64,000 nucleotides of DNA from positions 1 to 64,000 of the forward strand of contig OMYN01000007.1 in the NCBI GenBank assembly GCA_900315265.1, read 5' to 3'. Under the pieces are notes generated by a model that was not told the DNA's origin, searched no databases, and saw nothing but the letters and a program-made list of their open reading frames with translations. Position numbers and translations under genes: made by a program. The DNA comes from an uncultured Eubacteriales bacterium. Lineage in GTDB: Bacteria > Bacillota > Clostridia > Lachnospirales > Bianqueaceae. Positions 1 to 64,000 of the stretch are shown one piece after another (the first letter of the stretch is position 1; each line of letters opens with the position of its first letter).

Positions 1-84
1 AGACTGATACGTCTGGAGCTTCTTCAGGATGTGCTCAGTTAAAACAAATGTGGTTTTGCGAGGTTTCCCCTTGACAATGGCCAT
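1..84 (-). CDS. Partial small protein, possible ribbon-helix-helix type (C-terminus off left edge)
   Basis: An open frame of 28 codons starts with ATG at 84 and runs off the left edge without a stop. The visible peptide begins MAIVKGKPRKTT and continues FVLTEHILKKLQ. A basic start, a short beta-like stretch and then an amphipathic helix resemble CopG/Arc ribbon-helix-helix proteins, but this is only an impression from 28 residues. No good ribosome site precedes the ATG. A competing 26-codon frame begins at ATG 114 behind AAAGGA and ends inside this one, so the true reading of this edge is uncertain. Confidence 0.3.
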   Translation of the reverse strand, partial: MAIVKGKPRKTTFVLTEHILKKLQTYQS

Positions 85-134
85 TACATATCAGTTTAGA
101 AAATTTATACTCCATAATAATATCCTTTCATCCC

Positions 135-965
135 TTATATTAAGCACCAAACCTGTTTCGCATTGCTGGTTGAATAAATAATACGTTTGGGGTCTTCAAA
201 TTTTTTTACTTCCTCTGGCAAAAAACCTTTAGGAATCAGATGAATGATTGTTCGATACTCTGCCCCTGGCTTCATATCCGTTAAATCTATATAAAACCTA
301 AAAAAATTCTTTACTAAATATCTTCTGAACGCTCCTTCTAACGTCACTTCTTTTCTTTGATTCGGTGCAAAACATCTTCTTACTGTTATTTCTTTATTCT
401 CAATTAATCGATTTCGAAATTCCATCGGAGACAACAGTTGTTTGTCCTCACCTAGAAAAACACAGCAGTTAGCAGCATCCAGTAAAACCCATTTACTTTT
501 TTCCTCAAAGTAAACAATTGTCATCGTATGATTTTCAGAAGGATATAAGTCAATCGGCATACAGCATAACGTTTTTGCTTTATATCCTAAAGAAACCAGA
601 ATCTCCGTTAATACAATAGACTGCTCCCTGCAATTCATTAAAACATGGTTGCTTTGCGAGTATCTAATAATCTTCGAAGCAATCTCCTCGCCTTCATAAT
701 TTATTATTTCCCTTCCATTTAATAGTAACAGGTAAACGAACCGAATGACTCTTTCAAAGACCTCTGGTGCTTCTACTGATGCAAATCGTTCAAGATGATA
801 ATTACTGTAAAGTTCTCTTTTTTCTATTTTATTTTCAGGCAGATGATCAATATCATTATTTATTTTTTTTAAGTCTATTTCGACACTTCTGCTGTATTTT
901 CTGTATTTTGCTAACAGATAGCTGTAATCATCAAATAATTCATCTATGATGGTATTAGTACCCAT
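135..965 (-). CDS. Transglutaminase-like cysteine protease-fold protein
   Basis: The protein is 276 aa. The middle carries a transglutaminase-core pattern: a Cys in NCREQ (about residue 112), a His in ENHTMT (about 146) and an Asp in LLDAAN (about 163), which would form a Cys-His-Asp triad. No signal peptide or membrane segment is visible, so it is probably cytoplasmic. A TTG 24 bases further upstream is possible, but ATG 965 is preceded by GAGGGGAG at good spacing and is preferred. Such small stand-alone domains act as peptidases, amidases or catalytically altered binding modules; the substrate cannot be told. The gene and its surroundings are clearly more AT-rich than the rest of the window, which suggests transfer. 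It could belong with the partial gene at the left edge. Confidence 0.65.
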   Translation of the reverse strand: MGTNTIIDELFDDYSYLLAKYRKYSRSVEIDLKKINNDIDHLPENKIEKRELYSNYHLERFASVEAPEVFERVIRFVYLLLLNGREIINYEGEEIASKIIRYSQSNHVLMNCREQSIVLTEILVSLGYKAKTLCCMPIDLYPSENHTMTIVYFEEKSKWVLLDAANCCVFLGEDKQLLSPMEFRNRLIENKEITVRRCFAPNQRKEVTLEGAFRRYLVKNFFRFYIDLTDMKPGAEYRTIIHLIPKGFLPEEVKKFEDPKRIIYSTSNAKQVWCLI

Positions 966-1039
966 TTGTCTCCCCTCATAATTTTTCAATCATTAAAAAA
1001 GACTAATAATCGAATTGAACTAATAATAGAGCTATCTTT

Positions 1040-1069
1040 GGGTCTTTGTGGGTCTTTGTGAGTCTTTAT
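1040..1069. repeat. Three tandem 10-bp direct repeats upstream of the transglutaminase-like gene
   Basis: Plus-strand units GGGTCTTTGT, GGGTCTTTGT and GAGTCTTTAT follow each other without a gap. On the minus strand they lie just upstream of a TATTAT -10-like hexamer (1023-1028) for the gene at 135-965, where a -35 box would be expected. One-turn-spaced direct repeats at this place are typical of activator sites. A second pair, TTAAATACAG at 1084-1093 and 1100-1109, lies further upstream. The rest of 966-1202 holds no gene that I can see. Confidence 0.5.
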
Positions 1070-1202
1070 CTCTTACAACTTCTTTAAATACAGAATATCT
1101 TAAATACAGTAAGGCGTCAATTCATTTATTAATATTCAATATAACAATTTGGGTATATTAAAACCGTTTAATTAATTTTATAAAAAAAGAATTACTCGGG
1201 TT

Positions 1203-2093
1203 TTATAAAACATTACCATTATTCTTACAGAGATCCATAATCTCACTCATATGGGGAGTAATCAGTTTGTTATTATTCCAATACAGTGAATATTCCTGTT
1301 TCAGTTCAAAATCACTGATTTGGCACGTTGTAATATATTTCGTCGATAAAAAGTCCAATATTACCATTTGGGGCAAAAAAGAAATGCCTTGTCCATAATG
1401 GACATTCGAAAGAAGAGTAGAAATATTAGAATAATAAACAACGTCCAGTTTATCACCTATTTTTTCCTGCATCTTCCTAATAATTTGATCTGAAAAAGGT
1501 ATATCATCAAGCATAAGAAGTGGCTTTTCAGCAAAAATTTGTCTCATTCTTTGTTGGCTATCTTTAAAATCGCTATCAGGAGGCAACACAGGTATATAGA
1601 TACTGGAGCCTAAAGGCAAAGTTGAAATATGATCACCCAAGCTTTCCCGACTTTCTGCTATTACAATATTTAAAACTCCTATATCTAAACTTTGAAAAAG
1701 CTCATCACTAGACAGGCATGTTGAAATTACTTTAATATTTTTATGCTGTCTATTCAATTTTCGAATTAATTGCGGCACAAATCGTGTTCCCACTGAAATC
1801 GTGAACCCAATATTGATACAGGTATCCTCTTGCCAGGATTGAATATAATTGATAGTTTCCTCATATTTTTTTACTGACTCACGGGTACACTTGTATAATC
1901 CCTCTCCAAAAGGAGTAGGCACCAATGTGTGGTGTTTCCTTTGAAAAAGCAGATTATGACATTCTTCCTCAAGGTGCTTTATACTTCGGGACACCGATGG
2001 CTGTGTGGAAAACAGAACATCCGCTGCCAGGGACATGCTTTTACATTCATAAACGCAATTAAAAGTTTTTAGATCTTCCATCAGTATAGACAT
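1203..2093 (-). CDS. LysR-family transcriptional regulator
   Basis: The protein is 296 aa, a normal length for LysR proteins. The N-terminus has the winged helix-turn-helix: SLAADVLFSTQPSVSRSIKHLEEE spans roughly residues 20-43, in two parts a recognition helix (SQPSVSR-like) and the linker helix. A periplasmic-binding-protein-like effector domain follows from about residue 90. ATG 2093 is chosen because GAGAGGAGG lies upstream, although 12 bases away. An in-frame ATG at 2168 overlaps the stop of the gene at 2165-3274 as ATGA, so a coupled start with 25 more residues is possible. It lies co-directionally behind the glycolipid gene pair and could be expressed with it. The ligand and targets are unknown. 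Base composition is AT-rich like the left edge. Confidence 0.85.
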   Translation of the reverse strand: MSILMEDLKTFNCVYECKSMSLAADVLFSTQPSVSRSIKHLEEECHNLLFQRKHHTLVPTPFGEGLYKCTRESVKKYEETINYIQSWQEDTCINIGFTISVGTRFVPQLIRKLNRQHKNIKVISTCLSSDELFQSLDIGVLNIVIAESRESLGDHISTLPLGSSIYIPVLPPDSDFKDSQQRMRQIFAEKPLLMLDDIPFSDQIIRKMQEKIGDKLDVVYYSNISTLLSNVHYGQGISFLPQMVILDFLSTKYITTCQISDFELKQEYSLYWNNNKLITPHMSEIMDLCKNNGNVL

Positions 2094-2164
2094 AATGTCT
2101 CGATTCCTCCTCTCACCCCCATCGTTTATACTTGCATTATATACAAAACTTCTTTGAATAAACA

Positions 2165-3274
2165 TCATTCTAGCGTTGCATTTTTCAGTTCCTGCATACA
2201 GTCTACCAGTCGCTTTACAGAGTTTTCATGAAAATAGCGACGCTGCTGGTCGATCATGATCCTGCGGGCTGTCGGGGAAGATAAAAGCTTCATGGTCCTG
2301 TTGCTCAGCTGCTCATTATTATTTGCAGAAAGGGCACAGCCTCTGGTTATCAGATATTCAATATTATGAGATTCCAGCCCCGGTACGGCATCGAAAAAAA
2401 TAACAGGGAGACCTCTGGTCACCGCCTCGGTCGAAGTCAGTCCTCCTGCTTTTGACAAAAGCATGTCCGCAGCCGACATCCACAGATCCATCTGACTGGT
2501 AAAGGGCAGGGCCGTTACCCGGTCAATAGCCATCTTTCCGGACATGCTCTTTAATAAGGCCCGGTTGTTGCCGGTCAACACATACATAAGCGTGTTCGGA
2601 TCCAACATCTTGATAATAGAGGCGGCCTTAGTGCGCAGCCCGCCTGACCCGATCGTGCCGCAGCTGAGAAGAACGATAGCCTTGTCCTGAGGAAGATCCA
2701 ATTTTTCGCGGGCTTCCTGCTTGGAAACAGACTGATACAGTCTTCCTGAAACGGGAATGCCTGTCTCTATGATTTTTTCAGCCGGAACACCGCGGGAAAT
2801 GAATTCGGTCGTCATGTCCCGGGGAATAAACCAACGATCCACATCAAGAGTATTGACACCGGGACTGCAGGTATAATCGGTCGCGACAAAAGCAGTCGGT
2901 ATCTGTATGCCCAGGTCCCGGCGTACACCGGTCATTACCATAGCGGCAAAGACGTGGACACAGATCACCGCGTCAAAAAAATGTTCTTTCAGGTAGGGAG
3001 CTATCTTGTCGGCATACTTGGAATAATCTTTGAGCATACCCTGGCCGCTTACATGATTTTCTGCATATTTATAACCGGCTCCGTAGATCTGGGGGATCAG
3101 TTTATAGGCCAAAGAGTGTCCCTTGGTTACAAAATCTTCCTTGGGCTTTGGAATAAAGGCAAGGGCATCCTGAATGACACAGGTGATACCCCGTTTGGCA
3201 GCCTCTTCCTTAATGGCTTTTGCTGCCGCGTTGTGACCTCCGCCCGTATGACAGGTCAGGATCAGATAGGTCAT
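2165..3274 (-). CDS. MGDG synthase/UgtP-type glycosyltransferase (diacylglycerol glycosyltransferase-like)
   Basis: The protein is 369 aa and belongs to the GT28-like family of UDP-sugar:diacylglycerol glycosyltransferases (UgtP, plant MGD). The N-terminal TCHTGGGH loop (residues 7-14) is the family's hallmark of the acceptor domain. The C-terminal Rossmann half has the sugar-nucleotide region around 280-305 (KAGGLTSTEAVTRGLPVIF, then a PG.E..N motif). There are no membrane segments, which fits a peripheral enzyme on the inner leaflet. The start ATG overlaps the upstream stop as ATGA, with AAAGGA as ribosome site inside the preceding gene, so translation is coupled to the membrane acyltransferase-like gene. 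The likely job is making a glycosyl-diacylglycerol or related glycolipid. Sugar and acceptor are not deducible. Confidence 0.85.
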   Translation of the reverse strand: MTYLILTCHTGGGHNAAAKAIKEEAAKRGITCVIQDALAFIPKPKEDFVTKGHSLAYKLIPQIYGAGYKYAENHVSGQGMLKDYSKYADKIAPYLKEHFFDAVICVHVFAAMVMTGVRRDLGIQIPTAFVATDYTCSPGVNTLDVDRWFIPRDMTTEFISRGVPAEKIIETGIPVSGRLYQSVSKQEAREKLDLPQDKAIVLLSCGTIGSGGLRTKAASIIKMLDPNTLMYVLTGNNRALLKSMSGKMAIDRVTALPFTSQMDLWMSAADMLLSKAGGLTSTEAVTRGLPVIFFDAVPGLESHNIEYLITRGCALSANNNEQLSNRTMKLLSSPTARRIMIDQQRRYFHENSVKRLVDCMQELKNATLE

Positions 3275-4026
3275 CCTTTATTCACCGCTGCCAACAGGGC
3301 AGGCTGGGCTTCGACCGTAACAGCCGCCTGTTTTGTTTTCTTTTTTTCTTCCAGCCGTCTGGCATGCTCCATCAATTTTCGGTAGCGCGGACGATTATAA
3401 CGCTGGATAGCGACCGAAGACAGGTTCGCCAGGGTATAAACGAAGAGGAAAAACCATCTCCATCCTCCGTCCAGGATCAGCACCATCAAAGTGCCGCCGC
3501 CCAGGATGATCGTGTAATGTGTAAATTCCGCCCGGCAGGTCTCTCTTAAAAGAAGGTCAAGATGTGCAAAAGACAGGTCGGTCCCGATTTTTTTCTGAAT
3601 GGACATAGGAAAGGCTTTAGCGCCATCCATAGAGATTTCCTTCCATTTGGAAATATGCAGCCGTTTTTCATAAACCGTGCCGTTTTTCTCCCATTTCCAG
3701 GGAAGATACGGTTTTTTATTATAGTCGAACCATTTCCCCGGTATGGCCTCGCCGTAAAAGTGAGAGGCAAACGCGTATAAGATCACGATCCAGCCGAATT
3801 TCATATATTCATACAAAAAGGTATACAGTCTCCACTGTACATGCTCGCCCAAAACGGCAATGTGCGCGATCCCGAATAAAATGATCAGTCCGCCTATCTT
3901 TTTGAATATGTAGCCCATATCGATCCTTTTGGTATGGACCGATTTCTGCTGACCGTCCGCAAGGGGAGCAGCCACGCAGGCTGACGATCCTGCCCGGATC
4001 CCAGAATCCTCTACTTTTACGCTCAT
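3271..4026 (-). CDS. CrtO-type (glycosyl-diaponeurosporenoate acyltransferase-like) membrane protein
   Basis: The protein is 251 aa with a disordered N-terminus of about 35 residues and three to four hydrophobic segments (about 40-60, 78-95, 170-210). The core fits the family of glycosyl-4,4'-diaponeurosporenoate acyltransferase CrtO: a KRLHISKWKE stretch, then an ETCRAEFTHY motif near residue 162, and NLSSVAIQRYNRPR near the end. In staphylococci CrtO acylates a glycosylated carotenoid. No carotenoid genes are visible here; instead the gene is translationally coupled to a diacylglycerol-type glycosyltransferase, so acylation of a glycolipid is a reasonable inference. The start ATG follows AGGAGAGAAAAC. 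A promoter lies at 4066-4094. The C-terminus is a short Lys/Glu-rich tail. Confidence 0.7.
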   Translation of the reverse strand: MSVKVEDSGIRAGSSACVAAPLADGQQKSVHTKRIDMGYIFKKIGGLIILFGIAHIAVLGEHVQWRLYTFLYEYMKFGWIVILYAFASHFYGEAIPGKWFDYNKKPYLPWKWEKNGTVYEKRLHISKWKEISMDGAKAFPMSIQKKIGTDLSFAHLDLLLRETCRAEFTHYTIILGGGTLMVLILDGGWRWFFLFVYTLANLSSVAIQRYNRPRYRKLMEHARRLEEKKKTKQAAVTVEAQPALLAAVNKG

Positions 4027-4065
4027 GTTTTCTCTCCTGGATCGAACTCTATTCTTAGTCCTTTA

Positions 4066-4094
4066 ATAGTACATCACTTTATCTATTTTGGCAA
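4066..4094 (-). promoter_or_regulatory. Promoter of the acyltransferase/glycosyltransferase operon
   Basis: On the minus strand TTGCCA and TACTAT are separated by 17 bases, about 40 bases ahead of the ATG at 4026. The hexamers fit a sigma-A type promoter. Confidence 0.55.
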
Positions 4095-4206
4095 AGGGAT
4101 ATAAAGAAAGGCCGGACCTTATTCCGATAATTTAAGAAAAATTTAACCGTAGTACCCTTTTCTGACCGCTGCCTCTTCTCAGAGAAATCTCTTTTCAGGC
4201 AAACAT

Positions 4207-4236
4207 AAAAAAAAGGACCGGCCTTTTAAGCCGATC
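4207..4236 (-). terminator. Intrinsic terminator after pepF
   Basis: On the minus strand GATCGGC pairs with GCCGGTC (one G-U) around a 7-base loop and is followed by a run of T. It lies about 27 bases after the pepF stop. Confidence 0.75.
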
Positions 4237-4262
4237 CCCTGACCTGCCCTTGCGCGGACAGA

Positions 4263-6080
4263 TCATTTTTCTTTTTTGATCTGGTCGTAAGCTTTTTCTG
4301 CCTCTTCCACGATCCTCTTGAACTTCTGCAAAGCCTGCTCGATGGGAGCGTTGGTGGACAGGTCCACACCGCCGTGTTTCAGTTCGTCCAGCGGATACAT
4401 ACTGCTGCCGGCAGACAAAAATTCCAGATACCGTTTGACAGCCGGCTGTCCTTCTTTCAGGATCGCCTCAGACAGAGCAACGGCCGAAGAATAACCGGTC
4501 GCGTAAACATATACATAGAAGCTGCGGTAGAAATGAGGGATACGGGCCCACTCATACTGGACCTCGTCATCCATGACCAGATCATCGCCGAAGTACTGTT
4601 TTACCAGTCCGGCATACAGATCGTTCAGATACTGGGCAGACAGAGCGCCTCCCTTTTCCACCTCTTCGTGAGCCAGTTTTTCAAACTCCGCAAACATGGT
4701 CTGACGGTAAACGGTCCCCTTGAATCCTTCCAGATATTGGTTCAAAAGGTACAGACGGCGTTTGGGATCGGTCGTCTGACTAAGGAGCTGTTCGATCAGC
4801 AGGTTCTCGTTAACGGTCGAGGCGATCTCGGCCACGAACAGGGTGTAATTGGCATAGTGGGGCGGCTGATGGGTGCAGGCCAGCAGCGTGTGCTGAGAAT
4901 GTCCCATCTCATGGGCGATCGTCGATACCGAATCCAGGGTCCCGGTAAAGTTGGTCATGATATAGGGATTGCTGTCGTAAGTTCCGGTAGAATAAGCGCC
5001 GCCGCTTTTGCCGACGTTGGGATAAACATCGATCCAGCGCTCATCATAGGCTCTTTGTACATTCTTCTGATACTCTTCGCCCAAGGGCTTAACGGCGTCC
5101 AGCACCATTTGTTTAGCCTGCTCATAGGTGTAAGTTTCTTTGATATCCCCGGCCAAAGGAGCATAAACATCGTAATAATGCAGTTCATCAAGTCCCAGGA
5201 TCTTCTTGCGAAGGGCCACATAACGGTACATGGCGGGCATATATTTATGGACCGTGTCGATCAGACCGTCATAGACGCTGAGCGGGATCCCGCTGGCAAA
5301 CAGGGACATCTGGCGGGCGCTGTCGAAATGACGGGTACGGGCTTTAAAGGCATCCGCCTTTACATTAGCCGAATAGGTGCTGGTGAAAGTGTTGATATGT
5401 TCCTTATAGCCCTTATAGTAGCTGTGAAAAGCCTTTTCGCGGACTTCCCGGTCGGGATCCGACTGCAGCAGGATATAGTTGGATCCGGTCACTTCCCGGG
5501 TGCTCCCATCCGACAGAGTAATGGGATCGAACTTCATATCCGCGTCCTGCAGCATATCGGCGGTATCTCCGGGAGCCATCGCCATTTCCTCAAAACCGCT
5601 CATCAGTTTTTCTTCCGCTTCAGACAAGGTATGGGGTTTCTGACGGATCAGATCGTCCATATCATGCTCGTAGCCTTTCATTTCCGGAGCGTTTTTGAAT
5701 TCTTCCAGCTTCTGATCGGACATTTTAAGAAGTTCCGGTTCGAAGAAGGACAGGGCAGAGGAGATCTGGACATATTTGCCCATGGCCTTCTGATACATGA
5801 CCTGGGCCTGCTGCTGGCGCAGATCCTCCGACTGGCGGCAGGAAGCATAGCAGTAGACATCTTCCATGACCCGGTCAAGGCTTTCTTTCTTGTCCAGAAA
5901 TTCGCGTAAGACAGCCGGAGACTGGGACAGTTTTCCGGCATAGCCGGTCAGTTCCTTAGCCTTATCATCCAAGCTGTTTAAAGCTTTCTCCCAGGCCTGG
6001 TCGTTTTCAAACATGACGGCCAGGTTCCATTTGTACTTTTCTTCGATCTGACTGCGTTCTAAGGTTTTTCCTTCAGCCAT
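4263..6080 (-). CDS. pepF: Oligoendopeptidase F (M3 family zinc peptidase)
   Basis: The protein is 605 aa, the usual length for PepF. It has the M3 zinc motif HEMGH at residues 390-394 with the third ligand Glu at about 418 (VAEIAS). The N-terminal helical region (1-200) forms the substrate channel in this family. The enzyme hydrolyses oligopeptides in the cytoplasm and works downstream of peptide uptake. The product is without signal peptide. The gene follows the ABC exporter pair by 62 bases and may be read with it, but that gap holds only weak hairpins. It ends at a clear terminator. A long open frame lies on the opposite strand across this gene; it is a shadow of the coding bias. Confidence 0.95.
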   Translation of the reverse strand: MAEGKTLERSQIEEKYKWNLAVMFENDQAWEKALNSLDDKAKELTGYAGKLSQSPAVLREFLDKKESLDRVMEDVYCYASCRQSEDLRQQQAQVMYQKAMGKYVQISSALSFFEPELLKMSDQKLEEFKNAPEMKGYEHDMDDLIRQKPHTLSEAEEKLMSGFEEMAMAPGDTADMLQDADMKFDPITLSDGSTREVTGSNYILLQSDPDREVREKAFHSYYKGYKEHINTFTSTYSANVKADAFKARTRHFDSARQMSLFASGIPLSVYDGLIDTVHKYMPAMYRYVALRKKILGLDELHYYDVYAPLAGDIKETYTYEQAKQMVLDAVKPLGEEYQKNVQRAYDERWIDVYPNVGKSGGAYSTGTYDSNPYIMTNFTGTLDSVSTIAHEMGHSQHTLLACTHQPPHYANYTLFVAEIASTVNENLLIEQLLSQTTDPKRRLYLLNQYLEGFKGTVYRQTMFAEFEKLAHEEVEKGGALSAQYLNDLYAGLVKQYFGDDLVMDDEVQYEWARIPHFYRSFYVYVYATGYSSAVALSEAILKEGQPAVKRYLEFLSAGSSMYPLDELKHGGVDLSTNAPIEQALQKFKRIVEEAEKAYDQIKKEK

Positions 6081-6142
6081 TGCTTCTATTCCTTTCTGGT
6101 AAATTAAACGGCATGCGCCGGCAATATAACAACCGCCGGATC

Positions 6143-7927
6143 TTAATCCAGCTCCGCCTTACCGGTATACAGCTCATAGTAGCGGCCTTTTTTAGCCAGC
6201 AACTCTTCGTGAGTGCCTCTTTCGATGATCTGTCCGTGCTCCAGCACGCAGATCAGATCCGCCGTACGGACAGTCGACAGACGGTGGGCGATAACGAAGG
6301 TGGTGCGGCCTTTCATCAGACGCTCCATGCCGTGATCGATATGACGCTCGGTCCGGGTATCGACCGAACTGGTCGCTTCATCCAGCACCAGGATCGGTGC
6401 TTTGCTGATGCAGGCGCGGGCAATGTTCAACAGCTGCCTCTGTCCCTGGGACAGGTTGGAGCCGTCTCCGTCAAGCATGGTATCGTAACCCTTGTCCAGC
6501 CTCATGATAAAGGAGTGGGCGCTGGCGGTCTTGGCTGCCTCTTCCACTTCTTCATCGCTTGCATCCAGACGGCCGAAACGGATATTTTCGCGGACCGTAC
6601 CGGTGAACAGGTGGGTATCCTGCAGGACCATGGCAATATTGCGCCTAAGATCGTATCCATCATAATCCCGGATATTGACACCGTCAATGGTGATCGACCC
6701 CTGCTGGATATCATAGAAACGATTGAGAAGGTTGGTGATGGTCGTTTTTCCGGCACCGGTGGATCCAACGAAGGCAATCTTCTCTCCGGGCTTAACGTCG
6801 ATATTGATATCCTTCAAAATGGTCTTATCCGGATTATAACCGAAAGTCACATGATCCAGTACCACATGGCCTTTGATGTCTTTTGCAGGCAGAGCACCTT
6901 CAAATTCCATGACTTCCGGTTTTTCGTCCATCATGGTGAAGACACGTTCCGCGCCGGCCAGGGCTGAAAAGATAAAGGTGACCTGCTGGGCCAGGTTCAT
7001 GATGGGGAAGGAGAACTGGTTGGCATAGTTGACGAAGATGGTCAGACCGCCGATATCAAAGGTACCGGCCGCGCAGAAGAGACCGCCGATCATGGCTGTC
7101 AGGGCGTAGCTGATCTTGCTGAGATTTCCCATGACCGGACCCATGATGCCTCCGAAGAAGTTGGCTGCTACCTGCTTGTCTCTCAGATCCTTGTTCAGAT
7201 CTCCGAATTCTTCGATGCACTGTTCTTCGTGGTTGAAAACTTTTACGACCTTCTGACCGGTGACGTACTCTTCGACGTAGCCGTTCAATTTACCCAGGGC
7301 CGCCTGCTGGCTGCGGTAGTACTTACGTCCCGCTTTGGACAGGACATTGCCCACCAGGATAAAGACAGGCATCATAGCGACCGTGATCAAGGTCAGCCAG
7401 CCATTGGTATAGATCATCATGACCAGGGTGCCTACCAGCTGCAGCATACCCGAGATCAGGTTGATCAGGGTATTGTCCAGCATCTGCCCGATGTTATCGA
7501 TATCATTGGTAAAACGGCTCATCAGATCGCCGGTGCTGTGCGTATCAAAGTAGCGGACCGGCAGTTTCTGCACCTTGGTAAACAGGTCATTGCGGATATA
7601 TTCCAGGGTATTCTGGGACACATGGATCATGAGCCGCTGCTGAAAATAGGTGGCGACGATATTGACGATATAAATGGCCGTCAAAATACACATGCCCGCG
7701 ACCAGGCCTCCCAGCTTTTCCGTCCCGCTGCCAGGAATAATGTAATCGTTGATCAGGGGGCGCAGGATATAGGAAGCCGCCAGGGTGCAAACAGTACTGA
7801 TCACAACAAACAAAAGCGAGATCAGTACATTCTTTTTATACTTGCCCACATAGCCGGTCAGCCTCTGGATAACTTTCTTTGTATTTTTCGGTTTTTTCGG
7901 TTCGACAAAACGTCCTCTCGGCGGCAT
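6143..7927 (-). CDS. ABC exporter half-transporter, canonical ATPase partner
   Basis: The protein is 594 aa with a six-helix exporter domain (about 35-325) fused to an ATPase. Walker A GSTGAGKTT is at 388-396, the signature LSQGQ at 492-496, the catalytic Glu at 517 (LVLDEATS) and the switch His at 548 (IAHR). All catalytic residues are intact. It starts one base after the stop of the neighbouring half-transporter, with AAGGAGG upstream, so the two are co-translated and very probably form a heterodimer of the BmrCD/LmrCD type. Such pumps export drugs, lipids or peptides; the MarR gene at the head of the operon suits a drug-responsive exporter. Substrate is unknown. Confidence 0.9.
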   Translation of the reverse strand: MPPRGRFVEPKKPKNTKKVIQRLTGYVGKYKKNVLISLLFVVISTVCTLAASYILRPLINDYIIPGSGTEKLGGLVAGMCILTAIYIVNIVATYFQQRLMIHVSQNTLEYIRNDLFTKVQKLPVRYFDTHSTGDLMSRFTNDIDNIGQMLDNTLINLISGMLQLVGTLVMMIYTNGWLTLITVAMMPVFILVGNVLSKAGRKYYRSQQAALGKLNGYVEEYVTGQKVVKVFNHEEQCIEEFGDLNKDLRDKQVAANFFGGIMGPVMGNLSKISYALTAMIGGLFCAAGTFDIGGLTIFVNYANQFSFPIMNLAQQVTFIFSALAGAERVFTMMDEKPEVMEFEGALPAKDIKGHVVLDHVTFGYNPDKTILKDINIDVKPGEKIAFVGSTGAGKTTITNLLNRFYDIQQGSITIDGVNIRDYDGYDLRRNIAMVLQDTHLFTGTVRENIRFGRLDASDEEVEEAAKTASAHSFIMRLDKGYDTMLDGDGSNLSQGQRQLLNIARACISKAPILVLDEATSSVDTRTERHIDHGMERLMKGRTTFVIAHRLSTVRTADLICVLEHGQIIERGTHEELLAKKGRYYELYTGKAELD

Positions 7928-7928
7928 A

Positions 7929-9662
7929 TCAGATCGCCTCCTTTTTGTCCATCTGCGAGTAATAGATCTCCTGATATTCCTGATTGTTCTTCAACAATTC
8001 CTCATGGGTGCCGACGCCGGTGATCTTACCGTCATTCATGACCACGATGGTATCCGCGTCTTTTACCGACCCGATACGCTGCGCGATGATGATCTTTGTC
8101 GAATCCTTCAGCTCTTTCGAAAAGGCCTCGCGAATCCTGGCCTCGGTCGCCGTATCGACGGCACTGGTCGAATCGTCCAGGATCAGGATCTTAGGATGTT
8201 TCAAAAGAGCGCGGGCTATGCACAGACGCTGTTTCTGACCGCCGGAGACGTTAACGCCTCCCTGGCCCAGCTCCATCTGGTAGCCGTCGGAAAAATCTTT
8301 GATAAATTCGGCGGCCTGAGCGCTCTTGCAGGCTTCTTCGATCTGTTCCTGACTGGCGTTCTTATCGCCCCAGTGAAGGTTGTCCTCGATGGTGCCGGAG
8401 AACAGAAGGTTCTGCTGCAGCACCATGCCGACCCCTTCCCTAAGGTTATACAGACTATACTCTTTTACATCTACGTCATCGACCAACACCTGGCCTTCGT
8501 CCGCGTCATACAGGCGGGGGATCATGGATACCAGGGTGGTCTTTCCGCAGCCGGTAGACCCGATGATACCGACGACGCTGCCGGGCTGAATAGTCAGATC
8601 GATATTATCCAGAACTTTTTCAGGGCTGTTTTTATAATAACGGAAGCTGACGTTCTTGAACTCGATCTTGCCCTTGGTTACGGTAAGGTCCGGATGAGCT
8701 GCCTTATCATCCGTCAGATCCAGCTTTTCATCCAGTACCTCTTTCAGACGTTTGCTGGATGCAGAAGCACGGGAGCCGTTGATAAAGATCATACTCAGCA
8801 TCATCAGTGACATGAGGATCTGGGAAATATAGGTGATGAAGGCGGTCAGATCTCCCAAAGGCATGGTCCCTACCATGACCATGCGGCCGCCGAACCAGAT
8901 GACGGCCAGCGAAGTGAAGTTCATAAAGAACATCATCAGAGGAGATGCGATAATGATCAGGTTCAAGGCATACAGACCGGCGTTTTTCAGGTCCGCGTTG
9001 GCCTTCTCAAATTTTTCGTTCTCATAATCTTCCCGGACGAAAGATTTGACGACCCGGACATTGGTCAGATTCTCCTGAACTTTGGTATTCAGATTGTCGA
9101 CTTTACTCTGCACAGCCTGAAAACGCGGTCCGACATGGGACAGCATCCAGACCATCAGGACGGTCATAATAGGCATGACCACCAGAAGCACAATAGCCAG
9201 ACGGGCATTGAGCCTTACCGCCATGATAATAGCGCCGATCATCATGATAGGCGCCCTCATACACATGCGCATGAGCATGTTGGTAAAATTCTGGATCTGG
9301 GTGATGTCATTGGTCAGCCGGGTCACCAGGGAACCGGTCGAAAACTTATCGATGCTGGCAAATGAAAATTTCTGGATCTTATTATAAACATCCGAACGGA
9401 CATCCGTGCCGAGACTGATCGAGCCCCTTGCGGCAAAATAACAGCCGCCGACGCCGCCGGCCATCATCAGCACAGCGCACAGCAGCATCAAAAGGCCCAT
9501 TTCAATGATGTAGGCCCTGTTCTGCTGCATAACGCCGTTATTGATGATCTGAGCGAACAACTTGGGCAGGACGACTTCTCCCGTACTTTCTACGATCATC
9601 AATATAGGCCCTAAAATAAAACAAAACCAATATGGTTTCGCGTACTTAAGCCATCTCTTCAT
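7929..9662 (-). CDS. ABC exporter half-transporter with degenerate ATPase residues
   Basis: The protein is 577 aa, with an exporter membrane domain (about 15-300) and an ATPase domain. Walker A GSTGCGKTT is at 368-376 and the signature VSGGQ is near 472. The Walker B glutamate is replaced by Asp (LILDDSTS, residue 497) and the switch His by Gln (IIAQR, residue 528). These two substitutions make one of the two composite ATP sites non-hydrolytic, as known for heterodimeric exporters such as TM287/288 and BmrCD. The partner encoded next has both residues intact. The gene begins three bases after the marR stop and shares its promoter. It is therefore the regulatory or degenerate-site subunit of a MarR-controlled exporter. 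Confidence 0.9.
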   Translation of the reverse strand: MKRWLKYAKPYWFCFILGPILMIVESTGEVVLPKLFAQIINNGVMQQNRAYIIEMGLLMLLCAVLMMAGGVGGCYFAARGSISLGTDVRSDVYNKIQKFSFASIDKFSTGSLVTRLTNDITQIQNFTNMLMRMCMRAPIMMIGAIIMAVRLNARLAIVLLVVMPIMTVLMVWMLSHVGPRFQAVQSKVDNLNTKVQENLTNVRVVKSFVREDYENEKFEKANADLKNAGLYALNLIIIASPLMMFFMNFTSLAVIWFGGRMVMVGTMPLGDLTAFITYISQILMSLMMLSMIFINGSRASASSKRLKEVLDEKLDLTDDKAAHPDLTVTKGKIEFKNVSFRYYKNSPEKVLDNIDLTIQPGSVVGIIGSTGCGKTTLVSMIPRLYDADEGQVLVDDVDVKEYSLYNLREGVGMVLQQNLLFSGTIEDNLHWGDKNASQEQIEEACKSAQAAEFIKDFSDGYQMELGQGGVNVSGGQKQRLCIARALLKHPKILILDDSTSAVDTATEARIREAFSKELKDSTKIIIAQRIGSVKDADTIVVMNDGKITGVGTHEELLKNNQEYQEIYYSQMDKKEAI

Positions 9663-9665
9663 AAC

Positions 9666-10145
9666 TTACCTCTTTTTTTTCTCTGTGATCCGGCTGAGGT
9701 TTTCATCCATCCTGGATAAGAAATCCAACATCATTTTCAGATCCTGGGTAGAAAATCCTTCAAAACATCTCTCGTCGATACTGCGGAAAGCTTTTTCGCT
9801 GTCGCTGACGATCTGCTTTCCCAAATCGGTGATCACGACCCGATTGTACCGGTTGTCTTTCTGAGAGGTCTTTTTTTCGATAATATCCGCTGCCTCCAGT
9901 TTTCTTAAGGTAACGGCAACGGCTGCCGGCGTCACCTGCATCTGTTTGGCCAGATCCTTCTGACAGACATTATCCCCCATCTTGGACAAAGTCAGCAGCA
10001 GACGGTGCTGGCTCCTGGCCATATGATGGTCTTCTACATAACTGTCAACTGCCTTTTTATGATGCTTGGATACACCAATACAATGGCATAAGATTTGAAG
10101 ACGAAGCGATGCTTCATCCTGATCCATCGGATCCAAATCGGACAT
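9666..10145 (-). CDS. MarR-family transcriptional regulator
   Basis: The protein is 159 aa, with the winged helix-turn-helix of MarR proteins: a QKDLAKQMQVTPAAVAVTLRKLE stretch (helix 3 and recognition helix, about residues 62-84, interrupted here) followed by the wing with DNRYNRVVITD. Helices at both ends would form the dimer interface. It is the first gene of a three-gene operon with the two exporter subunits. A strong promoter with a perfect inverted repeat in its spacer lies 60 bases upstream, so autoregulation by repression with release by a pump substrate is the simplest model. The ligand is not known. Confidence 0.9.
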   Translation of the reverse strand: MSDLDPMDQDEASLRLQILCHCIGVSKHHKKAVDSYVEDHHMARSQHRLLLTLSKMGDNVCQKDLAKQMQVTPAAVAVTLRKLEAADIIEKKTSQKDNRYNRVVITDLGKQIVSDSEKAFRSIDERCFEGFSTQDLKMMLDFLSRMDENLSRITEKKKR

Positions 10146-10207
10146 TATCGTAAACCTCCTGCTTCCTGCTTACAGAGAGACCCTCTGTAAGACGAACTAC
10201 AGATAAT

Positions 10208-10236
10208 ATTATACTATTTAACGATTAAATATGCAA
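10208..10236 (-). promoter_or_regulatory. marR-exporter promoter with candidate MarR operator
   Basis: On the minus strand TTGCAT and TATAAT are spaced 17 bases apart. The spacer and the last base of the -35 contain ATTTAATCGTTAAAT (10216-10230), a perfect inverted repeat with a 3-base centre. A protein bound there would block RNA polymerase, as expected for a MarR autorepressor. A looser AT-rich repeat of similar sequence lies at about 10244-10259. Confidence 0.7.
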
Positions 10237-10289
10237 CCATTTACTTTATAATCATTAAAATAATAAATTGTTTCAGGCAGCGATCGCTA

Positions 10290-10359
10290 AGATAAAAATA
10301 AAAAACAGCAGGTATCCGGTCCGCTAAAGCTTTCGTTTAAATGGACCGGTACCTACTGT
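10290..10359 (-). terminator. Strong intrinsic terminator after the RidA-family gene
   Basis: On the minus strand a 17-base arm starting ACAGTAGGTACCGG pairs with CCGGATACCTGCTGT across a 20-base loop, followed by TTTTTTATTTTTA. It lies within 40 bases of the stop at 10397. Confidence 0.8.
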
Positions 10360-10396
10360 TCATCGGAATGATCCGAATTTGTATCCGTCAGTTATC

Positions 10397-10846
10397 TTAC
10401 TTAAGTTCAAAGATCGCTTCGATCTCAACGGGCTGGTTGCCGGGCATCGATACCATGCCGACAGCGCTCCTGGAAGGAGCTTCGCCGAAGATATCGACCA
10501 GAAGCTGGCTGGCGCCGTTAGCTACCTTGGGCTGATCGTAAAAATCAGGGTCACTGGAAACAAATACCAGGATCTTTACGCACTTTTTGACATTTTCAAG
10601 TCCTACATTGGCGTCGACTACCGACAAAACATTCAGCATGGCATTTCTCGCGCAGCGCTGTCCGACTTCAATAGAGACTTCCTTGCCCAGTTTGCCTGCC
10701 ACAATATCATCTTCCAGATTGCTTCCGCAGCCGGAAATATATACAAGCTTATCGCCGAACTCCATGGCCTGGGTGTAAAGGCCTCCCTTGGGAGGAGCCG
10801 GGGGAAGAACGATCCCTTTTTCTTTTAAGACATCATAAATACTCAT
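10397..10846 (-). CDS. RidA-family (YjgF-type) protein
   Basis: The protein is 149 aa. The start MSIYDVLKEKGIVLPPAP followed by KGGLYTQA, the central GKLGKEVS and NGASQLLVDIFGE, and the C-terminal SAVGMVSMPGNQPVEIE match the YjgF_endoribonc branch of the RidA superfamily. RidA proper deaminates reactive enamines from PLP enzymes; this branch is less well understood, and the Arg that binds the substrate carboxylate in RidA may be the one in PSRSAVG. The fold forms trimers in the cytoplasm. It is a single-gene unit, 124 bases behind the PurF-like gene and with its own strong terminator. Confidence 0.85.
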   Translation of the reverse strand: MSIYDVLKEKGIVLPPAPPKGGLYTQAMEFGDKLVYISGCGSNLEDDIVAGKLGKEVSIEVGQRCARNAMLNVLSVVDANVGLENVKKCVKILVFVSSDPDFYDQPKVANGASQLLVDIFGEAPSRSAVGMVSMPGNQPVEIEAIFELK

Positions 10847-10970
10847 GATCTACTCCTTTCAATTATAAGAACAGAATGTCCCCGCCGCTTTTTCGCGGCG
10901 CAGGTACTGTCCGTCGTACACATTTACTTGGTCCTTGATCCTGCAGGATCCCCGACGAGATCATCAGGAA

Positions 10971-12416
10971 TCAATCTCTTCCGGTCCAGCAATAGGTACA
11001 CAGCTCGTCTTCTTTAAGGCCGATCGCTTTGACCAGCATATCCAAAGTCGGATATTTGAGGCTGGTAACGTGCATTTGGCGGCAGATCTGATCGACCATC
11101 TTCTTATGTTCGTCCGTTCCTTCCTGAACGTACTGCTGCAGCCGGTTTTCCGAAGGTATCTGTCCGTTTTCCAATTCTAAAATAACGCGGCGGGCGATCA
11201 GGTCCGCCTCGGACGTATATCGTGAAAATTTGATGTACCGACAGCCGTACAAAACAGGCGGGCAGACCGTCCTTACATGCACTTCTTTTGCTCCGTTCTT
11301 AAATAGAAGAGCGGCCGTTTCTTTCATCTTAGCGCCGCAGGCGATCGAGTCATCGATGATAAGCAGTTTTTTGCCTTCGATCAGATCCTTGTTGGGGATC
11401 AGCTGCATATGGGCTATGTGACCCAGCACTTTCTGATCGGCCGGTTTAAAGCCGCGGGGCCAGATCAGGGTATTTTTCATCAGGACCCTGCGGAAGGGCT
11501 TGCCCGACCGTTCGGCGTAGCCGATAGCCGCTGCCACACTGCTGTCGGAAAGGCCTGAGACACTGTCGATGTCATCGATCTGTCCCTGATCCGCGTCGGC
11601 CAGCTCCTGACCGATCTTCATACGGGTCTCTTCGACATTGATCCCTTCATAATTCGAGGTCGGGCAGCCGTAATGCGCCCATAAAAAGGCGCAGACCTTT
11701 TTTTCCTTTTCCGGCTTTTTCTTCTCGATCAGCTGGATAAGGCCGGGCTGGGCGCTTTTTTCGCCGACAAAGACGACCTCTCCGGGACCAAGTACCTTTT
11801 CTGTCTTATATCCAAGGTTCTGGTAGGCAGAGCTTTCTAACGAAACACAATAATCGCCGTTTTCTTTTTTAGCGATGACCATGGGGGTACGGCCGTACAG
11901 ATCGCGCCCGCAGTAAATACCCTTGCGATAGGCGACCAGCATGCTCATGGAACCGTCGAACTGTTCCTGGGCATAACGGATGCCTTCTGCGATCGAATTT
12001 TTCTCATTGATCAACATGGCGGCAAGTTCGGTCGCGTTCACACTGTCTTTTTCATTTTCCAGAAAATAACCGTCGTTGACCTGAAGCATTCGGGATGCTA
12101 ATGCTTCTTCATTATTGATGCGGCCTACCGTTACAATGGCAAAGGTACCGAAGCGGCTTTTTACTACCAGGGGCTGGGCGTCGGTATCGCTGATGCATCC
12201 GATACCGATATGGCCCTTCATATTGTCGAGCGCGCTTTCGAACTTAGTTTGGAAGGGGGCATTGGCCAGATGATGGATGGACCGGTCCCAGCCAGTATCG
12301 CTGTTATAAACAGCCATACCGCCTAACTTGGTTCCCAGATGGGAATGATAATCGATGCCCAGATACAGATCAGGCGTGCAATTATCATAGGATACGACGC
12401 CGAAAAAACCTCCCAT
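10971..12416 (-). CDS. PurF-like protein lacking the N-terminal catalytic cysteine
   Basis: The protein is 481 aa and spans the Ntn-amidotransferase and phosphoribosyltransferase domains of amidophosphoribosyltransferase. Real PurF exposes a Cys as residue 1 after processing (MCGVFG or a longer propeptide); here the start reads MGGFFGVVSYDNC, so the nucleophile is Gly. The PRPP loop is also changed: IIDDSIACGAK (353-363) in place of the VDDSIVRGTT pattern. The Fe-S type cysteines known from Bacillus PurF appear kept: C242, C251, C385, C392 and the CTYC pair at 473-476. It follows purE by one base, so purine context is strong. It may be a glutaminase-dead, ammonia-dependent or regulatory paralogue; a separate standard purF elsewhere is expected. 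Confidence 0.75.
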   Translation of the reverse strand: MGGFFGVVSYDNCTPDLYLGIDYHSHLGTKLGGMAVYNSDTGWDRSIHHLANAPFQTKFESALDNMKGHIGIGCISDTDAQPLVVKSRFGTFAIVTVGRINNEEALASRMLQVNDGYFLENEKDSVNATELAAMLINEKNSIAEGIRYAQEQFDGSMSMLVAYRKGIYCGRDLYGRTPMVIAKKENGDYCVSLESSAYQNLGYKTEKVLGPGEVVFVGEKSAQPGLIQLIEKKKPEKEKKVCAFLWAHYGCPTSNYEGINVEETRMKIGQELADADQGQIDDIDSVSGLSDSSVAAAIGYAERSGKPFRRVLMKNTLIWPRGFKPADQKVLGHIAHMQLIPNKDLIEGKKLLIIDDSIACGAKMKETAALLFKNGAKEVHVRTVCPPVLYGCRYIKFSRYTSEADLIARRVILELENGQIPSENRLQQYVQEGTDEHKKMVDQICRQMHVTSLKYPTLDMLVKAIGLKEDELCTYCWTGRD

Positions 12417-12417
12417 A

Positions 12418-12915
12418 TTATACCTCGTCGGCCAGCTGCTGGATCTTTTTATCCTTTTCTACGACGCCGAGGCGCATGGAAACTTTATTTGCCTGAACTT
12501 TTGCTTTGAGTTCATCATCCGATAAAGCCAGGATCTGCGCGGCCAGATGGCCGGCATTGGCAGCTCCGTTGACAGCGACCGTTGCGACCGGGATGCCGCT
12601 GGGCATCTGTACCGTTGCCAAAAGAGCATCCAGTCCGCCCAGTCCGCCGGACGCGATGGGGATCCCAATGACCGGGATGGTGGTATTGGCAGCCAGCACA
12701 CCTGCCAGATGGGCAGCCATACCGGCAGCCGCGATGATAACGCCGAATCCCTTACCTTCGGCACTTTCGGCAAATTCCATGGCTTCCTGAGGGGTGCGGT
12801 GGGCGCTCATGACATGCACTTCGACCGGGATCTCATAGTCCTTCAGGACCTTAACGGCTTTTTTGACAACGTCCCAGTCGCTGTCGCTGCCCATAATAAC
12901 GGCTACTTTTTTCAT
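12418..12915 (-). CDS. purE: N5-carboxyaminoimidazole ribonucleotide mutase (class I PurE)
   Basis: The protein is 165 aa, standard for class I PurE. It has the phosphate-binding MGSDSDW at 8-14, the SAHRTP motif near 38-43 carrying the catalytic His, and the glycine-rich [12 protein letters not shown] stretch. It converts N5-CAIR to CAIR in purine biosynthesis in the cytoplasm. The start codon overlaps the nitroreductase stop as ATGA and the PurF-like gene begins one base after its stop, so the three are one transcript. The usual purK/purC neighbours are absent here. Confidence 0.95.
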
Positions 12916-13511
12916 AATGACTCCTTCTCATCCGAAAGATCGGGATGGATCGTAACTAAAATCTCGTTCATACGGCGTTTGGGAACATGCAGGCGGCCGG
13001 ACTCGTCCAGATAATACTTGATCGAATCCGAATCTTTTTCTTCCCATACCGGATCTTCCGCCGGGTAACCCAGCGCAATGACCGAATGAATGTCCATGTT
13101 GTCAGGAACGCCTAAGATTTTTCTCAGTCTGACCCGGTCGACAGCTCCCAGCATACAAGTGCCCAGACCTTCTCCGACAGCAGCAAGCATCAGATTTTCC
13201 GCAGCCAGGCCCGCGTCAGTGTCCGCCTGTTTTTTCAAATCGGTATCGACCAGGATCACGATGTAGGCCGTTGGATGATAGCCTGTCTTAGGAGCGTAGC
13301 CGGGCAGATAACCGGCCCATTTCAAGCAGGAAAAAACAGGTTCCAGCAGCTCTTTCTGATGAACGATCATAAATTTCAAAGGCTGCACGTTGGCGGCCTG
13401 AGGGGCAAGCCGGGCGATCCTGACCAGTTCATACAGTTGATTTTTTTCGATCGGCTTAGGAGAAAAATGACGGATGCTCCGCCTTTTCTCAATGGCTTCC
13501 TTGACTTCCAC
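12912..13511 (-). CDS. Nitroreductase-family flavoprotein
   Basis: The protein is 199 aa. EKRRSIRHFSPKPI near the N-terminus is the FMN-phosphate-binding RRS(I/V)R motif of the nitroreductase fold, followed by ARLAPQAANVQP, and in the C-terminal half GEGLGTCMLGA and ALGYPAEDP. These proteins use FMN and NAD(P)H; physiological substrates vary. GTG at 13511 is chosen: the AGGAGG is 7 bases away, while the ATG at 13517 is only one base from it. It leads the operon with purE and the PurF-like gene, with a good promoter at 13571-13599. Whether the enzyme has any purine role is unknown. Confidence 0.85.
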   Translation of the reverse strand: MEVKEAIEKRRSIRHFSPKPIEKNQLYELVRIARLAPQAANVQPLKFMIVHQKELLEPVFSCLKWAGYLPGYAPKTGYHPTAYIVILVDTDLKKQADTDAGLAAENLMLAAVGEGLGTCMLGAVDRVRLRKILGVPDNMDIHSVIALGYPAEDPVWEEKDSDSIKYYLDESGRLHVPKRRMNEILVTIHPDLSDEKESL

Positions 13512-13570
13512 GTTCATTCCTCCTTTATACGGAAAAATTTACATGCTTTTCAAAAGACCATATCAAAAGG

Positions 13571-13599
13571 ATTTTACCATCAATACAGGGAAAGCTCAA
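13571..13599 (-). promoter_or_regulatory. Promoter of the nitroreductase-purE-purF-like operon
   Basis: On the minus strand TTGAGC and TAAAAT are separated by exactly 17 bases, about 60 bases ahead of the first start codon. No riboswitch-like purine aptamer is evident between them and the gene. Confidence 0.6.
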
Positions 13600-13643
13600 C
13601 AAGTCCGGGCCCTGCCCCGGCAGAAAAATTTAACCGGGCAAGC

Positions 13644-13673
13644 AAAAAAGACCATACCTTTCGGGGGTATGGC
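13644..13673 (-). terminator. Intrinsic terminator after metK
   Basis: On the minus strand GGCCATACC and GGTATGGTC pair across a CCCGAAA loop and are followed by six T. It starts about 20 bases past the metK stop. Confidence 0.8.
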
Positions 13674-13693
13674 CTTTCGTCTGTTTTACTTCA

Positions 13694-14884
13694 TCATTTG
13701 TTAGCGAAATAGGCTTTCAACTGATCGACACGGTTGGTCTTTTCCCACTCAACGTCAAGGTCTTCACGGCCCATCTGTCCGTAAGCAGCCAGCTGACGGT
13801 AGATCGGACGGCGCAGCTTCAGGTCGCGGATGATTGCGGCAGGACGAAGATCGAAGACGGCGTTGACCGCATCGCTCAGCTCCTGATCGGAATATTTGCC
13901 GGTTCCGAAGGTATCGACCATAACGGAAACGGGCTCCGCTACACCGATGGCGTAAGCGACTTCGATCTCGCAGCGTTTAGCCAGGCCGGCTGCGACGATG
14001 TTCTTAGCAGCCCAGCGGGCAGCATAAGCTGCACTTCTGTCGACCTTGGTCGGATCCTTGCCGGAGAAGCATCCGCCGCCGTGACGGGCATAGCCCCCGT
14101 AGGTGTCGACGATGATCTTACGGCCGGTCAGACCGCTGTCGCCCATAGGACCGCCGATAACGAAGCGGCCGGTGGGGTTGATATAGATCTTGGTGTTCTC
14201 ATCCATCATATCCGCCGGAATGACTTCCTCGATGACATTTTTCTTGATGTCAGCGCGAAGCTGTTCCATGGGAACATCGGGATCATGCTGGCTGGAAACG
14301 ACGACTGCTTCGATGCGTACAGGTTTGTCGTCTTCAAATTCAACGGTCACCTGAGTCTTTCCATCCGGACGCAGGTAGGGCAGAAGGCCCGACTTACGAA
14401 CTTCGGTCAGGCGTTTTGCCAGCTTGTGAGCCATCTGGATAGACAGAGGCATCAGCTCTTTGGTCTCGTCGCAGGCATAACCGAACATCATGCCCTGGTC
14501 GCCGGCGCCCAGCTGGTCTTCCGCGCTCTTGGAACCGTCCTTGTTTTCCTGAGAATTATTAACGCCCAGTGCGATATCCGCAGACTGTTCATCAATACCG
14601 GTCAGCACTGCGCAGGTATGGCCGTTGAAACCAACGTCTCCGTTGTCGTAGCCAATGTCGCAAATAACCTTGCGGGCAATTTTCGGGATGTCCACATAGC
14701 ATTTGGTACTGATCTCACCCATGACCATGACCATGCCCGTCAGCGCAACGGTCTCAGCCGCCACACGTCCCTCGGGATCATGTTTCATGACCTCATCAAC
14801 AATAGCATCGGAAATCTGATCGCAGATTTTATCCGGATGCCCTTCTGTCACCGATTCAGAAGTGAAGAAATAACGATTTGACAT
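13694..14884 (-). CDS. metK: S-adenosylmethionine synthase
   Basis: The protein is 396 aa, the normal length. The three-domain MAT fold is recognised by [20 protein letters not shown] at the N-terminus (ATP/methionine site, given here in part), the [12 protein letters not shown] hexapeptide region near 117-128, and [18 protein letters not shown]-like [16 protein letters not shown] near 260. It makes SAM from methionine and ATP. Transcribed alone from a strong promoter (14945-14973) and ended by a clear terminator. No SAM riboswitch is seen in the 148-base upstream region. Confidence 0.97.
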
Positions 14885-14944
14885 TTTTTCATGTCCTTTC
14901 TTAAGATTTCGTTATAGCAGCATGCTTCGTGTGCATACGGTGGC

Positions 14945-14973
14945 ATCATACGCCTTTAACAGGGCAAGTGCAA
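14945..14973 (-). promoter_or_regulatory. metK promoter
   Basis: On the minus strand TTGCAC and TATGAT lie 17 bases apart, about 60 bases upstream of the metK ATG. The short leader carries an AAAGGA ribosome site but no recognisable riboswitch. Confidence 0.7.
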
Positions 14974-15032
14974 TAAGCGGAATATTAAGAATTTCTTCAG
15001 TTTACGGCCTTTTTTGCGCATTTTTACCGAAA

Positions 15033-15620
15033 TCAGAGATTTTCGGGCCGGTTCAGCTCATCCAGGGTCTGATCGAAGGCCGGCACATATTCTTTCATGA
15101 ATTCTTCCGCCGCCTCCAGTTTCATATCGTGGATGGATCTTTCCAGCGTTTTGGCCGCCATGGAAAATTCCTGGTTGCCGCTGCGGTGTTCCTCCAGACA
15201 TTTACAATAGGCTGCGATCTTGTCCGCGGCTTTTACATACCGCTTTTCCTCCGCGTCGGAAGGCTGGATCAGAAGACGGTAATCATCGCGCATGTCCTTA
15301 GGCAGAAGGTCGATCATATGCTCTTCAGCCACCTTTTCGACCTCTTTGAAAGCCGTCGTGATGGTGGGATTGTAATATTTGATGGGTGTGACCAGATCGC
15401 CGGTGATGACCTCGCCGGTCTCATGGTAGACCGCGATTGCCATGATGTGCTCTGCATCCAGGTGAGCGCCGTAATGCTTGTTGGCGATCAGGGCCAGGGC
15501 ATGGGCGATCATTGCCACCTGCAGGCTGTGCTCCTGAACATTTTCATCCCTCTGGGCAGGCATCAGCCCCCAGCGGCGGATATATTTCATACGGGCTATA
15601 TAAGCAAAAAACTTACTCAC
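15033..15620 (-). CDS. HD-domain phosphohydrolase, YfbR-like 5'-deoxynucleotidase
   Basis: The protein is 195 aa. RMKYIRRWGLM, NVQEHSLQVAMIAHAL and YHETGEVITGD give the HD metal residues and the YfbR family pattern; Asp in KAADKIAAY completes the metal site. YfbR removes phosphate from deoxynucleoside 5'-monophosphates. GTG 15620 is preferred: GGGAGAGG lies 6 bases upstream inside the end of recF, and the start overlaps the recF stop. Upstream ATGs would give a longer, non-conserved N-terminus. Its position directly behind recF, where gyrB is usual in Firmicutes, links a nucleotide-pool enzyme to the replication-gene transcript. Confidence 0.85.
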   Translation of the reverse strand: MSKFFAYIARMKYIRRWGLMPAQRDENVQEHSLQVAMIAHALALIANKHYGAHLDAEHIMAIAVYHETGEVITGDLVTPIKYYNPTITTAFKEVEKVAEEHMIDLLPKDMRDDYRLLIQPSDAEEKRYVKAADKIAAYCKCLEEHRSGNQEFSMAAKTLERSIHDMKLEAAEEFMKEYVPAFDQTLDELNRPENL

Positions 15621-16698
15621 AGCGAACCTCTCCCTTTTCGACATGAAGGATCTTTTCGGCATGAAGGTTTTTCAGGCTGTCTTCCACTCCCGTACAGGTC
15701 AGGATGGTCTGGCTGCTGCTGATATACTCGGTCAGCTGCCTTTGTCTTTCATGGTCCAGTTCGCTCATGACATCATCCAGAAGAAGGACCGGGCTGTCGG
15801 ACAGTTTATCCCTCATCATCTGCATCACCGCGATCTTCAGCGATAAAGCCAGCGTCCGCTGCTGCCCCTGGGAACCGAAGATGCGGACATCGATCCCGTT
15901 GATCAGAAAAGCTACGTCATCGTGCTGGGGACCTATGGTCGTCGAAGCCGTCTTACGGTCTTTATCAAAACTAAGTTCCAGCCGGCGCAGAAAGATCTCT
16001 TGGTCGGCGGGGACCGTCTCCTCATACTTCATGGTCACTTCTTCTTTGCCGCCCGAGATCTTTTCATGAACTTTGGCGGTATAGACTGTCAGTTCTTTGA
16101 GAAAGTCCATACGTCTTTGGATCACCCGGATCCCGTAATAGGCCAGCTGTTTATCCCAGGCAAAAAGAGTCTCCTTCAGCCGGTCCGGGTCCTTTTCCGT
16201 CTTCAGAAGACGATTCCTCTGCTTTAAAACGATGGTATACTGCTGCAGATTGTAAAGGTAGATGGGATCCTGCTGACTGATCTCCATGTCCAGGAAGCGG
16301 CGCCTTTTGGAAGGGCTTCCCTTGACCAGATACAGATCTTCGGGAGAAAAGACCACCACATGAAAGCGGCCGAACAGGTCGTTGATACGATGGACCGGAT
16401 AGCCGTTGATCATGGCCGATTTCCGCGCGTTCCTGCGAAGGACCATCTCGACCTTTTCCTTTTTGTCCCGGTACATATAATCCAGTCCTACATAAGCCTC
16501 TTCCTTGTCTCTGGCTATACATTCTTTTTCGTTGGAAGTCCGCCAGGACCGGCCGGTCGCGCACAGATACAAAGCCTCCAGAAGATTGGTCTTGCCCTGG
16601 GCGTTATCACCGGTCACGATGGTCAGATGAGGCCCCAGATCCAAAGACAGGGTCTGATAATTGCGAAACTGTTTCAGTTCAAGATGGTTTGCATACAT
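15613..16698 (-). CDS. recF: DNA replication and repair protein RecF
   Basis: The protein is 361 aa, normal for RecF. It has Walker A GDNAQGKTN near residue 30, the signature GSQGQQRTLALSLK near 280 and Walker B LLLDDVMSELD near 305. RecF is an SMC-like ATPase that loads RecA at gaps with RecO and RecR. It lies in the conserved order dnaA-dnaN-S4-recF, with nine bases to the S4 gene. The downstream partner is an HD phosphohydrolase overlapping by 8 bases, not gyrB. Confidence 0.97.
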   Translation of the reverse strand: MYANHLELKQFRNYQTLSLDLGPHLTIVTGDNAQGKTNLLEALYLCATGRSWRTSNEKECIARDKEEAYVGLDYMYRDKKEKVEMVLRRNARKSAMINGYPVHRINDLFGRFHVVVFSPEDLYLVKGSPSKRRRFLDMEISQQDPIYLYNLQQYTIVLKQRNRLLKTEKDPDRLKETLFAWDKQLAYYGIRVIQRRMDFLKELTVYTAKVHEKISGGKEEVTMKYEETVPADQEIFLRRLELSFDKDRKTASTTIGPQHDDVAFLINGIDVRIFGSQGQQRTLALSLKIAVMQMMRDKLSDSPVLLLDDVMSELDHERQRQLTEYISSSQTILTCTGVEDSLKNLHAEKILHVEKGEVRCE

Positions 16699-16707
16699 AT
16701 CGGGCCC

Positions 16708-16923
16708 TTATCCCCGGCAGAGGACGGTTATTTCCAGACCGGGCGCCTTGACCACATCGCCGCTGCGGATCTTTTTGCGGACCGCCGATTCGACCTGACC
16801 GTTGACGCTTACTTTTCCCTGTTCGATCAGAGCCTTGGCCTCACCGCCGGTCGAGACGGCATTTTCCAGCTTCAGCAACTGGTTGAGCTGGATATATTCT
16901 CCTGTTACGGTAACCGTTTTCAT
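16708..16923 (-). CDS. S4-domain RNA-binding protein (YaaA type)
   Basis: The protein is 71 aa and consists of a single S4 domain: LNQLLKLENAVSTGGEAKALIEQ, in two halves, then GKVSVNGQVESAVRKKI. Proteins of this type sit between dnaN and recF in many Firmicutes (yaaA) and are linked to ribosome assembly, on the basis of the RNA-binding fold and genetic data. It is 12 bases behind dnaN and 9 bases ahead of recF, so in the same transcript. Confidence 0.92.
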   Translation of the reverse strand: MKTVTVTGEYIQLNQLLKLENAVSTGGEAKALIEQGKVSVNGQVESAVRKKIRSGDVVKAPGLEITVLCRG

Positions 16924-16935
16924 AGATATCCCTCT

Positions 16936-18045
16936 TTAATTATGCAGACGGATAGGCAGGATGAAATATTTGTAGTCTTCTCCCTCTGTTGCCTGGATGA
17001 TGCAGGGAGTCAGGGCAGAAGAATACAGGATCTCGATCTTTTCATCGGAGACAGCCTTCAAGGCATCCAGGTAATACTTGGGGTTGAAAGCGATGGTCAG
17101 GCCGTTCCCTTCCAGTTCGATCGGTACTTCTTCATGAGCCGTACCGTTTTCCGCATTGGACGTGATCAGCATGGTCTTATCCTGGATGTCCAGACGGATG
17201 GGGCTGTTCTTGCTTTCGCGCGAGATCAGGGCCGCACGGTCGACCGAATCCAAAAGCTCCTGCTTATCAACGATGACCTTGCTGGAAAAGTCCATGGAAA
17301 GATTGCGCTGGTAGTTTAAAAACTGTCCTTCCAGAAGCCTTGTCAGAACGATCGTGTTGTTCATGGTAAACAGAGCGTGTTTCCCGGTAAAACTGATGGT
17401 CGCTACGGAGTCTTCTTCCGTTTCCAGGATCTTATTGATCTCGGTCAGGGCTTTTCCGGGAACGGTGACCTTAAAATTCTGATCGGATTGAACTTTGGTC
17501 CGTCTCATGGAAATGCGGAAACCGTCGACTGCGACCAGATACAGATATCCGTCGCGGACATCCATCAGTTCGCCGGTCAGGATGGGGCGGCCGCTGTTTT
17601 CGGGAGCAATGGAAAAAATGGTCTGACCGATCATGTCCCGCAAAACCATCTGGGAGATCATGATCTGATGCTCGCTGGCCACCTCAGGCAAACGGGGAAA
17701 ATCATCTCCGGGAAGGGTCGCCACGGTAAAGGTAGAACGGGCGCAGTCGATCGTCATGTTATGAGAATCGCTGCCGGTCGATAATTTGACGTCTTCGTCC
17801 GGAAGGCGGCGGATGATCTCGCTGAACATACGGGCGTTGACGGCGATCGAACCTTCTTCTTTAACAACAGCGTCGATGGAAGTCTGGATGCCCAGTTCCA
17901 GGTCGTTGCCCAGAAGGGTCAGGGTCTCGCCGCCGGCTTCCAGAAGGATATCTTCCAGGATCGGCATGGTCGTACGGATGGACACGGCTTTTGAAACAGT
18001 CCCGACGGCCTTTAACAGATCCTGGCGGTTGCAGATGATGATCAT
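16936..18045 (-). CDS. dnaN: DNA polymerase III subunit beta (sliding clamp)
   Basis: The protein is 369 aa, with the three repeats of the beta clamp. Recognisable parts are KAVSIRTTMPILEDILL near residue 20-36, DDFPRLPE near 125, the GKALTEINKIL region near 200 and the C-terminal ILPIRL, close to the family's PMRL ending. It tethers the polymerase to DNA. The start ATG follows GAAAGGAG. It lies behind dnaA, separated by 339 bases that hold the unwinding region of the origin. Confidence 0.97.
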   Translation of the reverse strand: MIIICNRQDLLKAVGTVSKAVSIRTTMPILEDILLEAGGETLTLLGNDLELGIQTSIDAVVKEEGSIAVNARMFSEIIRRLPDEDVKLSTGSDSHNMTIDCARSTFTVATLPGDDFPRLPEVASEHQIMISQMVLRDMIGQTIFSIAPENSGRPILTGELMDVRDGYLYLVAVDGFRISMRRTKVQSDQNFKVTVPGKALTEINKILETEEDSVATISFTGKHALFTMNNTIVLTRLLEGQFLNYQRNLSMDFSSKVIVDKQELLDSVDRAALISRESKNSPIRLDIQDKTMLITSNAENGTAHEEVPIELEGNGLTIAFNPKYYLDALKAVSDEKIEILYSSALTPCIIQATEGEDYKYFILPIRLHN

Positions 18046-18115
18046 GGTGGAAAAGCTCCTTTCAACAATGATTCGGTATCACCGGCCGGGGCCGGATAGT
18101 TGATATCCTATCATT

Positions 18116-18363
18116 TATTATTTCTTTTATAGTAGTCGTAATAGTAGGGGCGGTGGAAAAGTGGAAAAGGGCCTTAGACCCGCTTGGATGCTGATCATCC
18201 GTCCGGGATAAACCCGTGGATGAGGGCAGGATAAGGTGGGTACTTATCCCTCTTTTTCACTCTTACACATGTAAGGCATTTTGTTATTATCTTTCGTTCC
18301 ACACCCTTTACACCCTGTTATCCCCGTAAAAAGACCGGTTATACACCAAAAAATGGGGATAAG
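18116..18363. other. oriC, downstream part: unwinding region with DnaA-trios and DnaA-box-like sites
   Basis: This gap between dnaN and dnaA (18046-18384) has no gene. Read on the plus strand, 18130-18147 is TAG TAG TCG TAA TAG TAG, six triplets of the DnaA-trio type. They border a GC-rich block (18144-18153) and two tandem TTTTCCAC-type boxes (18152-18160 and 18160-18168); on the other side lies AT-rich DNA (18110-18130). This order, box, GC-rich, trio, AT-rich, is that of the Bacillus subtilis basal unwinding system. Further box-like sequences are TTATCCCC (18318), TTATACACC (18339-18347) and GGGGATAAG (18356-18363). Confidence 0.7.
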
Positions 18364-18384
18364 TAACAAAGGGGTGTGAAAAAG

Positions 18385-19764
18385 TCATTCTCCTTTGATG
18401 CGTCTTTCCATATCTTCGATCGAACGGCGCAGTTCATCTCCGTCGCGTCCCTTCAGATCATCGCTGATCTTGCTGACGGCGTAAGCTACCGTGGTGTGGT
18501 CGCGGCCGCCGAAATAGCTGCCGATACGGTCAAGGGGCTCTTCCGTAAGCTTACGGGACAGATACATGGCGATCTGGCGGGGATATGCGATCTCCTTGGG
18601 CTTTTTCTTGGACTGTAAGTCGGACACCGTCACGTTGTAGCGTTCGCAGACCACGCTGGTGATACGGGGCACGGTAATGACGGTGACCGCATCACCGGCT
18701 AAAAAGTCCTTCAAGGCTTCCTGAGCCAAGGCTATATCCAGCTTGCGGTTGGGATAGAGTTTGGCAAAAGCCTGCACGCGGGTCAGGGCTCCTTCCAGCT
18801 CTCTTATATTGGAAGAAACGACTGTCGCGATGTAGCCCAGGACGGACATGTCGATGCTGATGCCGTTGTTTTCGGCCTTCTTTTGAAGGATGGCCACCCG
18901 GGTCTCATAATCCGGCGGCTTGATGTCGGCTACCATGCCCGATTTGAAACGGGAGCGGATGCGCTCTTCCAGTGTTTTGATCTCCTCGGGACGGCGGTCG
19001 CCGGCTATGACGATCTGCTTGTTGTTTTCGTAAAGGGCGTTGAAGGTGTTGAAGAACTCCATCTGGGTGCCCTGTTTGCTTTCAAGAAACTGGATATCGT
19101 CGATGAGAAGGACGTCGATATCGCGGTACTTGCGGCGGAACTCCTCATTGGTATGATGGGAGATGGAAGTGATCAGCTCGTTGGTAAAGGTTTCACTGGT
19201 CACGTACAGGACTTTTTTGGAAGGATCCGTGTCCAGAACGTGATGGGCGATGGCCTGCATGAGATGGGTCTTGCCCAGTCCGGGGTTTCCCCAGATGTAC
19301 AGGGGGTTGTATGCCTGGCCGGGCATTTCGGCGACGGCCAGAGCGGCGGCGAAAGCCAGCTGATTGTTGGGTCCCTGAATGAAGTTGTCAAAGGTATATT
19401 TGACGTTCAGTCCGGATTTTTTTGCCAGTTCGATGTTCAGCTCTTCTTTTTCCAGTTTTTTGGCTGCCTGCTCGGTATAGGTCCCCTGATCGTAGACTTT
19501 GAAATTCAGTTCGCCGTGTCCGATCTCTTTGAGACTTTGCAGGACATTCTCACGGTAGCGGGATTCTATGATCTTGCGTCCGATGGGGGAGACGCTTTCA
19601 AGGATCAGAATATTATTGTCGATCGTGATGGGTTTAAGGGTCTTGAACCAAGTGTTATAGGTAATATCTGTCAGTTTGGTCTTGATCAGGGCGATCATCT
19701 GGTCAAAGATCTGCTGAAGATCCAGATCCGCAGCTTGCGAAGAAGCATCGGAAACGTTCTCCAT
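18385..19764 (-). CDS. dnaA: Chromosomal replication initiator protein DnaA
   Basis: The protein is 459 aa, the normal length. Domain I covers about 15-90, a variable linker follows, and the AAA+ domain starts at YTFDNFIQGPNNQLAF. Walker A GNPGLGKT is at 159-166 and Walker B LLIDDIQF near 216. The C-terminal domain IV ends with the signature GGRDHTTVAYAV that contacts the DnaA box. It is read leftwards from a good promoter (19796-19824) and followed by dnaN. DnaA-box clusters lie on both sides, which allows autoregulation as well as initiation. Confidence 0.98.
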   Translation of the reverse strand: MENVSDASSQAADLDLQQIFDQMIALIKTKLTDITYNTWFKTLKPITIDNNILILESVSPIGRKIIESRYRENVLQSLKEIGHGELNFKVYDQGTYTEQAAKKLEKEELNIELAKKSGLNVKYTFDNFIQGPNNQLAFAAALAVAEMPGQAYNPLYIWGNPGLGKTHLMQAIAHHVLDTDPSKKVLYVTSETFTNELITSISHHTNEEFRRKYRDIDVLLIDDIQFLESKQGTQMEFFNTFNALYENNKQIVIAGDRRPEEIKTLEERIRSRFKSGMVADIKPPDYETRVAILQKKAENNGISIDMSVLGYIATVVSSNIRELEGALTRVQAFAKLYPNRKLDIALAQEALKDFLAGDAVTVITVPRITSVVCERYNVTVSDLQSKKKPKEIAYPRQIAMYLSRKLTEEPLDRIGSYFGGRDHTTVAYAVSKISDDLKGRDGDELRRSIEDMERRIKGE

Positions 19765-19795
19765 AGCTTACCTCCTCTGATAAATGCTTCCTACT

Positions 19796-19824
19796 ATGAT
19801 AGCAAATCAAAAGGGGGGATTCAA
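19796..19824 (-). promoter_or_regulatory. dnaA promoter
   Basis: On the minus strand TTGAAT and TATCAT are 17 bases apart, 32 bases ahead of the dnaA ATG, which has GAGGAGG as ribosome site. DnaA boxes begin about 40 bases further upstream, so DnaA bound there could act on this promoter. Confidence 0.7.
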
Positions 19825-19863
19825 TAAAGGAAGGAAGGGGCAGAAGGGCTGTTTTGGGGATAA

Positions 19864-20005
19864 TGTGGATAACTTTTTTCTCACTATACACGTGTAAAAA
19901 GAGGGCGATTTACCGCAGGTTGCGAGGTAGGTTTTTCATACTTTATGCACTTTTTGTGGATAACTGTCTTATAATTGTGAATAAAGAGGAGTGAAATGTG
20001 GATAA
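19864..20005. other. oriC, upstream part: DnaA-box cluster between dnaA and rpmH
   Basis: The 384-base gap between dnaA and rpmH holds no gene. It contains three perfect TGTGGATAA boxes (19864-19872, 19955-19963, 19997-20005), one TGTGAATAA (19976-19984), and a near match TTATGCACT in the other direction (19943-19951). Three of the strong boxes point the same way within 51 bases. A TTATCCCC lies at about 20014. The sequence around the last box is AT-rich. Divergent gene order (dnaA leftwards, rpmH rightwards) and the strand bias switch support the origin here. Confidence 0.85.
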
Positions 20006-20086
20006 AAAATAATTTATCCCCGGACAAAGGGAAGCGGTCCCGAAAGGACAAGGACCCTCAAAGTCGCGTAAATAAAGAAAAAATGC

Positions 20087-20115
20087 TTGACTCAGGACAT
20101 GGTTTTCAATATAAT
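20087..20115 (+). promoter_or_regulatory. rpmH promoter
   Basis: TTGACT and a perfect TATAAT are 17 bases apart, 33 bases ahead of the rpmH ATG. It probably drives rpmH, rnpA, yidD, yidC and jag. Confidence 0.85.
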
Positions 20116-20148
20116 GGACAAGTGCTCTAGATGAAGGAGGTGTTTTTA

Positions 20149-20283
20149 ATGGTTACAACCTATCGTCCGAAAACGAAACAGCGCAAAAGAGAACACGGTT
20201 TCAGAAAGAGAATGAGAACCGCTAACGGCCGCAAAGTATTATCCAGAAGAAGAGCAAAAGGCAGAAAAGTTCTGACGGCTTGA
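20149..20283 (+). CDS. rpmH: 50S ribosomal protein L34
   Basis: The protein is 44 aa, a standard length. It begins [17 protein letters not shown], where TYRPK.R.R...HGFR is the L34 signature, and continues with [16 protein letters not shown]34 binds 23S rRNA in the large subunit. The ATG lies 7 bases behind AAGGAGG. It is first in the rpmH-rnpA-yidD-yidC-jag cluster next to the origin, as in most bacteria. Confidence 0.97.
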
Positions 20284-20431
20284 TTTCGAATAACGAAACT
20301 TGTTGATCGGCGGGGCAAGCGCCCGTTTTTCCGAATCGTTTTGGTGGAAAAAGGTGCTTTTCCCGTCGATTTTGACAATTATCCGAAAACCGTCTTTTCT
20401 GCCCAGGTTTTTTCTGAAAAGGAAAAGAAAC

Positions 20432-20770
20432 GTGGAAAGTCTGAAAAACCCTGATTTTAAAAGGGTCTATAGCAGCGGACGCTCACGGGCGGACCGCAGT
20501 ATCGTCATGTATGTTTTGGAGAACGGGCTCGACAGGAACCGTATCGGCATCACGGTTTCCAAAAAAGTGGGAAACAGTGTTGTCAGAAGCCGCGTCAAAC
20601 GCATTATCAAAGAGGCTTACCGGCTCCGTCAGACAAGTTTTGTGCCCGGTTGGGATATCGTTGTCATAGCCAGAGGATCATCTGTCGATAAAAAGAGCAC
20701 CGATATGGAAAAATCTTTAATGAAGCTGGCAGCGAACCTGAAAATCATCCGTTCCGGTGATGAAGAATGA
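20432..20770 (+). CDS. rnpA: Ribonuclease P protein component
   Basis: The protein is 112 aa. It starts with [17 protein letters not shown] and carries the RNR-type motif [17 protein letters not shown] that binds RNase P RNA and the pre-tRNA leader. GTG 20432 is chosen: AAAGGAAAAG lies just upstream and the length fits the family, whereas an ATG at 20300 would add 44 residues of no known similarity. The stop overlaps yidD as ATGA. Confidence 0.95.
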
Positions 20771-20976
20771 AACGTCTATTGTTATGGCTGATCCGCTTTT
20801 ATCAGAAGCAGATATCGCCTCTGAAAAAGCCGTGCTGCCGGTATTTTCCGACCTGTTCGGTTTATGCTTATACGGCCGTTTCGAAATATGGAGTGATCAA
20901 AGGAGGCTGGCTTGCCATCAAACGAGTCCTTCGCTGCCACCCGTTTCACCCGGGAGGATATGACCCTGTACCGTAA
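20767..20976 (+). CDS. yidD: Membrane protein insertion efficiency factor YidD
   Basis: The protein is 69 aa. It matches the YidD pattern with an amphipathic N-terminal helix ([16 protein letters not shown]), the [12 protein letters not shown] cysteine motif, [18 protein letters not shown] and the end HPGGYDPVP. YidD assists YidC-dependent insertion at the inner face of the membrane. Its start overlaps the rnpA stop, and yidC follows. Confidence 0.95.
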
Positions 20977-21012
20977 ATCGATTTGACCGCCATCCTAGGA
21001 GGAAATTGGCCA

Positions 21013-22278
21013 TTGAATAATATGCAGTTGGCCGCAACCAAAAACTGGCTCCTGAAACCCTTCGCACTGCTTCTGGCCCTTATTTTTAACGGACTTTTTA
21101 TCGTGCTGAAGCAAGGCATGACCGAACAGGTGCTGGCTATCGACATTATTCTTTTTACTTTTATCGTACGCGCTGCCATGATGCCGCTGATGATCAAACA
21201 GCAGCGCTCGACCAGAAGGATGACCCTGCTTCAGCCTCAGATCGACAAGATCCAGGCTAAGTATAAGAATAAGACTGACCCGGAATCCACACAGAAAATG
21301 AACGCAGAGATCCAGAAGCTGTATTCGGACAATAAGGCAAACCCCATGAGCGGATGCCTCCCTCTTCTGATCCAGATGCCTATCATTTTCGCTCTGTTCG
21401 AAGTTCTTCGTAACGTTCCTTTTTATGTTAATGATATCGGCGCTCTCTTCAAGACCATGGCAGGCATTATCATGGATCAGAATGGCTACGCCGATGTATT
21501 GAGCAGCAATTTCGCATCCATTATCAAGGGCGTCAAAAATTTTGATGCCGCCAGCGTCACGTCGGTAATGGATGTTTTACAGCGTCTGTCCCGCACTCAG
21601 TGGGCTACGTTGACGGAACAGCTGAGCCTGACCGGCAACAGTACTTTTATGCAGGCCTATAAACTGCAGGAAGCCTATAACACCGTCGGGTTCGGTTTTC
21701 TGACCTTCAACCTGTCCGAAAACCCGGCTCTTACCAATTGGAGCATCTTATTCCCGATCTTGTCCGCGCTATCGACCTTCCTGCAGTCTTTTCTGACCCA
21801 GAGAGCCAACGATAAACGGCAGAAACTGGTCAGTCCGGACGGTAAAGTGCCTCAGCAGCAGGCCAGCATGAAGATGATGACCTACATCTTCCCCATCATG
21901 ACTTTCTTCTTTGCCATCAATATGCCGATCGGTATCTGCGTATACTGGATCGTCAGCAATATCTTTGCCCTTCTGGCAACCTGGATCGCTGACAGCGTGA
22001 TCGACAGAGAAGAGTATAGGGAAGCTTTAAAGCACCGCGACGAGCTGATCGAAAAGAGAAAACAGCAGCAGGAACATCTGTCTGCTATCGATGTAAAGAC
22101 CGGCGGCCGCTTAGGTACCGGCAAGACCATAAGTAAAAGCAGTCTGGCCGGCAATAAGATCGCAGCCATGAACGAACAGCTGAAAAAACGCACTGAGAGC
22201 CAAGCGCCTGCAGAAACTACGTCTGAAGAGAAAAAAGAAGAGACAGATAAAGACGCGGTAAAGGAGGAAACAAGGTGA
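21013..22278 (+). CDS. yidC: YidC/Oxa1-family membrane protein insertase
   Basis: The protein is 421 aa from TTG 21013, which lies 9 bases behind AGGAGG; ATG 21022 is an alternative, and a TTG at 20983 has no ribosome site. Membrane segments lie near the N-terminus and at about 40-65, 125-150, 230-255 and 290-330. The LLQPQIDKIQAKYKNK coiled region and GCLPLLIQMPIIFALFEVL, given here in part, are typical for the insertase core. It inserts and folds membrane proteins, alone or with SecYEG. No lipobox cysteine is present, unlike Bacillus SpoIIIJ. The C-terminal tail is long, charged and probably binds ribosomes. It couples to jag by a GTGA overlap. Confidence 0.95.
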   Translation: MNNMQLAATKNWLLKPFALLLALIFNGLFIVLKQGMTEQVLAIDIILFTFIVRAAMMPLMIKQQRSTRRMTLLQPQIDKIQAKYKNKTDPESTQKMNAEIQKLYSDNKANPMSGCLPLLIQMPIIFALFEVLRNVPFYVNDIGALFKTMAGIIMDQNGYADVLSSNFASIIKGVKNFDAASVTSVMDVLQRLSRTQWATLTEQLSLTGNSTFMQAYKLQEAYNTVGFGFLTFNLSENPALTNWSILFPILSALSTFLQSFLTQRANDKRQKLVSPDGKVPQQQASMKMMTYIFPIMTFFFAINMPIGICVYWIVSNIFALLATWIADSVIDREEYREALKHRDELIEKRKQQQEHLSAIDVKTGGRLGTGKTISKSSLAGNKIAAMNEQLKKRTESQAPAETTSEEKKEETDKDAVKEETR

Positions 22279-23507
22279 AATCCGTCGTTGTTACCGGTAA
22301 AACAAAAGATGAAGCGATCACGAACGCACTGGTGCAGCTGGGCTGCCCGTCCGATCATGTAAACATCGAAGTTGTGGAAGAGTCCAAAGGAGTCTTCGGT
22401 TTATTCGGAAAATCCGTGACCATCAAGGCAACGGTCAAGGAAGAAGCAGATGAGAAATCTGCCGAGACCGCCGGTGATACCAAGGGTCAGAAAACCAAAA
22501 CTCCGGTCACCAAAGTCCAGGAAAGCAAGGCTGAAAAGCCTCAGGCAAAAACCGCTGCCGAACCTTTGCAAAAAGTAGTTCAGTCCCCGGCAGATCAGCC
22601 TGCAGCAAATCAGCTTCCGGCTGATAAAAAAGCAGCCGGCAAACCTTACGAAAAAGCTGAGAAGGCTGTTAAGGGAAGTACCGATGTCAAGGCAGCCGAA
22701 CCGGCAAAAGAAGAAGTCAAGACGCAGACAGAGGTCAAAGCTCCTTCTCGTATCGAACTGGAAGCAGTTACCGTCAACGGTGAAAAAGTCGTTATCGATG
22801 ATACTATCGAGCAGCGTATCCGCCAGGCAAAGCTGAATGAATCCGCTGATACGGACCGCGATCAGGACAGCTACCGCAGGAACCGCCGTCCCTCGGACCG
22901 TCAAAGAAGAAGCGGCCGCTATCATGAACGCCGTCCTCAGAACCTTCCTGACAGGGAAGTGGAAAACGAGCAGGAGATGGAACCGCTGCCGGAGAAACCT
23001 GTTTTTGAGCAGAAGGTTTATGAGATCCCTGCCGACGCGGATCAGGTAATGGAACAGACCCGTGATTTCCTGACCAAGACGCTGAAGGCCATGGGGATCG
23101 ACGCTGTGATCACCACCGAATTTTCCGAAGACGGTATCATGAACGTGAATATCGAAGGCGAAGGCATGGGCATCATCATCGGCAAACGCGGACAGACCCT
23201 GGATTCTCTTCAGTATCTGACCACCCTGGTGATCAATAAAAACCGTCAGGACCATGTCCGCATGAAGCTGGATACCGAAAATTACCGTGCCCGCCGTCAG
23301 GAAACGCTGGAAAAGCTGGCCCTGAATCTGGCCAAAAAGGCAAAACGGACCGGTCACCGTGTCGTACTGGAACCTATGAATCCTTATGAAAGAAGGATCA
23401 TTCACTCCGTACTGCAGCCGGACCGCGACGTTGAGACCCACAGCGATGGGGAAGAGCCTTACCGTAAGGTCATCATTACTCCCCGCCGCCGCTCTTACAA
23501 AGACTAA
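22275..23507 (+). CDS. jag: RNA-binding protein Jag (KhpB; Jag-N, KH and R3H domains)
   Basis: The protein is 410 aa from a GTG that overlaps the yidC stop. Residues 1-55 are a Jag-N domain (VEESKGVFGLFGK). A long Lys/Glu/Ala/Pro-rich linker fills about 60-185, which makes the protein nearly twice the usual length. The KH domain has GIIIGKRGQTLDSLQYL near 295-311, and the R3H domain ends with PMNPYERRIIH. Jag/KhpB binds RNA with KhpA and affects cell division and envelope homeostasis in Firmicutes. It is the last gene before a terminator. Confidence 0.93.
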   Translation: MKSVVVTGKTKDEAITNALVQLGCPSDHVNIEVVEESKGVFGLFGKSVTIKATVKEEADEKSAETAGDTKGQKTKTPVTKVQESKAEKPQAKTAAEPLQKVVQSPADQPAANQLPADKKAAGKPYEKAEKAVKGSTDVKAAEPAKEEVKTQTEVKAPSRIELEAVTVNGEKVVIDDTIEQRIRQAKLNESADTDRDQDSYRRNRRPSDRQRRSGRYHERRPQNLPDREVENEQEMEPLPEKPVFEQKVYEIPADADQVMEQTRDFLTKTLKAMGIDAVITTEFSEDGIMNVNIEGEGMGIIIGKRGQTLDSLQYLTTLVINKNRQDHVRMKLDTENYRARRQETLEKLALNLAKKAKRTGHRVVLEPMNPYERRIIHSVLQPDRDVETHSDGEEPYRKVIITPRRRSYKD

Positions 23508-23538
23508 AGTGTTTCCGCTTCACGCGGGATATAATAAG

Positions 23539-23572
23539 GATACCGCGCCTTTATGTGTGCGGTATCTTTTTT
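23539..23572 (+). terminator. Intrinsic terminator after jag
   Basis: GATACCGC and GCGGTATC pair around a 12-base loop and are followed by six T. It ends the rpmH-jag transcript. A separate 17-base palindrome (TCCGGTAA-T-TTACCGGA, 23612-23628) lies between it and mnmE; its role is unclear. Confidence 0.85.
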
Positions 23573-23656
23573 ATTATCGGAAGGGCTGAAAGGCCGTGTT
23601 ATTAACCACTGTCCGGTAATTTACCGGATAGATCTTGTTTGGGAAAGGGAGCTTTT

Positions 23657-25048
23657 ATGGGCGATACCATTTGCGCTTTATCGACCCCGGTCGGAGTCGG
23701 AGGACTGGCCGTGATCCGGGTGGCCGGCGACTCGTCGATCCAGGTGGCGGACCGCATTTTTACGGCTAAATTCGGCAGAAAAAGCCTGTCGGAAGTGCCT
23801 TCACATAAGGCGGTATTCGGCCTTATCCACACCCTGGATCCCAAGCCCGAGATCCTGGACCAGGCTCTTGTTTTGGTCATGAGAGGTCCCGGTACCTTCT
23901 GCGGCGAGGACACGGTCGAGATCGACTGCCACGGAGGCATGTATATCGTCAACCGTATCCTTAAAGAGCTGATCCGGGCAGGCGCCCGCATGGCCCAAAG
24001 AGGAGAGTTCAGCAAACGCGCCTTTTTGAACGGCCGTATGGACCTTTCGGAAGCGGAAGCGGTCATGGATATGATCAGCGCGTCGACGTCCTATTCGCTC
24101 AAGTCAGCGGTGGGACAGCTGTCCGGCCGCCTGAGCGGCGCCATCGAAGAGATCCGTAAAACGCTGATCGACACCATCGTGGATTCGGAAGTCAATATCG
24201 ACTATCCGGAGTATGACGATATCCCTGAAGTTTCGGAAGAAAAGGTGAAAAACGTCTGCCGGGATGCCAAAGAAAAAATCGAGGAGCTTCTGAAAACGGC
24301 CGAAAGCGGTAAAATGCTGCGTAACGGCGTTATCTGCACCATCGTAGGCCAGCCCAACGTGGGCAAGAGCAGCCTGATGAACCTTTTACTGGGCGACGAG
24401 CGGGCCATCGTGACTTCTGTCCCCGGAACGACCCGTGACGTCATCGAAGAGTCGCTGGACCTGGGCGGCATCCCGGTACGCATCATCGATACGGCCGGTA
24501 TAAGGGCTTCGGATGATCTTGTCGAAAAGATCGGTGTCAAACGGTCCTTTGCCATGATGAAGAAAGCCGACCTGGTCCTGATGGTGCTGGACGCGTCCCG
24601 TCCGGTCGATCCGGAAGAAGTAGAGCTTTTAAAAGACATTGGGTCAAAACCGCATCTGCTGCTTTTGAATAAGACCGACGACAGCGTCATCAGCAGCCAA
24701 GATGTGACAAAAGCGTTTGCTTCTGTAGAAGATGTGGCCCCTCTTCTGATCCCGATTTCCGTGAAGGAGAAGAAGGGCATAGACGTTTTATCAAATAGGA
24801 TAAAAGATTTGTTTTTTAAAGGTGATATCTTGAACAGTGACCGGCCTTTGGTGACCAACCTGCGTCAGGAAGAGGCGCTGATCCGGGCCCGGGAAGCACT
24901 GGACAGGGTCATCGAAGCCAAGGTGCCGCTGGATCTTCTTTTGATCGACGTGAGGGAAGCGGCGGACGCCTTGTCCGAAGTGTCGGGCCGCAGTACTCAG
25001 GAAGATGTGGTCGACCAGATCTTCAGCCGTTTTTGTTTGGGAAAGTAA
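23657..25048 (+). CDS. mnmE: tRNA uridine-5-carboxymethylaminomethyl(34) synthesis GTPase MnmE
   Basis: The protein is 463 aa. The start MGDTICALSTPVG is the conserved N-terminal tetrahydrofolate-binding domain; ATG 23657 behind AAAGGGAG is preferred over a TTG 18 bases earlier. The G domain has GQPNVGKSS (G1), DTAGIR (G3) and NKTD (G4), and the protein ends with the conserved FCLGK whose Cys is functionally required. With MnmG it modifies the wobble uridine of certain tRNAs. The two are 12 bases apart and start a five-gene run. Confidence 0.97.
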   Translation: MGDTICALSTPVGVGGLAVIRVAGDSSIQVADRIFTAKFGRKSLSEVPSHKAVFGLIHTLDPKPEILDQALVLVMRGPGTFCGEDTVEIDCHGGMYIVNRILKELIRAGARMAQRGEFSKRAFLNGRMDLSEAEAVMDMISASTSYSLKSAVGQLSGRLSGAIEEIRKTLIDTIVDSEVNIDYPEYDDIPEVSEEKVKNVCRDAKEKIEELLKTAESGKMLRNGVICTIVGQPNVGKSSLMNLLLGDERAIVTSVPGTTRDVIEESLDLGGIPVRIIDTAGIRASDDLVEKIGVKRSFAMMKKADLVLMVLDASRPVDPEEVELLKDIGSKPHLLLLNKTDDSVISSQDVTKAFASVEDVAPLLIPISVKEKKGIDVLSNRIKDLFFKGDILNSDRPLVTNLRQEEALIRAREALDRVIEAKVPLDLLLIDVREAADALSEVSGRSTQEDVVDQIFSRFCLGK

Positions 25049-25060
25049 GAGGTTTGACAG

Positions 25061-26938
25061 ATGAGTGAAGTCAGGGAATATAGGGAAGAGGCCGTGGATG
25101 TTGCGGTGATCGGCGGGGGGCACGCGGGATGCGAAGCGGCTCTTGCCTGTGCGCGCCTGGGTCTTAAGACCATCGTATTTGCCATGTCGCTGGATTCGAT
25201 CGCGATGATGCCCTGCAACCCCAGCGTAGGGGGGACCAGCAAAGGCCATCTGGTGCGGGAGATCGACGCCCTGGGCGGAGAGATGGGGCGCAACATTGAC
25301 AAAACGTACCTGCAGCTGAAAATGCTGAATACCTCCAAGGGGCCGGCCGTTTATTCACTCAGGGCCCAGGCGGACAAATTCCGCTACAAGGAGACCATGA
25401 AATTTACGCTGGAGAAGACTCCGAATCTATGGGTCCGCCAGAATGAAGTGGTCAAGATCGATGTAAAAGAAGGAAAGGTCGTAGGAGTGGTGACGGGGAC
25501 CGGCGCTTATTACCCCTGCCGTGCCGCCATCATTTGTACGGGCACTTATCTGAATTCCCGCTGTATCCATGGAAATTACCAGATGATCAGCGGACCGAAC
25601 GGAATGCCGTCGGCAAGAGGAGGACTTACCGAGTGCGTCAAAGCGCTGGGCCTTTCCATGCGCCGCTTCAAGACCGGTACGCCTTCCCGCGTGGATGCCA
25701 AGACCATCGATTTTGACAAGATGATCCCCCAGTACGGGGATGACAAGATCGTGCCTTTTTCTTTTGAAGACAGTCCCGAAAAAATAAAACGGGACCAGCT
25801 GCCCTGCTACCTTACCTATACCAATGAAAAAACGCACGAGATCATCCGTAAAAATCTGGACCGGTCCCCCTTGTACAGTGGCGTCATCCATGGCATCGGG
25901 CCTCGCTACTGCCCGTCGATCGAAGATAAGGTCGTACGGTTTGCCGATAAAGACCGTCACCAGCTCTTTTTGGAGCCGGAGGGGGAATTTACCAATGAAT
26001 ATTATGTACAGGGACTGAGTTCTTCCCTGCCGGAGGACGTGCAGAGGGACATGCTGCATACCATCAAGGGGCTGGAACATGCTCAGATCATGAGGACCGG
26101 CTATGCTATTGAGTATGATTGCGTGGATCCTCAGGAATTAAAGCCGACGCTGGAGATGAAAAAGATCAGCGGTCTGTTTTCGGCCGGACAGTTCAACGGA
26201 AGTTCCGGTTATGAGGAAGCGGCGGCCCAGGGCATCGTAGCCGGTATCAACGCGGCCATGAAGCTGAAAGGGATGGAGCCGCTGCATATCGACCGGACCA
26301 ATAGTTATATCGGTGTTTTGATCGATGATCTGGTGACCAAGGGCACCAACGAGCCCTACCGTATGATGACGTCCCGGGCCGAATATCGGCTTCTCTTGCG
26401 TCAGGACAATGCGGATCTTAGGCTGACGGAAGAGGGCCACCGGGTAGGCTTGATCTCCGAGGAGCGCTATCAGCGCTTTCTGATCAAGAAAAAGCAGATC
26501 GAAGACGAGATAAAGAGGCTGAAGACCACCCATGCCCAGGGAGGTAAGGACATACTGACCAGAGGGCTTTTGGCAGATCTGTTGAAGCATCCGGAAAACA
26601 CTTATGAATCGATCGCTCCTTACGACCCCGACCGGCCGGATCTTCCTTTTGAGGTGACTCAGGAAGCGGAGATCATGATCAAGTATGACGGCTATATCTC
26701 ACGGGAGATCAAAGAAGTGGCCCGTTTCCATCGTCTGGAAGAAAAACGGCTGCCGGAGGATGTCGATTACAGTACCATTCACGGCCTCCGCATCGAGGCT
26801 CAGCAGAAACTGAATAAACTGAAACCGGAGTCGGTAGGCCAGGCCAGCCGTATTTCGGGAGTTTCGCCGGCGGATATCAGTGTGCTTCTGGTTTATCTGG
26901 AGCAGCGCCGCTATCATACGGATAATTTGCAGAAATAA
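25061..26938 (+). CDS. mnmG: tRNA uridine-5-carboxymethylaminomethyl(34) synthesis enzyme MnmG
   Basis: The protein is 625 aa, normal for MnmG (GidA). The FAD-binding site [12 protein letters not shown] is near residue 15-26, and [13 protein letters not shown] and GRCPSIEDK-like [10 protein letters not shown] are present. The C-terminal helical domain that contacts MnmE ends with [14 protein letters not shown]. It uses FAD and methylenetetrahydrofolate together with MnmE. rsmG follows after nine bases. Confidence 0.97.
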
Positions 26939-26947
26939 GGGGAAACA

Positions 26948-27697
26948 GTGGATAACATGGCAGTATTGCAGGAAATTTTAACAGACAGTACCAGCCGCAT
27001 GGGGGTGGAACTCAGTTCTGAGCAGCTGGAGCAGTTTTGCCGCTACGCGGATCTTCTGGTGGAATGGAATCAGAAAATGAATCTGACGGCCATCACGGAC
27101 CCCGAAGGGATCGCAGTCAAGCATTTTGCCGATTCGCTGAGCGCCTGGACAGTGATCGATTCCGCTATGAAGAAGAATCCCGATCGTAAGCTGACCCTGA
27201 TCGATGTGGGTACCGGAGCCGGTTTTCCCGGTATCCCGCTCAAGATCCTCTTCCCGGATCTGAAGGTAGTCCTGCTGGATTCGCTTCAGAAGCGGCTGAC
27301 TTTTTTGGAGACGGTCGTCCATGTACTGGGCCTTTCCGACATTTCCTGCGTTCACGACAGGGCGGAGGACGGTGCACATCGGCCTGAGATGAGGGAGAAA
27401 TTCGACATTGTCACCGCAAGAGCTCTTGCCAGTCTGCCGGCTCTTCTGGAATACTGCGCCGGGTACGTAAAAACGGGCGGTTATTTTCTGGCTTATAAGG
27501 GGCCTTCTCTGGACCAGGAGCTGTCTGAAAGCAAAAAGGCTCAGGAGGTGCTCAAGATGTATTTGAAGGAGATCCTTAAGGATCCGGCCAGCGGCGACCA
27601 GCATCAGATAGCCGTCTTTGTAAAGGGCGGTCCCTTAGCCTTGCAATATCCCCGTAAACAAAGTAAAATCAAAAATACTCCACTGACCGGAGCCTAA
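26948..27697 (+). CDS. rsmG: 16S rRNA (guanine527-N7)-methyltransferase
   Basis: The protein is 249 aa. The pattern WNQKMNLTAI followed by KHFADSL, then the SAM-binding DVGTGAGFPGIPLKI and VTARALASLP, is that of RsmG (GidB). It methylates G527 of 16S rRNA; loss is known to give low-level streptomycin resistance. The start is GTG 26948 behind AAGGGGAAAC. It lies in the usual place after mnmG and before argS. Confidence 0.96.
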   Translation: MDNMAVLQEILTDSTSRMGVELSSEQLEQFCRYADLLVEWNQKMNLTAITDPEGIAVKHFADSLSAWTVIDSAMKKNPDRKLTLIDVGTGAGFPGIPLKILFPDLKVVLLDSLQKRLTFLETVVHVLGLSDISCVHDRAEDGAHRPEMREKFDIVTARALASLPALLEYCAGYVKTGGYFLAYKGPSLDQELSESKKAQEVLKMYLKEILKDPASGDQHQIAVFVKGGPLALQYPRKQSKIKNTPLTGA

Positions 27698-27710
27698 AGG
27701 GAGAAATCAC

Positions 27711-29435
27711 GTGAATATAAAAGAGAATGTAATCAACGAACTGTGCAGCCGGTGGCCTAACATTGACCGAGATGTCATCTGCCAGAGTCTGGAAGTCCCA
27801 AAAGATAAAAACATGGGCGATTATGCCTTCCCTTGTTTCAAACTGGCCAAGACGCTTCATAAGGCGCCGAACCTGATCGCGGCCGATCTTGAAAAAGAGT
27901 TGGAAGGCAGTATGATGTTCGACCAAAAACAGGCAGTGGGCCCGTATCTGAACTTCTTTATCAATAAAGAGTGGATCGCGGCTCATGTACTGGGCCAGGT
28001 CCAGAAGGCAGCGGAAGAAGGAAAGCCTTTCGGAAGTTCCGACCAGGGAGCCGGTAAGACGGTCGTCCTGGATTATTCGTCGATCAATGTAGCCAAACCA
28101 TTCCACATCGGACATTTGCGTACGACCGCGATCGGCAATTCTTTGACCCGCATCTATAATTTTATGGGCTACCATACCGTCAGTATGAACTACCTTGGCG
28201 ACTGGGGGACTCAGTTCGGTAAGATGATCGTTGCCTTCCGCAAGTGGGGCGATGAGGTAGAGGTCAAAAAAAGCGGCATCCGTTACCTGGTGCAGCTGTA
28301 TGTAAAGTTCCATCAGGAAGCGGAGAAGGACGATTCTCTGAACGAAGAAGCCCGTCTGGCCTTCAAGAGCATGGAAGAAGGAGACGAGGAAGCGCTGGCT
28401 TTGTGGCGCCGTTTTGTGGATATCAGCCTTCAGGATGTTCAGAAAGTTTATCAGATGCTGGATGTCCATTTTGATTCTTATAAAGGCGAAGGCTTCTTCT
28501 GGGACAAAACACAGCCTATCATTGATGAACTGCAGGAAAAAGGCCTGCTGAAGGACAGCCAGGGCGCCAAGATCGTGGATCTGTCGGATGATGATATGCC
28601 GCCCTGCCTGATCTTAAAGAAGGATGGCAGCACCTTGTACGCGACCCGTGATCTGGCTTCGGCTCAGTGGCGCTGGGACACCTATCATTTTTATAAGGCT
28701 GTCTATATTACCGGTATGGAGCAAAGTCTTCATTTTGCCCAGTGGTTCCGTGTAATGGAAAAACTGGGACGGCCCTGGGCCAAGGACCTGGTCCACGTCC
28801 CTTACGGTCTGATCAGCCTGGAAGACGGCCATATGAGCACCCGCGAGGGCAAGGTCATCTGGCTGGAAGATCTGCTTAAGGAAGCGGTGTCCAAGGTCAA
28901 GGATATCATGATGGAAAAGAACCCCGGCCTTGAAAATATGGATGAGGTTTCGCAAAAAGTCGGAGTCGGTGCGGTCGTTTTTCATGATCTTTATAACAGC
29001 CGCATCAAGGAAGAGACCTTCAGCTGGGACAATGTCCTGAACTTCGACGGAGAGACCGGTCCTTATGTTCAATATACCTTTGCCCGCGCCATGAGCGTTC
29101 TGCGCAAGGCCAGGGACCAGGGCATTGACGTGGACGGGGATCTGAACGGCGTCGCGATGGACTGCCTGACGGACAGCTATGCCCAGGACGTTATCAAATT
29201 GATCGATGGTTTTCAGGATAAGGTGCAGGAAGCGCTGGATAAGTATGAGCCTTACTTTGTTGCCCGCTACGCGGTAGCTCTGGCTGAGGCTTTCAACCGT
29301 TTTTACCATGAGGATGCGATCCTTTCGGCAGACGAAAAGACCCGTGATGCCCGCCTGGTTCTGACCAGGACGGCAGCCGGAGTGCTGAAGGAAGCTCTGT
29401 ATCTGGTAGGCGTTTCTGCTCCGGAAAAAATGTAA
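27711..29435 (+). CDS. argS: Arginyl-tRNA synthetase
   Basis: The protein is 574 aa from GTG 27711. The N-terminal Add1 domain is followed by the class I signature HIGHLRTTAIG (near residue 140) and later REGKVIWLEDLL in the KMSK region, then the DALR anticodon-binding domain at the end. It charges tRNA-Arg. Two tRNA-Arg genes with rare-codon anticodons are found about 4 and 6 kb downstream. The gene is 13 bases behind rsmG and 11 bases ahead of the lipid kinase. Confidence 0.97.
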   Translation: MNIKENVINELCSRWPNIDRDVICQSLEVPKDKNMGDYAFPCFKLAKTLHKAPNLIAADLEKELEGSMMFDQKQAVGPYLNFFINKEWIAAHVLGQVQKAAEEGKPFGSSDQGAGKTVVLDYSSINVAKPFHIGHLRTTAIGNSLTRIYNFMGYHTVSMNYLGDWGTQFGKMIVAFRKWGDEVEVKKSGIRYLVQLYVKFHQEAEKDDSLNEEARLAFKSMEEGDEEALALWRRFVDISLQDVQKVYQMLDVHFDSYKGEGFFWDKTQPIIDELQEKGLLKDSQGAKIVDLSDDDMPPCLILKKDGSTLYATRDLASAQWRWDTYHFYKAVYITGMEQSLHFAQWFRVMEKLGRPWAKDLVHVPYGLISLEDGHMSTREGKVIWLEDLLKEAVSKVKDIMMEKNPGLENMDEVSQKVGVGAVVFHDLYNSRIKEETFSWDNVLNFDGETGPYVQYTFARAMSVLRKARDQGIDVDGDLNGVAMDCLTDSYAQDVIKLIDGFQDKVQEALDKYEPYFVARYAVALAEAFNRFYHEDAILSADEKTRDARLVLTRTAAGVLKEALYLVGVSAPEKM

Positions 29436-29446
29436 GGGTATTTATC

Positions 29447-30355
29447 GTGAGCGATATACTTCTTATTTATAATCCCAAGGCGGGAGATGCCAACTTCCGC
29501 TTTTCACTGGACCGCTTCATTGAACTTTTCTCCGATGAGAAACATCGCCAGATCTGCGTTTTCAGGAGCACCATGGCGGGAGATGCCGAGAAGTATGTAA
29601 ACGAGTGTGATCTGACCTTTGTCAGTTCGATTTTTATTGCCGGCGGCACAGGGACCGTCAATGAGGTAGTCAATGCCTTGATGAAACGGGATATCCATAT
29701 ACCGATCGGAGTGATCCCTGCCGGCACGGAGAATGAGTTTGCTCATAAACTGGGCTTTGTTTCGAAGGAACTGGAAGATAATTTTCAGGCTCTGCGCGAC
29801 ATGGACCCGATCCCGGTAGACATCGGCTGTGCCAACGGACAGTATTTCGTTGATTCTTTTACCAGCGGGACGCTGAATAGTTTGTCCAAGGTAAGTACCG
29901 ATGCCAAGAACACCTTCGGTTCGATGGCTTATTACGTAATGGGCATGACCTCGATCCGCAATGCCCGCCGTATGAAGCTCTGTATCGAAACCAGGGAGAA
30001 ACGTTATACCGGTTTCTTCTCTTACTTTGCGGTTATCAATACAAATCTGATGACCGTACCCCGTTCGTCGACCGGACAATTTACTCTGGTGGCTTCCAAG
30101 AACAACAGTTTCAACGGGGACTCTCATTACTTCAATCCTACTTACGGGCGGACCGGAGTCGTTGAAAATGGAGTCGTAAGATTGGTGAGTGATTATTTTC
30201 ATATCACTCAGCTTGATGCAGACGAAGGAAAGGCAGCAACCTGCATCGACGGGGACATGGGACCGGACCTTCCGCTGAAGATCACCGTTGAGCGGGGAGC
30301 CATGGAATTCTTCCAAAACGGCCGCGGAAGAGCGGGATATAATAATCATAAATAA
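29447..30355 (+). CDS. DagK/YegS-family lipid kinase with variant GGTGT motif
   Basis: The protein is 302 aa, the usual length for soluble diacylglycerol or sphingosine-type kinases. The N-terminal IYNPKAG and the VIPAGTENEFA segment fit the catalytic domain. The nucleotide-binding loop that is normally GGDGT reads GGTGT here (about residue 66-70), so the Asp is a Thr. The C-terminal beta domain contains the conserved DGDMGPDLPLKI stretch. DgkB recycles diacylglycerol released by envelope polymer synthesis. The Asp change could reduce activity or reflect another substrate. It is last in the mnmE-mnmG-rsmG-argS run. Confidence 0.8.
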   Translation: MSDILLIYNPKAGDANFRFSLDRFIELFSDEKHRQICVFRSTMAGDAEKYVNECDLTFVSSIFIAGGTGTVNEVVNALMKRDIHIPIGVIPAGTENEFAHKLGFVSKELEDNFQALRDMDPIPVDIGCANGQYFVDSFTSGTLNSLSKVSTDAKNTFGSMAYYVMGMTSIRNARRMKLCIETREKRYTGFFSYFAVINTNLMTVPRSSTGQFTLVASKNNSFNGDSHYFNPTYGRTGVVENGVVRLVSDYFHITQLDADEGKAATCIDGDMGPDLPLKITVERGAMEFFQNGRGRAGYNNHK

Positions 30356-30368
30356 AATAATGAAGATG

Positions 30369-30394
30369 AGTGCCGTATGACAACATACGGCACT
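30369..30394 (+). terminator. Hairpin terminator after the lipid kinase gene
   Basis: AGTGCCGTATG and CATACGGCACT form a perfect 11-bp stem with a 4-base loop. The following TATTATG is a poor U tract, so release may be incomplete. Confidence 0.6.
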
Positions 30395-30474
30395 TATTAT
30401 GTCCGGATACCCGAGAAAATACCGGGAGAGGCAATCTGGGTAGATAGTCAAAGGGAAAATCCTTTTGCGTTGAA

Positions 30475-30641
30475 TGTTCCACGTGGAACATCGAAGAAGA
30501 GTTTCAGGAAAATGTTCCACGTGGAACAATGAAGATTTAAGGTGAAATGTTTCACGTAGAACAATCGAGAAGATTTTCCTGGGAAAATGTTCCACGTGGA
30601 ACATCGGGAAAATTTTGGTGTCAAATGTTCCACGTGGAACA
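30475..30641. promoter_or_regulatory. Cluster of five parS centromere sites
   Basis: Four perfect copies of TGTTCCACGTGGAACA lie at 30475-30490, 30513-30528, 30588-30603 and 30626-30641. A fifth, TGTTTCACGTAGAACA, lies at 30548-30563 with two changes that break perfect symmetry. Centre spacing is 38, 35, 40 and 38 bases. The sequence is the ParB/Spo0J binding palindrome. The cluster fills most of the 396-base gap ahead of parA and ends 28 bases before the parA promoter, so ParB loading, spreading and parAB regulation could meet here. Confidence 0.97.
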
Positions 30642-30668
30642 TTTGAGAAAAGTTGACCCTTCGCTTCA

Positions 30669-30697
30669 TTGGAAAAGAGAAGTCCCTGTGTTATAAT
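30669..30697 (+). promoter_or_regulatory. parA-parB promoter
   Basis: TTGGAA and a perfect TATAAT are spaced 17 bases apart, 55 bases ahead of the parA ATG, which has AAGGAGG. The nearest parS is 28 bases upstream. Confidence 0.7.
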
Positions 30698-30751
30698 GAA
30701 ATTCGCTATAAAAAGAAAAGTGTATCGATGGAGTAAAAAGGAGGCGGGTGT

Positions 30752-31549
30752 ATGGGTAAAATTATCGCGATCGCCAATCAAAAGGGCGGTGTCGGCAAGA
30801 CAACAACGACCGTCAACCTGGGCGCCTGCCTGGCTGATATGGGCTTTCGCGTTTTGATCGTAGATCTGGACCCGCAGGGGAATACGACCAGCGGCTTTGG
30901 ACTGAATAAGGATACCCTGCTGAATACCAGCTATGAAGTGCTGCTGGGCGACGTCACAGCAAAGGAAGCGATTTGCTCACTGGACAGTTATAAACTGAAA
31001 CTGCTGCCTGCCAGCCTGGATCTTTCCGGAGCTGAAGTAGAGCTGATCGGTATCGATAATAGGGAATCTCTGTTGCAAAATGCCCTGGAACCGGAACGAG
31101 GAAATTACGATTTTATCTTTATCGACTGCCCGCCCTCACTGAATATTCTGACGATCAATGCCTTTAAAGCGGCCGATTCCATTCTGGTCCCCATTCAATG
31201 TGAATTTTACGCTATGGAAGGATTGACCCAGCTGATCAATACGATCAATCTGGTCAAACAGCGTTTGAATCCCGTTATTGAAATCGAAGGGATCCTGTTT
31301 ACTATGTTTGACTCCCGTACCAATTTGTGTACAGAAGTCGTCAATGAGATCACCCGGTATCTTCCGGATAAAGTTTATCAGACTAAGATCCCCAGAAATA
31401 TCCGTCTGGCGGAAGCACCCAGCTATGGAATGCCGGTCATATATTATGATAGAACATCAAAAGGGTCCGAAAGCTACCGGCAGCTGGCTGAGGAAGTCGT
31501 TAAGCGCTGCGGTTTGAAAGCACCTGAAACATTCAAGGATCAAGATTGA
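30752..31549 (+). CDS. parA: Chromosome-partitioning ATPase ParA (Soj)
   Basis: The protein is 265 aa. The deviant Walker A KGGVGKTT at 11-18, DLDPQGNTTSGFG near 38-50 and DCPPSLNILT near 123 are typical of chromosomal ParA/Soj. It binds DNA as an ATP dimer and works with ParB at parS; in Bacillus it also controls DnaA. The gene is about 11 kb from the origin. It is followed by parB and a HAD phosphatase in the same transcript. Confidence 0.96.
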   Translation: MGKIIAIANQKGGVGKTTTTVNLGACLADMGFRVLIVDLDPQGNTTSGFGLNKDTLLNTSYEVLLGDVTAKEAICSLDSYKLKLLPASLDLSGAEVELIGIDNRESLLQNALEPERGNYDFIFIDCPPSLNILTINAFKAADSILVPIQCEFYAMEGLTQLINTINLVKQRLNPVIEIEGILFTMFDSRTNLCTEVVNEITRYLPDKVYQTKIPRNIRLAEAPSYGMPVIYYDRTSKGSESYRQLAEEVVKRCGLKAPETFKDQD

Positions 31550-31566
31550 CGAAAGGAGACATCCGG

Positions 31567-32574
31567 ATGAGTGTTAGAAAAAGAGGATTAGGACGTGGAC
31601 TGGATGCCTTGATCGGCGGATCGGCGGCCGTAACGGAAGAAGCATCTGCTGCCAAAAAAGAGGCTGAGGAAGAAAGGACAAAGGCTGAAGCCGGAACGGC
31701 CAGTGAAGATACGGGTAAGGCGGAAGCCGCTCAGACAAAAGCAGGGGCAGCTGAACAAACAGAAGCTTCTGCCGACGGCAGGGATCAGGTCGTGACCCTT
31801 GATATCGACAAGATCAAACCGGATACCAAACAGCCGCGGCAGGTTTTTGACCAGGACCGTTTGGAAGAACTGACGGCATCGATCAAGGAGCATGGCGTGC
31901 TGCAGCCGCTGATCGTAAAGAAGGTCGATGACGGATATCAGATCATTGCCGGCGAGCGTCGCTATCGGGCGGCAAAGGCAGCCGGCATCGATAAACTGCC
32001 GGTATTGGTCCGGGAGTATACGCAGCAGGAAACGCTGGAAGTTTCGCTGATCGAGAACATCCAGCGCCAGGATCTGAACCCGATCGAAGAAGCCAAGGCT
32101 TTTCAAAGGCTGATGGACGAGTACGGGCTGAAACAGGAAGAGGTAGCGCAGAAGGTAGGCCGCAGCCGTTCTTCGGTTGCCAATTCGCTCCGGCTGCTGA
32201 ACTTAAGTGACGACGTGCAATGGATGATCGCAGACGGCTCACTGTCTACAGGACATGCCAAGGTCCTTTTGGGAATCCGTTCGAAAGAACTGCAGGAGAA
32301 ATTAGCGAAAAAGGCAGCGGCCGGTCAGTGGAGTGTCCGTCAGCTGGAAAAGGAAGCTAAAAAAGCTCTGCTGGGCAAGCCGGCGCCGGTGGAACCGACG
32401 GCAGTAGACAAGGCTTATCAGCAAGCCGGTGAACAGCTGCAGGAGATCCTGGGAACGAAAGTCCGTATTTCTTATAAAGAGGATAAGGGCGTTCAAAAAG
32501 GCAAGATCGAGATCGATTACTATTCAGAAGAAGAACTGGAAAGACTGATCGGTTTGATCCAGAGCCTGAGGTGA
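31567..32574 (+). CDS. parB: Chromosome-partitioning protein ParB (Spo0J)
   Basis: The protein is 335 aa. It starts MSVRKRGLGRGLDALIGG, the conserved ParA-interacting N-terminus; ATG 31567 lies behind AAAGGAGA, and a TTG 21 bases earlier is rejected. A low-complexity Ala/Glu/Lys linker covers about 20-75, longer than usual. The CTP-binding domain has GERRYRAAK and ENIQRQDLNPIEEA, followed by the helix-turn-helix (QEEVAQKVGRSRSSVANSLR in pieces) and a C-terminal dimerisation domain. It binds the parS cluster upstream. Confidence 0.96.
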   Translation: MSVRKRGLGRGLDALIGGSAAVTEEASAAKKEAEEERTKAEAGTASEDTGKAEAAQTKAGAAEQTEASADGRDQVVTLDIDKIKPDTKQPRQVFDQDRLEELTASIKEHGVLQPLIVKKVDDGYQIIAGERRYRAAKAAGIDKLPVLVREYTQQETLEVSLIENIQRQDLNPIEEAKAFQRLMDEYGLKQEEVAQKVGRSRSSVANSLRLLNLSDDVQWMIADGSLSTGHAKVLLGIRSKELQEKLAKKAAAGQWSVRQLEKEAKKALLGKPAPVEPTAVDKAYQQAGEQLQEILGTKVRISYKEDKGVQKGKIEIDYYSEEELERLIGLIQSLR

Positions 32575-32580
32575 TCGTCC

Positions 32581-33411
32581 ATGATCCGTGCAATTGGAAT
32601 CGATCTGGACGGAACGCTGCTCAATGATAAAAAGGAGATCTGTCAGCGCAATATCGAAATGATCCGTAAAGCTCAGGAAAAAGGAATCAAAATCGTCCTG
32701 TGCTCCGGCCGGTCGGCAGACGGGATGCAGCGGGAATTAAAGGCTCTTTCCTTACAAACAAAGGGGCAGTATGCAGTCGGACTTAACGGCGGCATCGTTT
32801 TCGAAGCGGATACCGGAAGGCTGATATATAAGAACACGATGGATCCCCGGGATGCCCTGCAGGCGATTGAAACCGGCCGTAAGGTCTTCGACACCATGAA
32901 CATGCAGGTTTACAATGGGATCAACACCTTTGTCGAGCACTGGGATGATACAACGGATTTCTATCAGAAGGCTACCGGCAGTCAGCCTCGTTTGATCCCC
33001 GATGCAGCTGATCTTTATCAGGATGTGGTCAAGGTCGGATATTTTGCCCGCGGGGAATTTGACTATTCATTACGTAAGATCCGTAAACTAAAGGAGGTTC
33101 TGACGGGGCTGCTGCCGCAGGACGTATCGGTAGCCATTACCGCTCCTTACCTGGTCGAAACCTATGACAGGAAGACCGATAAAGGCCGGGGGATGAAGAT
33201 CCTGGCGGAAAAGCTGGGGCTCGACCGGTCTGAGATCATGGGTATCGGGGATCTGGAAAACGATATGCCCCTGATCGAATATGCCGGATTCGGGGTCGTG
33301 ATGGCAAACGGCAGCCAGGTCATGAAAGAGGCAGCGGATTATATTACAAAGGACAACAATAATGAAGGCGGCGTTGCGGAGGCTATTGAAAAATACGTAT
33401 TAAATAGGTAA
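32581..33411 (+). CDS. Cof-type HAD-family phosphatase
   Basis: The protein is 276 aa. DLDGTLLND at 8-16 carries the nucleophile Asp and acid/base Asp; CSGRS is motif II, the Lys before GRG is motif III, and GIGDLENDMPLIEYAG is motif IV. A cap domain of type C2 lies between, as in YidA/Cof phosphatases of sugar phosphates, flavin or PLP. It starts six bases after parB, so it is co-transcribed, but no functional link to partitioning is known. The following 33412-33496 holds no feature that I recognise. Confidence 0.9.
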   Translation: MIRAIGIDLDGTLLNDKKEICQRNIEMIRKAQEKGIKIVLCSGRSADGMQRELKALSLQTKGQYAVGLNGGIVFEADTGRLIYKNTMDPRDALQAIETGRKVFDTMNMQVYNGINTFVEHWDDTTDFYQKATGSQPRLIPDAADLYQDVVKVGYFARGEFDYSLRKIRKLKEVLTGLLPQDVSVAITAPYLVETYDRKTDKGRGMKILAEKLGLDRSEIMGIGDLENDMPLIEYAGFGVVMANGSQVMKEAADYITKDNNNEGGVAEAIEKYVLNR

Positions 33412-33496
33412 AGAAAGCAGCAGCCGTCAAAACAGGAGCCTGGCGATGAAGGCCGGAAGCTGCGGAGCCGCAAACCAGTCCGCAGGCAAGAGCATC

Positions 33497-33525
33497 TTGC
33501 AAATGCCGTGAATTAGACGTATAAT
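33497..33525 (+). promoter_or_regulatory. Promoter of tRNA-Arg(CCG)
   Basis: TTGCAA and a perfect TATAAT are separated by 17 bases. The tRNA begins 17 bases after the -10 box, so the leader is only about ten bases. Confidence 0.75.
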
Positions 33526-33541
33526 ATCATTTGTTCTTTAA

Positions 33542-33614
33542 GCACCCGTAGCTCAGGGGATAGAGCGGCGGCTTCCGGAGCCGCGCGTCGGGGGTTCGAA
33601 TCCTCTCGGGTGTA
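33542..33614 (+). tRNA. tRNA-Arg (anticodon CCG)
   Basis: The 73 bases fold into a complete cloverleaf: acceptor GCACCCG with CGGGTGT, D-arm GCTC/GAGC, anticodon stem GCGGC/GCCGC with loop TTCCGGA, and a T-arm with TTCGAAT. The anticodon CCG reads CGG. CCA is not encoded. Own promoter and terminator flank it. Confidence 0.97.
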
Positions 33615-33632
33615 TTTAGTCAATTGTTTTAT

Positions 33633-33665
33633 ATCGCTGTACTGTATAAAGGTACAGCGATTTTT
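33633..33665 (+). terminator. Intrinsic terminator after tRNA-Arg(CCG)
   Basis: ATCGCTGTAC and GTACAGCGAT form a perfect 10-bp stem with a 9-base loop, followed by five T, 19 bases after the tRNA. Confidence 0.85.
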
Positions 33666-33737
33666 GTTATCACAGGAAAGTGAGACCGTGACAGACAGGG
33701 ACGGCCGGAATAGAAGTAAGGAAATTTTCCCCTGTGC

Positions 33738-33766
33738 TTGTATGGGTTTTCAAATCGTGTTATCAT
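33738..33766 (+). promoter_or_regulatory. Promoter of the M18 aminopeptidase gene
   Basis: TTGTAT and TATCAT are 17 bases apart, about 30 bases ahead of the TTG start. Confidence 0.6.
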
Positions 33767-33795
33767 AGTAATACGATCATCCGGGAGGTAGAAAA

Positions 33796-35175
33796 TTGGA
33801 ATCCCTTTGGAAAAAATACACCCCTGAACAGAAGAAAGAGACCTTTGATTTCTGTGAAGGTTATAAAGCATTTATGTCTGCCTGCAAGACAGAACGCGAG
33901 TGCGTATGGGAGTTTACCCGTCTGGCGGAAGAAGCAGGTTATAAGAATTTTAACGACATCCGGAACGATAAGACCCAGCTGAAGGCCGGCGACAAGGTTT
34001 ATGCGATCAACCGTCAGAAAATGCTGATGCTGGTACAGATCGGTTCGGACGATATGGAAAAGGGACTGGCTATTTTAGGAGCCCATATCGATTCTCCCAG
34101 ACTGGATCTGAAGCCGCATCCTCTGTATGAAGATACCGACTTCGCCATGATGAAGACGCATTATTACGGCGGTATCAAAAAATTTCAGTGGGTAACGCTT
34201 CCTCTGGCTCTTCACGGCGTTGTCGCTAAAAAAGACGGAAGTACCGTTACCATCCGCATCGGCGATCAGCCTGGCGATCCGGTGTTCGGTATTTCGGATG
34301 TCCTGCCGCATTTGGCAAAAGATCAGCGGGCGAAGAGCTTAAATGACGCCTTTACCGGCGAGGATCTGAACCTTAACGTTGGGAGCCAGCCGGCAGACAA
34401 TGAAGAGGATGAAGCTGTAAAAAAGAACGTCCTGGCTATTTTGAAAGATAAATACGGCATCGAAGAAGATGATTTCGAATCGGCGGAACTGGAAGTCGTT
34501 CCGGCAGGGGCTGCCCGTGATTTCGGCTTTGACCGCAGCATGGTATTTGCCTATGGCCACGATGACCGCATCTGCGCCTACACTTCCGTAATGGCGCAGT
34601 TATCCATGAAGGATCGGATCTTCCCCCGGACTTTTGTGACGCTGCTGGTTGATAAAGAAGAGATCGGAAGCGTAGGCGCGACCGGTATGCATTCCCGCTT
34701 CTTCGAAAACACCATGGCGGAGATCATGGACAAGGCAGGTCAGTTCAGCGAGCTGAAACTGCGTCGGATGTTATCTAATTCCAAGATGCTGTCTTCCGAT
34801 GTGAGCGCCGGCTTTGACCCCAACTATGCCAGTGTCCACGAAAAGAACAATGCTCCTTATTTGAATAAAGGTCCTGTTCTTCATAAATATACCGGATCCG
34901 GAGGCAAGAGCGGTTCCAATGATGCGACGGCTGAATATATAGCCAGCCTCAGAAAGATCTGGGACGAATCCGACGTTCAGTATCAGATCGCGGAACTCGG
35001 CAAGGTAGACCAGGGAGGCGGCGGGACCATTGCCTATATCCTGGCACAGTATTCCATGGATGTGATCGATCTGGGCATTGCCCTTCACAACATGCATGCT
35101 CCGTGGGAAGTAGCGGCTAAGACGGATATCTATGAAGGATATCGAGCCTACCGGGTTTTCCTGCAGAAGATCTGA
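33796..35175 (+). CDS. M18-family zinc aminopeptidase
   Basis: The protein is 459 aa. It starts at TTG 33796 behind GGGAGGTAG. AHIDSPRLDLKPHPLYE carries the first zinc-ligand His and Asp, DKEEIGSVGATGMHS the catalytic Glu pair, and the C-terminal half has GLALHNMHAPWE-like IALHNMHAPWEV with the last His ligand. This is the dodecameric M18 aminopeptidase family (aminopeptidase I, aspartyl aminopeptidase). It trims peptides in the cytoplasm and complements oligoendopeptidase F and the peptide-type importers of this window. It lies between the two tRNA-Arg genes. Confidence 0.93.
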   Translation: MESLWKKYTPEQKKETFDFCEGYKAFMSACKTERECVWEFTRLAEEAGYKNFNDIRNDKTQLKAGDKVYAINRQKMLMLVQIGSDDMEKGLAILGAHIDSPRLDLKPHPLYEDTDFAMMKTHYYGGIKKFQWVTLPLALHGVVAKKDGSTVTIRIGDQPGDPVFGISDVLPHLAKDQRAKSLNDAFTGEDLNLNVGSQPADNEEDEAVKKNVLAILKDKYGIEEDDFESAELEVVPAGAARDFGFDRSMVFAYGHDDRICAYTSVMAQLSMKDRIFPRTFVTLLVDKEEIGSVGATGMHSRFFENTMAEIMDKAGQFSELKLRRMLSNSKMLSSDVSAGFDPNYASVHEKNNAPYLNKGPVLHKYTGSGGKSGSNDATAEYIASLRKIWDESDVQYQIAELGKVDQGGGGTIAYILAQYSMDVIDLGIALHNMHAPWEVAAKTDIYEGYRAYRVFLQKI

Positions 35176-35261
35176 AGGACCGTACTTTACATCAACAAAC
35201 GATACCGGTCAAAGGTTTAAGCCTTGGCAAAAGCCATGGCATGAGCCTTGAGCCGGTTTAT

Positions 35262-35334
35262 GCGCCTGTAGCTCAGCGGATAGAGCAGTGGTTTCCTAAA
35301 CCATGTGTCGGAGGTTCGATTCCTCTCAGGCGCA
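35262..35334 (+). tRNA. tRNA-Arg (anticodon CCT)
   Basis: The 73 bases give a full cloverleaf: acceptor GCGCCTG with CAGGCGC, D-arm GCTC/GAGC, anticodon stem GTGGT/ACCAT with loop TTCCTAA, T-arm GGAGG/CCTCT with TTCGATT. Anticodon CCT reads AGG. CCA is not encoded. I see no convincing promoter in the 86 bases upstream, so it may be read from the aminopeptidase transcript. Confidence 0.97.
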
Positions 35335-35386
35335 CTTGTTTCCTGTAAACATATAAAAAAGGGAAACTGGCAGAGAGGGCGAGCAA

Positions 35387-35980
35387 GTGGCACAAAAGAA
35401 ACTGACCGATGTGGTTTGGGAATCTCTAAACGGGAGAGAGCCTGAAACGGAAGATTCGGTATTCAAAGAGGTCATCAGCTGGCTGTGTATCATCTCAGTG
35501 GCTGTACTTTTGGCCTTTTTACTAAATAACTTTGTCATTGTCAATGCCAAGGTGACCAGCGGCTCCATGGAAAGTACCATAATGACCGGCGACCGGGTAT
35601 TGGGGCTTAGAGCCTCTTACTGGTTCGATCAGCCCCAGTTTGGAGATGTGGTATTTTTCCGTTATCCGGACGATGAAAGAAAGATTTATGTAAAGCGGGT
35701 GATCGGAGTACCGGGCGATACCATCGAGATCAAAGGCGGCATCGTTTACCGGAACGGTCAGCAGCTGGACGAACCGTATTTGAACGAGACCCCGCAGGCG
35801 CAGGATTACGGGCCTTACCAGGTACCGGACAACAGTTATTTTATGCTGGGCGATAATCGAAACAATTCGCTGGATTCCCGTTACTGGGAGCACACATTCG
35901 TAAGCCGGGGCGAGATCCTGGGAAAGGCTTATTACATCTATTATCCCCGTTTTCAGAGTATCCGCCGCAGCAGCCTATAA
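35387..35980 (+). CDS. lepB: Signal peptidase I
   Basis: The protein is 197 aa from GTG 35387 behind GAGGGCGAG. A single membrane segment (about 30-50) is followed by the catalytic Ser60 in SGSMEST and Lys103 in YVKRVIGVPGD; GDNRNNSLDSR is the conserved box E. It cleaves signal peptides at the outer face of the membrane. Exported proteins of this window that are lipoproteins would instead need signal peptidase II. It lies 52 bases after tRNA-Arg(CCT). Confidence 0.96.
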   Translation: MAQKKLTDVVWESLNGREPETEDSVFKEVISWLCIISVAVLLAFLLNNFVIVNAKVTSGSMESTIMTGDRVLGLRASYWFDQPQFGDVVFFRYPDDERKIYVKRVIGVPGDTIEIKGGIVYRNGQQLDEPYLNETPQAQDYGPYQVPDNSYFMLGDNRNNSLDSRYWEHTFVSRGEILGKAYYIYYPRFQSIRRSSL

Positions 35981-36042
35981 ATGCAGCAGCCATTAAATAT
36001 TTGGGACATAGTGTTTTGAAACGACCTTATATCATAAAAAAG

Positions 36043-36072
36043 GGACCGCTCTTCCTAAGGGAGGAGCGGTCC
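36043..36072. terminator. Bidirectional terminator between lepB and the antiporter gene
   Basis: GGACCGCTC and GAGCGGTCC pair around a 12-base loop. T follows on the plus side and a run of A precedes it, so it can serve both converging transcripts. Confidence 0.75.
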
Positions 36073-36148
36073 TTTTCATGTTAGATCAGAGATGAAAATA
36101 TGATCCGGGTAGAAACGACTCGGAAAAGACTGGGAGTGATGCCGCGCC

Positions 36149-37357
36149 TTATTTGGCAGCAGCCGCTTTAGCCTTTTTGGGTTCCGGATGGATCTCACCG
36201 GCTTTGGTAAGACTGAACTTGGCAACACCGGGTCCGATCAGTTCGTAGATCAGGGTACCGCACAGGATAACGGCACGGATGGTCGCGGCATACTGAGGAA
36301 CAGCGGATTCGGCAACCAGGGAAAGACCGATGGCGACACCAGCCTGAGGCATCAGGGCGAAGCCCAGATAATTCTGAACCGACTTGGGAGCGTGGCAGAT
36401 CTTGGCGGAGAACCAGGAGCCGAAATATTTGCCGACCATTCGAAGAACGATGTAGATAACACCGACCACGCCGATCGTGGGAAGGACGGACAATTTCAGA
36501 TCCGCGCCGGAAGTCGCGAAGAACAGCATGTACAGCGGAGGAGTGAAATTATCGGTGATCATACCGATGTTCTGAGTATCGATATCAGAACTGAAGTTGC
36601 AGAAAACAGCGCCGAAAGCCATGCACAAAAGCAGAGAAGAAACCCCCAGAAGATCGGCTACAGCCGTACCGAGGAAGATGAAGCCGACGACCAAAGCCAG
36701 CCGGTTGCCCGGTTTTTTGAAAAATTTCAGGGGAATGGTAAAGATTAGGCCCATAGCGGCGCCGATGCCTAAGGCTCCGAAGATCTCCAGGATAGGCTTC
36801 AGAATGGTTTTGACCATGGAGACGGAACGTCCTTCCAGAGCATTGGCAATGGCGATAGCGATACTGAAATAGATCAGGGCGGTCGCATCATCGATGGCAA
36901 CGACCGACAGCAGGGTCTCGGTCATGGGTCCTTTTGCCTTATACTGTTTGATGACCATGATGGTCGCGGCGGGAGCCGTAGCAGCGGCGATGGAGCCGAG
37001 AGCCAGCGAGAAGGGAACGGAATTGCCGGCGATCAGAAGCCCTATGACAACAAAAATCACAGCAAACAGGGATTCGAAGATGGCAATGATGATAGGAGTC
37101 GCACCGACCCTTTTAAAATAGGAGATCTTGAATTCGTTGCCGATGGAGAAGGCGATGAAAGCCAGCGCTACATTGGAAATGATAGAAAAATTATCCAGCG
37201 CCTGCTGAGAGACGATGTTGAGAACACTGGGGCCGACCAGAAGGCCGGCGATCAGGTAACCGGTAACATTGGGAAGTTTGATCCTTTTTACAAGACGGCC
37301 GCAGGCCATTCCTGCAAAAATCATTATGGCAAGGGCAAGAAGAGGATTATCAATCAT
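36149..37357 (-). CDS. CPA2-type cation:proton antiporter
   Basis: The protein is 402 aa with about 12 hydrophobic segments. The start LPNVTGYLIAGLLVGP is the typical first part of CPA2 antiporters (KefB/NapA type), and VVAIDDATALIYFSIAIA carries the DD pair expected at the ion site. There is no C-terminal RCK/TrkA-N domain; the tail ends in a Lys/Ala-rich stretch. It exchanges Na+ or K+ for H+ across the membrane. The start overlaps by 8 bases the stop of a P-II-like protein, so the soluble partner may take the place of a fused regulatory domain. Confidence 0.88.
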   Translation of the reverse strand: MIDNPLLALAIMIFAGMACGRLVKRIKLPNVTGYLIAGLLVGPSVLNIVSQQALDNFSIISNVALAFIAFSIGNEFKISYFKRVGATPIIIAIFESLFAVIFVVIGLLIAGNSVPFSLALGSIAAATAPAATIMVIKQYKAKGPMTETLLSVVAIDDATALIYFSIAIAIANALEGRSVSMVKTILKPILEIFGALGIGAAMGLIFTIPLKFFKKPGNRLALVVGFIFLGTAVADLLGVSSLLLCMAFGAVFCNFSSDIDTQNIGMITDNFTPPLYMLFFATSGADLKLSVLPTIGVVGVIYIVLRMVGKYFGSWFSAKICHAPKSVQNYLGFALMPQAGVAIGLSLVAESAVPQYAATIRAVILCGTLIYELIGPGVAKFSLTKAGEIHPEPKKAKAAAAK

Positions 37358-37694
37358 TGTTCTTTACGAGTCCTTCCGCATAAGAAACCGGGACCGTGAA
37401 CAGGATGCCCGTATCCGGTTTATCAAGGCCGCCGGTGACATCATTGACGATCTTGGAAATTACCGGGACTTTATCATCTTCCGCAACCATGAAGATCGTG
37501 CGGCTCTCTTTATGACCGGGGTCCAGCAGCATACGAAGGGATACCATAAAAGACAGGTCGCTGACTTCACTCAGCTGATGAGCCATGCCCTTGCTCTCAA
37601 GCAGGGTGGCGCCGGTGATCTTGTTTTTACCGAGCTGCTCCAGCATTTCCTCTATACATTCGATCTTGTTTAGTACGATAAATACAGCCTGCAT
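37350..37694 (-). CDS. P-II-like small regulatory protein coupled to the antiporter
   Basis: The protein is 114 aa from ATG 37694 behind AGGAGG; a start further upstream is unlikely. MQAVFIVLNKIECIEEMLEQL, in parts, and GATLLESKGMAHQL fit the ferredoxin-like P-II/CutA superfamily; the C-terminal GGLDKPDTGILFTVPV resembles the beta-strand end of P-II proteins. It is not GlnB/GlnK: the tyrosine of the T-loop is not evident. The 8-base overlap with the antiporter gene indicates coupled synthesis, so ligand-dependent control of the antiporter is plausible. Expression may come by read-through from asd. Confidence 0.65.
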   Translation of the reverse strand: MQAVFIVLNKIECIEEMLEQLGKNKITGATLLESKGMAHQLSEVSDLSFMVSLRMLLDPGHKESRTIFMVAEDDKVPVISKIVNDVTGGLDKPDTGILFTVPVSYAEGLVKNND

Positions 37695-37734
37695 AAGAAT
37701 CCTCCTATTTAATAAGTAGAATTGCAAATAAAAG

Positions 37735-37759
37735 GGCACCGCGCATTAAGAGCGGCGCC
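37735..37759 (-). terminator. Intrinsic terminator after asd
   Basis: On the minus strand GGCGCCGC pairs with GCGGTGCC (one G-U) around a 9-base loop and is followed by CTTTTATTT. It lies between asd and the P-II-like gene. Confidence 0.7.
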
Positions 37760-37766
37760 GCTTTCT

Positions 37767-38846
37767 TTAGTCCAGATAACCTTTAACGGCTAACAGCTCC
37801 GCCAGCTCAACGCCTCCGCCTGCCGCTCCGCGAAGCGTGTTATGGGACAGGCATACGAATTTGATGTCGTACTGGGAATCTTCCCGCAGACGGCCGACCG
37901 AAACAGCCATACCGTTTTCAAGATTGCGGTCCAGACGAGGCTGAGGACGGTCGGGCTCCGTAAAGTAATGAATGAACTGTTTGGGGGCGGAAGGAAGCTT
38001 CAGCTCCTGAGCGGGTCCTTTAAAATCCGCCCAGATCTTTTTGATTTCTTCCAGATCCGGTTTTTTGTCAAAACGGGCAAAAACGGCTGCAATGTGACCG
38101 TCGCTGACCGGAACACGCAGGCACTGAGTGGTGATGGAAACGTCCGAGCAGCTGACGATCTGTCCGTTTTCTACGTGCCCCCAGACCTTCAGGGGCTCCT
38201 TCTCGGACTTTTCTTCTTCGCCGGCAATGTAGGGTACGACATTGTCGAGGATCTCGGGCCAGCGGTCGAAGGTTTTACCGGCTCCGGAGATCGCCTGATA
38301 GGTGCAGGCCAGGACAGAATTCAAGCCGTATACTTCTTTTAAAGGAGTCAGGGCAGGAACATAGCTCTGGATCGAGCAGTTGGATTTGACCGCGATGAAA
38401 CCGCACCTGGTGCCGAGCCTTTTTCTTTGACTGTCGATGACCTGAATGTGGTCGGCATTGATCTCGGGGATGACCATGGGGACATCCGGGTAGCCCCGGT
38501 GAGCGGAGTTATTGGAAATGACCGGGATCTCCGCCTTTGCGTAGCGCTCTTCCAGATCGACGATCTGATCTTTCGGCATATTGACAGCACAGAAAACGAA
38601 ATCGACCTTGTCTTTAACTCCATCGATGTCATCTGCGTCCAGGAGGGTCATATCGGCCATGGATGCAGGGATCGGCGACTGCATGGCCCAGCGGCCGCTG
38701 ACAACCTCTTTATAGGTTTTACCTGCGCTGTTTTTGGAAGCCAGCAGCGCCGTTACATGAAACCAGGGGTGATTTTCCAACAGAGTAGCAAACCGCTGGC
38801 CGACCATTCCGGTCGCGCCGACGATCCCGACACGATATTGCTTCAT
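37767..38846 (-). CDS. asd: Aspartate-semialdehyde dehydrogenase (long, archaeal/fungal-type branch)
   Basis: The protein is 359 aa. GIVGATGMVGQRF at 7-19 binds NADPH, and the catalytic Cys157 is in KSNCSIQ. The family branch is seen in the start, the SNNSAHR motif and GRLREDSQYDIKFVCLSHNT near the end, given in part. It makes aspartate semialdehyde for lysine/diaminopimelate, threonine and methionine synthesis. It is transcribed alone from the promoter at 38891-38920. Together with metK and purE it marks a biosynthetically capable organism. Confidence 0.95.
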   Translation of the reverse strand: MKQYRVGIVGATGMVGQRFATLLENHPWFHVTALLASKNSAGKTYKEVVSGRWAMQSPIPASMADMTLLDADDIDGVKDKVDFVFCAVNMPKDQIVDLEERYAKAEIPVISNNSAHRGYPDVPMVIPEINADHIQVIDSQRKRLGTRCGFIAVKSNCSIQSYVPALTPLKEVYGLNSVLACTYQAISGAGKTFDRWPEILDNVVPYIAGEEEKSEKEPLKVWGHVENGQIVSCSDVSITTQCLRVPVSDGHIAAVFARFDKKPDLEEIKKIWADFKGPAQELKLPSAPKQFIHYFTEPDRPQPRLDRNLENGMAVSVGRLREDSQYDIKFVCLSHNTLRGAAGGGVELAELLAVKGYLD

Positions 38847-38890
38847 GCCAAGCCCTCCTTAAAATAGTAGAAATTTAAGATTCTCCGCCC

Positions 38891-38920
38891 ATCATAGCAC
38901 CCCAAAAACTTGGCTGTCAA
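38891..38920 (-). promoter_or_regulatory. asd promoter
   Basis: On the minus strand a perfect TTGACA and TATGAT are 18 bases apart, 45 bases ahead of the ATG. The 304-base gap 38847-39150 between the divergent asd and oxidoreductase genes holds only this promoter, the one at 39069-39097 and AT-rich half-sites (GAATTT, GAAATT, AAATTC at about 39000-39035) that could be an operator. Confidence 0.7.
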
Positions 38921-39068
38921 CGGATAAGGCCGGATGCGGGAAAGTTTTGAGACATATGCGGGACTTTATTACCGAAAAGACTGCATAAAACCAACGAGCG
39001 GAATTTGTGCAAAACAACGAAATTGAGGTAAATTCGTCTCCGTTAGTTTATTAACTATCCGAAAAACC

Positions 39069-39097
39069 TTTACAAGTGAAAAACTGCATTGTATAAT
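39069..39097 (+). promoter_or_regulatory. Promoter of the oxidoreductase-importer operon
   Basis: TTTACA and a perfect TATAAT are 17 bases apart, 54 bases upstream of the oxidoreductase ATG. Confidence 0.7.
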
Positions 39098-39150
39098 TTC
39101 ACCAGTCTCTGTAGTAATAATGCAACATTAGATCACTAAGGAAGTTAAAA

Positions 39151-40122
39151 ATGCTGAATATAGCAATGCTGAGCGACTGGCACGTTCATTCAGACGGCTA
39201 CGCTCATGAATTCATGAGTATGGATGACGCCAAAGTTACCTGCGTATGGGATGAAGATCCCGAACGGGGCAGCATATGGGCGAAGGAACTGGGCGTTGAT
39301 TTTGAACCTGATCTGGACGTCCTGTTGGCCAGAAAGGATGTTGACGCTGTATCCATCGGAACTCCGACGGCTATGCATCCTGAAGTTATGATCAAGGCGG
39401 CGCGGGCCGGCAAGCATATCTTTACCGAGAAAGTCATGGCTCTGAATGTTGCCGACTGCGACCAGATCGCGGAAGAGATCAACAAAGCAGGCGTTAAGTT
39501 TGTGATTTCTTTCCCGCAGCGGTCCTGGGGACGCTACATTTACATTAAAAACCTGATCGACCAGGGAAAGCTGGGAAAGGTCACCGTTCTTCGTTCCCGC
39601 GATTCCCACGACGGTGCTGTCAGAAACTGGCTGCCTGATTATTGGTATGATTTCAAGCAGACCGGCGGCGGCGCTATGATGGATCTGGGTGCTCATCCTA
39701 TGTATCTGTCCCGTTGGATGATGGGTAAGCCCAAGCGCATCAATTCGATGTTTACTTACGTTACCGGCCGCGAGGTTGACGATAATGCGGTCTGCACCAT
39801 TGAATACGAAAACGGTGCGACTGTCATTGCCGAGACCAGTCTGGTTTCCGGAAATAATCCGCAGATGTTCGAAGTATACGGCACCAAGGGCCTGGTCCTT
39901 TGCCGGGATAAAGAGATCCTGGTTAAACTGGAAGGCGATAAAGAGTTCCATACTCCCGAGATCCCCGCGGATGACATCAAACCCACCCGCAAGTTTGTGG
40001 AAGCGGTCCTCTATGACCGGCCAATCGATATCGGCCTGAAAGAAGCCAGGGACCTGACCGAACTGATGGAAAAAGCTTACCAGGCAGATCGTGAAAAACG
40101 GGAAATCGGGTTTGACGATTAA
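39151..40122 (+). CDS. Gfo/Idh/MocA-family oxidoreductase
   Basis: The protein is 323 aa. The N-terminal Rossmann domain lacks the strict GxGxxG at the start (MLSDWHVHSDGYAHE instead) but has IGTPTAMHPEVMIKAARAGKHIFTEKV, in pieces the family's loop with the EKP-like EKV in which Pro is Val. The C-terminal domain has GGGAMMDLGAHPMYL, the characteristic substrate site with Asp and His. Such enzymes oxidise or epimerise sugars and cyclitols with NAD(P). It heads a cluster with a complete Dpp/Opp-type importer, which suggests that the importer brings a carbohydrate. The ribosome site is AGGAAG. Substrate not deducible. Confidence 0.85.
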   Translation: MLNIAMLSDWHVHSDGYAHEFMSMDDAKVTCVWDEDPERGSIWAKELGVDFEPDLDVLLARKDVDAVSIGTPTAMHPEVMIKAARAGKHIFTEKVMALNVADCDQIAEEINKAGVKFVISFPQRSWGRYIYIKNLIDQGKLGKVTVLRSRDSHDGAVRNWLPDYWYDFKQTGGGAMMDLGAHPMYLSRWMMGKPKRINSMFTYVTGREVDDNAVCTIEYENGATVIAETSLVSGNNPQMFEVYGTKGLVLCRDKEILVKLEGDKEFHTPEIPADDIKPTRKFVEAVLYDRPIDIGLKEARDLTELMEKAYQADREKREIGFDD

Positions 40123-40189
40123 TGGATTCGTAAGCCGTCCGATCTTCTGATGAAACCCAAAGCGAAAGCCGGGGCTTGGAGGAAGATCT

Positions 40190-40285
40190 TTGGATATACA
40201 GCACTTAAGAGAGGAGGAGATGACGAATAAAGGTCGGACAGGGACAAAGATCATTTGGAAACGTGCCCTGCTGATGCGCAAATAG
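40190..40285 (+). CDS. Possible 31-aa peptide between oxidoreductase and binding protein
   Basis: TTG 40190 lies 7 bases behind GGAGG and opens a frame of 31 codons, beginning MDIQHLREEEMTNKGR and ending in the basic KRALLMRK. An internal ATG follows a second GGAGG but at 2 bases only. The peptide is not recognised. It could be a small protein, a leader peptide, or chance. Confidence 0.25.
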   Translation: MDIQHLREEEMTNKGRTGTKIIWKRALLMRK

Positions 40286-40319
40286 GATCGTTTCAGAGAT
40301 TCAAAAGGAGAGTTTCTAC

Positions 40320-42284
40320 ATGAAAAAGAGAATTTTTGCTCTGCTCCTTGCAGTTGCTATGATTGTAACCACTCTTGCTGGTTGCAGCAGCAGCAAAGGC
40401 AGCAGCAACAGCACTGCCGGCAGTGAGACTTCCGGCAGCACGACGAGTTCGAGCTCCGACGGCGGCGAGATGACCGAAGTCGGTACTCCTCGTAAAGACA
40501 CTCTGATCGTTGAGTGCCAGAGCCCCACTGATGTTCCCGGTCAGTTCAATACCTACATGTCCGGTACTTCCGCTGGTTTCGGTATCCATCAGCTGATGTC
40601 CGCTATGATGTGGGAAATGGACACCGTAAACGGTGAGCAGTACGGCGAAGTTGCCGATGGTATGCCTACCGCTAACGATGACTTCACTGAGTGGACCGTT
40701 CCGATCCGTAAAGGAATCAAATGGTCTGACGGCGAAGACCTGACTGCAAAAGACGTTGCCTTCACCTTCAACATGATCATGGGCAACAAGAACATTTCTC
40801 AGTGCGATTACTACAACAGCGTATTTGAGTCTGTTGAAGCTACCGACGATTACACCGTTACCATCAAAACCAAATATTCCTTCCCTCGTCTGGTTCAGAA
40901 ATTTGGTGTTACCATTTGGGGTAACGATCTTCGAATCGTTCCTGAGCACATCTATTCTCAGTACGATGATGTAACCACCTTCAAAGATGAGAAGCCTGTC
41001 GTTGCAGGTCCTTACACTGTTAAAGCTTATGATGAGCTTGGTCAGTGGATCCTGTACGAGCGTCGTGAAGACTGGCAGAACAGTACTTCCGGTGTTGTTT
41101 CCGGCAAAGAGCCCGCAGCACAGTATGTATGGTTCCGCTTCCTTGGCGATGACAGTGCCCGTCAGATGGCCATGGTCAACAACCAGGTCGATGTACTTTG
41201 CGAGGTTACCCCTGAAATGCTGACCTCTATGATGGATCAGAATGACAAGATCTCCGCTTGGTACAAAGACTTCCCGTATGCTACTTCCGATGATCCCTGC
41301 TCCAAAGGTCTGAGCTTCTCTATCGGCCAGGGCGCTCCTTACGACAACAAGTACTTCCGTTGGGGTATTGCAGCTGCCATGAACTACGATGAGATCATGA
41401 TGAACATCTTTGGCGGTATCGGACGTACTTCTCCGTTCCCGATCATTACCGAGACTTCCGCATTCCTGAAACTGTACGGAGACGAGATCCAGAATTGGCT
41501 GAAAGATTTCGAGATTCCGCTGGATGACGGCACGACTTACAAACCTTGGGATCCTGACTATGCTACTCGTATGGCCGAGACCCTTCGCGGACAGGGCTAT
41601 GACATTCCGGATGACGAAGCTACCCTTACCGATATGTTTGGTATCGGTGTTTGGAAGTATGATCCGGATGCAGCTACCGAACTGCTTAAGATGGCAGGTC
41701 TTGAACTGAAAGATGGTAAGTGGTATTTCGACGGCAAAGAGTTCACGATCGCTCTGTCCTACCTTGCTGATACCGAGGCTCAGGCAGGACGTGGTGTTCA
41801 GGCTGCCTATGACCAGCTGACCAAATTCGGTCTGAACTGCACCATCGAATCTCAGTCTTCTTCTACCTGGAACACCAACGGCTCCACTGGTAACTACCAG
41901 ATCGCCGGATATTGGCCGACCGGATTCATTACTGAGGATGTTTACTCTCAGATCAATGGTTGGGATGGAGACCTGATCGTTCCGCTGGGACAGAATGGTT
42001 CCGGCCAGGGTACTCGTTGGAATAACCAGGAAGCTACGGATATTATCCATAAGCTTGCTGAGACTGACCCGTCCAGCCCGGATGCTCATAAACTGGCTCT
42101 TCAGTTCCTTGAGGTCGCTATTGAGGATCTGCCTTTCATCGGCTTCCAGTCCGGTGTTAAGTGCGTTCCTACCAACAGCACTTATTGGACCAACTATCCT
42201 ACCGCAGACAACGCTTACAACGGACCGTGGTGGTGGTGGAGCTGCTTCAAGTATATCGTTAACGAGCTGAAACCCGTAGAGTAA
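40320..42284 (+). CDS. Family-5 extracellular solute-binding lipoprotein (Dpp/Opp type)
   Basis: The protein is 654 aa. A lipoprotein signal peptide ends in TTLAGC with the lipidated Cys22, followed by a Ser/Gly/Thr-rich linker to about residue 48. The mature part has the family-5 pattern: KDVAFTFNMIM and VAGPYTVKAYDE in lobe I, with WGIAAAMNYDEIM further on. The C-terminus contains four Trp in a row in a GPWWWWS stretch. Family-5 proteins bind peptides, but also oligosaccharides; the oxidoreductase next door favours the latter. Codons look highly biased, suggesting strong expression. A terminator follows before the permease genes. Confidence 0.92.
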   Translation: MKKRIFALLLAVAMIVTTLAGCSSSKGSSNSTAGSETSGSTTSSSSDGGEMTEVGTPRKDTLIVECQSPTDVPGQFNTYMSGTSAGFGIHQLMSAMMWEMDTVNGEQYGEVADGMPTANDDFTEWTVPIRKGIKWSDGEDLTAKDVAFTFNMIMGNKNISQCDYYNSVFESVEATDDYTVTIKTKYSFPRLVQKFGVTIWGNDLRIVPEHIYSQYDDVTTFKDEKPVVAGPYTVKAYDELGQWILYERREDWQNSTSGVVSGKEPAAQYVWFRFLGDDSARQMAMVNNQVDVLCEVTPEMLTSMMDQNDKISAWYKDFPYATSDDPCSKGLSFSIGQGAPYDNKYFRWGIAAAMNYDEIMMNIFGGIGRTSPFPIITETSAFLKLYGDEIQNWLKDFEIPLDDGTTYKPWDPDYATRMAETLRGQGYDIPDDEATLTDMFGIGVWKYDPDAATELLKMAGLELKDGKWYFDGKEFTIALSYLADTEAQAGRGVQAAYDQLTKFGLNCTIESQSSSTWNTNGSTGNYQIAGYWPTGFITEDVYSQINGWDGDLIVPLGQNGSGQGTRWNNQEATDIIHKLAETDPSSPDAHKLALQFLEVAIEDLPFIGFQSGVKCVPTNSTYWTNYPTADNAYNGPWWWWSCFKYIVNELKPVE

Positions 42285-42383
42285 TCCTTATAAGGAACTC
42301 AAAAGGCTTACGCTGTCAGTTTCGATAAACTGTGAAGTAAACCGGAAAGCACACCGCTTTTCGAAACAAAACAACTAAAAAGG

Positions 42384-42414
42384 GATGCCCCAGGCAAACC
42401 TGGGGCATCTTTTG
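42384..42414 (+). terminator. Intercistronic terminator between binding protein and permeases
   Basis: GATGCCCCAGG and CCTGGGGCATC form a perfect 11-bp stem with a CAAA loop, followed by TTTTGCT. It would let only part of the transcripts continue into the permease genes and so favour the binding protein. Confidence 0.8.
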
Positions 42415-42451
42415 CTCTTACTGAACTCTTACAGAAAAGGAAGTGTTAGGG

Positions 42452-43450
42452 TTGAAATTCTGGAAATATTTTGGAAAAAGAGCTTTGACCTGGCTGCTTA
42501 CTATCTGGATCGGCGTAACATTCATCTTCTTTATCCCTCGTATGTTCCCGTCAGATCCTGTTGAGACCATGATTGGTCAGATTACAGCCCGCTCTGGCTC
42601 TATGGACCCGACCGCTCTTGAAGCGATGCGTCATTCCCTTCGCGTTCAGTTCGGCCTCGAAGGTTCACTTTTACAACAGTATGGTTCCTATCTTTGGAAG
42701 GGACTTCTGCATTTTGATTTTGGTCCGTCATTGATGAGTTATCCGACACCTGCCGGTGAGATCGTCGGGACTTATATGCCTTATACGGTCGGCCTGTGCA
42801 CCGTTTCCACTATCCTGGCTTGGATCATCGGAAACGCTATCGGTCTTCTTGCAGGTTTCCGTAAAGATAAAAAAATTTCGAAAATTCTTGAGGGTATTGC
42901 GATCGTTATTTACCCGATTCCTTATTATATAGTCGCTCTGGTATTTCAGATCGTCTTCGCTTTTATTTTAGGATGGTTCCCGATCACGACCACTATCAAT
43001 AACATGGCTGGATTCGGAACCTGGCTTGCTTCTCTTCTCAGAGCATCTGTTCTTCCTATGCTCTCCATGCTGCTGGTAAGCACCGGATGGTGGATCATTT
43101 CCATGAAATCCCTGTCCTCCAACGTTGCAGAAGAAGACTTCGTTCAGTATGCCCGTTATCGTGGCCTTTCCGAAGGTAAGATCGGCAGAAGCTATGTTCT
43201 GAAGAACACGATTCTTACTCAGATCACGGCGCTGGCATTGAGCTTGGGCGGCGTATTCAACGGCTCCATTATGACCGAGGTAATTTTCGGATATCCCGGA
43301 GTCGGCAAACTGATCCAGAAAGCCATCACCATGTCGGATTACAACATGATCCTGGCTACGATCACTATTTCCATCATCGCGATTTCTACTATGACATTTA
43401 TCGTGGATCTGATTCTGCCGCTCTTTGATCCGCGTATTCGTTACGCGTAA
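42452..43450 (+). CDS. Dpp/Opp-type ABC permease, DppB-like
   Basis: The protein is 332 aa with six hydrophobic segments. RRALTWLLTIWIGVTFIF-like N-terminus (KRALTWLLTIWIGVTF) and VQYARYRGLSEGKIGRSYVLKNTIL, in parts the EAA loop, fit DppB/OppB. It forms half of the membrane channel. TTG 42452 lies at suitable distance from AAAGGA, while GTG 42443 is only two bases from it; either start is possible. The gene ends with the RIRYA motif that is usual for this family, and the second permease follows 14 bases later. Confidence 0.9.
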   Translation: MKFWKYFGKRALTWLLTIWIGVTFIFFIPRMFPSDPVETMIGQITARSGSMDPTALEAMRHSLRVQFGLEGSLLQQYGSYLWKGLLHFDFGPSLMSYPTPAGEIVGTYMPYTVGLCTVSTILAWIIGNAIGLLAGFRKDKKISKILEGIAIVIYPIPYYIVALVFQIVFAFILGWFPITTTINNMAGFGTWLASLLRASVLPMLSMLLVSTGWWIISMKSLSSNVAEEDFVQYARYRGLSEGKIGRSYVLKNTILTQITALALSLGGVFNGSIMTEVIFGYPGVGKLIQKAITMSDYNMILATITISIIAISTMTFIVDLILPLFDPRIRYA

Positions 43451-43464
43451 GGAGGCCAGCAGAA

Positions 43465-44307
43465 ATGAAATTCGCAAAATTCTGGAAAAATTCCAATGCG
43501 AGGGTACATGTTGGTTTCGTCATCACCTGTATCTTCATCATAATTGGTTTTGTAGTTTTCTATTTCCCGCACATCAATCCTTTTACATTTAACTCCTATG
43601 CAAATAACCTGAATCCTTCACCCCAGCATTGGCTGGGTACGACGGCCATGGGCCAGGATGTTGTATGGCTTCTGATCGAGGCCATTCATAATTCACTCTG
43701 CATTGGTGTTACCGTAGCCTTCCTGGGTACTGTTGTCGGTGTATTTGTCGGACTGTTAGCCGGTTTCTCAGGCGGTGCGCTGGACCGTGTCCTTTCGACT
43801 ATTACCGATACCTTCATCGTTATTCCTTCTCTGCCGATCCTGATTCTTATGACCGCGCTGATGAAAGGAACGATGACCTGGTTCGTAATGGCCCTGGTAC
43901 TGGCAATGTTCGCCTGGGCTTGGCCGAGCCGTCAGATCCGTTCTATGGCGCTTTCCATGCGTGAGCGTGACTTTATCCGTACAGCGGAGTTCTCCGGCGA
44001 GAACCGTGTTCAGATCATTGCGACCGAGGTACTGCCTTATGTTCTGTCCTGGTCTCTTTCCAACTTCATGAACGCCGTTCTGAACGCGATCGCCTCCGAG
44101 TCTTCTCTGGCAGTTCTGGGTCTTTCACCTGCAAACCTGGTTTCCTTAGGTAATATGATCAACTGGGCCATGGCTAAAAACGCCATCTTCCAGAAACGGT
44201 ACTTCTGGATCTTCGCACCTATCGGTGCGACGATCATCATGTTCGTTGGACTGTTCTTACTGATCACCGGTTATAACGATTATCTGCAGGCAAGGAGGGG
44301 AAGGTAA
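43465..44307 (+). CDS. Dpp/Opp-type ABC permease, DppC-like
   Basis: The protein is 280 aa with six membrane segments. QHWLGTTAMGQDVVWLLIEAIHNSL, in parts the LGTD.xGrD segment, and the EAA loop REFIRTAEFSGENRVQIIATEVLP-like RDFIRTAEFSGENRVQ identify a DppC/OppC protein. It pairs with the preceding permease. RBS is AAGGAGG. The tail ends in a Arg-rich stretch. The ATPase gene begins five bases later. Confidence 0.9.
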   Translation: MKFAKFWKNSNARVHVGFVITCIFIIIGFVVFYFPHINPFTFNSYANNLNPSPQHWLGTTAMGQDVVWLLIEAIHNSLCIGVTVAFLGTVVGVFVGLLAGFSGGALDRVLSTITDTFIVIPSLPILILMTALMKGTMTWFVMALVLAMFAWAWPSRQIRSMALSMRERDFIRTAEFSGENRVQIIATEVLPYVLSWSLSNFMNAVLNAIASESSLAVLGLSPANLVSLGNMINWAMAKNAIFQKRYFWIFAPIGATIIMFVGLFLLITGYNDYLQARRGR

Positions 44308-44312
44308 GACCT

Positions 44313-45287
44313 ATGATTAAAATTGATAACCTGTCCACTTCTTATGAAACGATGGACGGAGACGTTCATGTTTTAAATGACCTGAACTTTACGATTAACG
44401 ACAATGAGATCTTCGGAATTGCCGGTGAGTCCGGATGCGGTAAGACGACTCTTCTGAAAGCCCTGTACGATCTGGTTTATTACCCCTTAAAGATCGATAA
44501 AGGCAAGATTACATTGAGCGGAACGAAGAACGGAAAAGAATTCAGCTATGATTCCGGAGAGATCCGTAAAGCATGGTGGAATAACATTTCTTATGTTCCT
44601 CAGGCTGCCCAGTCTGTACTGGATCCTATTTCCCGTCTGAAAAAACAGTTCCTGGATTCCATTCCCAAGGAAGACAAGCATAATGAGACCGAGCAGCAAA
44701 CTCTGGAAAGAGTCGGAAAATATCTGGAACAGCTGAGTCTGTCTCCTGATATTCTGGAAGCATATCCTTTCCAGCTGTCCGGCGGTATGAGACAGCGTGC
44801 CATCATTGCGCTGGCTACCTTCATGAGCCCCAACGTTGTTCTGGCTGATGAGCCTACTACGGCGCTGGATGTAGTTGTTCAAAAGGGTATCCTGCTGATG
44901 CTGATGGATCTGCAGAAGACCCTGAAGAATACGATCGTTATCGTAAGCCATGATATGGGTGTTCATTATCAGATCACCGATCGTATGGCTATCATGTATT
45001 CCGGAAGCATTTCTGAGATCGGTAAGACGGAGGATATTTTCGAGCATCCTATCCATCCTTACACGCAGGGACTGGTAGCAGCCCTTCCCCGTGTTGGTGA
45101 TAAGAGTGCAAAAGAAGGCATCCCCGGACGTCCGCCGGCTTTAAAGAATCCTCCCAAAGGCTGCCGTTTCGCTCCTCGCTGCCCCTATGCGACCGATCGC
45201 TGCAGAAGCGAAGTTCCGGTATTCAGAGAGTACCTGCCGGGCCGCTTTGCTGCCTGCCATAAATTGGAAGAGGAGGGTGTAAAATAA
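44313..45287 (+). CDS. Dpp/Opp-type ABC ATPase, DppD-like
   Basis: The protein is 324 aa. Walker A GESGCGKTT is near residue 37-45, the signature LSGGMRQR near 155-162 and Walker [13 protein letters not shown] near 175-186; SHDMG is the switch His. The C-terminal oligopeptide/HPY region has Cys residues in GCRFAPRCPYATDRC and AACH. Similar Cys clusters in some DppD proteins hold an Fe-S cluster. It starts five bases after the permease gene and its stop overlaps the start of the next ATPase gene by one base. Confidence 0.92.
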   Translation: MIKIDNLSTSYETMDGDVHVLNDLNFTINDNEIFGIAGESGCGKTTLLKALYDLVYYPLKIDKGKITLSGTKNGKEFSYDSGEIRKAWWNNISYVPQAAQSVLDPISRLKKQFLDSIPKEDKHNETEQQTLERVGKYLEQLSLSPDILEAYPFQLSGGMRQRAIIALATFMSPNVVLADEPTTALDVVVQKGILLMLMDLQKTLKNTIVIVSHDMGVHYQITDRMAIMYSGSISEIGKTEDIFEHPIHPYTQGLVAALPRVGDKSAKEGIPGRPPALKNPPKGCRFAPRCPYATDRCRSEVPVFREYLPGRFAACHKLEEEGVK

Positions 45288-46294
45288 TGTCCGAAACTAC
45301 AACTGCAAATAAAAACCTTCTTCTGGATATCCAGGGAGTTACCAAGATCTTCCGTATCGGAGGAATGATCCGTGGTAAAAAGATGACAGCCATCGATAAC
45401 GTGTCTCTGCAGATCACGGCGGAGAGACCGGTCATCCTGTCTATCGTAGGTGAGTCCGGATGCGGAAAATCTACTCTGTGCAAGATGGTCCTCCGCATTC
45501 ATAAACCGGATGGCGGCGACATCGTTCTTGACGGCAGAAAGTATTCCGATAAAAAGTCCTATAAAAAGAAGGAATTCATGAAGGAAGTTCAGCCTATCTT
45601 CCAGAACCCTTATGAATCCTTCTCCGCCCGTAAAGCTGTCGATACTTACCTTTACAATACTGCCCTTCATTTCGGAACGGCTAAGAACAAGAAAGAGGCT
45701 ATGGAGGCGGCTGATGACGCCCTCAAAAATGTAGGTATGTCTCTTGATGTCGTTAAGGGTAAGTTCTCTGCACAGTTTTCCGGCGGTGAGCTGCAGCGTA
45801 TCTCTATCGCGCGTGCCCTTATCACTCGTCCTAAGCTGATCATTGCCGATGAGCCTGTTGCAGCCGTTGACGCGTCCATGAAGATGAACATCGTCAACCT
45901 TTTCAAAGAGCTGAAAGATAAGTATAATATCTCCTTCATCTACATTACTCACGATCTTTCTACTGCCTACTATGTATCTGATTACATCGCTACGCTGTAC
46001 CGCGGCCAGGAGATCGAGTATGGTCCTGCTAAGGAATTGATGGATCATCCGGCTCATCCTTATACGCAGCTGCTGCTTGATTCCATTCCGCGTATCGGCG
46101 ATAAATGGAATGAAAACGACAGTATGGCCCTGCCGGATATCGAGACAAAAGAATTTGCCATCAATTACTGCAAGTATGCTCCCCGCTGCCCGTATGCGAC
46201 GGACGAGTGCAAAAAAGGTCGTCCTGCTATGAAGGATATCGGAAAAGGCAGAAAGGTTGCCTGCTTCCATCCTTTGTATACGGAAAAAGCATAA
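45287..46294 (+). CDS. Dpp/Opp-type ABC ATPase, DppF-like
   Basis: The protein is 335 aa. It has Walker [10 protein letters not shown], signature FSGGELQR and Walker B LIIADEPVAAVD, with THDLS as the switch. The C-terminus again has a Cys-rich segment, YCKYAPRCPYATDEC and ACFH. It is the second ATPase of the importer. It ends the operon; a strong hairpin follows. The order binding protein, B, C, D, F is the classic one. Confidence 0.92.
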   Translation: MSETTTANKNLLLDIQGVTKIFRIGGMIRGKKMTAIDNVSLQITAERPVILSIVGESGCGKSTLCKMVLRIHKPDGGDIVLDGRKYSDKKSYKKKEFMKEVQPIFQNPYESFSARKAVDTYLYNTALHFGTAKNKKEAMEAADDALKNVGMSLDVVKGKFSAQFSGGELQRISIARALITRPKLIIADEPVAAVDASMKMNIVNLFKELKDKYNISFIYITHDLSTAYYVSDYIATLYRGQEIEYGPAKELMDHPAHPYTQLLLDSIPRIGDKWNENDSMALPDIETKEFAINYCKYAPRCPYATDECKKGRPAMKDIGKGRKVACFHPLYTEKA

Positions 46295-46376
46295 CCAGAA
46301 ACGGTTATGCAGTCCGAATACCGCAATGCGAATCCACAAAGCGGTGCAATAAATCGAATTCCAGAATTTCACATCC

Positions 46377-46416
46377 CGACAAGAGGAGCTGTCTAAATAG
46401 ACAGCCCCTCTTGTCG
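46377..46416. terminator. Hairpin between converging importer operon and histidine kinase gene
   Basis: CGACAAGAGG pairs with CCTCTTGTCG and an inner GCTGTCT with AGACAGC, giving an almost continuous 17-bp stem with a 4-base loop. It is followed by TATATAT and not by a clean T run, so termination strength is uncertain. Confidence 0.6.
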
Positions 46417-46433
46417 TATATATATGAAATCTT

Positions 46434-47735
46434 TTAATTCCTTGCTATCGTAAAAGTAAAAGTCGTCCCTTCTTTTTGACTGCTGGTACAAGTCAGCGTT
46501 CCATGGTTTTGGTCGGCGATGCTTTTGGCTATAGAAAGCCCTAAGCCAAAACCTGAGCTTTTACCGCTGGACGTTCGGGAAGGATCCGCGCGGTAAAACC
46601 GTTCAAAAATATGAGGAAGATCCTGAGCTGAAATTAGTTTGCCGAAATTTGTCACGGAAAAAGATAGCATTTCCTTTCCCTTTTTATTTTTCGAAGAAGA
46701 CAGTCTCACATTTATAGAAGTCCCCTTCTCACCGTATTTTAATGCATTGTCTAGCAGGATATGGATCAGCTGCTTGATCATATCCACGTCGTAAACGGCA
46801 AAGCAATCATCCTGAACGGAAGATTCGATCGACATGCCGCCTTCAAAAGCGACCGGTTCGAACGTTAAAACGCTGGACTGGACAAGGTTGGATAAATTAT
46901 CTCTGACCGGAACCAAAGGCATTTTATCGGCATCTTCTTTTGCAAGAAAGAGCATATCGTTAATAAGCTTTTTCATCCTTTCCCCTTCATCCCGGGTGGA
47001 AAGGAGCCACTGCTGCTGGCTTTTGACCGCTTCGTCAAGGTGATGCATCATGATCTGATTGTTAGCCATTATAACGGATAAGGGAGTTTTCAGTTCATGG
47101 GAGGCATCTGCGGTAAATTGTTTTTGTCTTTCGTAGGAACGCTGTACTGGTTTTACGGCAATCGATGCTAAAAAGTGACAAACAACATAGAGGATGATCA
47201 GGACCGGGATGATGATAAGGGCCGCGCTGATCAAGAGGGAGCGAACGGGCTGAGTCAGATTGGAAGAGGAAATAAAAGCGATCCTGGTGCTTTGATCTTC
47301 CATTTCTTTCTTTTCATAAATCAGATGGAGGGAAGCCAATTTGCCACTCATTTTATTGGATCCGAACGAAGAAGAAACCGCTTTATTAAGAGTATCGTCG
47401 CTGATCACGGCGTTTTGAGCATCCGTATCCGTGATCTGTCCCTGAGAGTCGACCGTAACGACAACGACCGGAATAAAGGGAGAATTATTATCCTCAGGCC
47501 GGTCCTGTCCCTCTTGTCCGGGCCCCATCATAGGCTCTCTTGTCTGGCTGTTGAGAGCCATTTCCAATGTCCTCTGGCAGTTGCGGAAATTGCTCCGATA
47601 AGTCGAGACTAAAAGCGCGGCCAGCACGGCCGCGATTACCATCGACACCATACCCATACAGATCCAGGTAAACCGCACCCGCATCTTGTCGATGACGGAG
47701 GAGGATCTGGCGGCGCCGCGAGTCTTTTTCTTCAT
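46434..47735 (-). CDS. Sensor histidine kinase
   Basis: The protein is 433 aa with two membrane helices (about 22-45 and 166-190) that frame an extracytoplasmic sensor of about 120 residues. The dimerisation domain holds the phosphorylated His213 in DASHELKTPLS, and the ATPase domain has LLDNALKYG (N box), PHIFERFYR (F box) and GFGLGLSIAK (G box). No HAMP domain is evident beyond the short KPVQRSYERQKQF region. It is one base downstream of its response regulator and divergent from the VTC/DUF4956/lipoprotein genes. The ligand is unknown; a Pro/Gly/Glu-rich stretch opens the sensor part. Confidence 0.93.
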   Translation of the reverse strand: MKKKTRGAARSSSVIDKMRVRFTWICMGMVSMVIAAVLAALLVSTYRSNFRNCQRTLEMALNSQTREPMMGPGQEGQDRPEDNNSPFIPVVVVTVDSQGQITDTDAQNAVISDDTLNKAVSSSFGSNKMSGKLASLHLIYEKKEMEDQSTRIAFISSSNLTQPVRSLLISAALIIIPVLIILYVVCHFLASIAVKPVQRSYERQKQFTADASHELKTPLSVIMANNQIMMHHLDEAVKSQQQWLLSTRDEGERMKKLINDMLFLAKEDADKMPLVPVRDNLSNLVQSSVLTFEPVAFEGGMSIESSVQDDCFAVYDVDMIKQLIHILLDNALKYGEKGTSINVRLSSSKNKKGKEMLSFSVTNFGKLISAQDLPHIFERFYRADPSRTSSGKSSGFGLGLSIAKSIADQNHGTLTCTSSQKEGTTFTFTIARN

Positions 47736-47736
47736 A

Positions 47737-48405
47737 TCATTCCTCCAGATGGTAGCCGACCCGTCTGACCATGGTGATCTGCACCTTGCTTCCTACAAAA
47801 GCGATTTTTTTCCTAAGGAAGGAAATATAGGCTTCCACATTATTGCCTTCGGCATCAGAATCGGGCCCCCACACCTTATTGATCAGTTCCTCTTTGGAAA
47901 CGATCGTCTCTTTGTGTGCCATCAGGATCTTGAGAACAAGAAATTCTTTCTGACTCAGAGACAGGCTTTTGGCGCCGCAGGAAAGCTCCATGGTCTCCAT
48001 ATTCAGTTCCAGATCACCGTACTGCATGGTATCCATGGTCACGTCACCGGTCCTCCGGCCTAAGGCGCGTACCCTGGCTAATAGTTCCTGCATTTCAAAA
48101 GGCTTGGTCATATAATCGTCCGCCCCGGAGTCCAGCCCCTCGATCTTATTGATCAGCTGATCCTTAGCGGTCAGCATCAGGACCGGTGTCTTCACGTGGT
48201 GGCTGCGCAGGCGCCGGACGACTTCAAAGCCGTCCATATAAGGCAGCATCACGTCCAGGATAATAACGTCAAAAGAGCCGGTAAGACCGTATTCAAGGCC
48301 GTCCCGTCCGTCATATACCACCGTGACCTGATGTTTTTCTTCTTTGAGGATCTGTCCGAGGGCGTCTGCCAGACGGGTCTCATCTTCCACGATTAAGACA
48401 TTCAT
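47737..48405 (-). CDS. OmpR-family response regulator
   Basis: The protein is 222 aa from ATG 48405, which lies 7 bases behind GGAGG. The receiver has acidic EDE near residue 8, the phosphoacceptor Asp51 (ILDVMLP), Thr in LTAKD and Lys in TKPF. The C-terminal winged helix includes LSLSQKEFLVLKILMAH, given in part, and EAYISFLRKKI with VRRVGYHLE. OmpR proteins bind tandem direct repeats about 10-11 bases apart; such a pair lies at 48530-48551 ahead of the divergent VTC gene. Confidence 0.95.
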   Translation of the reverse strand: MNVLIVEDETRLADALGQILKEEKHQVTVVYDGRDGLEYGLTGSFDVIILDVMLPYMDGFEVVRRLRSHHVKTPVLMLTAKDQLINKIEGLDSGADDYMTKPFEMQELLARVRALGRRTGDVTMDTMQYGDLELNMETMELSCGAKSLSLSQKEFLVLKILMAHKETIVSKEELINKVWGPDSDAEGNNVEAYISFLRKKIAFVGSKVQITMVRRVGYHLEE

Positions 48406-48435
48406 GACCAAACCTCCGTAATGTCGATATTATTC

Positions 48436-48465
48436 ATTATACAGTTCCTTTATCATAGAATGCAA
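48436..48465 (-). promoter_or_regulatory. Promoter of the two-component operon
   Basis: On the minus strand TTGCAT and a perfect TATAAT are 18 bases apart, 30 bases ahead of the regulator's start codon. Confidence 0.7.
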
Positions 48466-48529
48466 ACGACAGGGATCATCCCTGCTTTTAAGGCCGTCTT
48501 ACCTCTTCTTGAAGATAATCGGAAAAGCT

Positions 48530-48551
48530 GAAAGAAAACAGAAAGAAAAAC
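48530..48551. promoter_or_regulatory. Candidate response-regulator box (11-bp direct repeat)
   Basis: GAAAGAAAACA and GAAAGAAAAAC follow each other with an 11-base period in the divergent region. Behind them no strong -35/-10 pair is seen for the VTC gene, as would suit a promoter that depends on an activator. The link to the neighbouring regulator is inferred from position only. Confidence 0.35.
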
Positions 48552-48637
48552 TTTGTTTTTTTAAGATTCCTTTCAGAATGGGATCGTATCATGAAACTAT
48601 CAAACAGGAAGACACACCGATGAAAGGAGAGGCAGAG

Positions 48638-49402
48638 ATGGAGACCTTGAATCAAAGTCAGGAGATTTTCAAAAGAGTCGAGACCAAGTACCTTTTGAGC
48701 ACCGATCAGTATCGGTTCGTCAGCGGACGGATGGGACAGTATATGGAAGTGGATCAGTACGGTAAAGATACGATCAATTCCATTTATTTTGACACACCGG
48801 ATTACCAGATGATCCGCCGGTCGCTGGAGAAACCTTTATATAAGGAAAAGCTGAGGCTGAGGACTTACGGACAGGGAGCCTGTCAGGGGGACCCGTCCAA
48901 AATCGTTTACGCGGAAATCAAGAAAAAGTACAAGGGGATCGTATATAAAAGAAGGCAGCCGATCACGCAGGATCAGGCAGAAGAGTGGCTCTACCGGATG
49001 GGATCCAGGCCGCTGGACACGCAGATCGCCCGGGAGATCGACTATATGCTGGAGTTCTACCGTCCGCAGCCGGCCGTGTATATAGGGTGCGAAAGGATCG
49101 CCATGGCGGGAAAGGACGATCCCAACCTGAGAGCGACCTTTGATTTTGATATCCGTTACCGGACCGGGCAGCTGCGGCTTTCCCAGGGAAGCCTTGGAAA
49201 GTTTTTGATCGATCCGGAAGCAGTTCTTTTGGAGGTCAAGGTACCGGGGGCCATGCCCTTATGGATGGTACAGATACTGGAAGAAGCCGGGGCCCGTCAG
49301 ACTTCTTTCAGCAAATACGGGACCTATTATCGTAACGTCGTCTGCGGCAGGGAAGACCTCACGCAGCTCAATATCAATAAAAAGGAGTCACAGGCATGCT
49401 GA
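48638..49402 (+). CDS. VTC-domain (polyphosphate polymerase-like) protein
   Basis: The protein is 254 aa from ATG 48638, which follows AAAGGAGAGG; an in-frame start 129 bases earlier adds residues without similarity. The VTC tunnel domain is visible in FKRVETKYLL, YFDTPDY, EKLRLRTYG, AEIKKKYKGIVYKRR, VYIGCERIA and the end SFSKYGTYY. These place the basic and acidic residues that line the tunnel in yeast Vtc4, which makes polyphosphate from ATP. Bacterial homologues are mostly uncharacterised. No SPX domain and no membrane segment are present. Its stop overlaps the DUF4956 gene by 7 bases, and a divergent two-component system probably regulates it. Confidence 0.85.
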   Translation: METLNQSQEIFKRVETKYLLSTDQYRFVSGRMGQYMEVDQYGKDTINSIYFDTPDYQMIRRSLEKPLYKEKLRLRTYGQGACQGDPSKIVYAEIKKKYKGIVYKRRQPITQDQAEEWLYRMGSRPLDTQIAREIDYMLEFYRPQPAVYIGCERIAMAGKDDPNLRATFDFDIRYRTGQLRLSQGSLGKFLIDPEAVLLEVKVPGAMPLWMVQILEEAGARQTSFSKYGTYYRNVVCGREDLTQLNINKKESQAC

Positions 49403-50073
49403 ACAGTATTTTTACCACCACATCGACCGGAACGGTTACTCTTTCAAGTTTTCTTATCTGCGCGGGGATCGCGCTGCTGCTGGGCGCGCTGATCGCCTGG
49501 GCATATACGTATCGCAATCAGTATAAAAAAGGCTTTGTCGTAACCTTGGTCCTGCTGCCGGTCATGGTCCAGACCGTGATCTGCGTCGTAAACGGCAACC
49601 TGGGAGTAGGAGTCGCGGTAGCCGGTGCCTTCGGTCTGATCCGCTTCAGGTCTGCCGAAGGAGGCGGCCGCGAGATCGGATCCGTCTTCCTGGCCATGGC
49701 GGTAGGCCTGGCGCTGGGTATGGGCTACGCCCTTATGGCAGTCGTTGTAGCGCTGATCGTCAGCCTGGTCCAGGTAGCTTTGATGGCTTCCCCCCTGGCA
49801 AACGGCAAAAAGGGCGAGCAGGAGCTTAGGATCACCATTCCGGAAAATCTGGATTACAACGGGGCCTTTACCGACCTGTTTGCAACCTATACGTCCCACT
49901 GCAGCCGCAGCAAAGTAAAGACCACCAACATGGGAGCCATGTATGAACTTACCTACCAGGTCGTTCTTAAGGATCCCGATAAGGAAAAAGAATTTCTTGA
50001 CGTGATCCGCTGCCGCAACGGGAACCTGAACGTATCCCTGGGACGGATCGAGACTAAAGAAGAGCGGCTGTAA
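49396..50073 (+). CDS. DUF4956 membrane protein
   Basis: The protein is 225 aa. Four hydrophobic segments lie at about 17-38, 46-66, 70-84 and 92-128, with the AGAFGLIRFRSAEG motif typical of DUF4956 between the last two. The C-terminal 90 residues (from about 140) form a soluble domain with ITIPENLDYNG and YELTYQVVLKDP. DUF4956 proteins commonly stand beside VTC-domain proteins, and here the genes overlap. A membrane partner that anchors the polymerase or moves its product would fit. Function of the family is not established. Confidence 0.85.
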   Translation: MLNSIFTTTSTGTVTLSSFLICAGIALLLGALIAWAYTYRNQYKKGFVVTLVLLPVMVQTVICVVNGNLGVGVAVAGAFGLIRFRSAEGGGREIGSVFLAMAVGLALGMGYALMAVVVALIVSLVQVALMASPLANGKKGEQELRITIPENLDYNGAFTDLFATYTSHCSRSKVKTTNMGAMYELTYQVVLKDPDKEKEFLDVIRCRNGNLNVSLGRIETKEERL

Positions 50074-50098
50074 GACCATTTAGGAGGAGGATCGTCGA

Positions 50099-51754
50099 AT
50101 GAAATTTCATGATTGGAAAAAATATTGCGGCCGCCTGGGAGCGGTCATCTTGACGGCGTCCCTGCTTTTGTCCGCGACCGGCTGCTCCGCATCCGCCTCC
50201 GCGGCGGCGGGCTCGTCCGGTACGGAAGAATCGGATATAGAAGCGTCCGTTACAGAAGAATCGGGAAGCAAAGAGGGATCCAGCTCGGCTGACACCAAGT
50301 CGGAAAGCTCCTTGGCGGTCGAATCGTCTTCCGACGTGGATGAAAAGGACGCAGTAACCATAACACTGTCCGGCAGCAAGGCGTCCGTCAAAAACGCCTC
50401 CGTCGGCCAGGTCAGCATCGAGGACGGATTGGTTACTATCAAGGACGGGGGAGTTTATATACTGACCGGGTCCTTTACCGGACGCATCCGGATAAAAGCG
50501 GAGGAGACGGACACGGTACAGCTGATCCTGAAAAATGCGGATATTTCCAGTGACAGTGCAGCGGCTATTTTCGGGAAAAAGGCCAAAGAGATCATCCTGA
50601 CCCTGGAAGAGGGAACCGTCAACACCATCACCGGACAGGGCGAGGACGAAGACAACAGTAAGATCGACGCAGCAGTTTATGTCAAATGCGATCTGACCAT
50701 CAACGGGCAGGGTGATCTTACGGTCAACGGAGAGGATGATCTGCATGCCATCGTCAGCAAAGGCGATATCACCGTCGTCAGCGGAAACCTGACCCTTTCC
50801 TCGGGTGAAGACGGACTGAACGCAGGCAATGATATTACGGTTTCCGACGGGAACCTGACGATAGATGCCGGAGACGACGGGATCCATGCAGACGGTGCCT
50901 TGGTCATTGACGGAGGCACCATCGACATTACCAACTGCTATGAAGGTCTGGAAGGCCTGACGGTGACTGTAAACGACGGCACCATCACGCTGAATGCCTC
51001 GGACGACGGCGTCAACGCGACCGAAGGGAAAAACAGCAGCTCCACTGACGCGCAGCAAGGGGCCGGAGGAATGGATGAGGTTCAGGAAAACGCGGCCATT
51101 ATCATTAACGGAGGCAGTCTTACCGCAACGGTGGTAGGCGATGGGCTCGACAGCAACGGGAACCTTCAGATCAACGGCGGAAATGTCGTGATCATAGGTC
51201 CGGAAGGCCAGGGAGACGGAAGCCTGGACTACAACGGAACGGGAACCATTAGCGGAGGTACCATTCTGGCAGCAGGTTCCAGTGGGATGGCTCAGGGATT
51301 TACCTCCGATTCTACGCAGGCTTCTATCCTGGTCGTGCTGAGCGGGACCTATCAGGCAGGATCTCAGGTCGAAATAAAGGACAGCGACTCAAATACGCTG
51401 GCCAGTCAAACCATCGGTCTTTCCTATAACTGCATCGTGTTCAGCAGTCCGGATCTTACCGAAGGAGATACCTACACCGTCTACGTGGACGGGGAAGAGG
51501 CAGGATCCGGGGAGGCAGATTTGTCCTCTGACCAGGGCATGGGCGGTCAGATGGGCGGCCCTATGGGCGGTCAGCCGGGAGGTCAGAACGGATTCCCCGG
51601 AGGACAGAACGGCCAGTCCGGTTCGGGCACGCCGCCTCAGATGCCCGGGCAGGGATCGAATCAGGATCCCGGCCAGCAGTCAAGCGACGAGCAGTCAAGC
51701 GATGGCTCCGGCCAGGAGTCGAGTCAGAAGTCCAGCCAGAAGACGACTAACTGA
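50099..51754 (+). CDS. Beta-helix carbohydrate-binding-type lipoprotein (Cthe_2159-like)
   Basis: The protein is 551 aa. A signal peptide ends in SATGC with lipidated Cys29, followed by a Ser/Glu-rich linker to about residue 85. Residues 90-420 contain repeated short units such as DGLNAGNDITV, DDGIHADGALVIDGG and SDDGVNAT, a right-handed beta-helix pattern known from the Cthe_2159 family, which binds acidic plant polysaccharides and calcium. The C-terminal 80 residues are Gly/Gln/Pro/Ser-rich with GGQ repeats. It should sit outside the membrane as an anchored protein. It is 25 bases behind the DUF4956 gene and ends at a strong terminator. Confidence 0.8.
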   Translation: MKFHDWKKYCGRLGAVILTASLLLSATGCSASASAAAGSSGTEESDIEASVTEESGSKEGSSSADTKSESSLAVESSSDVDEKDAVTITLSGSKASVKNASVGQVSIEDGLVTIKDGGVYILTGSFTGRIRIKAEETDTVQLILKNADISSDSAAAIFGKKAKEIILTLEEGTVNTITGQGEDEDNSKIDAAVYVKCDLTINGQGDLTVNGEDDLHAIVSKGDITVVSGNLTLSSGEDGLNAGNDITVSDGNLTIDAGDDGIHADGALVIDGGTIDITNCYEGLEGLTVTVNDGTITLNASDDGVNATEGKNSSSTDAQQGAGGMDEVQENAAIIINGGSLTATVVGDGLDSNGNLQINGGNVVIIGPEGQGDGSLDYNGTGTISGGTILAAGSSGMAQGFTSDSTQASILVVLSGTYQAGSQVEIKDSDSNTLASQTIGLSYNCIVFSSPDLTEGDTYTVYVDGEEAGSGEADLSSDQGMGGQMGGPMGGQPGGQNGFPGGQNGQSGSGTPPQMPGQGSNQDPGQQSSDEQSSDGSGQESSQKSSQKTTN

Positions 51755-51779
51755 TATTCATAGATCATAAATATAAATA

Positions 51780-51818
51780 AACCCGGATCTTTATCCCGTA
51801 AAGGAAAAGGTCCGGGTT
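51780..51818. terminator. Bidirectional terminator between lipoprotein gene and araD
   Basis: AACCCGGA and TCCGGGTT pair across a 23-base loop that forms an inner hairpin, with T after it and A before it. Both converging genes end within 30 bases. Confidence 0.75.
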
Positions 51819-51828
51819 TTTAATGTCC

Positions 51829-52596
51829 TTATTTCTGCCCGTAATAGGCGTTTTTCCCGTGCTTTCGCAGGAAGTGTTTGTCCAATAGTTCCTGCTGCAT
51901 GGGATGCAGTAAGGGCTGTCCTTCTTTGGCAGGATCTGCAGAGGCAAAGACAGGGTCGGAGGCCTTGGCAGCGTCGCTTTGGTACTTCATGACTTTCAGC
52001 GACATGGCATGATAATTCATGAAAGCGACCTCTTCCAGGACGACCGAATTGACCACCGCTTCTTTGGGATCTTTGCCCCAGGTAAAAGGTCCGTGGCTGT
52101 AAACCAGCACTCCAGGTATCTGATCGGGATCCTTATCGGCAAAGGTTTCTACGATGACCTTGCCGGTTTCTTTTTCGTATTCCCCTTTGATCTCGGCCGG
52201 GGTCATAGGCCGCGTGCAGGGGATCTGTCCGTAGAAGTTGTCAGCGTGAGTGGTGCCCATGGCCATGATGCCCTGACCGGCCTGGGCAAAGCTGACCGCC
52301 CAGCGGGAGTGGGTGTGAACGATGCCGCCGATGTTGGGGAAAGCCTTATAGAGCTCCAGATGGGTGGCCGTATCGCTGGAGGGACGAAGGTCTCCTTCCA
52401 CGACCTTTCCGTCCAGGCTGACCACGACCATATTTTCCGGACATAACTTATCATAGTCTACGCCGGAAGGCTTGATAACGACCAGGCCGCTCTTGCGGTC
52501 GATGCCGGATACGTTGCCCCAGGTAAAGGTGACCAGCCCGTAGGCGGGCAGCATCATGTTGGCTTCGTAAACTTCTTTTCGTAATTGTTCAAGCAT
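51829..52596 (-). CDS. araD: L-ribulose-5-phosphate 4-epimerase
   Basis: The protein is 255 aa, in the class II aldolase fold. [10 protein letters not shown] and [10 protein letters not shown] bind the substrate phosphate, and [10 protein letters not shown] and a later YSHGPFTWG give zinc-ligand His residues. It converts L-ribulose 5-phosphate to D-xylulose 5-phosphate. It follows the FGGY kinase gene by 38 bases on the same strand, which completes the last two steps of L-arabinose use. No isomerase (araA) is in view. Confidence 0.93.
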
Positions 52597-52634
52597 ATTG
52601 TTACCTCACACAGTCCCTGAAAAGAGCGGTCTTT

Positions 52635-54233
52635 TTATTCTTTTTCAGCTCGAAAGACTTCGGCAGCCGCTTTTTCTGCCGCCAGACCTTTTTGATATTC
52701 GTCCAAGTATCTGTCAAAACCATCCGCCTCTGCAGGATCCGGATCGGTCCTGGTCGTTTTAGCGTCCGCAAAAACGTCCTTTGCCAGGTATTCGGCCAGG
52801 CTGCTGAACCGGTCTTTCTGCAGGCGGTAGGAAGCCAGGAGAGCCATTCCCCAGGGGCCGCCCTCACCGGCGGTTTCCATGACCGCGGTCTGTACCCGCA
52901 AAGCGGAGGCTACCATCTGCTGGCCGACCAAAGGCTGTTTGAACAGGCCGCCGTGGCACATCAGGGTATCGACCTTGATCCCTTCGTTTTTGGAAAGTCG
53001 TTTCATACCGATGGCCAGAGTGCTGACGGCCGAGTACAAAAGGCTGCGGCAGAAGTTAGGAAGATCCAGGACGGCGTCGGGACGACGCATCATCAAGGGG
53101 CTGCCGCTTTCGATTCCAGTCACCGGCTCCCCTGCGTAATAATTGTAGGAAAGCAGACCGCCTCCGTCTTTTGCCCCGCTAAGGGCCTGCTGATAAAAGA
53201 GCTTGTACAGGTCTGCCTTGGACAGGGAAAGGCCTGCCTTTTCAGAAAATTCTCCAAACAGACGGATCCAGGCATCCAAATCGGAGGTACAGGTGTTGCA
53301 GTGGACCATGGCGGTCGGCTTACCGTCGGGGGTGGTGACCATATCCACCTCGGCATAAGGCCTGGACAGCGGTTTTTCCAGGACGATCATTGCAAAAATA
53401 CTGGTTCCGGCGGAAACATTGCCGGTACGGGGCAGAACGGAGTCGGTCGCACACATGCCGGTGCCTGCGTCCCCCTCGCAGGGGCACAAAAGAGAACCGG
53501 CCCTGAGGGTCCCGGTGGGATCCAGCAGCAGGGCCCCGTCCGGCGTCAGGCTCCCCGCGTCTTCCCCCGCATCCAGGATCTGAGGAAGGATATCCTCGAT
53601 CTGATAGGGAAGGCCTTCTTTATTTAATATGTCATTGAATTTAGCCGCCATAGTCCGATCGTACACATGGTGCCCGTCCACCGTTTCCGGGTCGATAGGG
53701 AACATGCCGGAAGCCTCGCCGCATCCGACGCACTGCCGGCCTGTCAGACGATAATGAAGGTAGCCGGCCAGGGTGGTCAGATGAGCGATGCGGCGGACGT
53801 GTTCTTCCTTATTTAATATGGCCTGATACAAATGGGCGATGCTCCACCGCTGGGGGATGGCAAAGGAAAACAATTCCGTCAGCTTTTCGGATGCCTCTTT
53901 AGTGTTGGTGTTGCGCCAGGTGCGAAAATCCGCCAGCTGCTCCATATTTTTATCAAAAGGAAGATAGCCGTGCATCATGGCTGAAATTCCGATGGCATCG
54001 ATCTTTGATAATGGCTGTCCGATTTTGGAACGATATTCGTCAGCTGTCTGCTGATATGCTTTTTGAACGCCTGCGATCGCATCTGAAAGAGCGTATGTCC
54101 AGTAGCCTTCTTTTGTCAGGGAATTTTCCCAATCGTAAGCACCCTGCGCGATGATGCGGTGATGCCGATCCGTCAGGACGGCCTTGATTCGGGTCGAGCC
54201 CAGCTCGATCCCCAAACAGGTATGTGTATTCAT
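52635..54233 (-). CDS. FGGY-family pentulose kinase, probable L-ribulokinase
   Basis: The protein is 532 aa from ATG 54233, with AGGAG 11 bases upstream; starts further up add no similarity. The FGGY fold shows GIELGSTRIKAVLTD at the N-terminus (ATP-binding), AMMHGYLPFD, TWRNTNT, and GNVSAGTSIFAMI in the second domain. Close FGGY relatives are xylulokinases, but the pair with araD points to L-ribulokinase. It is not the classical Enterobacteria AraB in length or start. The promoter overlaps a 19-base inverted repeat. Confidence 0.82.
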   Translation of the reverse strand: MNTHTCLGIELGSTRIKAVLTDRHHRIIAQGAYDWENSLTKEGYWTYALSDAIAGVQKAYQQTADEYRSKIGQPLSKIDAIGISAMMHGYLPFDKNMEQLADFRTWRNTNTKEASEKLTELFSFAIPQRWSIAHLYQAILNKEEHVRRIAHLTTLAGYLHYRLTGRQCVGCGEASGMFPIDPETVDGHHVYDRTMAAKFNDILNKEGLPYQIEDILPQILDAGEDAGSLTPDGALLLDPTGTLRAGSLLCPCEGDAGTGMCATDSVLPRTGNVSAGTSIFAMIVLEKPLSRPYAEVDMVTTPDGKPTAMVHCNTCTSDLDAWIRLFGEFSEKAGLSLSKADLYKLFYQQALSGAKDGGGLLSYNYYAGEPVTGIESGSPLMMRRPDAVLDLPNFCRSLLYSAVSTLAIGMKRLSKNEGIKVDTLMCHGGLFKQPLVGQQMVASALRVQTAVMETAGEGGPWGMALLASYRLQKDRFSSLAEYLAKDVFADAKTTRTDPDPAEADGFDRYLDEYQKGLAAEKAAAEVFRAEKE

Positions 54234-54266
54234 TCTATTCTTATCTCCTACTGTATTTTCTGTTGA

Positions 54267-54310
54267 TTGACAAGGAAAGATCCATTCTTTACAATTATTC
54301 ATTATAATTG
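54267..54310. promoter_or_regulatory. Overlapping divergent promoters with palindrome (kinase/Nudix)
   Basis: For the Nudix gene, TTGACA (54267-54272) and TACAAT (54290-54295) are 17 bases apart. For the kinase gene on the minus strand a TATAAT lies in CAATTAT-AATGA-ATAATTG, an inverted repeat with 7-base arms (54292-54310); its -35 region is weak. One protein bound to the repeat would cover both starts. Confidence 0.55.
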
Positions 54311-54364
54311 TCTTTTGTTTTGAAAAAAAGGGTCATATTCAATGAAATGGTAAAGGAGGGCTCC

Positions 54365-54820
54365 TTGTATCAATCTTTACAAGCACATTCTCTACCCAAC
54401 CGTGCAGGCATCATTTTGGTATCTAAAGGGAAAGTTCTACTGATCCGCAGACAAAAAACGGGGAAGGAATATTGGACGATTCCGGGAGGTAAAATCGAAG
54501 AAGGGGAATCTTGTTTTTCTGCTGCCTGCCGTGAGATATTCGAAGAATTGGCGATATCACAGGAAAATATCCATTTTATAGATTCCTTTGATATCGTTAA
54601 TATGGGGCGGAAAGAAACCTACTTTATAGGAGAAATAGCTTATCCAATAGAAGTTTGCATTCATGGAGAAGAACTTATAAGAAGCAACAGTGATAACATA
54701 TATACTCCTGAATGGATCGATATAGCAATCATCAAGAGCATTAAACTTTACCCTTTGGAAGTCAAAGAAAAAATAAGATGTATTAGAGATTCCGAAAAAC
54801 TCTTATATAATGTACAATAA
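54365..54820 (+). CDS. Nudix hydrolase
   Basis: The protein is 151 aa from TTG 54365, only 4 bases behind AAAGGAGGG; ATG 54347 is an alternative with a weaker site. The Nudix box is GGKIEEGESCFSAACREIFEELAI in two parts (G.....E.......RE..EE), so the metal-binding residues are intact; the last Gly of the consensus is Leu or Ala. Family members cleave nucleoside diphosphate-linked compounds; substrate unknown. Composition is clearly more AT-rich than the neighbours. There is no C-terminal winged helix, so it is not an NrtR-type arabinose regulator. Confidence 0.88.
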   Translation: MYQSLQAHSLPNRAGIILVSKGKVLLIRRQKTGKEYWTIPGGKIEEGESCFSAACREIFEELAISQENIHFIDSFDIVNMGRKETYFIGEIAYPIEVCIHGEELIRSNSDNIYTPEWIDIAIIKSIKLYPLEVKEKIRCIRDSEKLLYNVQ

Positions 54821-54957
54821 TTAGGGCTGCATGATTTTTAACAGATGACTAACGCGCGTGATGAGCGTCTGAGTCTTCAAGAATATTACTTGTGGCTTGA
54901 ACTTGTATATTTAAAGTATAGCATTAAATATTCTGGTAACACGCAAAGGGGAAACAC

Positions 54958-56214
54958 ATGAAAACCTTATATTTCGACTGTCAGATGGGGGCGGCCGGTG
55001 ATATGCTGACGGCGGCTCTTCTGGATCTTCTGCCCGCTGATCAGCAGCAGATGATGATCGACCGGCTCAATCATATCGGGATCGATCAGGTGGAGTGGAA
55101 GGTCGAAAACAGTATTAAATGCGGCATCAGCGGCAAGCATGCGGATGTTCTTGTCGGGGGTGTCTTGGAAGCGGACCTTCTGGAAGAGGCTTCCCATCAC
55201 CACCATCACGACCACCATGATGAAAACGTCCACGATCATGATCTTGACCACGACCATGCGCACGGTCACCATCATTACGGGATGGACGACATCACAGCCA
55301 TTGTCGAAAAACTCGATGCCTCGGACCAGGTCAAAGAAAGGGTCCTTAGGGTGTATAAACGGATCGCGGAGGCGGAAAGTTATGTTCACCAGACCCCGGT
55401 CGACCAGATCCATTTTCATGAGGTCGGGTCTAAGGACGCGGTGGCGGACGTGACGGCCGTCTGCCTGCTGATGGAAGCGATCGGGCCGGATCAGGTCATC
55501 GTATCGCCCATTCATGTGGGGAGCGGCCACGTACATTGCGCGCACGGGATCCTGCCCGTTCCGGCTCCGGCGACTGCTTATATCCTGAAGGGTGTCCCCA
55601 TTTACGGGGGTCAGATCCAGGGGGAGCTGTGCACGCCTACCGGGGCGGCTCTTTTGACGGAGTTTGCGGACAAGTTCGGGCCCATGCCGGTCATGAAGGT
55701 AGAGGCTATCGGCTACGGATGCGGAAATAAGGATTTCGAGCAGGCCAATGTCGTCAGGGCTATGCTGGGACAGACGGAGGATGACACCGGAGTCGTTCCG
55801 GAACTGTCTTTGAATGTGGACGATATGACGGCGGAAGAGATCGGTTTTGCGGTGGAACAGCTTTTTAAGGCAGGCGCTTATGAGGTGTATACGGTGCCGA
55901 TCATGATGAAGAAATCCCGCCCGGGCACCCTGATCCGCATTATCTGCAGTGAAGAAAACAAGTTGGATATGGTGCGGTGCGCCTACAAATATACGACTAC
56001 CATCGGCATCAGGGAAACTACAACTCACCGCTATACGCTGGAGCGTAAAGAAGAGACAGTGGAAACCTCTATGGGTCCGGTCCGCCGCAAGACGTCAAAA
56101 GGCTACGGGACCGAAGTCAGCAAGTGGGAATACGATGACGTAGCCAAGCTGGCAGACGCTAGGAAAGAGAGCATCCGCCGGATCCGCCGGCAGCTTGACC
56201 GGGAACAGGGCTGA
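54958..56214 (+). CDS. larC: Nickel pincer cofactor biosynthesis protein LarC
   Basis: The protein is 418 aa. It begins with LYFDCQMGAAGDMLTAAL, typical of LarC. A His/Asp-rich tract lies at residues 80-106, likely to hold nickel. Then come IHFHEVGSKDAVADV and GELCTPTGAALL, and the C-terminal domain has MKKSRPGTLI. LarC inserts nickel into the pyridinium-dithiodicarboxylate mononucleotide made by LarB and LarE, using CTP. In Lactobacillus the gene is split and joined by frameshifting; here it is one frame. Neither larA, larB nor larE is nearby. A small membrane protein overlaps in operon order. Confidence 0.92.
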   Translation: MKTLYFDCQMGAAGDMLTAALLDLLPADQQQMMIDRLNHIGIDQVEWKVENSIKCGISGKHADVLVGGVLEADLLEEASHHHHHDHHDENVHDHDLDHDHAHGHHHYGMDDITAIVEKLDASDQVKERVLRVYKRIAEAESYVHQTPVDQIHFHEVGSKDAVADVTAVCLLMEAIGPDQVIVSPIHVGSGHVHCAHGILPVPAPATAYILKGVPIYGGQIQGELCTPTGAALLTEFADKFGPMPVMKVEAIGYGCGNKDFEQANVVRAMLGQTEDDTGVVPELSLNVDDMTAEEIGFAVEQLFKAGAYEVYTVPIMMKKSRPGTLIRIICSEENKLDMVRCAYKYTTTIGIRETTTHRYTLERKEETVETSMGPVRRKTSKGYGTEVSKWEYDDVAKLADARKESIRRIRRQLDREQG

Positions 56215-56224
56215 GGAGGCAGGC

Positions 56225-56794
56225 ATGGAAGAGGAAAAGGAAACGAAAGAGAAGAAAAAGAGAAAGGGCCGCCGGGCCTTCTTGGAAGACTTCGAAAAGC
56301 AGACGGATGGTACGTATAAATATATAGGGGTCGTTTGGAAAACGGAAATGGGTCAGGAGGACTTTATAAAACGCATGAAGGTCCTGCTGGTCCTTGGGAT
56401 CCTGTGCCTGGTCATCCCTCTGGCCGGAGGGTTTGTTCCGGCGGAGGGGCTTTTGAATACCTTTTATGTGATCTTACCGTATACGGCTGTTCTGGTGGCA
56501 GGGATCACCATCCTGTGGGGACAGGCATCCTGGTATTATCACGGGGCCCAGCTCAGGGACTATGTTTATGAAAAAACCGTAAAAGCCCTGCCGGGCCGTC
56601 TGATGGCCGGGGTGATCTGCGGGTCGATTGCTTGTCTGGGAACGACAGTTCATATCGTAGTGCAGGCTGTAGTACACAGGCCCTTCGGAAAAATCATCTG
56701 GTCTGTTGTTTTTTTGACTTTGATGATCGGCTACACTGCAATTTGTTTATATATGCGGAAAAAAGTTTCCGAGATCCGCTATAAAAAAGCATAA
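56225..56794 (+). CDS. Hypothetical four-helix membrane protein
   Basis: The protein is 189 aa from ATG 56225 behind GAGGAGG. The first 30 residues are strongly charged (Glu/Lys/Arg). Four hydrophobic segments follow at about 55-72, 82-102, 123-145 and 152-174. The pattern GVVWKTEMGQEDFIKR is in the soluble part. I recognise no family. It starts ten bases after the larC stop and is probably translated with it, but a role in nickel handling would be a guess. Confidence 0.7.
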   Translation: MEEEKETKEKKKRKGRRAFLEDFEKQTDGTYKYIGVVWKTEMGQEDFIKRMKVLLVLGILCLVIPLAGGFVPAEGLLNTFYVILPYTAVLVAGITILWGQASWYYHGAQLRDYVYEKTVKALPGRLMAGVICGSIACLGTTVHIVVQAVVHRPFGKIIWSVVFLTLMIGYTAICLYMRKKVSEIRYKKA

Positions 56795-56835
56795 AGAATA
56801 AGAGAAATTGTATATCCTATAGTAACGTTTGTATC

Positions 56836-56863
56836 TTGACAACGGACACCTCATTATTATAAT
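56836..56863 (+). promoter_or_regulatory. Promoter of the second importer operon
   Basis: Perfect TTGACA and TATAAT with a 16-base spacer, 136 bases ahead of the binding-protein start. The leader holds a small hairpin (CCTGTT/AACAGG, about 56947-56972). Confidence 0.8.
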
Positions 56864-56998
56864 ATCATTAAATGCATCAACGGAAAGTTGTGCTGCGCGC
56901 TGTTTTGTTGAAAAAGCGCATCAGAGAGAGAAAAAGCACATCCTCCTGTTGATTGCAACAACCTTTAACAGGTAATGATTCAAGGAGGAAACCACATC

Positions 56999-59362
56999 AT
57001 GAATAAGGCAAAACGTTTTCTTGCATTATTCCTGAGTCTGGCTCTCGTCGCAGGTATGCTGGCCGGCTGCTCTTCCAAGAGCAGTGAATCCAGCAGTGCT
57101 GGTACCGAATCCTCTGCAGCTGCGGAATCTTCCGCTGCAGAAGAGTCCAGCAAGACCGAAGCGTCAGAAGCTTCCGAAGCTTCCGAAGAGAGCACAGCCG
57201 CTCAGCCCAGCAGCGCTGCCGATACCATCGTTGCAACCACCGATCAGGGCCTGGAAGCAAAATTCTCTCCCTTCTTTGCTTCTTCAGTCGCTGATAACAA
57301 TATCGTAGGAATGACCCAGCTGGGCCTTATGGGAACCGACCGCGTAGGCGATCCGGTCCTGAAAGGCATCGAAGGCGAGACTCGTTCCTACAACGGGACC
57401 GATTACACCTATTACGGTCCCGCCGATATCGAGCAGGTTCAGAATGATGACGGAAGCGTTGATTACAACATCACTCTTCGTGACGACCTTGTATTCTCCG
57501 ACGGAGAGCCCGTCACCATCGATGACGTCATCTTCAGTATGTATGTTCTGTCCGATCCTACCTATGATGGATCTTCTACTCTGTACAGCCAGCCCATCGA
57601 AGGCATGGAAGAATACCGTCAGGGCATGACCACTCTGTCTGCTGCTATCGGCGAAGCAGGACGCGACAATACCGACTTCTCCAACTGGACCGAAGATCAG
57701 CAGAAAGCCTTTTGGGCAGCTGTTGATGACGGTGGTACCAAGTTCGCTCAGGAAATCGTTGATTACTGCGTTCAGGCCGGTTATGCAAAAGACAGCAATG
57801 ACGTTGCTACCGCTGCTTCCGCCTGGGGCTACGACGGCCTTGCTGCTGATGCAACGGCTACCGATTTCTTTGAAGCGATCATGGAAAATTACGGCTGGAA
57901 CTTCTCTCAGGCAGAAGCCGAAACCGCAGGCACCGCTCTTTCCGACCTGATCCCCGCAGATGTATACGCATACTCTACTCAGGGTGTTAAGATCGGCGAA
58001 GGCGCTGATTATATTTCCGGTATCAAAAAGACCGGCGATTACACCATGACCGTTACTACCACCGAAGTTTCCGCTCCTATGATCTATCAGCTGGGAATTT
58101 CCATCGCTCCTCTTCACTATTACGGTGATGCGAGCCAGTATGATTATGATGCTCATCAGTTCGGCTTCCCCAAAGGCGACCTGTCTTCCGTACGTGCGAA
58201 GACTTCTTCTCCTCTTGGCGCCGGTCCTTATGTATTCAACAACTACAGCAATCGTGTCGTATACATGGACGCAAACCCCAAATATTATAAAGGCGAACCC
58301 AAGACCGCCCATCTGAACTTCATCGAGACGGCTGAAGACGATAAGACCAGTTCGATCCAGGCAGGAACGGCCGATATCGCGGATCCTTCCTTCAGTATCG
58401 ATGTTGATAAGATGATCGCTGAGTACAACTCCAACGGTACCGATACCGGTGACGTCATCACCACCAAACTGTATGACTACCTTGGCTACGGTTACATCGG
58501 AATCAGCGCAGACCGTGTTGACGTCGGCGGAGATCCTTCTTCCGATGCTTCAAAGAATCTGCGTAAGGCATTCGCTACGATCTTCTCCGTATACCGCGAC
58601 GAGTCCATCGACTCTTACTACGGGGATACCGCTTCGATCATCAACTACCCGATCAGCAGCACTTCCTGGGCTGCTCCTCAGGTTACCGACGACGGTTATC
58701 AGGTGGCTTACTCCGTTGATGTGAACGGTCAGCCTATCTACACCGAAGGAATGAAAGCAGAAGATAAATATGCAGCAGCCCTTCAGGCAGCGCTTGGATT
58801 CTTCGAGGCTGCCGGCTATACTGTTGAAGACGGAAAAGTAACGGCTGCTCCGGAAGGTGCTTCCCTGTCCTATCAGATCGATATCGGCGGTTCCGGTACT
58901 GGTGATCATCCTGACTTCCTGCTTCTGAAGAACGCTTCCGAGGCTTTGAAGACGATCGGTATCACTCTTCAGGTAAATGACCTGGCTAATGCAAGTGATC
59001 TGTTCGCTGCTTATCAAACCGATGCTATCGATATGTGGGTAGCCGCTTGGGGCGCAGGCATCGATCCTGATATGTATCAGCTGTATCACAGTCAGGGCTC
59101 GACCAACTATTATAAGATCAACGATCCGGATCTGGATGAGCTGATCGTAGCCGGCCGTCAGTCTCTTGATCATGAGTACAGAAAAGGCCTTTACACGGCA
59201 GCCATGAATATCATTCTGGACTGGGGTGTTGAGGTTCCTGTATATCAGCGTTCTGAGTGCTATATTTTCTCTACGCAGCGTATCAATATCGATTCTCTGA
59301 CTCCTGACATGACTCCTTACTGGAGCTGGATGACTGAAGTCGAAAAAATCGAACTTAACTGA
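56999..59362 (+). CDS. Large family-5 solute-binding lipoprotein with extra domain
   Basis: The protein is 787 aa from ATG 56999 behind AAGGAGG. The lipobox LAGC gives Cys24, followed by a Ser/Glu/Ala linker to about residue 72. The family-5 pattern is seen in [20 protein letters not shown], in parts, and the C-terminal [17 protein letters not shown]. Between about 205 and 335 there is an extra helical, acidic part ([36 protein letters not shown]) that shorter family members lack. It binds peptides or other oligomers outside the cell for the permeases that follow. A terminator and a long inverted repeat separate it from them. Confidence 0.9.
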
Positions 59363-59388
59363 TCCGTTCTTAAAACTGACTACGAAGG

Positions 59389-59428
59389 CGAGCCGCCCCT
59401 TCCCAAAGAAGCGGCTCGTCTTTCTTTC
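59389..59428 (+). terminator. Intercistronic terminator after the second binding-protein gene
   Basis: CGAGCCGC and GCGGCTCG pair around a 14-base loop and TCTTTCTTTC follows. As in the first importer operon it would reduce read-through to the permeases. Confidence 0.75.
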
Positions 59429-59441
59429 ATTCATATGGTAT

Positions 59442-59510
59442 GGAATTTTTCTTTATACATAAACTCTGGGGCTCTTTAGCCTCAAAGTTTATGTATGAAG
59501 AAAAATTTCC
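59442..59510. repeat. Long imperfect inverted repeat ahead of the second permease genes
   Basis: Arms of about 32 bases (GGAATTTTTCTTTATACATAA... and its near complement ending AAGAAAAATTTCC) are separated by only four bases, with one bulge and three mismatches. It lies after the terminator and before the permease gene at 59603, which has no obvious other promoter. Possible roles are an mRNA 5'-stabilising stem, a processing site or a remnant of a small mobile repeat. Confidence 0.75.
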
Positions 59511-59602
59511 GCGGTATAAGCTGTTAAAGGTCATCCGGTGAAACGGAGAACCGGATAGACAGCAGTCCGTGTCTCTTCATAAAAATCCAAAGGAGCAGAG
59601 CA

Positions 59603-60589
59603 ATGAGGAAGTACATCCTGAAACGACTGGGAATCTCAGTGATCATTCTGCTGTGTGTAACATTTGTTATCTACGCACTGATCCGTTCTCTTCCCAGCTC
59701 TTATGTAGAAAACATGGCTATGCAGCTGTCTGCAGCGCCAGGCGCGAAACCTTATCAGGAATGGGTCGATCAGCTGAATAAACAGTATGGTCTGGATAAA
59801 AATATCCTGATGGGGTATCTGACTTGGTTCAAGGACGCTGTGCGCGGTCATTTCGGCGACAGCTGGAGATGGAATATGCCGGTAGTGGCCAAATTCAAAT
59901 CCGTTATCAGCCTGTCCTTTATTTTAGGTGTCATTTCTTTCCTGCTGGAAATGTTTATCGCTATCCCTCTGGGTATCGTAGCGGCAACGAAACAGTATTC
60001 CCGCACCGATTATATTATTTCCGCCATCGCTTTAGTCGGTATTTCTCTTCCGTCCTTCTTCTTCGCGGAGCTATTGAAACTGCTGTTCAGCGTCAAGTTG
60101 GGCTGGTTCGACTTATATGGTTATGTCGGACGGGACTATGCGACTTTGAGTGCTGCCGGAAAGTTCTTTGATAAAGTAAAACATCTGGTACTGCCGGTGC
60201 TGACACTGACCATTATCTCGATCGGCGGGCTGATGCGGTACACCCGTACCAACATGCTGGAAGTGTTGAATGCGGACTACATCCGTACCGCGCGCGCCAA
60301 AGGCCTTTCGGAGCATAAAGTTATTTATAAGCATGCTTTTCGCAACACCCTGATCCCTCTGGTCACCATCATAGGCGGCAGCCTTCCCGGCTTGTTTTCC
60401 GGTGCCCTGATCACAGAGACCCTGTTCTCGCTGCCGGGTATCGGATATACTTCCTATCAGTCTATGGTCGCAGGCGATATCCCCTTCTCAATGTTTTATA
60501 TGACCTTTATGGCAGTCCTGACCTTACTGGGCAACCTCCTGTCGGATGTTCTGTACGCAGTCGTTGACCCGCGGGTCCGTTATTCATAA
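59603..60589 (+). CDS. Dpp/Opp-type ABC permease, OppB-like
   Basis: The protein is 328 aa with six membrane segments. It starts MRKYILKRLGISVIILLCV, the usual OppB start, and has the EAA loop ADYIRTARAKGLSEHKVIYKHAF, in parts, plus the DPRVRYS end. The ribosome site is AAAGGAG. It pairs with the next permease and is 15 bases ahead of it. Confidence 0.93.
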   Translation: MRKYILKRLGISVIILLCVTFVIYALIRSLPSSYVENMAMQLSAAPGAKPYQEWVDQLNKQYGLDKNILMGYLTWFKDAVRGHFGDSWRWNMPVVAKFKSVISLSFILGVISFLLEMFIAIPLGIVAATKQYSRTDYIISAIALVGISLPSFFFAELLKLLFSVKLGWFDLYGYVGRDYATLSAAGKFFDKVKHLVLPVLTLTIISIGGLMRYTRTNMLEVLNADYIRTARAKGLSEHKVIYKHAFRNTLIPLVTIIGGSLPGLFSGALITETLFSLPGIGYTSYQSMVAGDIPFSMFYMTFMAVLTLLGNLLSDVLYAVVDPRVRYS

Positions 60590-60604
60590 GGAGGGAGGAA
60601 GAAA

Positions 60605-62179
60605 ATGGCTGATAATACAAAAGAAACCCAAAAGGATACCGTTGTGGAAACAGACACGGAAAACAAAAAGCCTGAGTACTCTCTGAATGATGACCGCCGT
60701 GTCAAGACGCTGTCTCCGGGTATGCTGGTCTTAAAACGCTTTATGCGGAATAGGCTGGCCGTTGTGGGACTGATCATGCTGGCTGTTATGTTTATTTTCA
60801 GCTTTGTAGGAGGTCTGGTGACTCCTTACCGCCAGGATCAGCAGTTCTATACGTATACCAAGATGGAAAAGGAATACGTGGCGGTAACCCAAAATAAGGA
60901 TCTTCGCTATATCGTAGCGGAGGGGCAGACTTTCGGACCGATCGTACAGGCACAGGTCATTTTGGCTATCAAGACCAATAAAAGTGAATTTTCCTATAAA
61001 GATAATACCTATCAGCTGACCAAGGATACCGATGATATCTATACGGTTTCTCAGGGAGATACCATCGTTGCCATGGCTGTGCGCGATATCATCAATCCAG
61101 CTGACGGCGTCCAGGAGTCTTCACTTACTTTCGATTTCAAGCGGGCTGCCTTGCTGGCCTATGCGGCAGGGGAGACTTCCTTTGAGGCTGACGGAAACAG
61201 TTATCAGATCGATCAGGGTGGCAACATCCTGGCTGACGGTAAGCAGACGGCTTTTATTTCCCGTTTTGTCGTACAGTCGAAAGACAACGGCGTCAAGGTA
61301 TCCGAACGGTTTCGTACCGAACTGGAAGAAGCCATCAATCAGGATGTAACCGAATTCAACTTCACAGACGATGGCGAAGAATATACGTATACCATTACGT
61401 ACGCACCTGCTTCCAATACCTGGTCGGTCAAACAGGAAAAAGACACCTATGTTTACGACGCCTACCATGCTCCTACCTGGGCACATCCTTTAGGGACCGA
61501 TAAAAGCGGCATGGACGTGCTGACGCGTCTGATGTACGGCGGCCGTGTATCACTGATGATCGGTTTTATCGTTGTCTTCATTGAGATCGGCCTGGGGGTT
61601 ATCTTCGGAGGTCTGGCCGGTTATTTCGGCGGCTGGGTCGATAACCTGATCATGCGTATCGTGGATATTTTCTACTGCATCCCTTCGACTCCTTTGATCA
61701 TCATTCTGGGCTCCGCCATGGACGGCATGCAGGTCGATCCGCAGATCCGTATGATCTATCTGATGCTTCTTTTAGGTTTCCTGGGATGGCCCGGTATCGC
61801 CCGTCTTGTCCGCGGGCAGATCCTGTACCTAAGGGAACAGGAATTCATGACGGCCACGGAGGCGACCGGTGTTCGTGTATCCCGCCGCATCTTCCGTCAT
61901 CTGGTCCCCAATGTTATCCCTCAGCTGATCGTTGACGCGACCCTGTCGTTAGGCGGCACGATCCTGACGGAAGCTACCCTTTCTTTCCTGGGCCTGGGCG
62001 TTAAATTCCCCTTCGCTTCCTGGGGCAATATTATCAACGATGCCAATAACACCTTTGTTATGACCCATTATTGGTTTATATGGATACCGGCCGGTGTCTG
62101 CCTGCTGGTAACGGTGCTTGGCTTCAACTTTGTGGGTGATGGTCTTCGCGATGCGTTTGACCCGAGAATGAAACGGTAA
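60605..62179 (+). CDS. OppC-like ABC permease with a 200-residue extracytoplasmic insertion
   Basis: The protein is 524 aa, against about 300 for OppC. A cytoplasmic N-terminus of 45 residues and TM1 (about 50-72) are followed by an inserted soluble part (about 80-288) before the normal HPLGTDKSGMDVLTRLMYGG and the remaining five helices, with the EAA loop FMTATEATGVRVSRRIFRHL, in parts. The insertion has three similar units: FSYKDNTYQL (about 129), FEADGNSYQI (about 193) and FNFTDDGEEYTYTI (about 251), each preceded by an Ala/Glu-rich helix. It faces the outside and could contact the enlarged binding protein. Confidence 0.9.
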   Translation: MADNTKETQKDTVVETDTENKKPEYSLNDDRRVKTLSPGMLVLKRFMRNRLAVVGLIMLAVMFIFSFVGGLVTPYRQDQQFYTYTKMEKEYVAVTQNKDLRYIVAEGQTFGPIVQAQVILAIKTNKSEFSYKDNTYQLTKDTDDIYTVSQGDTIVAMAVRDIINPADGVQESSLTFDFKRAALLAYAAGETSFEADGNSYQIDQGGNILADGKQTAFISRFVVQSKDNGVKVSERFRTELEEAINQDVTEFNFTDDGEEYTYTITYAPASNTWSVKQEKDTYVYDAYHAPTWAHPLGTDKSGMDVLTRLMYGGRVSLMIGFIVVFIEIGLGVIFGGLAGYFGGWVDNLIMRIVDIFYCIPSTPLIIILGSAMDGMQVDPQIRMIYLMLLLGFLGWPGIARLVRGQILYLREQEFMTATEATGVRVSRRIFRHLVPNVIPQLIVDATLSLGGTILTEATLSFLGLGVKFPFASWGNIINDANNTFVMTHYWFIWIPAGVCLLVTVLGFNFVGDGLRDAFDPRMKR

Positions 62180-62193
62180 AGGAGAGAACATCC

Positions 62194-63450
62194 ATGGCAA
62201 AGAAAAAAGATGATGGCTTCCTTTCCGCCAAAGAAAGCCGTAAGATTTCCAGAGAAAACCGCAAGATCACGGATAAGCTGGAAAAAGAACGCAAGCGTAA
62301 AAACGTAAAAGAGTCGGAATATACGACCGTTATGAAGGACTCCAACAACGCGGTCGAGTTCGATAATCTGCATACCTATTTCTTTACCGATACCGGTACC
62401 GTCAAATCGGTGGACGGCGTTACGTTTGAAGTGCCCGCCGGTAAAACGGTCGGCGTCGTTGGCGAGTCCGGATGCGGCAAGTCCGTAACCAGTCTATCCC
62501 TGATGCAGCTTCTGCAGCGCCCTCAAGGCCAGGTCGTTGAAGGCGAGATCCGTCTCAATATGGGTGACGGCAAAGCTTATAACATTACCAAAGCACCGGA
62601 AAATGTCATGCAGCATCTGCGCGGCAATTATATGTCCATGATTTTCCAGGAGCCGATGACTTCTTTAAATCCGGTCTTTCGGATCGGCTATCAGATCAAT
62701 GAGGTCATTGAGCTGCATACCGGCAAAGGTAAAAATAAAGAAGAGGTCAAAGAACGTACGATCCAGCTTCTGGATATGGTTGGCATTGCCAATGCCGCCG
62801 GCGTATATGATATGTACCCTCACGAGCTGTCGGGCGGTATGCGCCAGCGTGTTATGATCGCCATGGCTCTTGCCTGCAATCCTAAGATCATTATTGCCGA
62901 TGAGCCGACGACAGCGCTGGACGTTACCATCCAGGCGCAGATCCTGGATCTTCTCCGTAATCTGAAAGATAAAATGAACTCTTCCATCATGCTGATTACT
63001 CACGATCTGGGTGTTATTGCCGAGATGGCGGATTATGTCGTTGTAATGTATTCAGGCCGTATCGTCGAAAAAGGAACTTCCGAGGATATTTTCCATCATC
63101 CCGCTCATCCTTATACCATCGGTCTGATGGACTCCCTGCCGGTCCTTAACCACAACGGGACCCGTCTGTATTCGATCCCGGGCAAGGTACCCAACCCGAT
63201 CAACATGCCCAACTACTGCTATTTCCGCGACCGCTGCAACCAGCGTATCCAGGGAACCTGCGACGGACCGTATCCGGAGGAAATTTCGATCAGCGCTACC
63301 CATAAAGTAAGCTGTTATCATTACTGCGAGGCAGATCAACTTCGCAAAGCAGGACAGGAAGAGGCAGCACGGCTGAAATTTGAAGAAGAGTTGAAACTGG
63401 TTCAGAAATCCGACGGTATTCAGAGCGCTCTTCGCGGAAAGGAGGACTAA
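62194..63450 (+). CDS. Dpp/Opp-type ABC ATPase, OppD-like
   Basis: The protein is 418 aa. A Lys/Glu/Arg-rich, probably coiled N-terminal extension covers the first 50 residues. Walker [10 protein letters not shown] is near 93-101, the signature LSGGMRQR near 210 and Walker [13 protein letters not shown] near 231. THDLG is the switch. The C-terminal part has the Cys motif [16 protein letters not shown]. It is 15 bases behind the permease gene with AAAGGAGAG upstream, and two bases ahead of the next ATPase gene. Confidence 0.93.
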
Positions 63451-63452
63451 GA

Positions 63453-64000
63453 ATGGCCAAACAGATTGTAGATGATTTTACTCCGGTGACCTATGATCCT
63501 CAGTACATTCTTATGGTCAACAACCTGAAGAAGTATTTCCCGATCAAGGCAGGCGCCATTTCTCATACGGTTGGCTATGTCAAAGCTGTCGACGGCGTTA
63601 CCTTCAACTTGAAGCGCGGCCAGACCATGGGCCTGGTAGGCGAGTCCGGCTGCGGAAAAACCACGACCGGCCGTACCATCCTGCGCCTGTATAAAGAGCA
63701 GAAAACGGGAGGCCAGGTCCTTTTCAACGGAGAAGAAGTGTATGATATGGACCGGAAAAAACTGCGTCAAATGCGTACCAAGATGCAGATCATCTTTCAG
63801 GATCCCTTTTCCAGCCTGTCTCCCCGTCTTCCCGTAGGAGAGATCATCGGTGAGGGCGTTAAGGAACATAATCTGGTTCCGAAGGATGAGTATGAAGATT
63901 ACCTGGAAACCATCATGGAGGAATGCGGACTTCCTGCTTATTACAAGCCCCGCTATCCTCATGAGTTTTCCGGCGGCCAGAGACAGCGTATCTGCATTGC
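63453..64000 (+). CDS. Dpp/Opp-type ABC ATPase, OppF-like (C-terminus off right edge)
   Basis: The first 182 codons are visible from ATG 63453, behind AAAGGAGG. They begin MAKQIVDDFTPVTYDPQ and have Walker A GESGCGKTT, the Q-loop FQDPFSSLSPR and the signature FSGGQRQR near the window end. Walker B and the C-terminal zone lie beyond the window. It completes the second importer after OppD. Membership in the same operon is clear from the two-base gap to the stop of the preceding gene. Confidence 0.93.
   Translation, partial: MAKQIVDDFTPVTYDPQYILMVNNLKKYFPIKAGAISHTVGYVKAVDGVTFNLKRGQTMGLVGESGCGKTTTGRTILRLYKEQKTGGQVLFNGEEVYDMDRKKLRQMRTKMQIIFQDPFSSLSPRLPVGEIIGEGVKEHNLVPKDEYEDYLETIMEECGLPAYYKPRYPHEFSGGQRQRICI

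Follow-up and report, generated by a model that had tools for sequence, protein, structure and literature searches.

A compact five-site parS array ahead of a chromosomal parAB, and a Lys/Arg residue of ParB that covaries with parS spelling

Why should a chromosome carry five parS sites side by side directly ahead of parA, and why are most of them not written with the textbook half-site TGTTTCAC? Both questions are raised by positions 30475-30641 of the window, the term used here for the whole stretch of 64,000 nucleotides that was analysed. A sequence-only reading of this DNA had described four perfect and one altered parS at these positions, 35-40 bases apart, and a motif scan confirmed it: there are four perfect TGTTCCACGTGGAACA palindromes and one altered copy, TGTTTCACGTAGAACA, with start-to-start spacings of 38, 35, 40 and 38 bp. 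All belong to the 16-bp palindromic TGTTNCACGTGNAACA type, four perfectly and one with a single mismatch; measured against the palindrome, this third site has two mismatches.

30475..30490, plus strand: parS site 1, perfect TGTTCCACGTGGAACA
30513..30528, plus strand: parS site 2, perfect TGTTCCACGTGGAACA
30548..30563, plus strand: parS site 3, altered TGTTTCACGTAGAACA, with left half TGTTTCAC and right half GTAGAACA (that is, TGTTCTAC)
30588..30603, plus strand: parS site 4, perfect TGTTCCACGTGGAACA
30626..30641, plus strand: parS site 5, perfect TGTTCCACGTGGAACA

The array and its locus

When up to three mismatches were allowed, the window contained six parS matches, the sixth (three mismatches) lying at 41859, and none of 100 shuffles of the window reached six (mean 0.17, maximum 2). 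The search was extended at up to two mismatches to the window's own genome (2,164,665 bases in 43 contigs, 96.97% complete, so that about 3% is missing from the scan), where the five array sites were joined by one two-mismatch word on contig C3. By our own arithmetic, chance alone would give about 0.35 words one mismatch away from the N-form at this genome size. The sequence-only reading had proposed looking for equal clusters in the rest of the genome, and none came to light, since no second parS cluster was found across the 97%-complete assembly at this threshold.

The array is flanked by a diacylglycerol-kinase-like gene, which ends at 30355, and by parA, which starts at 30752. Upstream neighbours are yidC, jag, mnmE, mnmG, rsmG, argS and the kinase-like gene, and parA is followed by parB and a HAD hydrolase gene. 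The minus strand before 19764 carries dnaA, dnaN and a RecF-like gene, and about 10.5 kb separate the par locus from the DnaA boxes adjoining dnaA: this is a standard oriC-side chromosomal parAB.

18385..19764, minus strand: dnaA (Pfam Bac_DnaA, 8.2e-69)
19864..20005, minus strand: putative origin region between dnaA and yidC, with three TTATCCACA DnaA boxes at 19864, 19955 and 19997 (pattern scan)
30369..30394, no strand assigned: 11-bp perfect hairpin, a possible terminator, 3' of the kinase-like gene (terminator-like call on the minus strand only)
30669..30697, plus strand: predicted parA promoter, TTGGAA at 30669, 17-base spacer and TATAAT at 30692-30697 with a TG extension (10 of 12 in a consensus scan)
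30752..31549, plus strand: parA, 265 aa (Pfam AAA_31, 1.6e-67), with the ATPase motif from about residue 11 and no N-terminal DNA-binding domain
31567..32574, plus strand: parB, 335 aa (Pfam ParB_N, 1.1e-33; HTH_ParB, 1.5e-38; ParB_C, 1.1e-6)

The hairpin precedes the array, and the plus strand gave no terminator-like call there. On the other side, parS site 5 is separated from the predicted -35 by 27 bases, which agrees to within a base with the 28 bases to the promoter given by the sequence-only reading.

The window ParB combines a CTP-binding N domain, an HTH_ParB domain and a C-terminal dimer domain, and possesses the GERRYRA and ENIQR motifs. Its relatives in the PDB include 7bnk, 7bnr and 6sdk, and the Caulobacter chain 6t1f was likewise hit by sequence; ParB and Spo0J chains were matched, and Noc chains more weakly. 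Apart from these, the one named match to the window ParB, with 44% identity, came from an uncultured Clostridia MAG, which makes the class a lead at most. The DNA-binding domain of Noc is characterized by Gln at 173 and Arg at 201 (PMC7383237). The window ParB has Arg and Gly at these positions instead, and a Noc/NBS identity was rejected.

Judged from sequence and comparison, the array is very probably the chromosomal centromere of an ordinary ParABS system of the Soj/Spo0J type, a compact five-site loading station that grew partly by duplication of about 38 bp and is written in the spelling that accompanies Lys at ParB residue 204. In ParABS systems, ParB with CTP becomes a sliding clamp once loaded at parS; the complex is moved by ParA, and SMC is recruited (PMC7022226). 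If the window follows what is established for the family, the five parS would load ParB-CTP dimers, which would then close as clamps and slide both ways, the adjacent sites serving as one compact station. ParA would shift the resulting ParB cluster and SMC would be recruited, by which the newly copied origin, 10.5 kb off, would be separated. An SMC-hinge protein is encoded on contig C28 of the same genome.

parS spelling and ParB residue 204

The residue that follows GHA in ParB, and that aligns with Caulobacter R204, is Lys in the window's family and Arg in most of the order.

32260..32262, plus strand: Lys codon of GHAK in parB (from the alignment column; aligned with Caulobacter R204)

In Caulobacter, R204 contacts parS and is conserved between ParB and Noc, and the experiments on ParB/Noc specificity used the TGTTTCAC-GTGAAACA consensus (both PMC7383237). 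In a first table, the pairing of Arg with T at parS base 5 held for 44 of 46 genomes, that of Lys with C for 20 of 21. Holders of TGTTCCACGTGGAACA numbered 42 among 295 genomes, and stretches were fetched for 19 new ones and for one T-type genome; these newly fetched stretches were therefore selected by parS spelling. A readable ParB was obtained from 11 of the 19, with Lys in 10 of the 11, though these ten fall in three clades (genus g73 of family f11, genus g59 of f17, and f2) and the 11 genomes should not be counted as independent. In G019, the exception, a single TGTTCCACGTGGAACA is accompanied by one mixed site, and the T-type genome (G149) has Arg.

Taken over 85 genomes, the spelling TGTTCCAC or TGTTTCAC pairs with Lys or Arg, respectively, at residue 204 in 82 (residue/base 5: Arg/T 53, Lys/C 29, Arg/C 2, Lys/T 1). 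This count leaves out ties (G105, G065 and G206), genomes without a perfect site, Noc-like proteins and proteins without Gly at 201. The ParB motif found no ParB in 13 stretches, and G036 gave a Noc-like protein only. Exceptions to the pairing are G159, G019 and G480, with ties in G206 and G065. Among the DNA-binding-domain columns scanned, residue 204 had the highest association with spelling (phi 0.924), the next column reaching 0.743.

Sites with one mismatch bear on the same question. Within the family, all six such sites up to 1.4 kb upstream of parA have C to T at half-site position 6, giving TGTTCTAC; elsewhere in the order, 16 of 22 have C to T at position 8. One further site, in G006, has a change at position 1 and lies 2.9 kb upstream, and it was counted only when the sites were tallied by residue. 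In that tally, the position-6 change accounts for 9 of 14 one-mismatch sites in Lys-204 genomes and 0 of 23 in Arg-204 genomes, and the position-8 change for none and 16 of 23, respectively (Fisher 1.6e-5 and 2.1e-5, not corrected for relatedness). Altered site 3 of the window does not look like random decay, carrying as it does the family-recurrent TGTTCTAC half (on the right, GTAGAACA).

One should keep in mind that residue and spelling might agree through shared ancestry and not through a change of specificity, an explanation that we hold to be a serious contender, if somewhat short of even. Fifteen of the 29 Lys/C genomes come from one family and six from one genus (g73), the later stretches were chosen by spelling, and there are the three exceptions in the sample. 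Structure 7bnk, which we take to be the ParB of Myxococcus xanthus, has GHAR, unlike the window's ParB. The M. xanthus consensus is TGTTCCACGTGGAACG (PMC3899335), so that this species, by the 7bnk alignment, breaks the pairing, which is local to the phylum at best. Against shared ancestry stands the phylogenetic result: on a ParB tree built without column 204, Fitch parsimony gave 6 changes of residue and 7 of base, and a Pagel test on the same tree gave a likelihood ratio of 29.7 (p 5.6e-6). That 204 is the best column, that the new Lys genomes with C spelling are spread over three clades, and that the one-mismatch sites also differ by residue argue in the same direction.

That residue 204 acts as a spelling switch we put at about an even chance. 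Lys-204 ParBs would have moved to TGTTCCAC several times, and independently, within the phylum, with the variant TGTTCTAC tolerated, and Arg-204 ParBs would have kept TGTTTCAC, with TGTTTCAT as their variant. The window would then hold a five-copy centromere in the Lys dialect, in which site 3 joins an Arg-type half to a Lys-variant half and would be expected to load ParB unlike the sites around it. On the basis of the covariation, Lys-204 together with TGTTCCAC in the window's family would also explain the array's departure from the textbook TGTTTCAC.

We regard the Lys/Arg-204 covariation, in which several switches are apparently independent, as the most interesting result of this analysis, and such a dialect would matter more than the array itself. 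Within the open-access text available to us, no description of a rule linking residue 204 to parS spelling was found. If the rule is true, residue 204 switches together with a base that is often written as N, which would supply a rule for the specificity of the ParB clamp loader that can be tested directly.

Site number, placement and origin of the array

Is such an array out of the ordinary? Placement and number were compared over 81 loci of the order, made up of the window, 12 further loci from its family and 68 of 72 other loci fetched; four were left out for want of a parA-parB pair in the stretch (G284, G271, G136 and a control from contig C32 of the window's own genome). The sample is non-random, with about one genome per genus drawn from among the ParB matches listed, and sites with up to one mismatch were accepted within 450 bp upstream of parA. 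At least one parS was present there in 72 of the 81 genomes, at least two in 41 and at least three in 8. By number of sites, nine genomes had none, 31 one, 33 two, six three, one four (G247, spaced at 100, 99 and 102 bp) and one, the window, five, which is the maximum. The nine without sites include G018, with only 86 bp readable upstream, and G147, G245 and G068, in which sites lie further up.

The sequence-only reading had taken a position before parA to be unusual, which the 72 genomes contradict. Its emphasis on density fares better as regards number, the highest of the 81, than as regards location, which is ordinary. Tight triplets (three sites with gaps of 15-45 and a degenerate middle site) are also rare, being found in 6 of 392 genomes at the level of the order and in 5 of 398 at that of the phylum, with the window's genome counted in both. 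In the five other genomes of the order, the triplet is just upstream of parA, at about 50 to 105 bp; of the four others in the phylum, two (G441 and G480) carry it upstream of parA and two (G407 and G735) downstream of parB. Thus, the place of the array is normal for its relatives, and its number of sites is unusual, not unique.

Among the other members of the genus, parS was seen in four of six, with one or three sites within 450 bp of parA. As the count among relatives runs from one to five, five sites are not required for function in general. The nearest parS is about 15 to 138 bp from the parA start across the family, and several relatives carry further parS 0.5-3 kb off. No significant helical phasing was found in 52 upstream spacings.

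Some genomes of the order depart from the canonical motif. In families f5 and f16, nearly all sampled genomes are without it, and most have a ParB at E 1e-40; G208 is the one f5 genome with canonical matches. Perfect 16-base palindromes were also sought in a segment reaching from 1.5 kb ahead of the parA ATPase motif to 2.6 kb beyond it; none turned up in two f5 loci, and the motif-less relatives G252, G216, G026, G059 and G071 gave one word in one genome. The centromere of f5 and f16 may be spelled differently.

Clustered parS are also known from other systems. In G441, of the same phylum (family f83), five perfect TGTTCCACGTGGAACA stand about 340 bp before parA with a period of exactly 39 bp; unlike in the window, the spacers are near-identical, indicating recent duplication, and three more sites lie 2.2 kb away. 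The ParB motif found no ParB in the G441 stretch read. G093, of the same order (family f2), likewise has evenly spaced TGTTCCACGTGGAACA and the altered copy TGTTCTACGTGGAACA, but its period is 66 bp, and no fewer than 11 sites, nine perfect and two altered, lie 2.2 kb upstream of parA; this array (L198:5958-6636) runs into the contig end, and the genome has 13 perfect sites in total. M. xanthus shares clustered parS of TGTTCCACGTGGAAC-type consensus upstream of a chromosomal parA, but has 22 of them in 3 kb, about 4 kb upstream (PMC3899335). Bdellovibrio bacteriovorus has parS upstream of its chromosomal parAB as in the window, but two sites (PMC10547168), and Thermus thermophilus has one, inside gidB immediately upstream of parA, against five here (PMC4409726).

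The window array looks like a diverged tandem repeat of 38 bp.

30473..30642, plus strand: diverged tandem repeat, period 38, 4.5 copies, enclosing all five parS (TRF: 75% matches, 10% indels, score 164)

Once the parS letters are removed, none of 1000 dinucleotide shuffles matches the likeness among its four spacers, and G441 and G480 also exceed 1000 of 1000. For G318, G324, G349, G377 and G206, spacer likeness does not rise above that of shuffles (p 0.53 to 0.87), and a single duplication origin for all arrays was rejected on these grounds; G247 gave p 0.12 and G407 p 0.05. Some arrays therefore grew via duplication, and others bear no sign of it. For the window, the spacers support growth of the probable station, in part or in whole, through copying of a unit of about 38 bp. 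The array is one more indication that tight parS arrays have come about more than once ahead of parA, some of them via duplication.

It might be argued that the extra sites are neutral products of such tandem duplication and that one or two copies would do, which we consider possible, if rather unlikely. The window spacers are indeed duplicates, the genus members with parS manage with one or three sites near parA, and a single parS suffices in Pseudomonas aeruginosa (PMC4368675). Yet four of the five copies are letter-perfect within a repeat of 75% matches, which suggests selection on the sites.

Expression control, plasmid likeness and related loci

The array, as a probable chromosomal centromere, may also affect the genes next to it. 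Since the nearest site is 27 bases from the -35, repression of parAB by ParB is plausible on sequence grounds, and clamps sliding over the predicted promoter could damp parAB expression. The distance from parS to parA varies within the family, so one fixed regulatory geometry is not favoured.

An array that is primarily an operator, where bound ParB represses parAB and partition is secondary, goes a good deal further, and we think it improbable. It would fit the placement between hairpin and promoter, the parS upstream of parA in most of the 81 genomes, and the report that P. aeruginosa ParB lowers expression from a promoter next to an inserted parS (PMC7022226). Weighing against an operator are the varying distances to the parA start and the further parS 0.5-3 kb away in several relatives. 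Moreover, these are the sole parS found in the 97%-complete genome and must serve partition if the system works.

Plasmid type Ib centromeres are likewise clustered repeats ahead of parA, in the form of short iterons bound by ribbon-helix-helix centromere proteins. The window resembles them in its clustered repeats and differs in its 16-bp parS and HTH-type ParB: no small ribbon-helix-helix protein is encoded, the downstream gene being that for the 335-aa ParB_N/HTH_ParB protein, and the type Ib assignment was rejected. Capture of a plasmid-type cassette by the chromosome is hardly conceivable given the canonical chromosomal parS, the protein type, the synteny with oriC neighbours (dnaA, dnaN, yidC, jag, mnmE, mnmG and rsmG) and the same arrangement across the order, which also leave the plasmid-like character proposed in the sequence-only reading unsupported; a plasmid-type locus was rejected on synteny and protein type.

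Other partition genes were seen apart from this locus. In the window's own genome, a second, distant ParB-like gene (35% identity) lies at C32:14420-14788, where the stretch read contains no parS, and C39:39854-40318 gives a partial ParA-like match; these perhaps belong to a plasmid or an integrated element. In G007-G011 (L061-L065; genera g2 and g3), a second ParB-like protein is encoded near the par locus and bears the Gln173/Arg201 signature of Noc. No such second protein was found in the window's genus at E 1e-40 among the matches listed.

Two genomes of the family, both of genus g4, lack parA in the interval from the kinase-like gene to parB (G012, L066:4333-6351; G014, L068:4233-6223) and lie outside the 81 loci. 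Both keep two parS, one in the end of the kinase-like gene and one by the parB start, the latter directly before parB in G014 and overlapping its first codons (MFHVEQ) in G012. At E 1e-30, ParA relatives elsewhere in the genome are only distant in G012 (46 and 43% identity), and there are none in G014, whose assembly is 86% complete. The gene is present in G013, which belongs to this genus as well. The sites are thus kept independently of parA.

Tight parS arrays, mostly with a 34-38-bp period and up to eight copies, are also borne by nine IMG/VR viral contigs (L166-L174; for example, L174:6137-6460 and L170:7102-7224). A motif scan of these stretches found a ParB-like protein in L166 only and ParA in none, and it is possible that the viral arrays hitchhike on host ParB. 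L170 and L174 encode a terminase large subunit.
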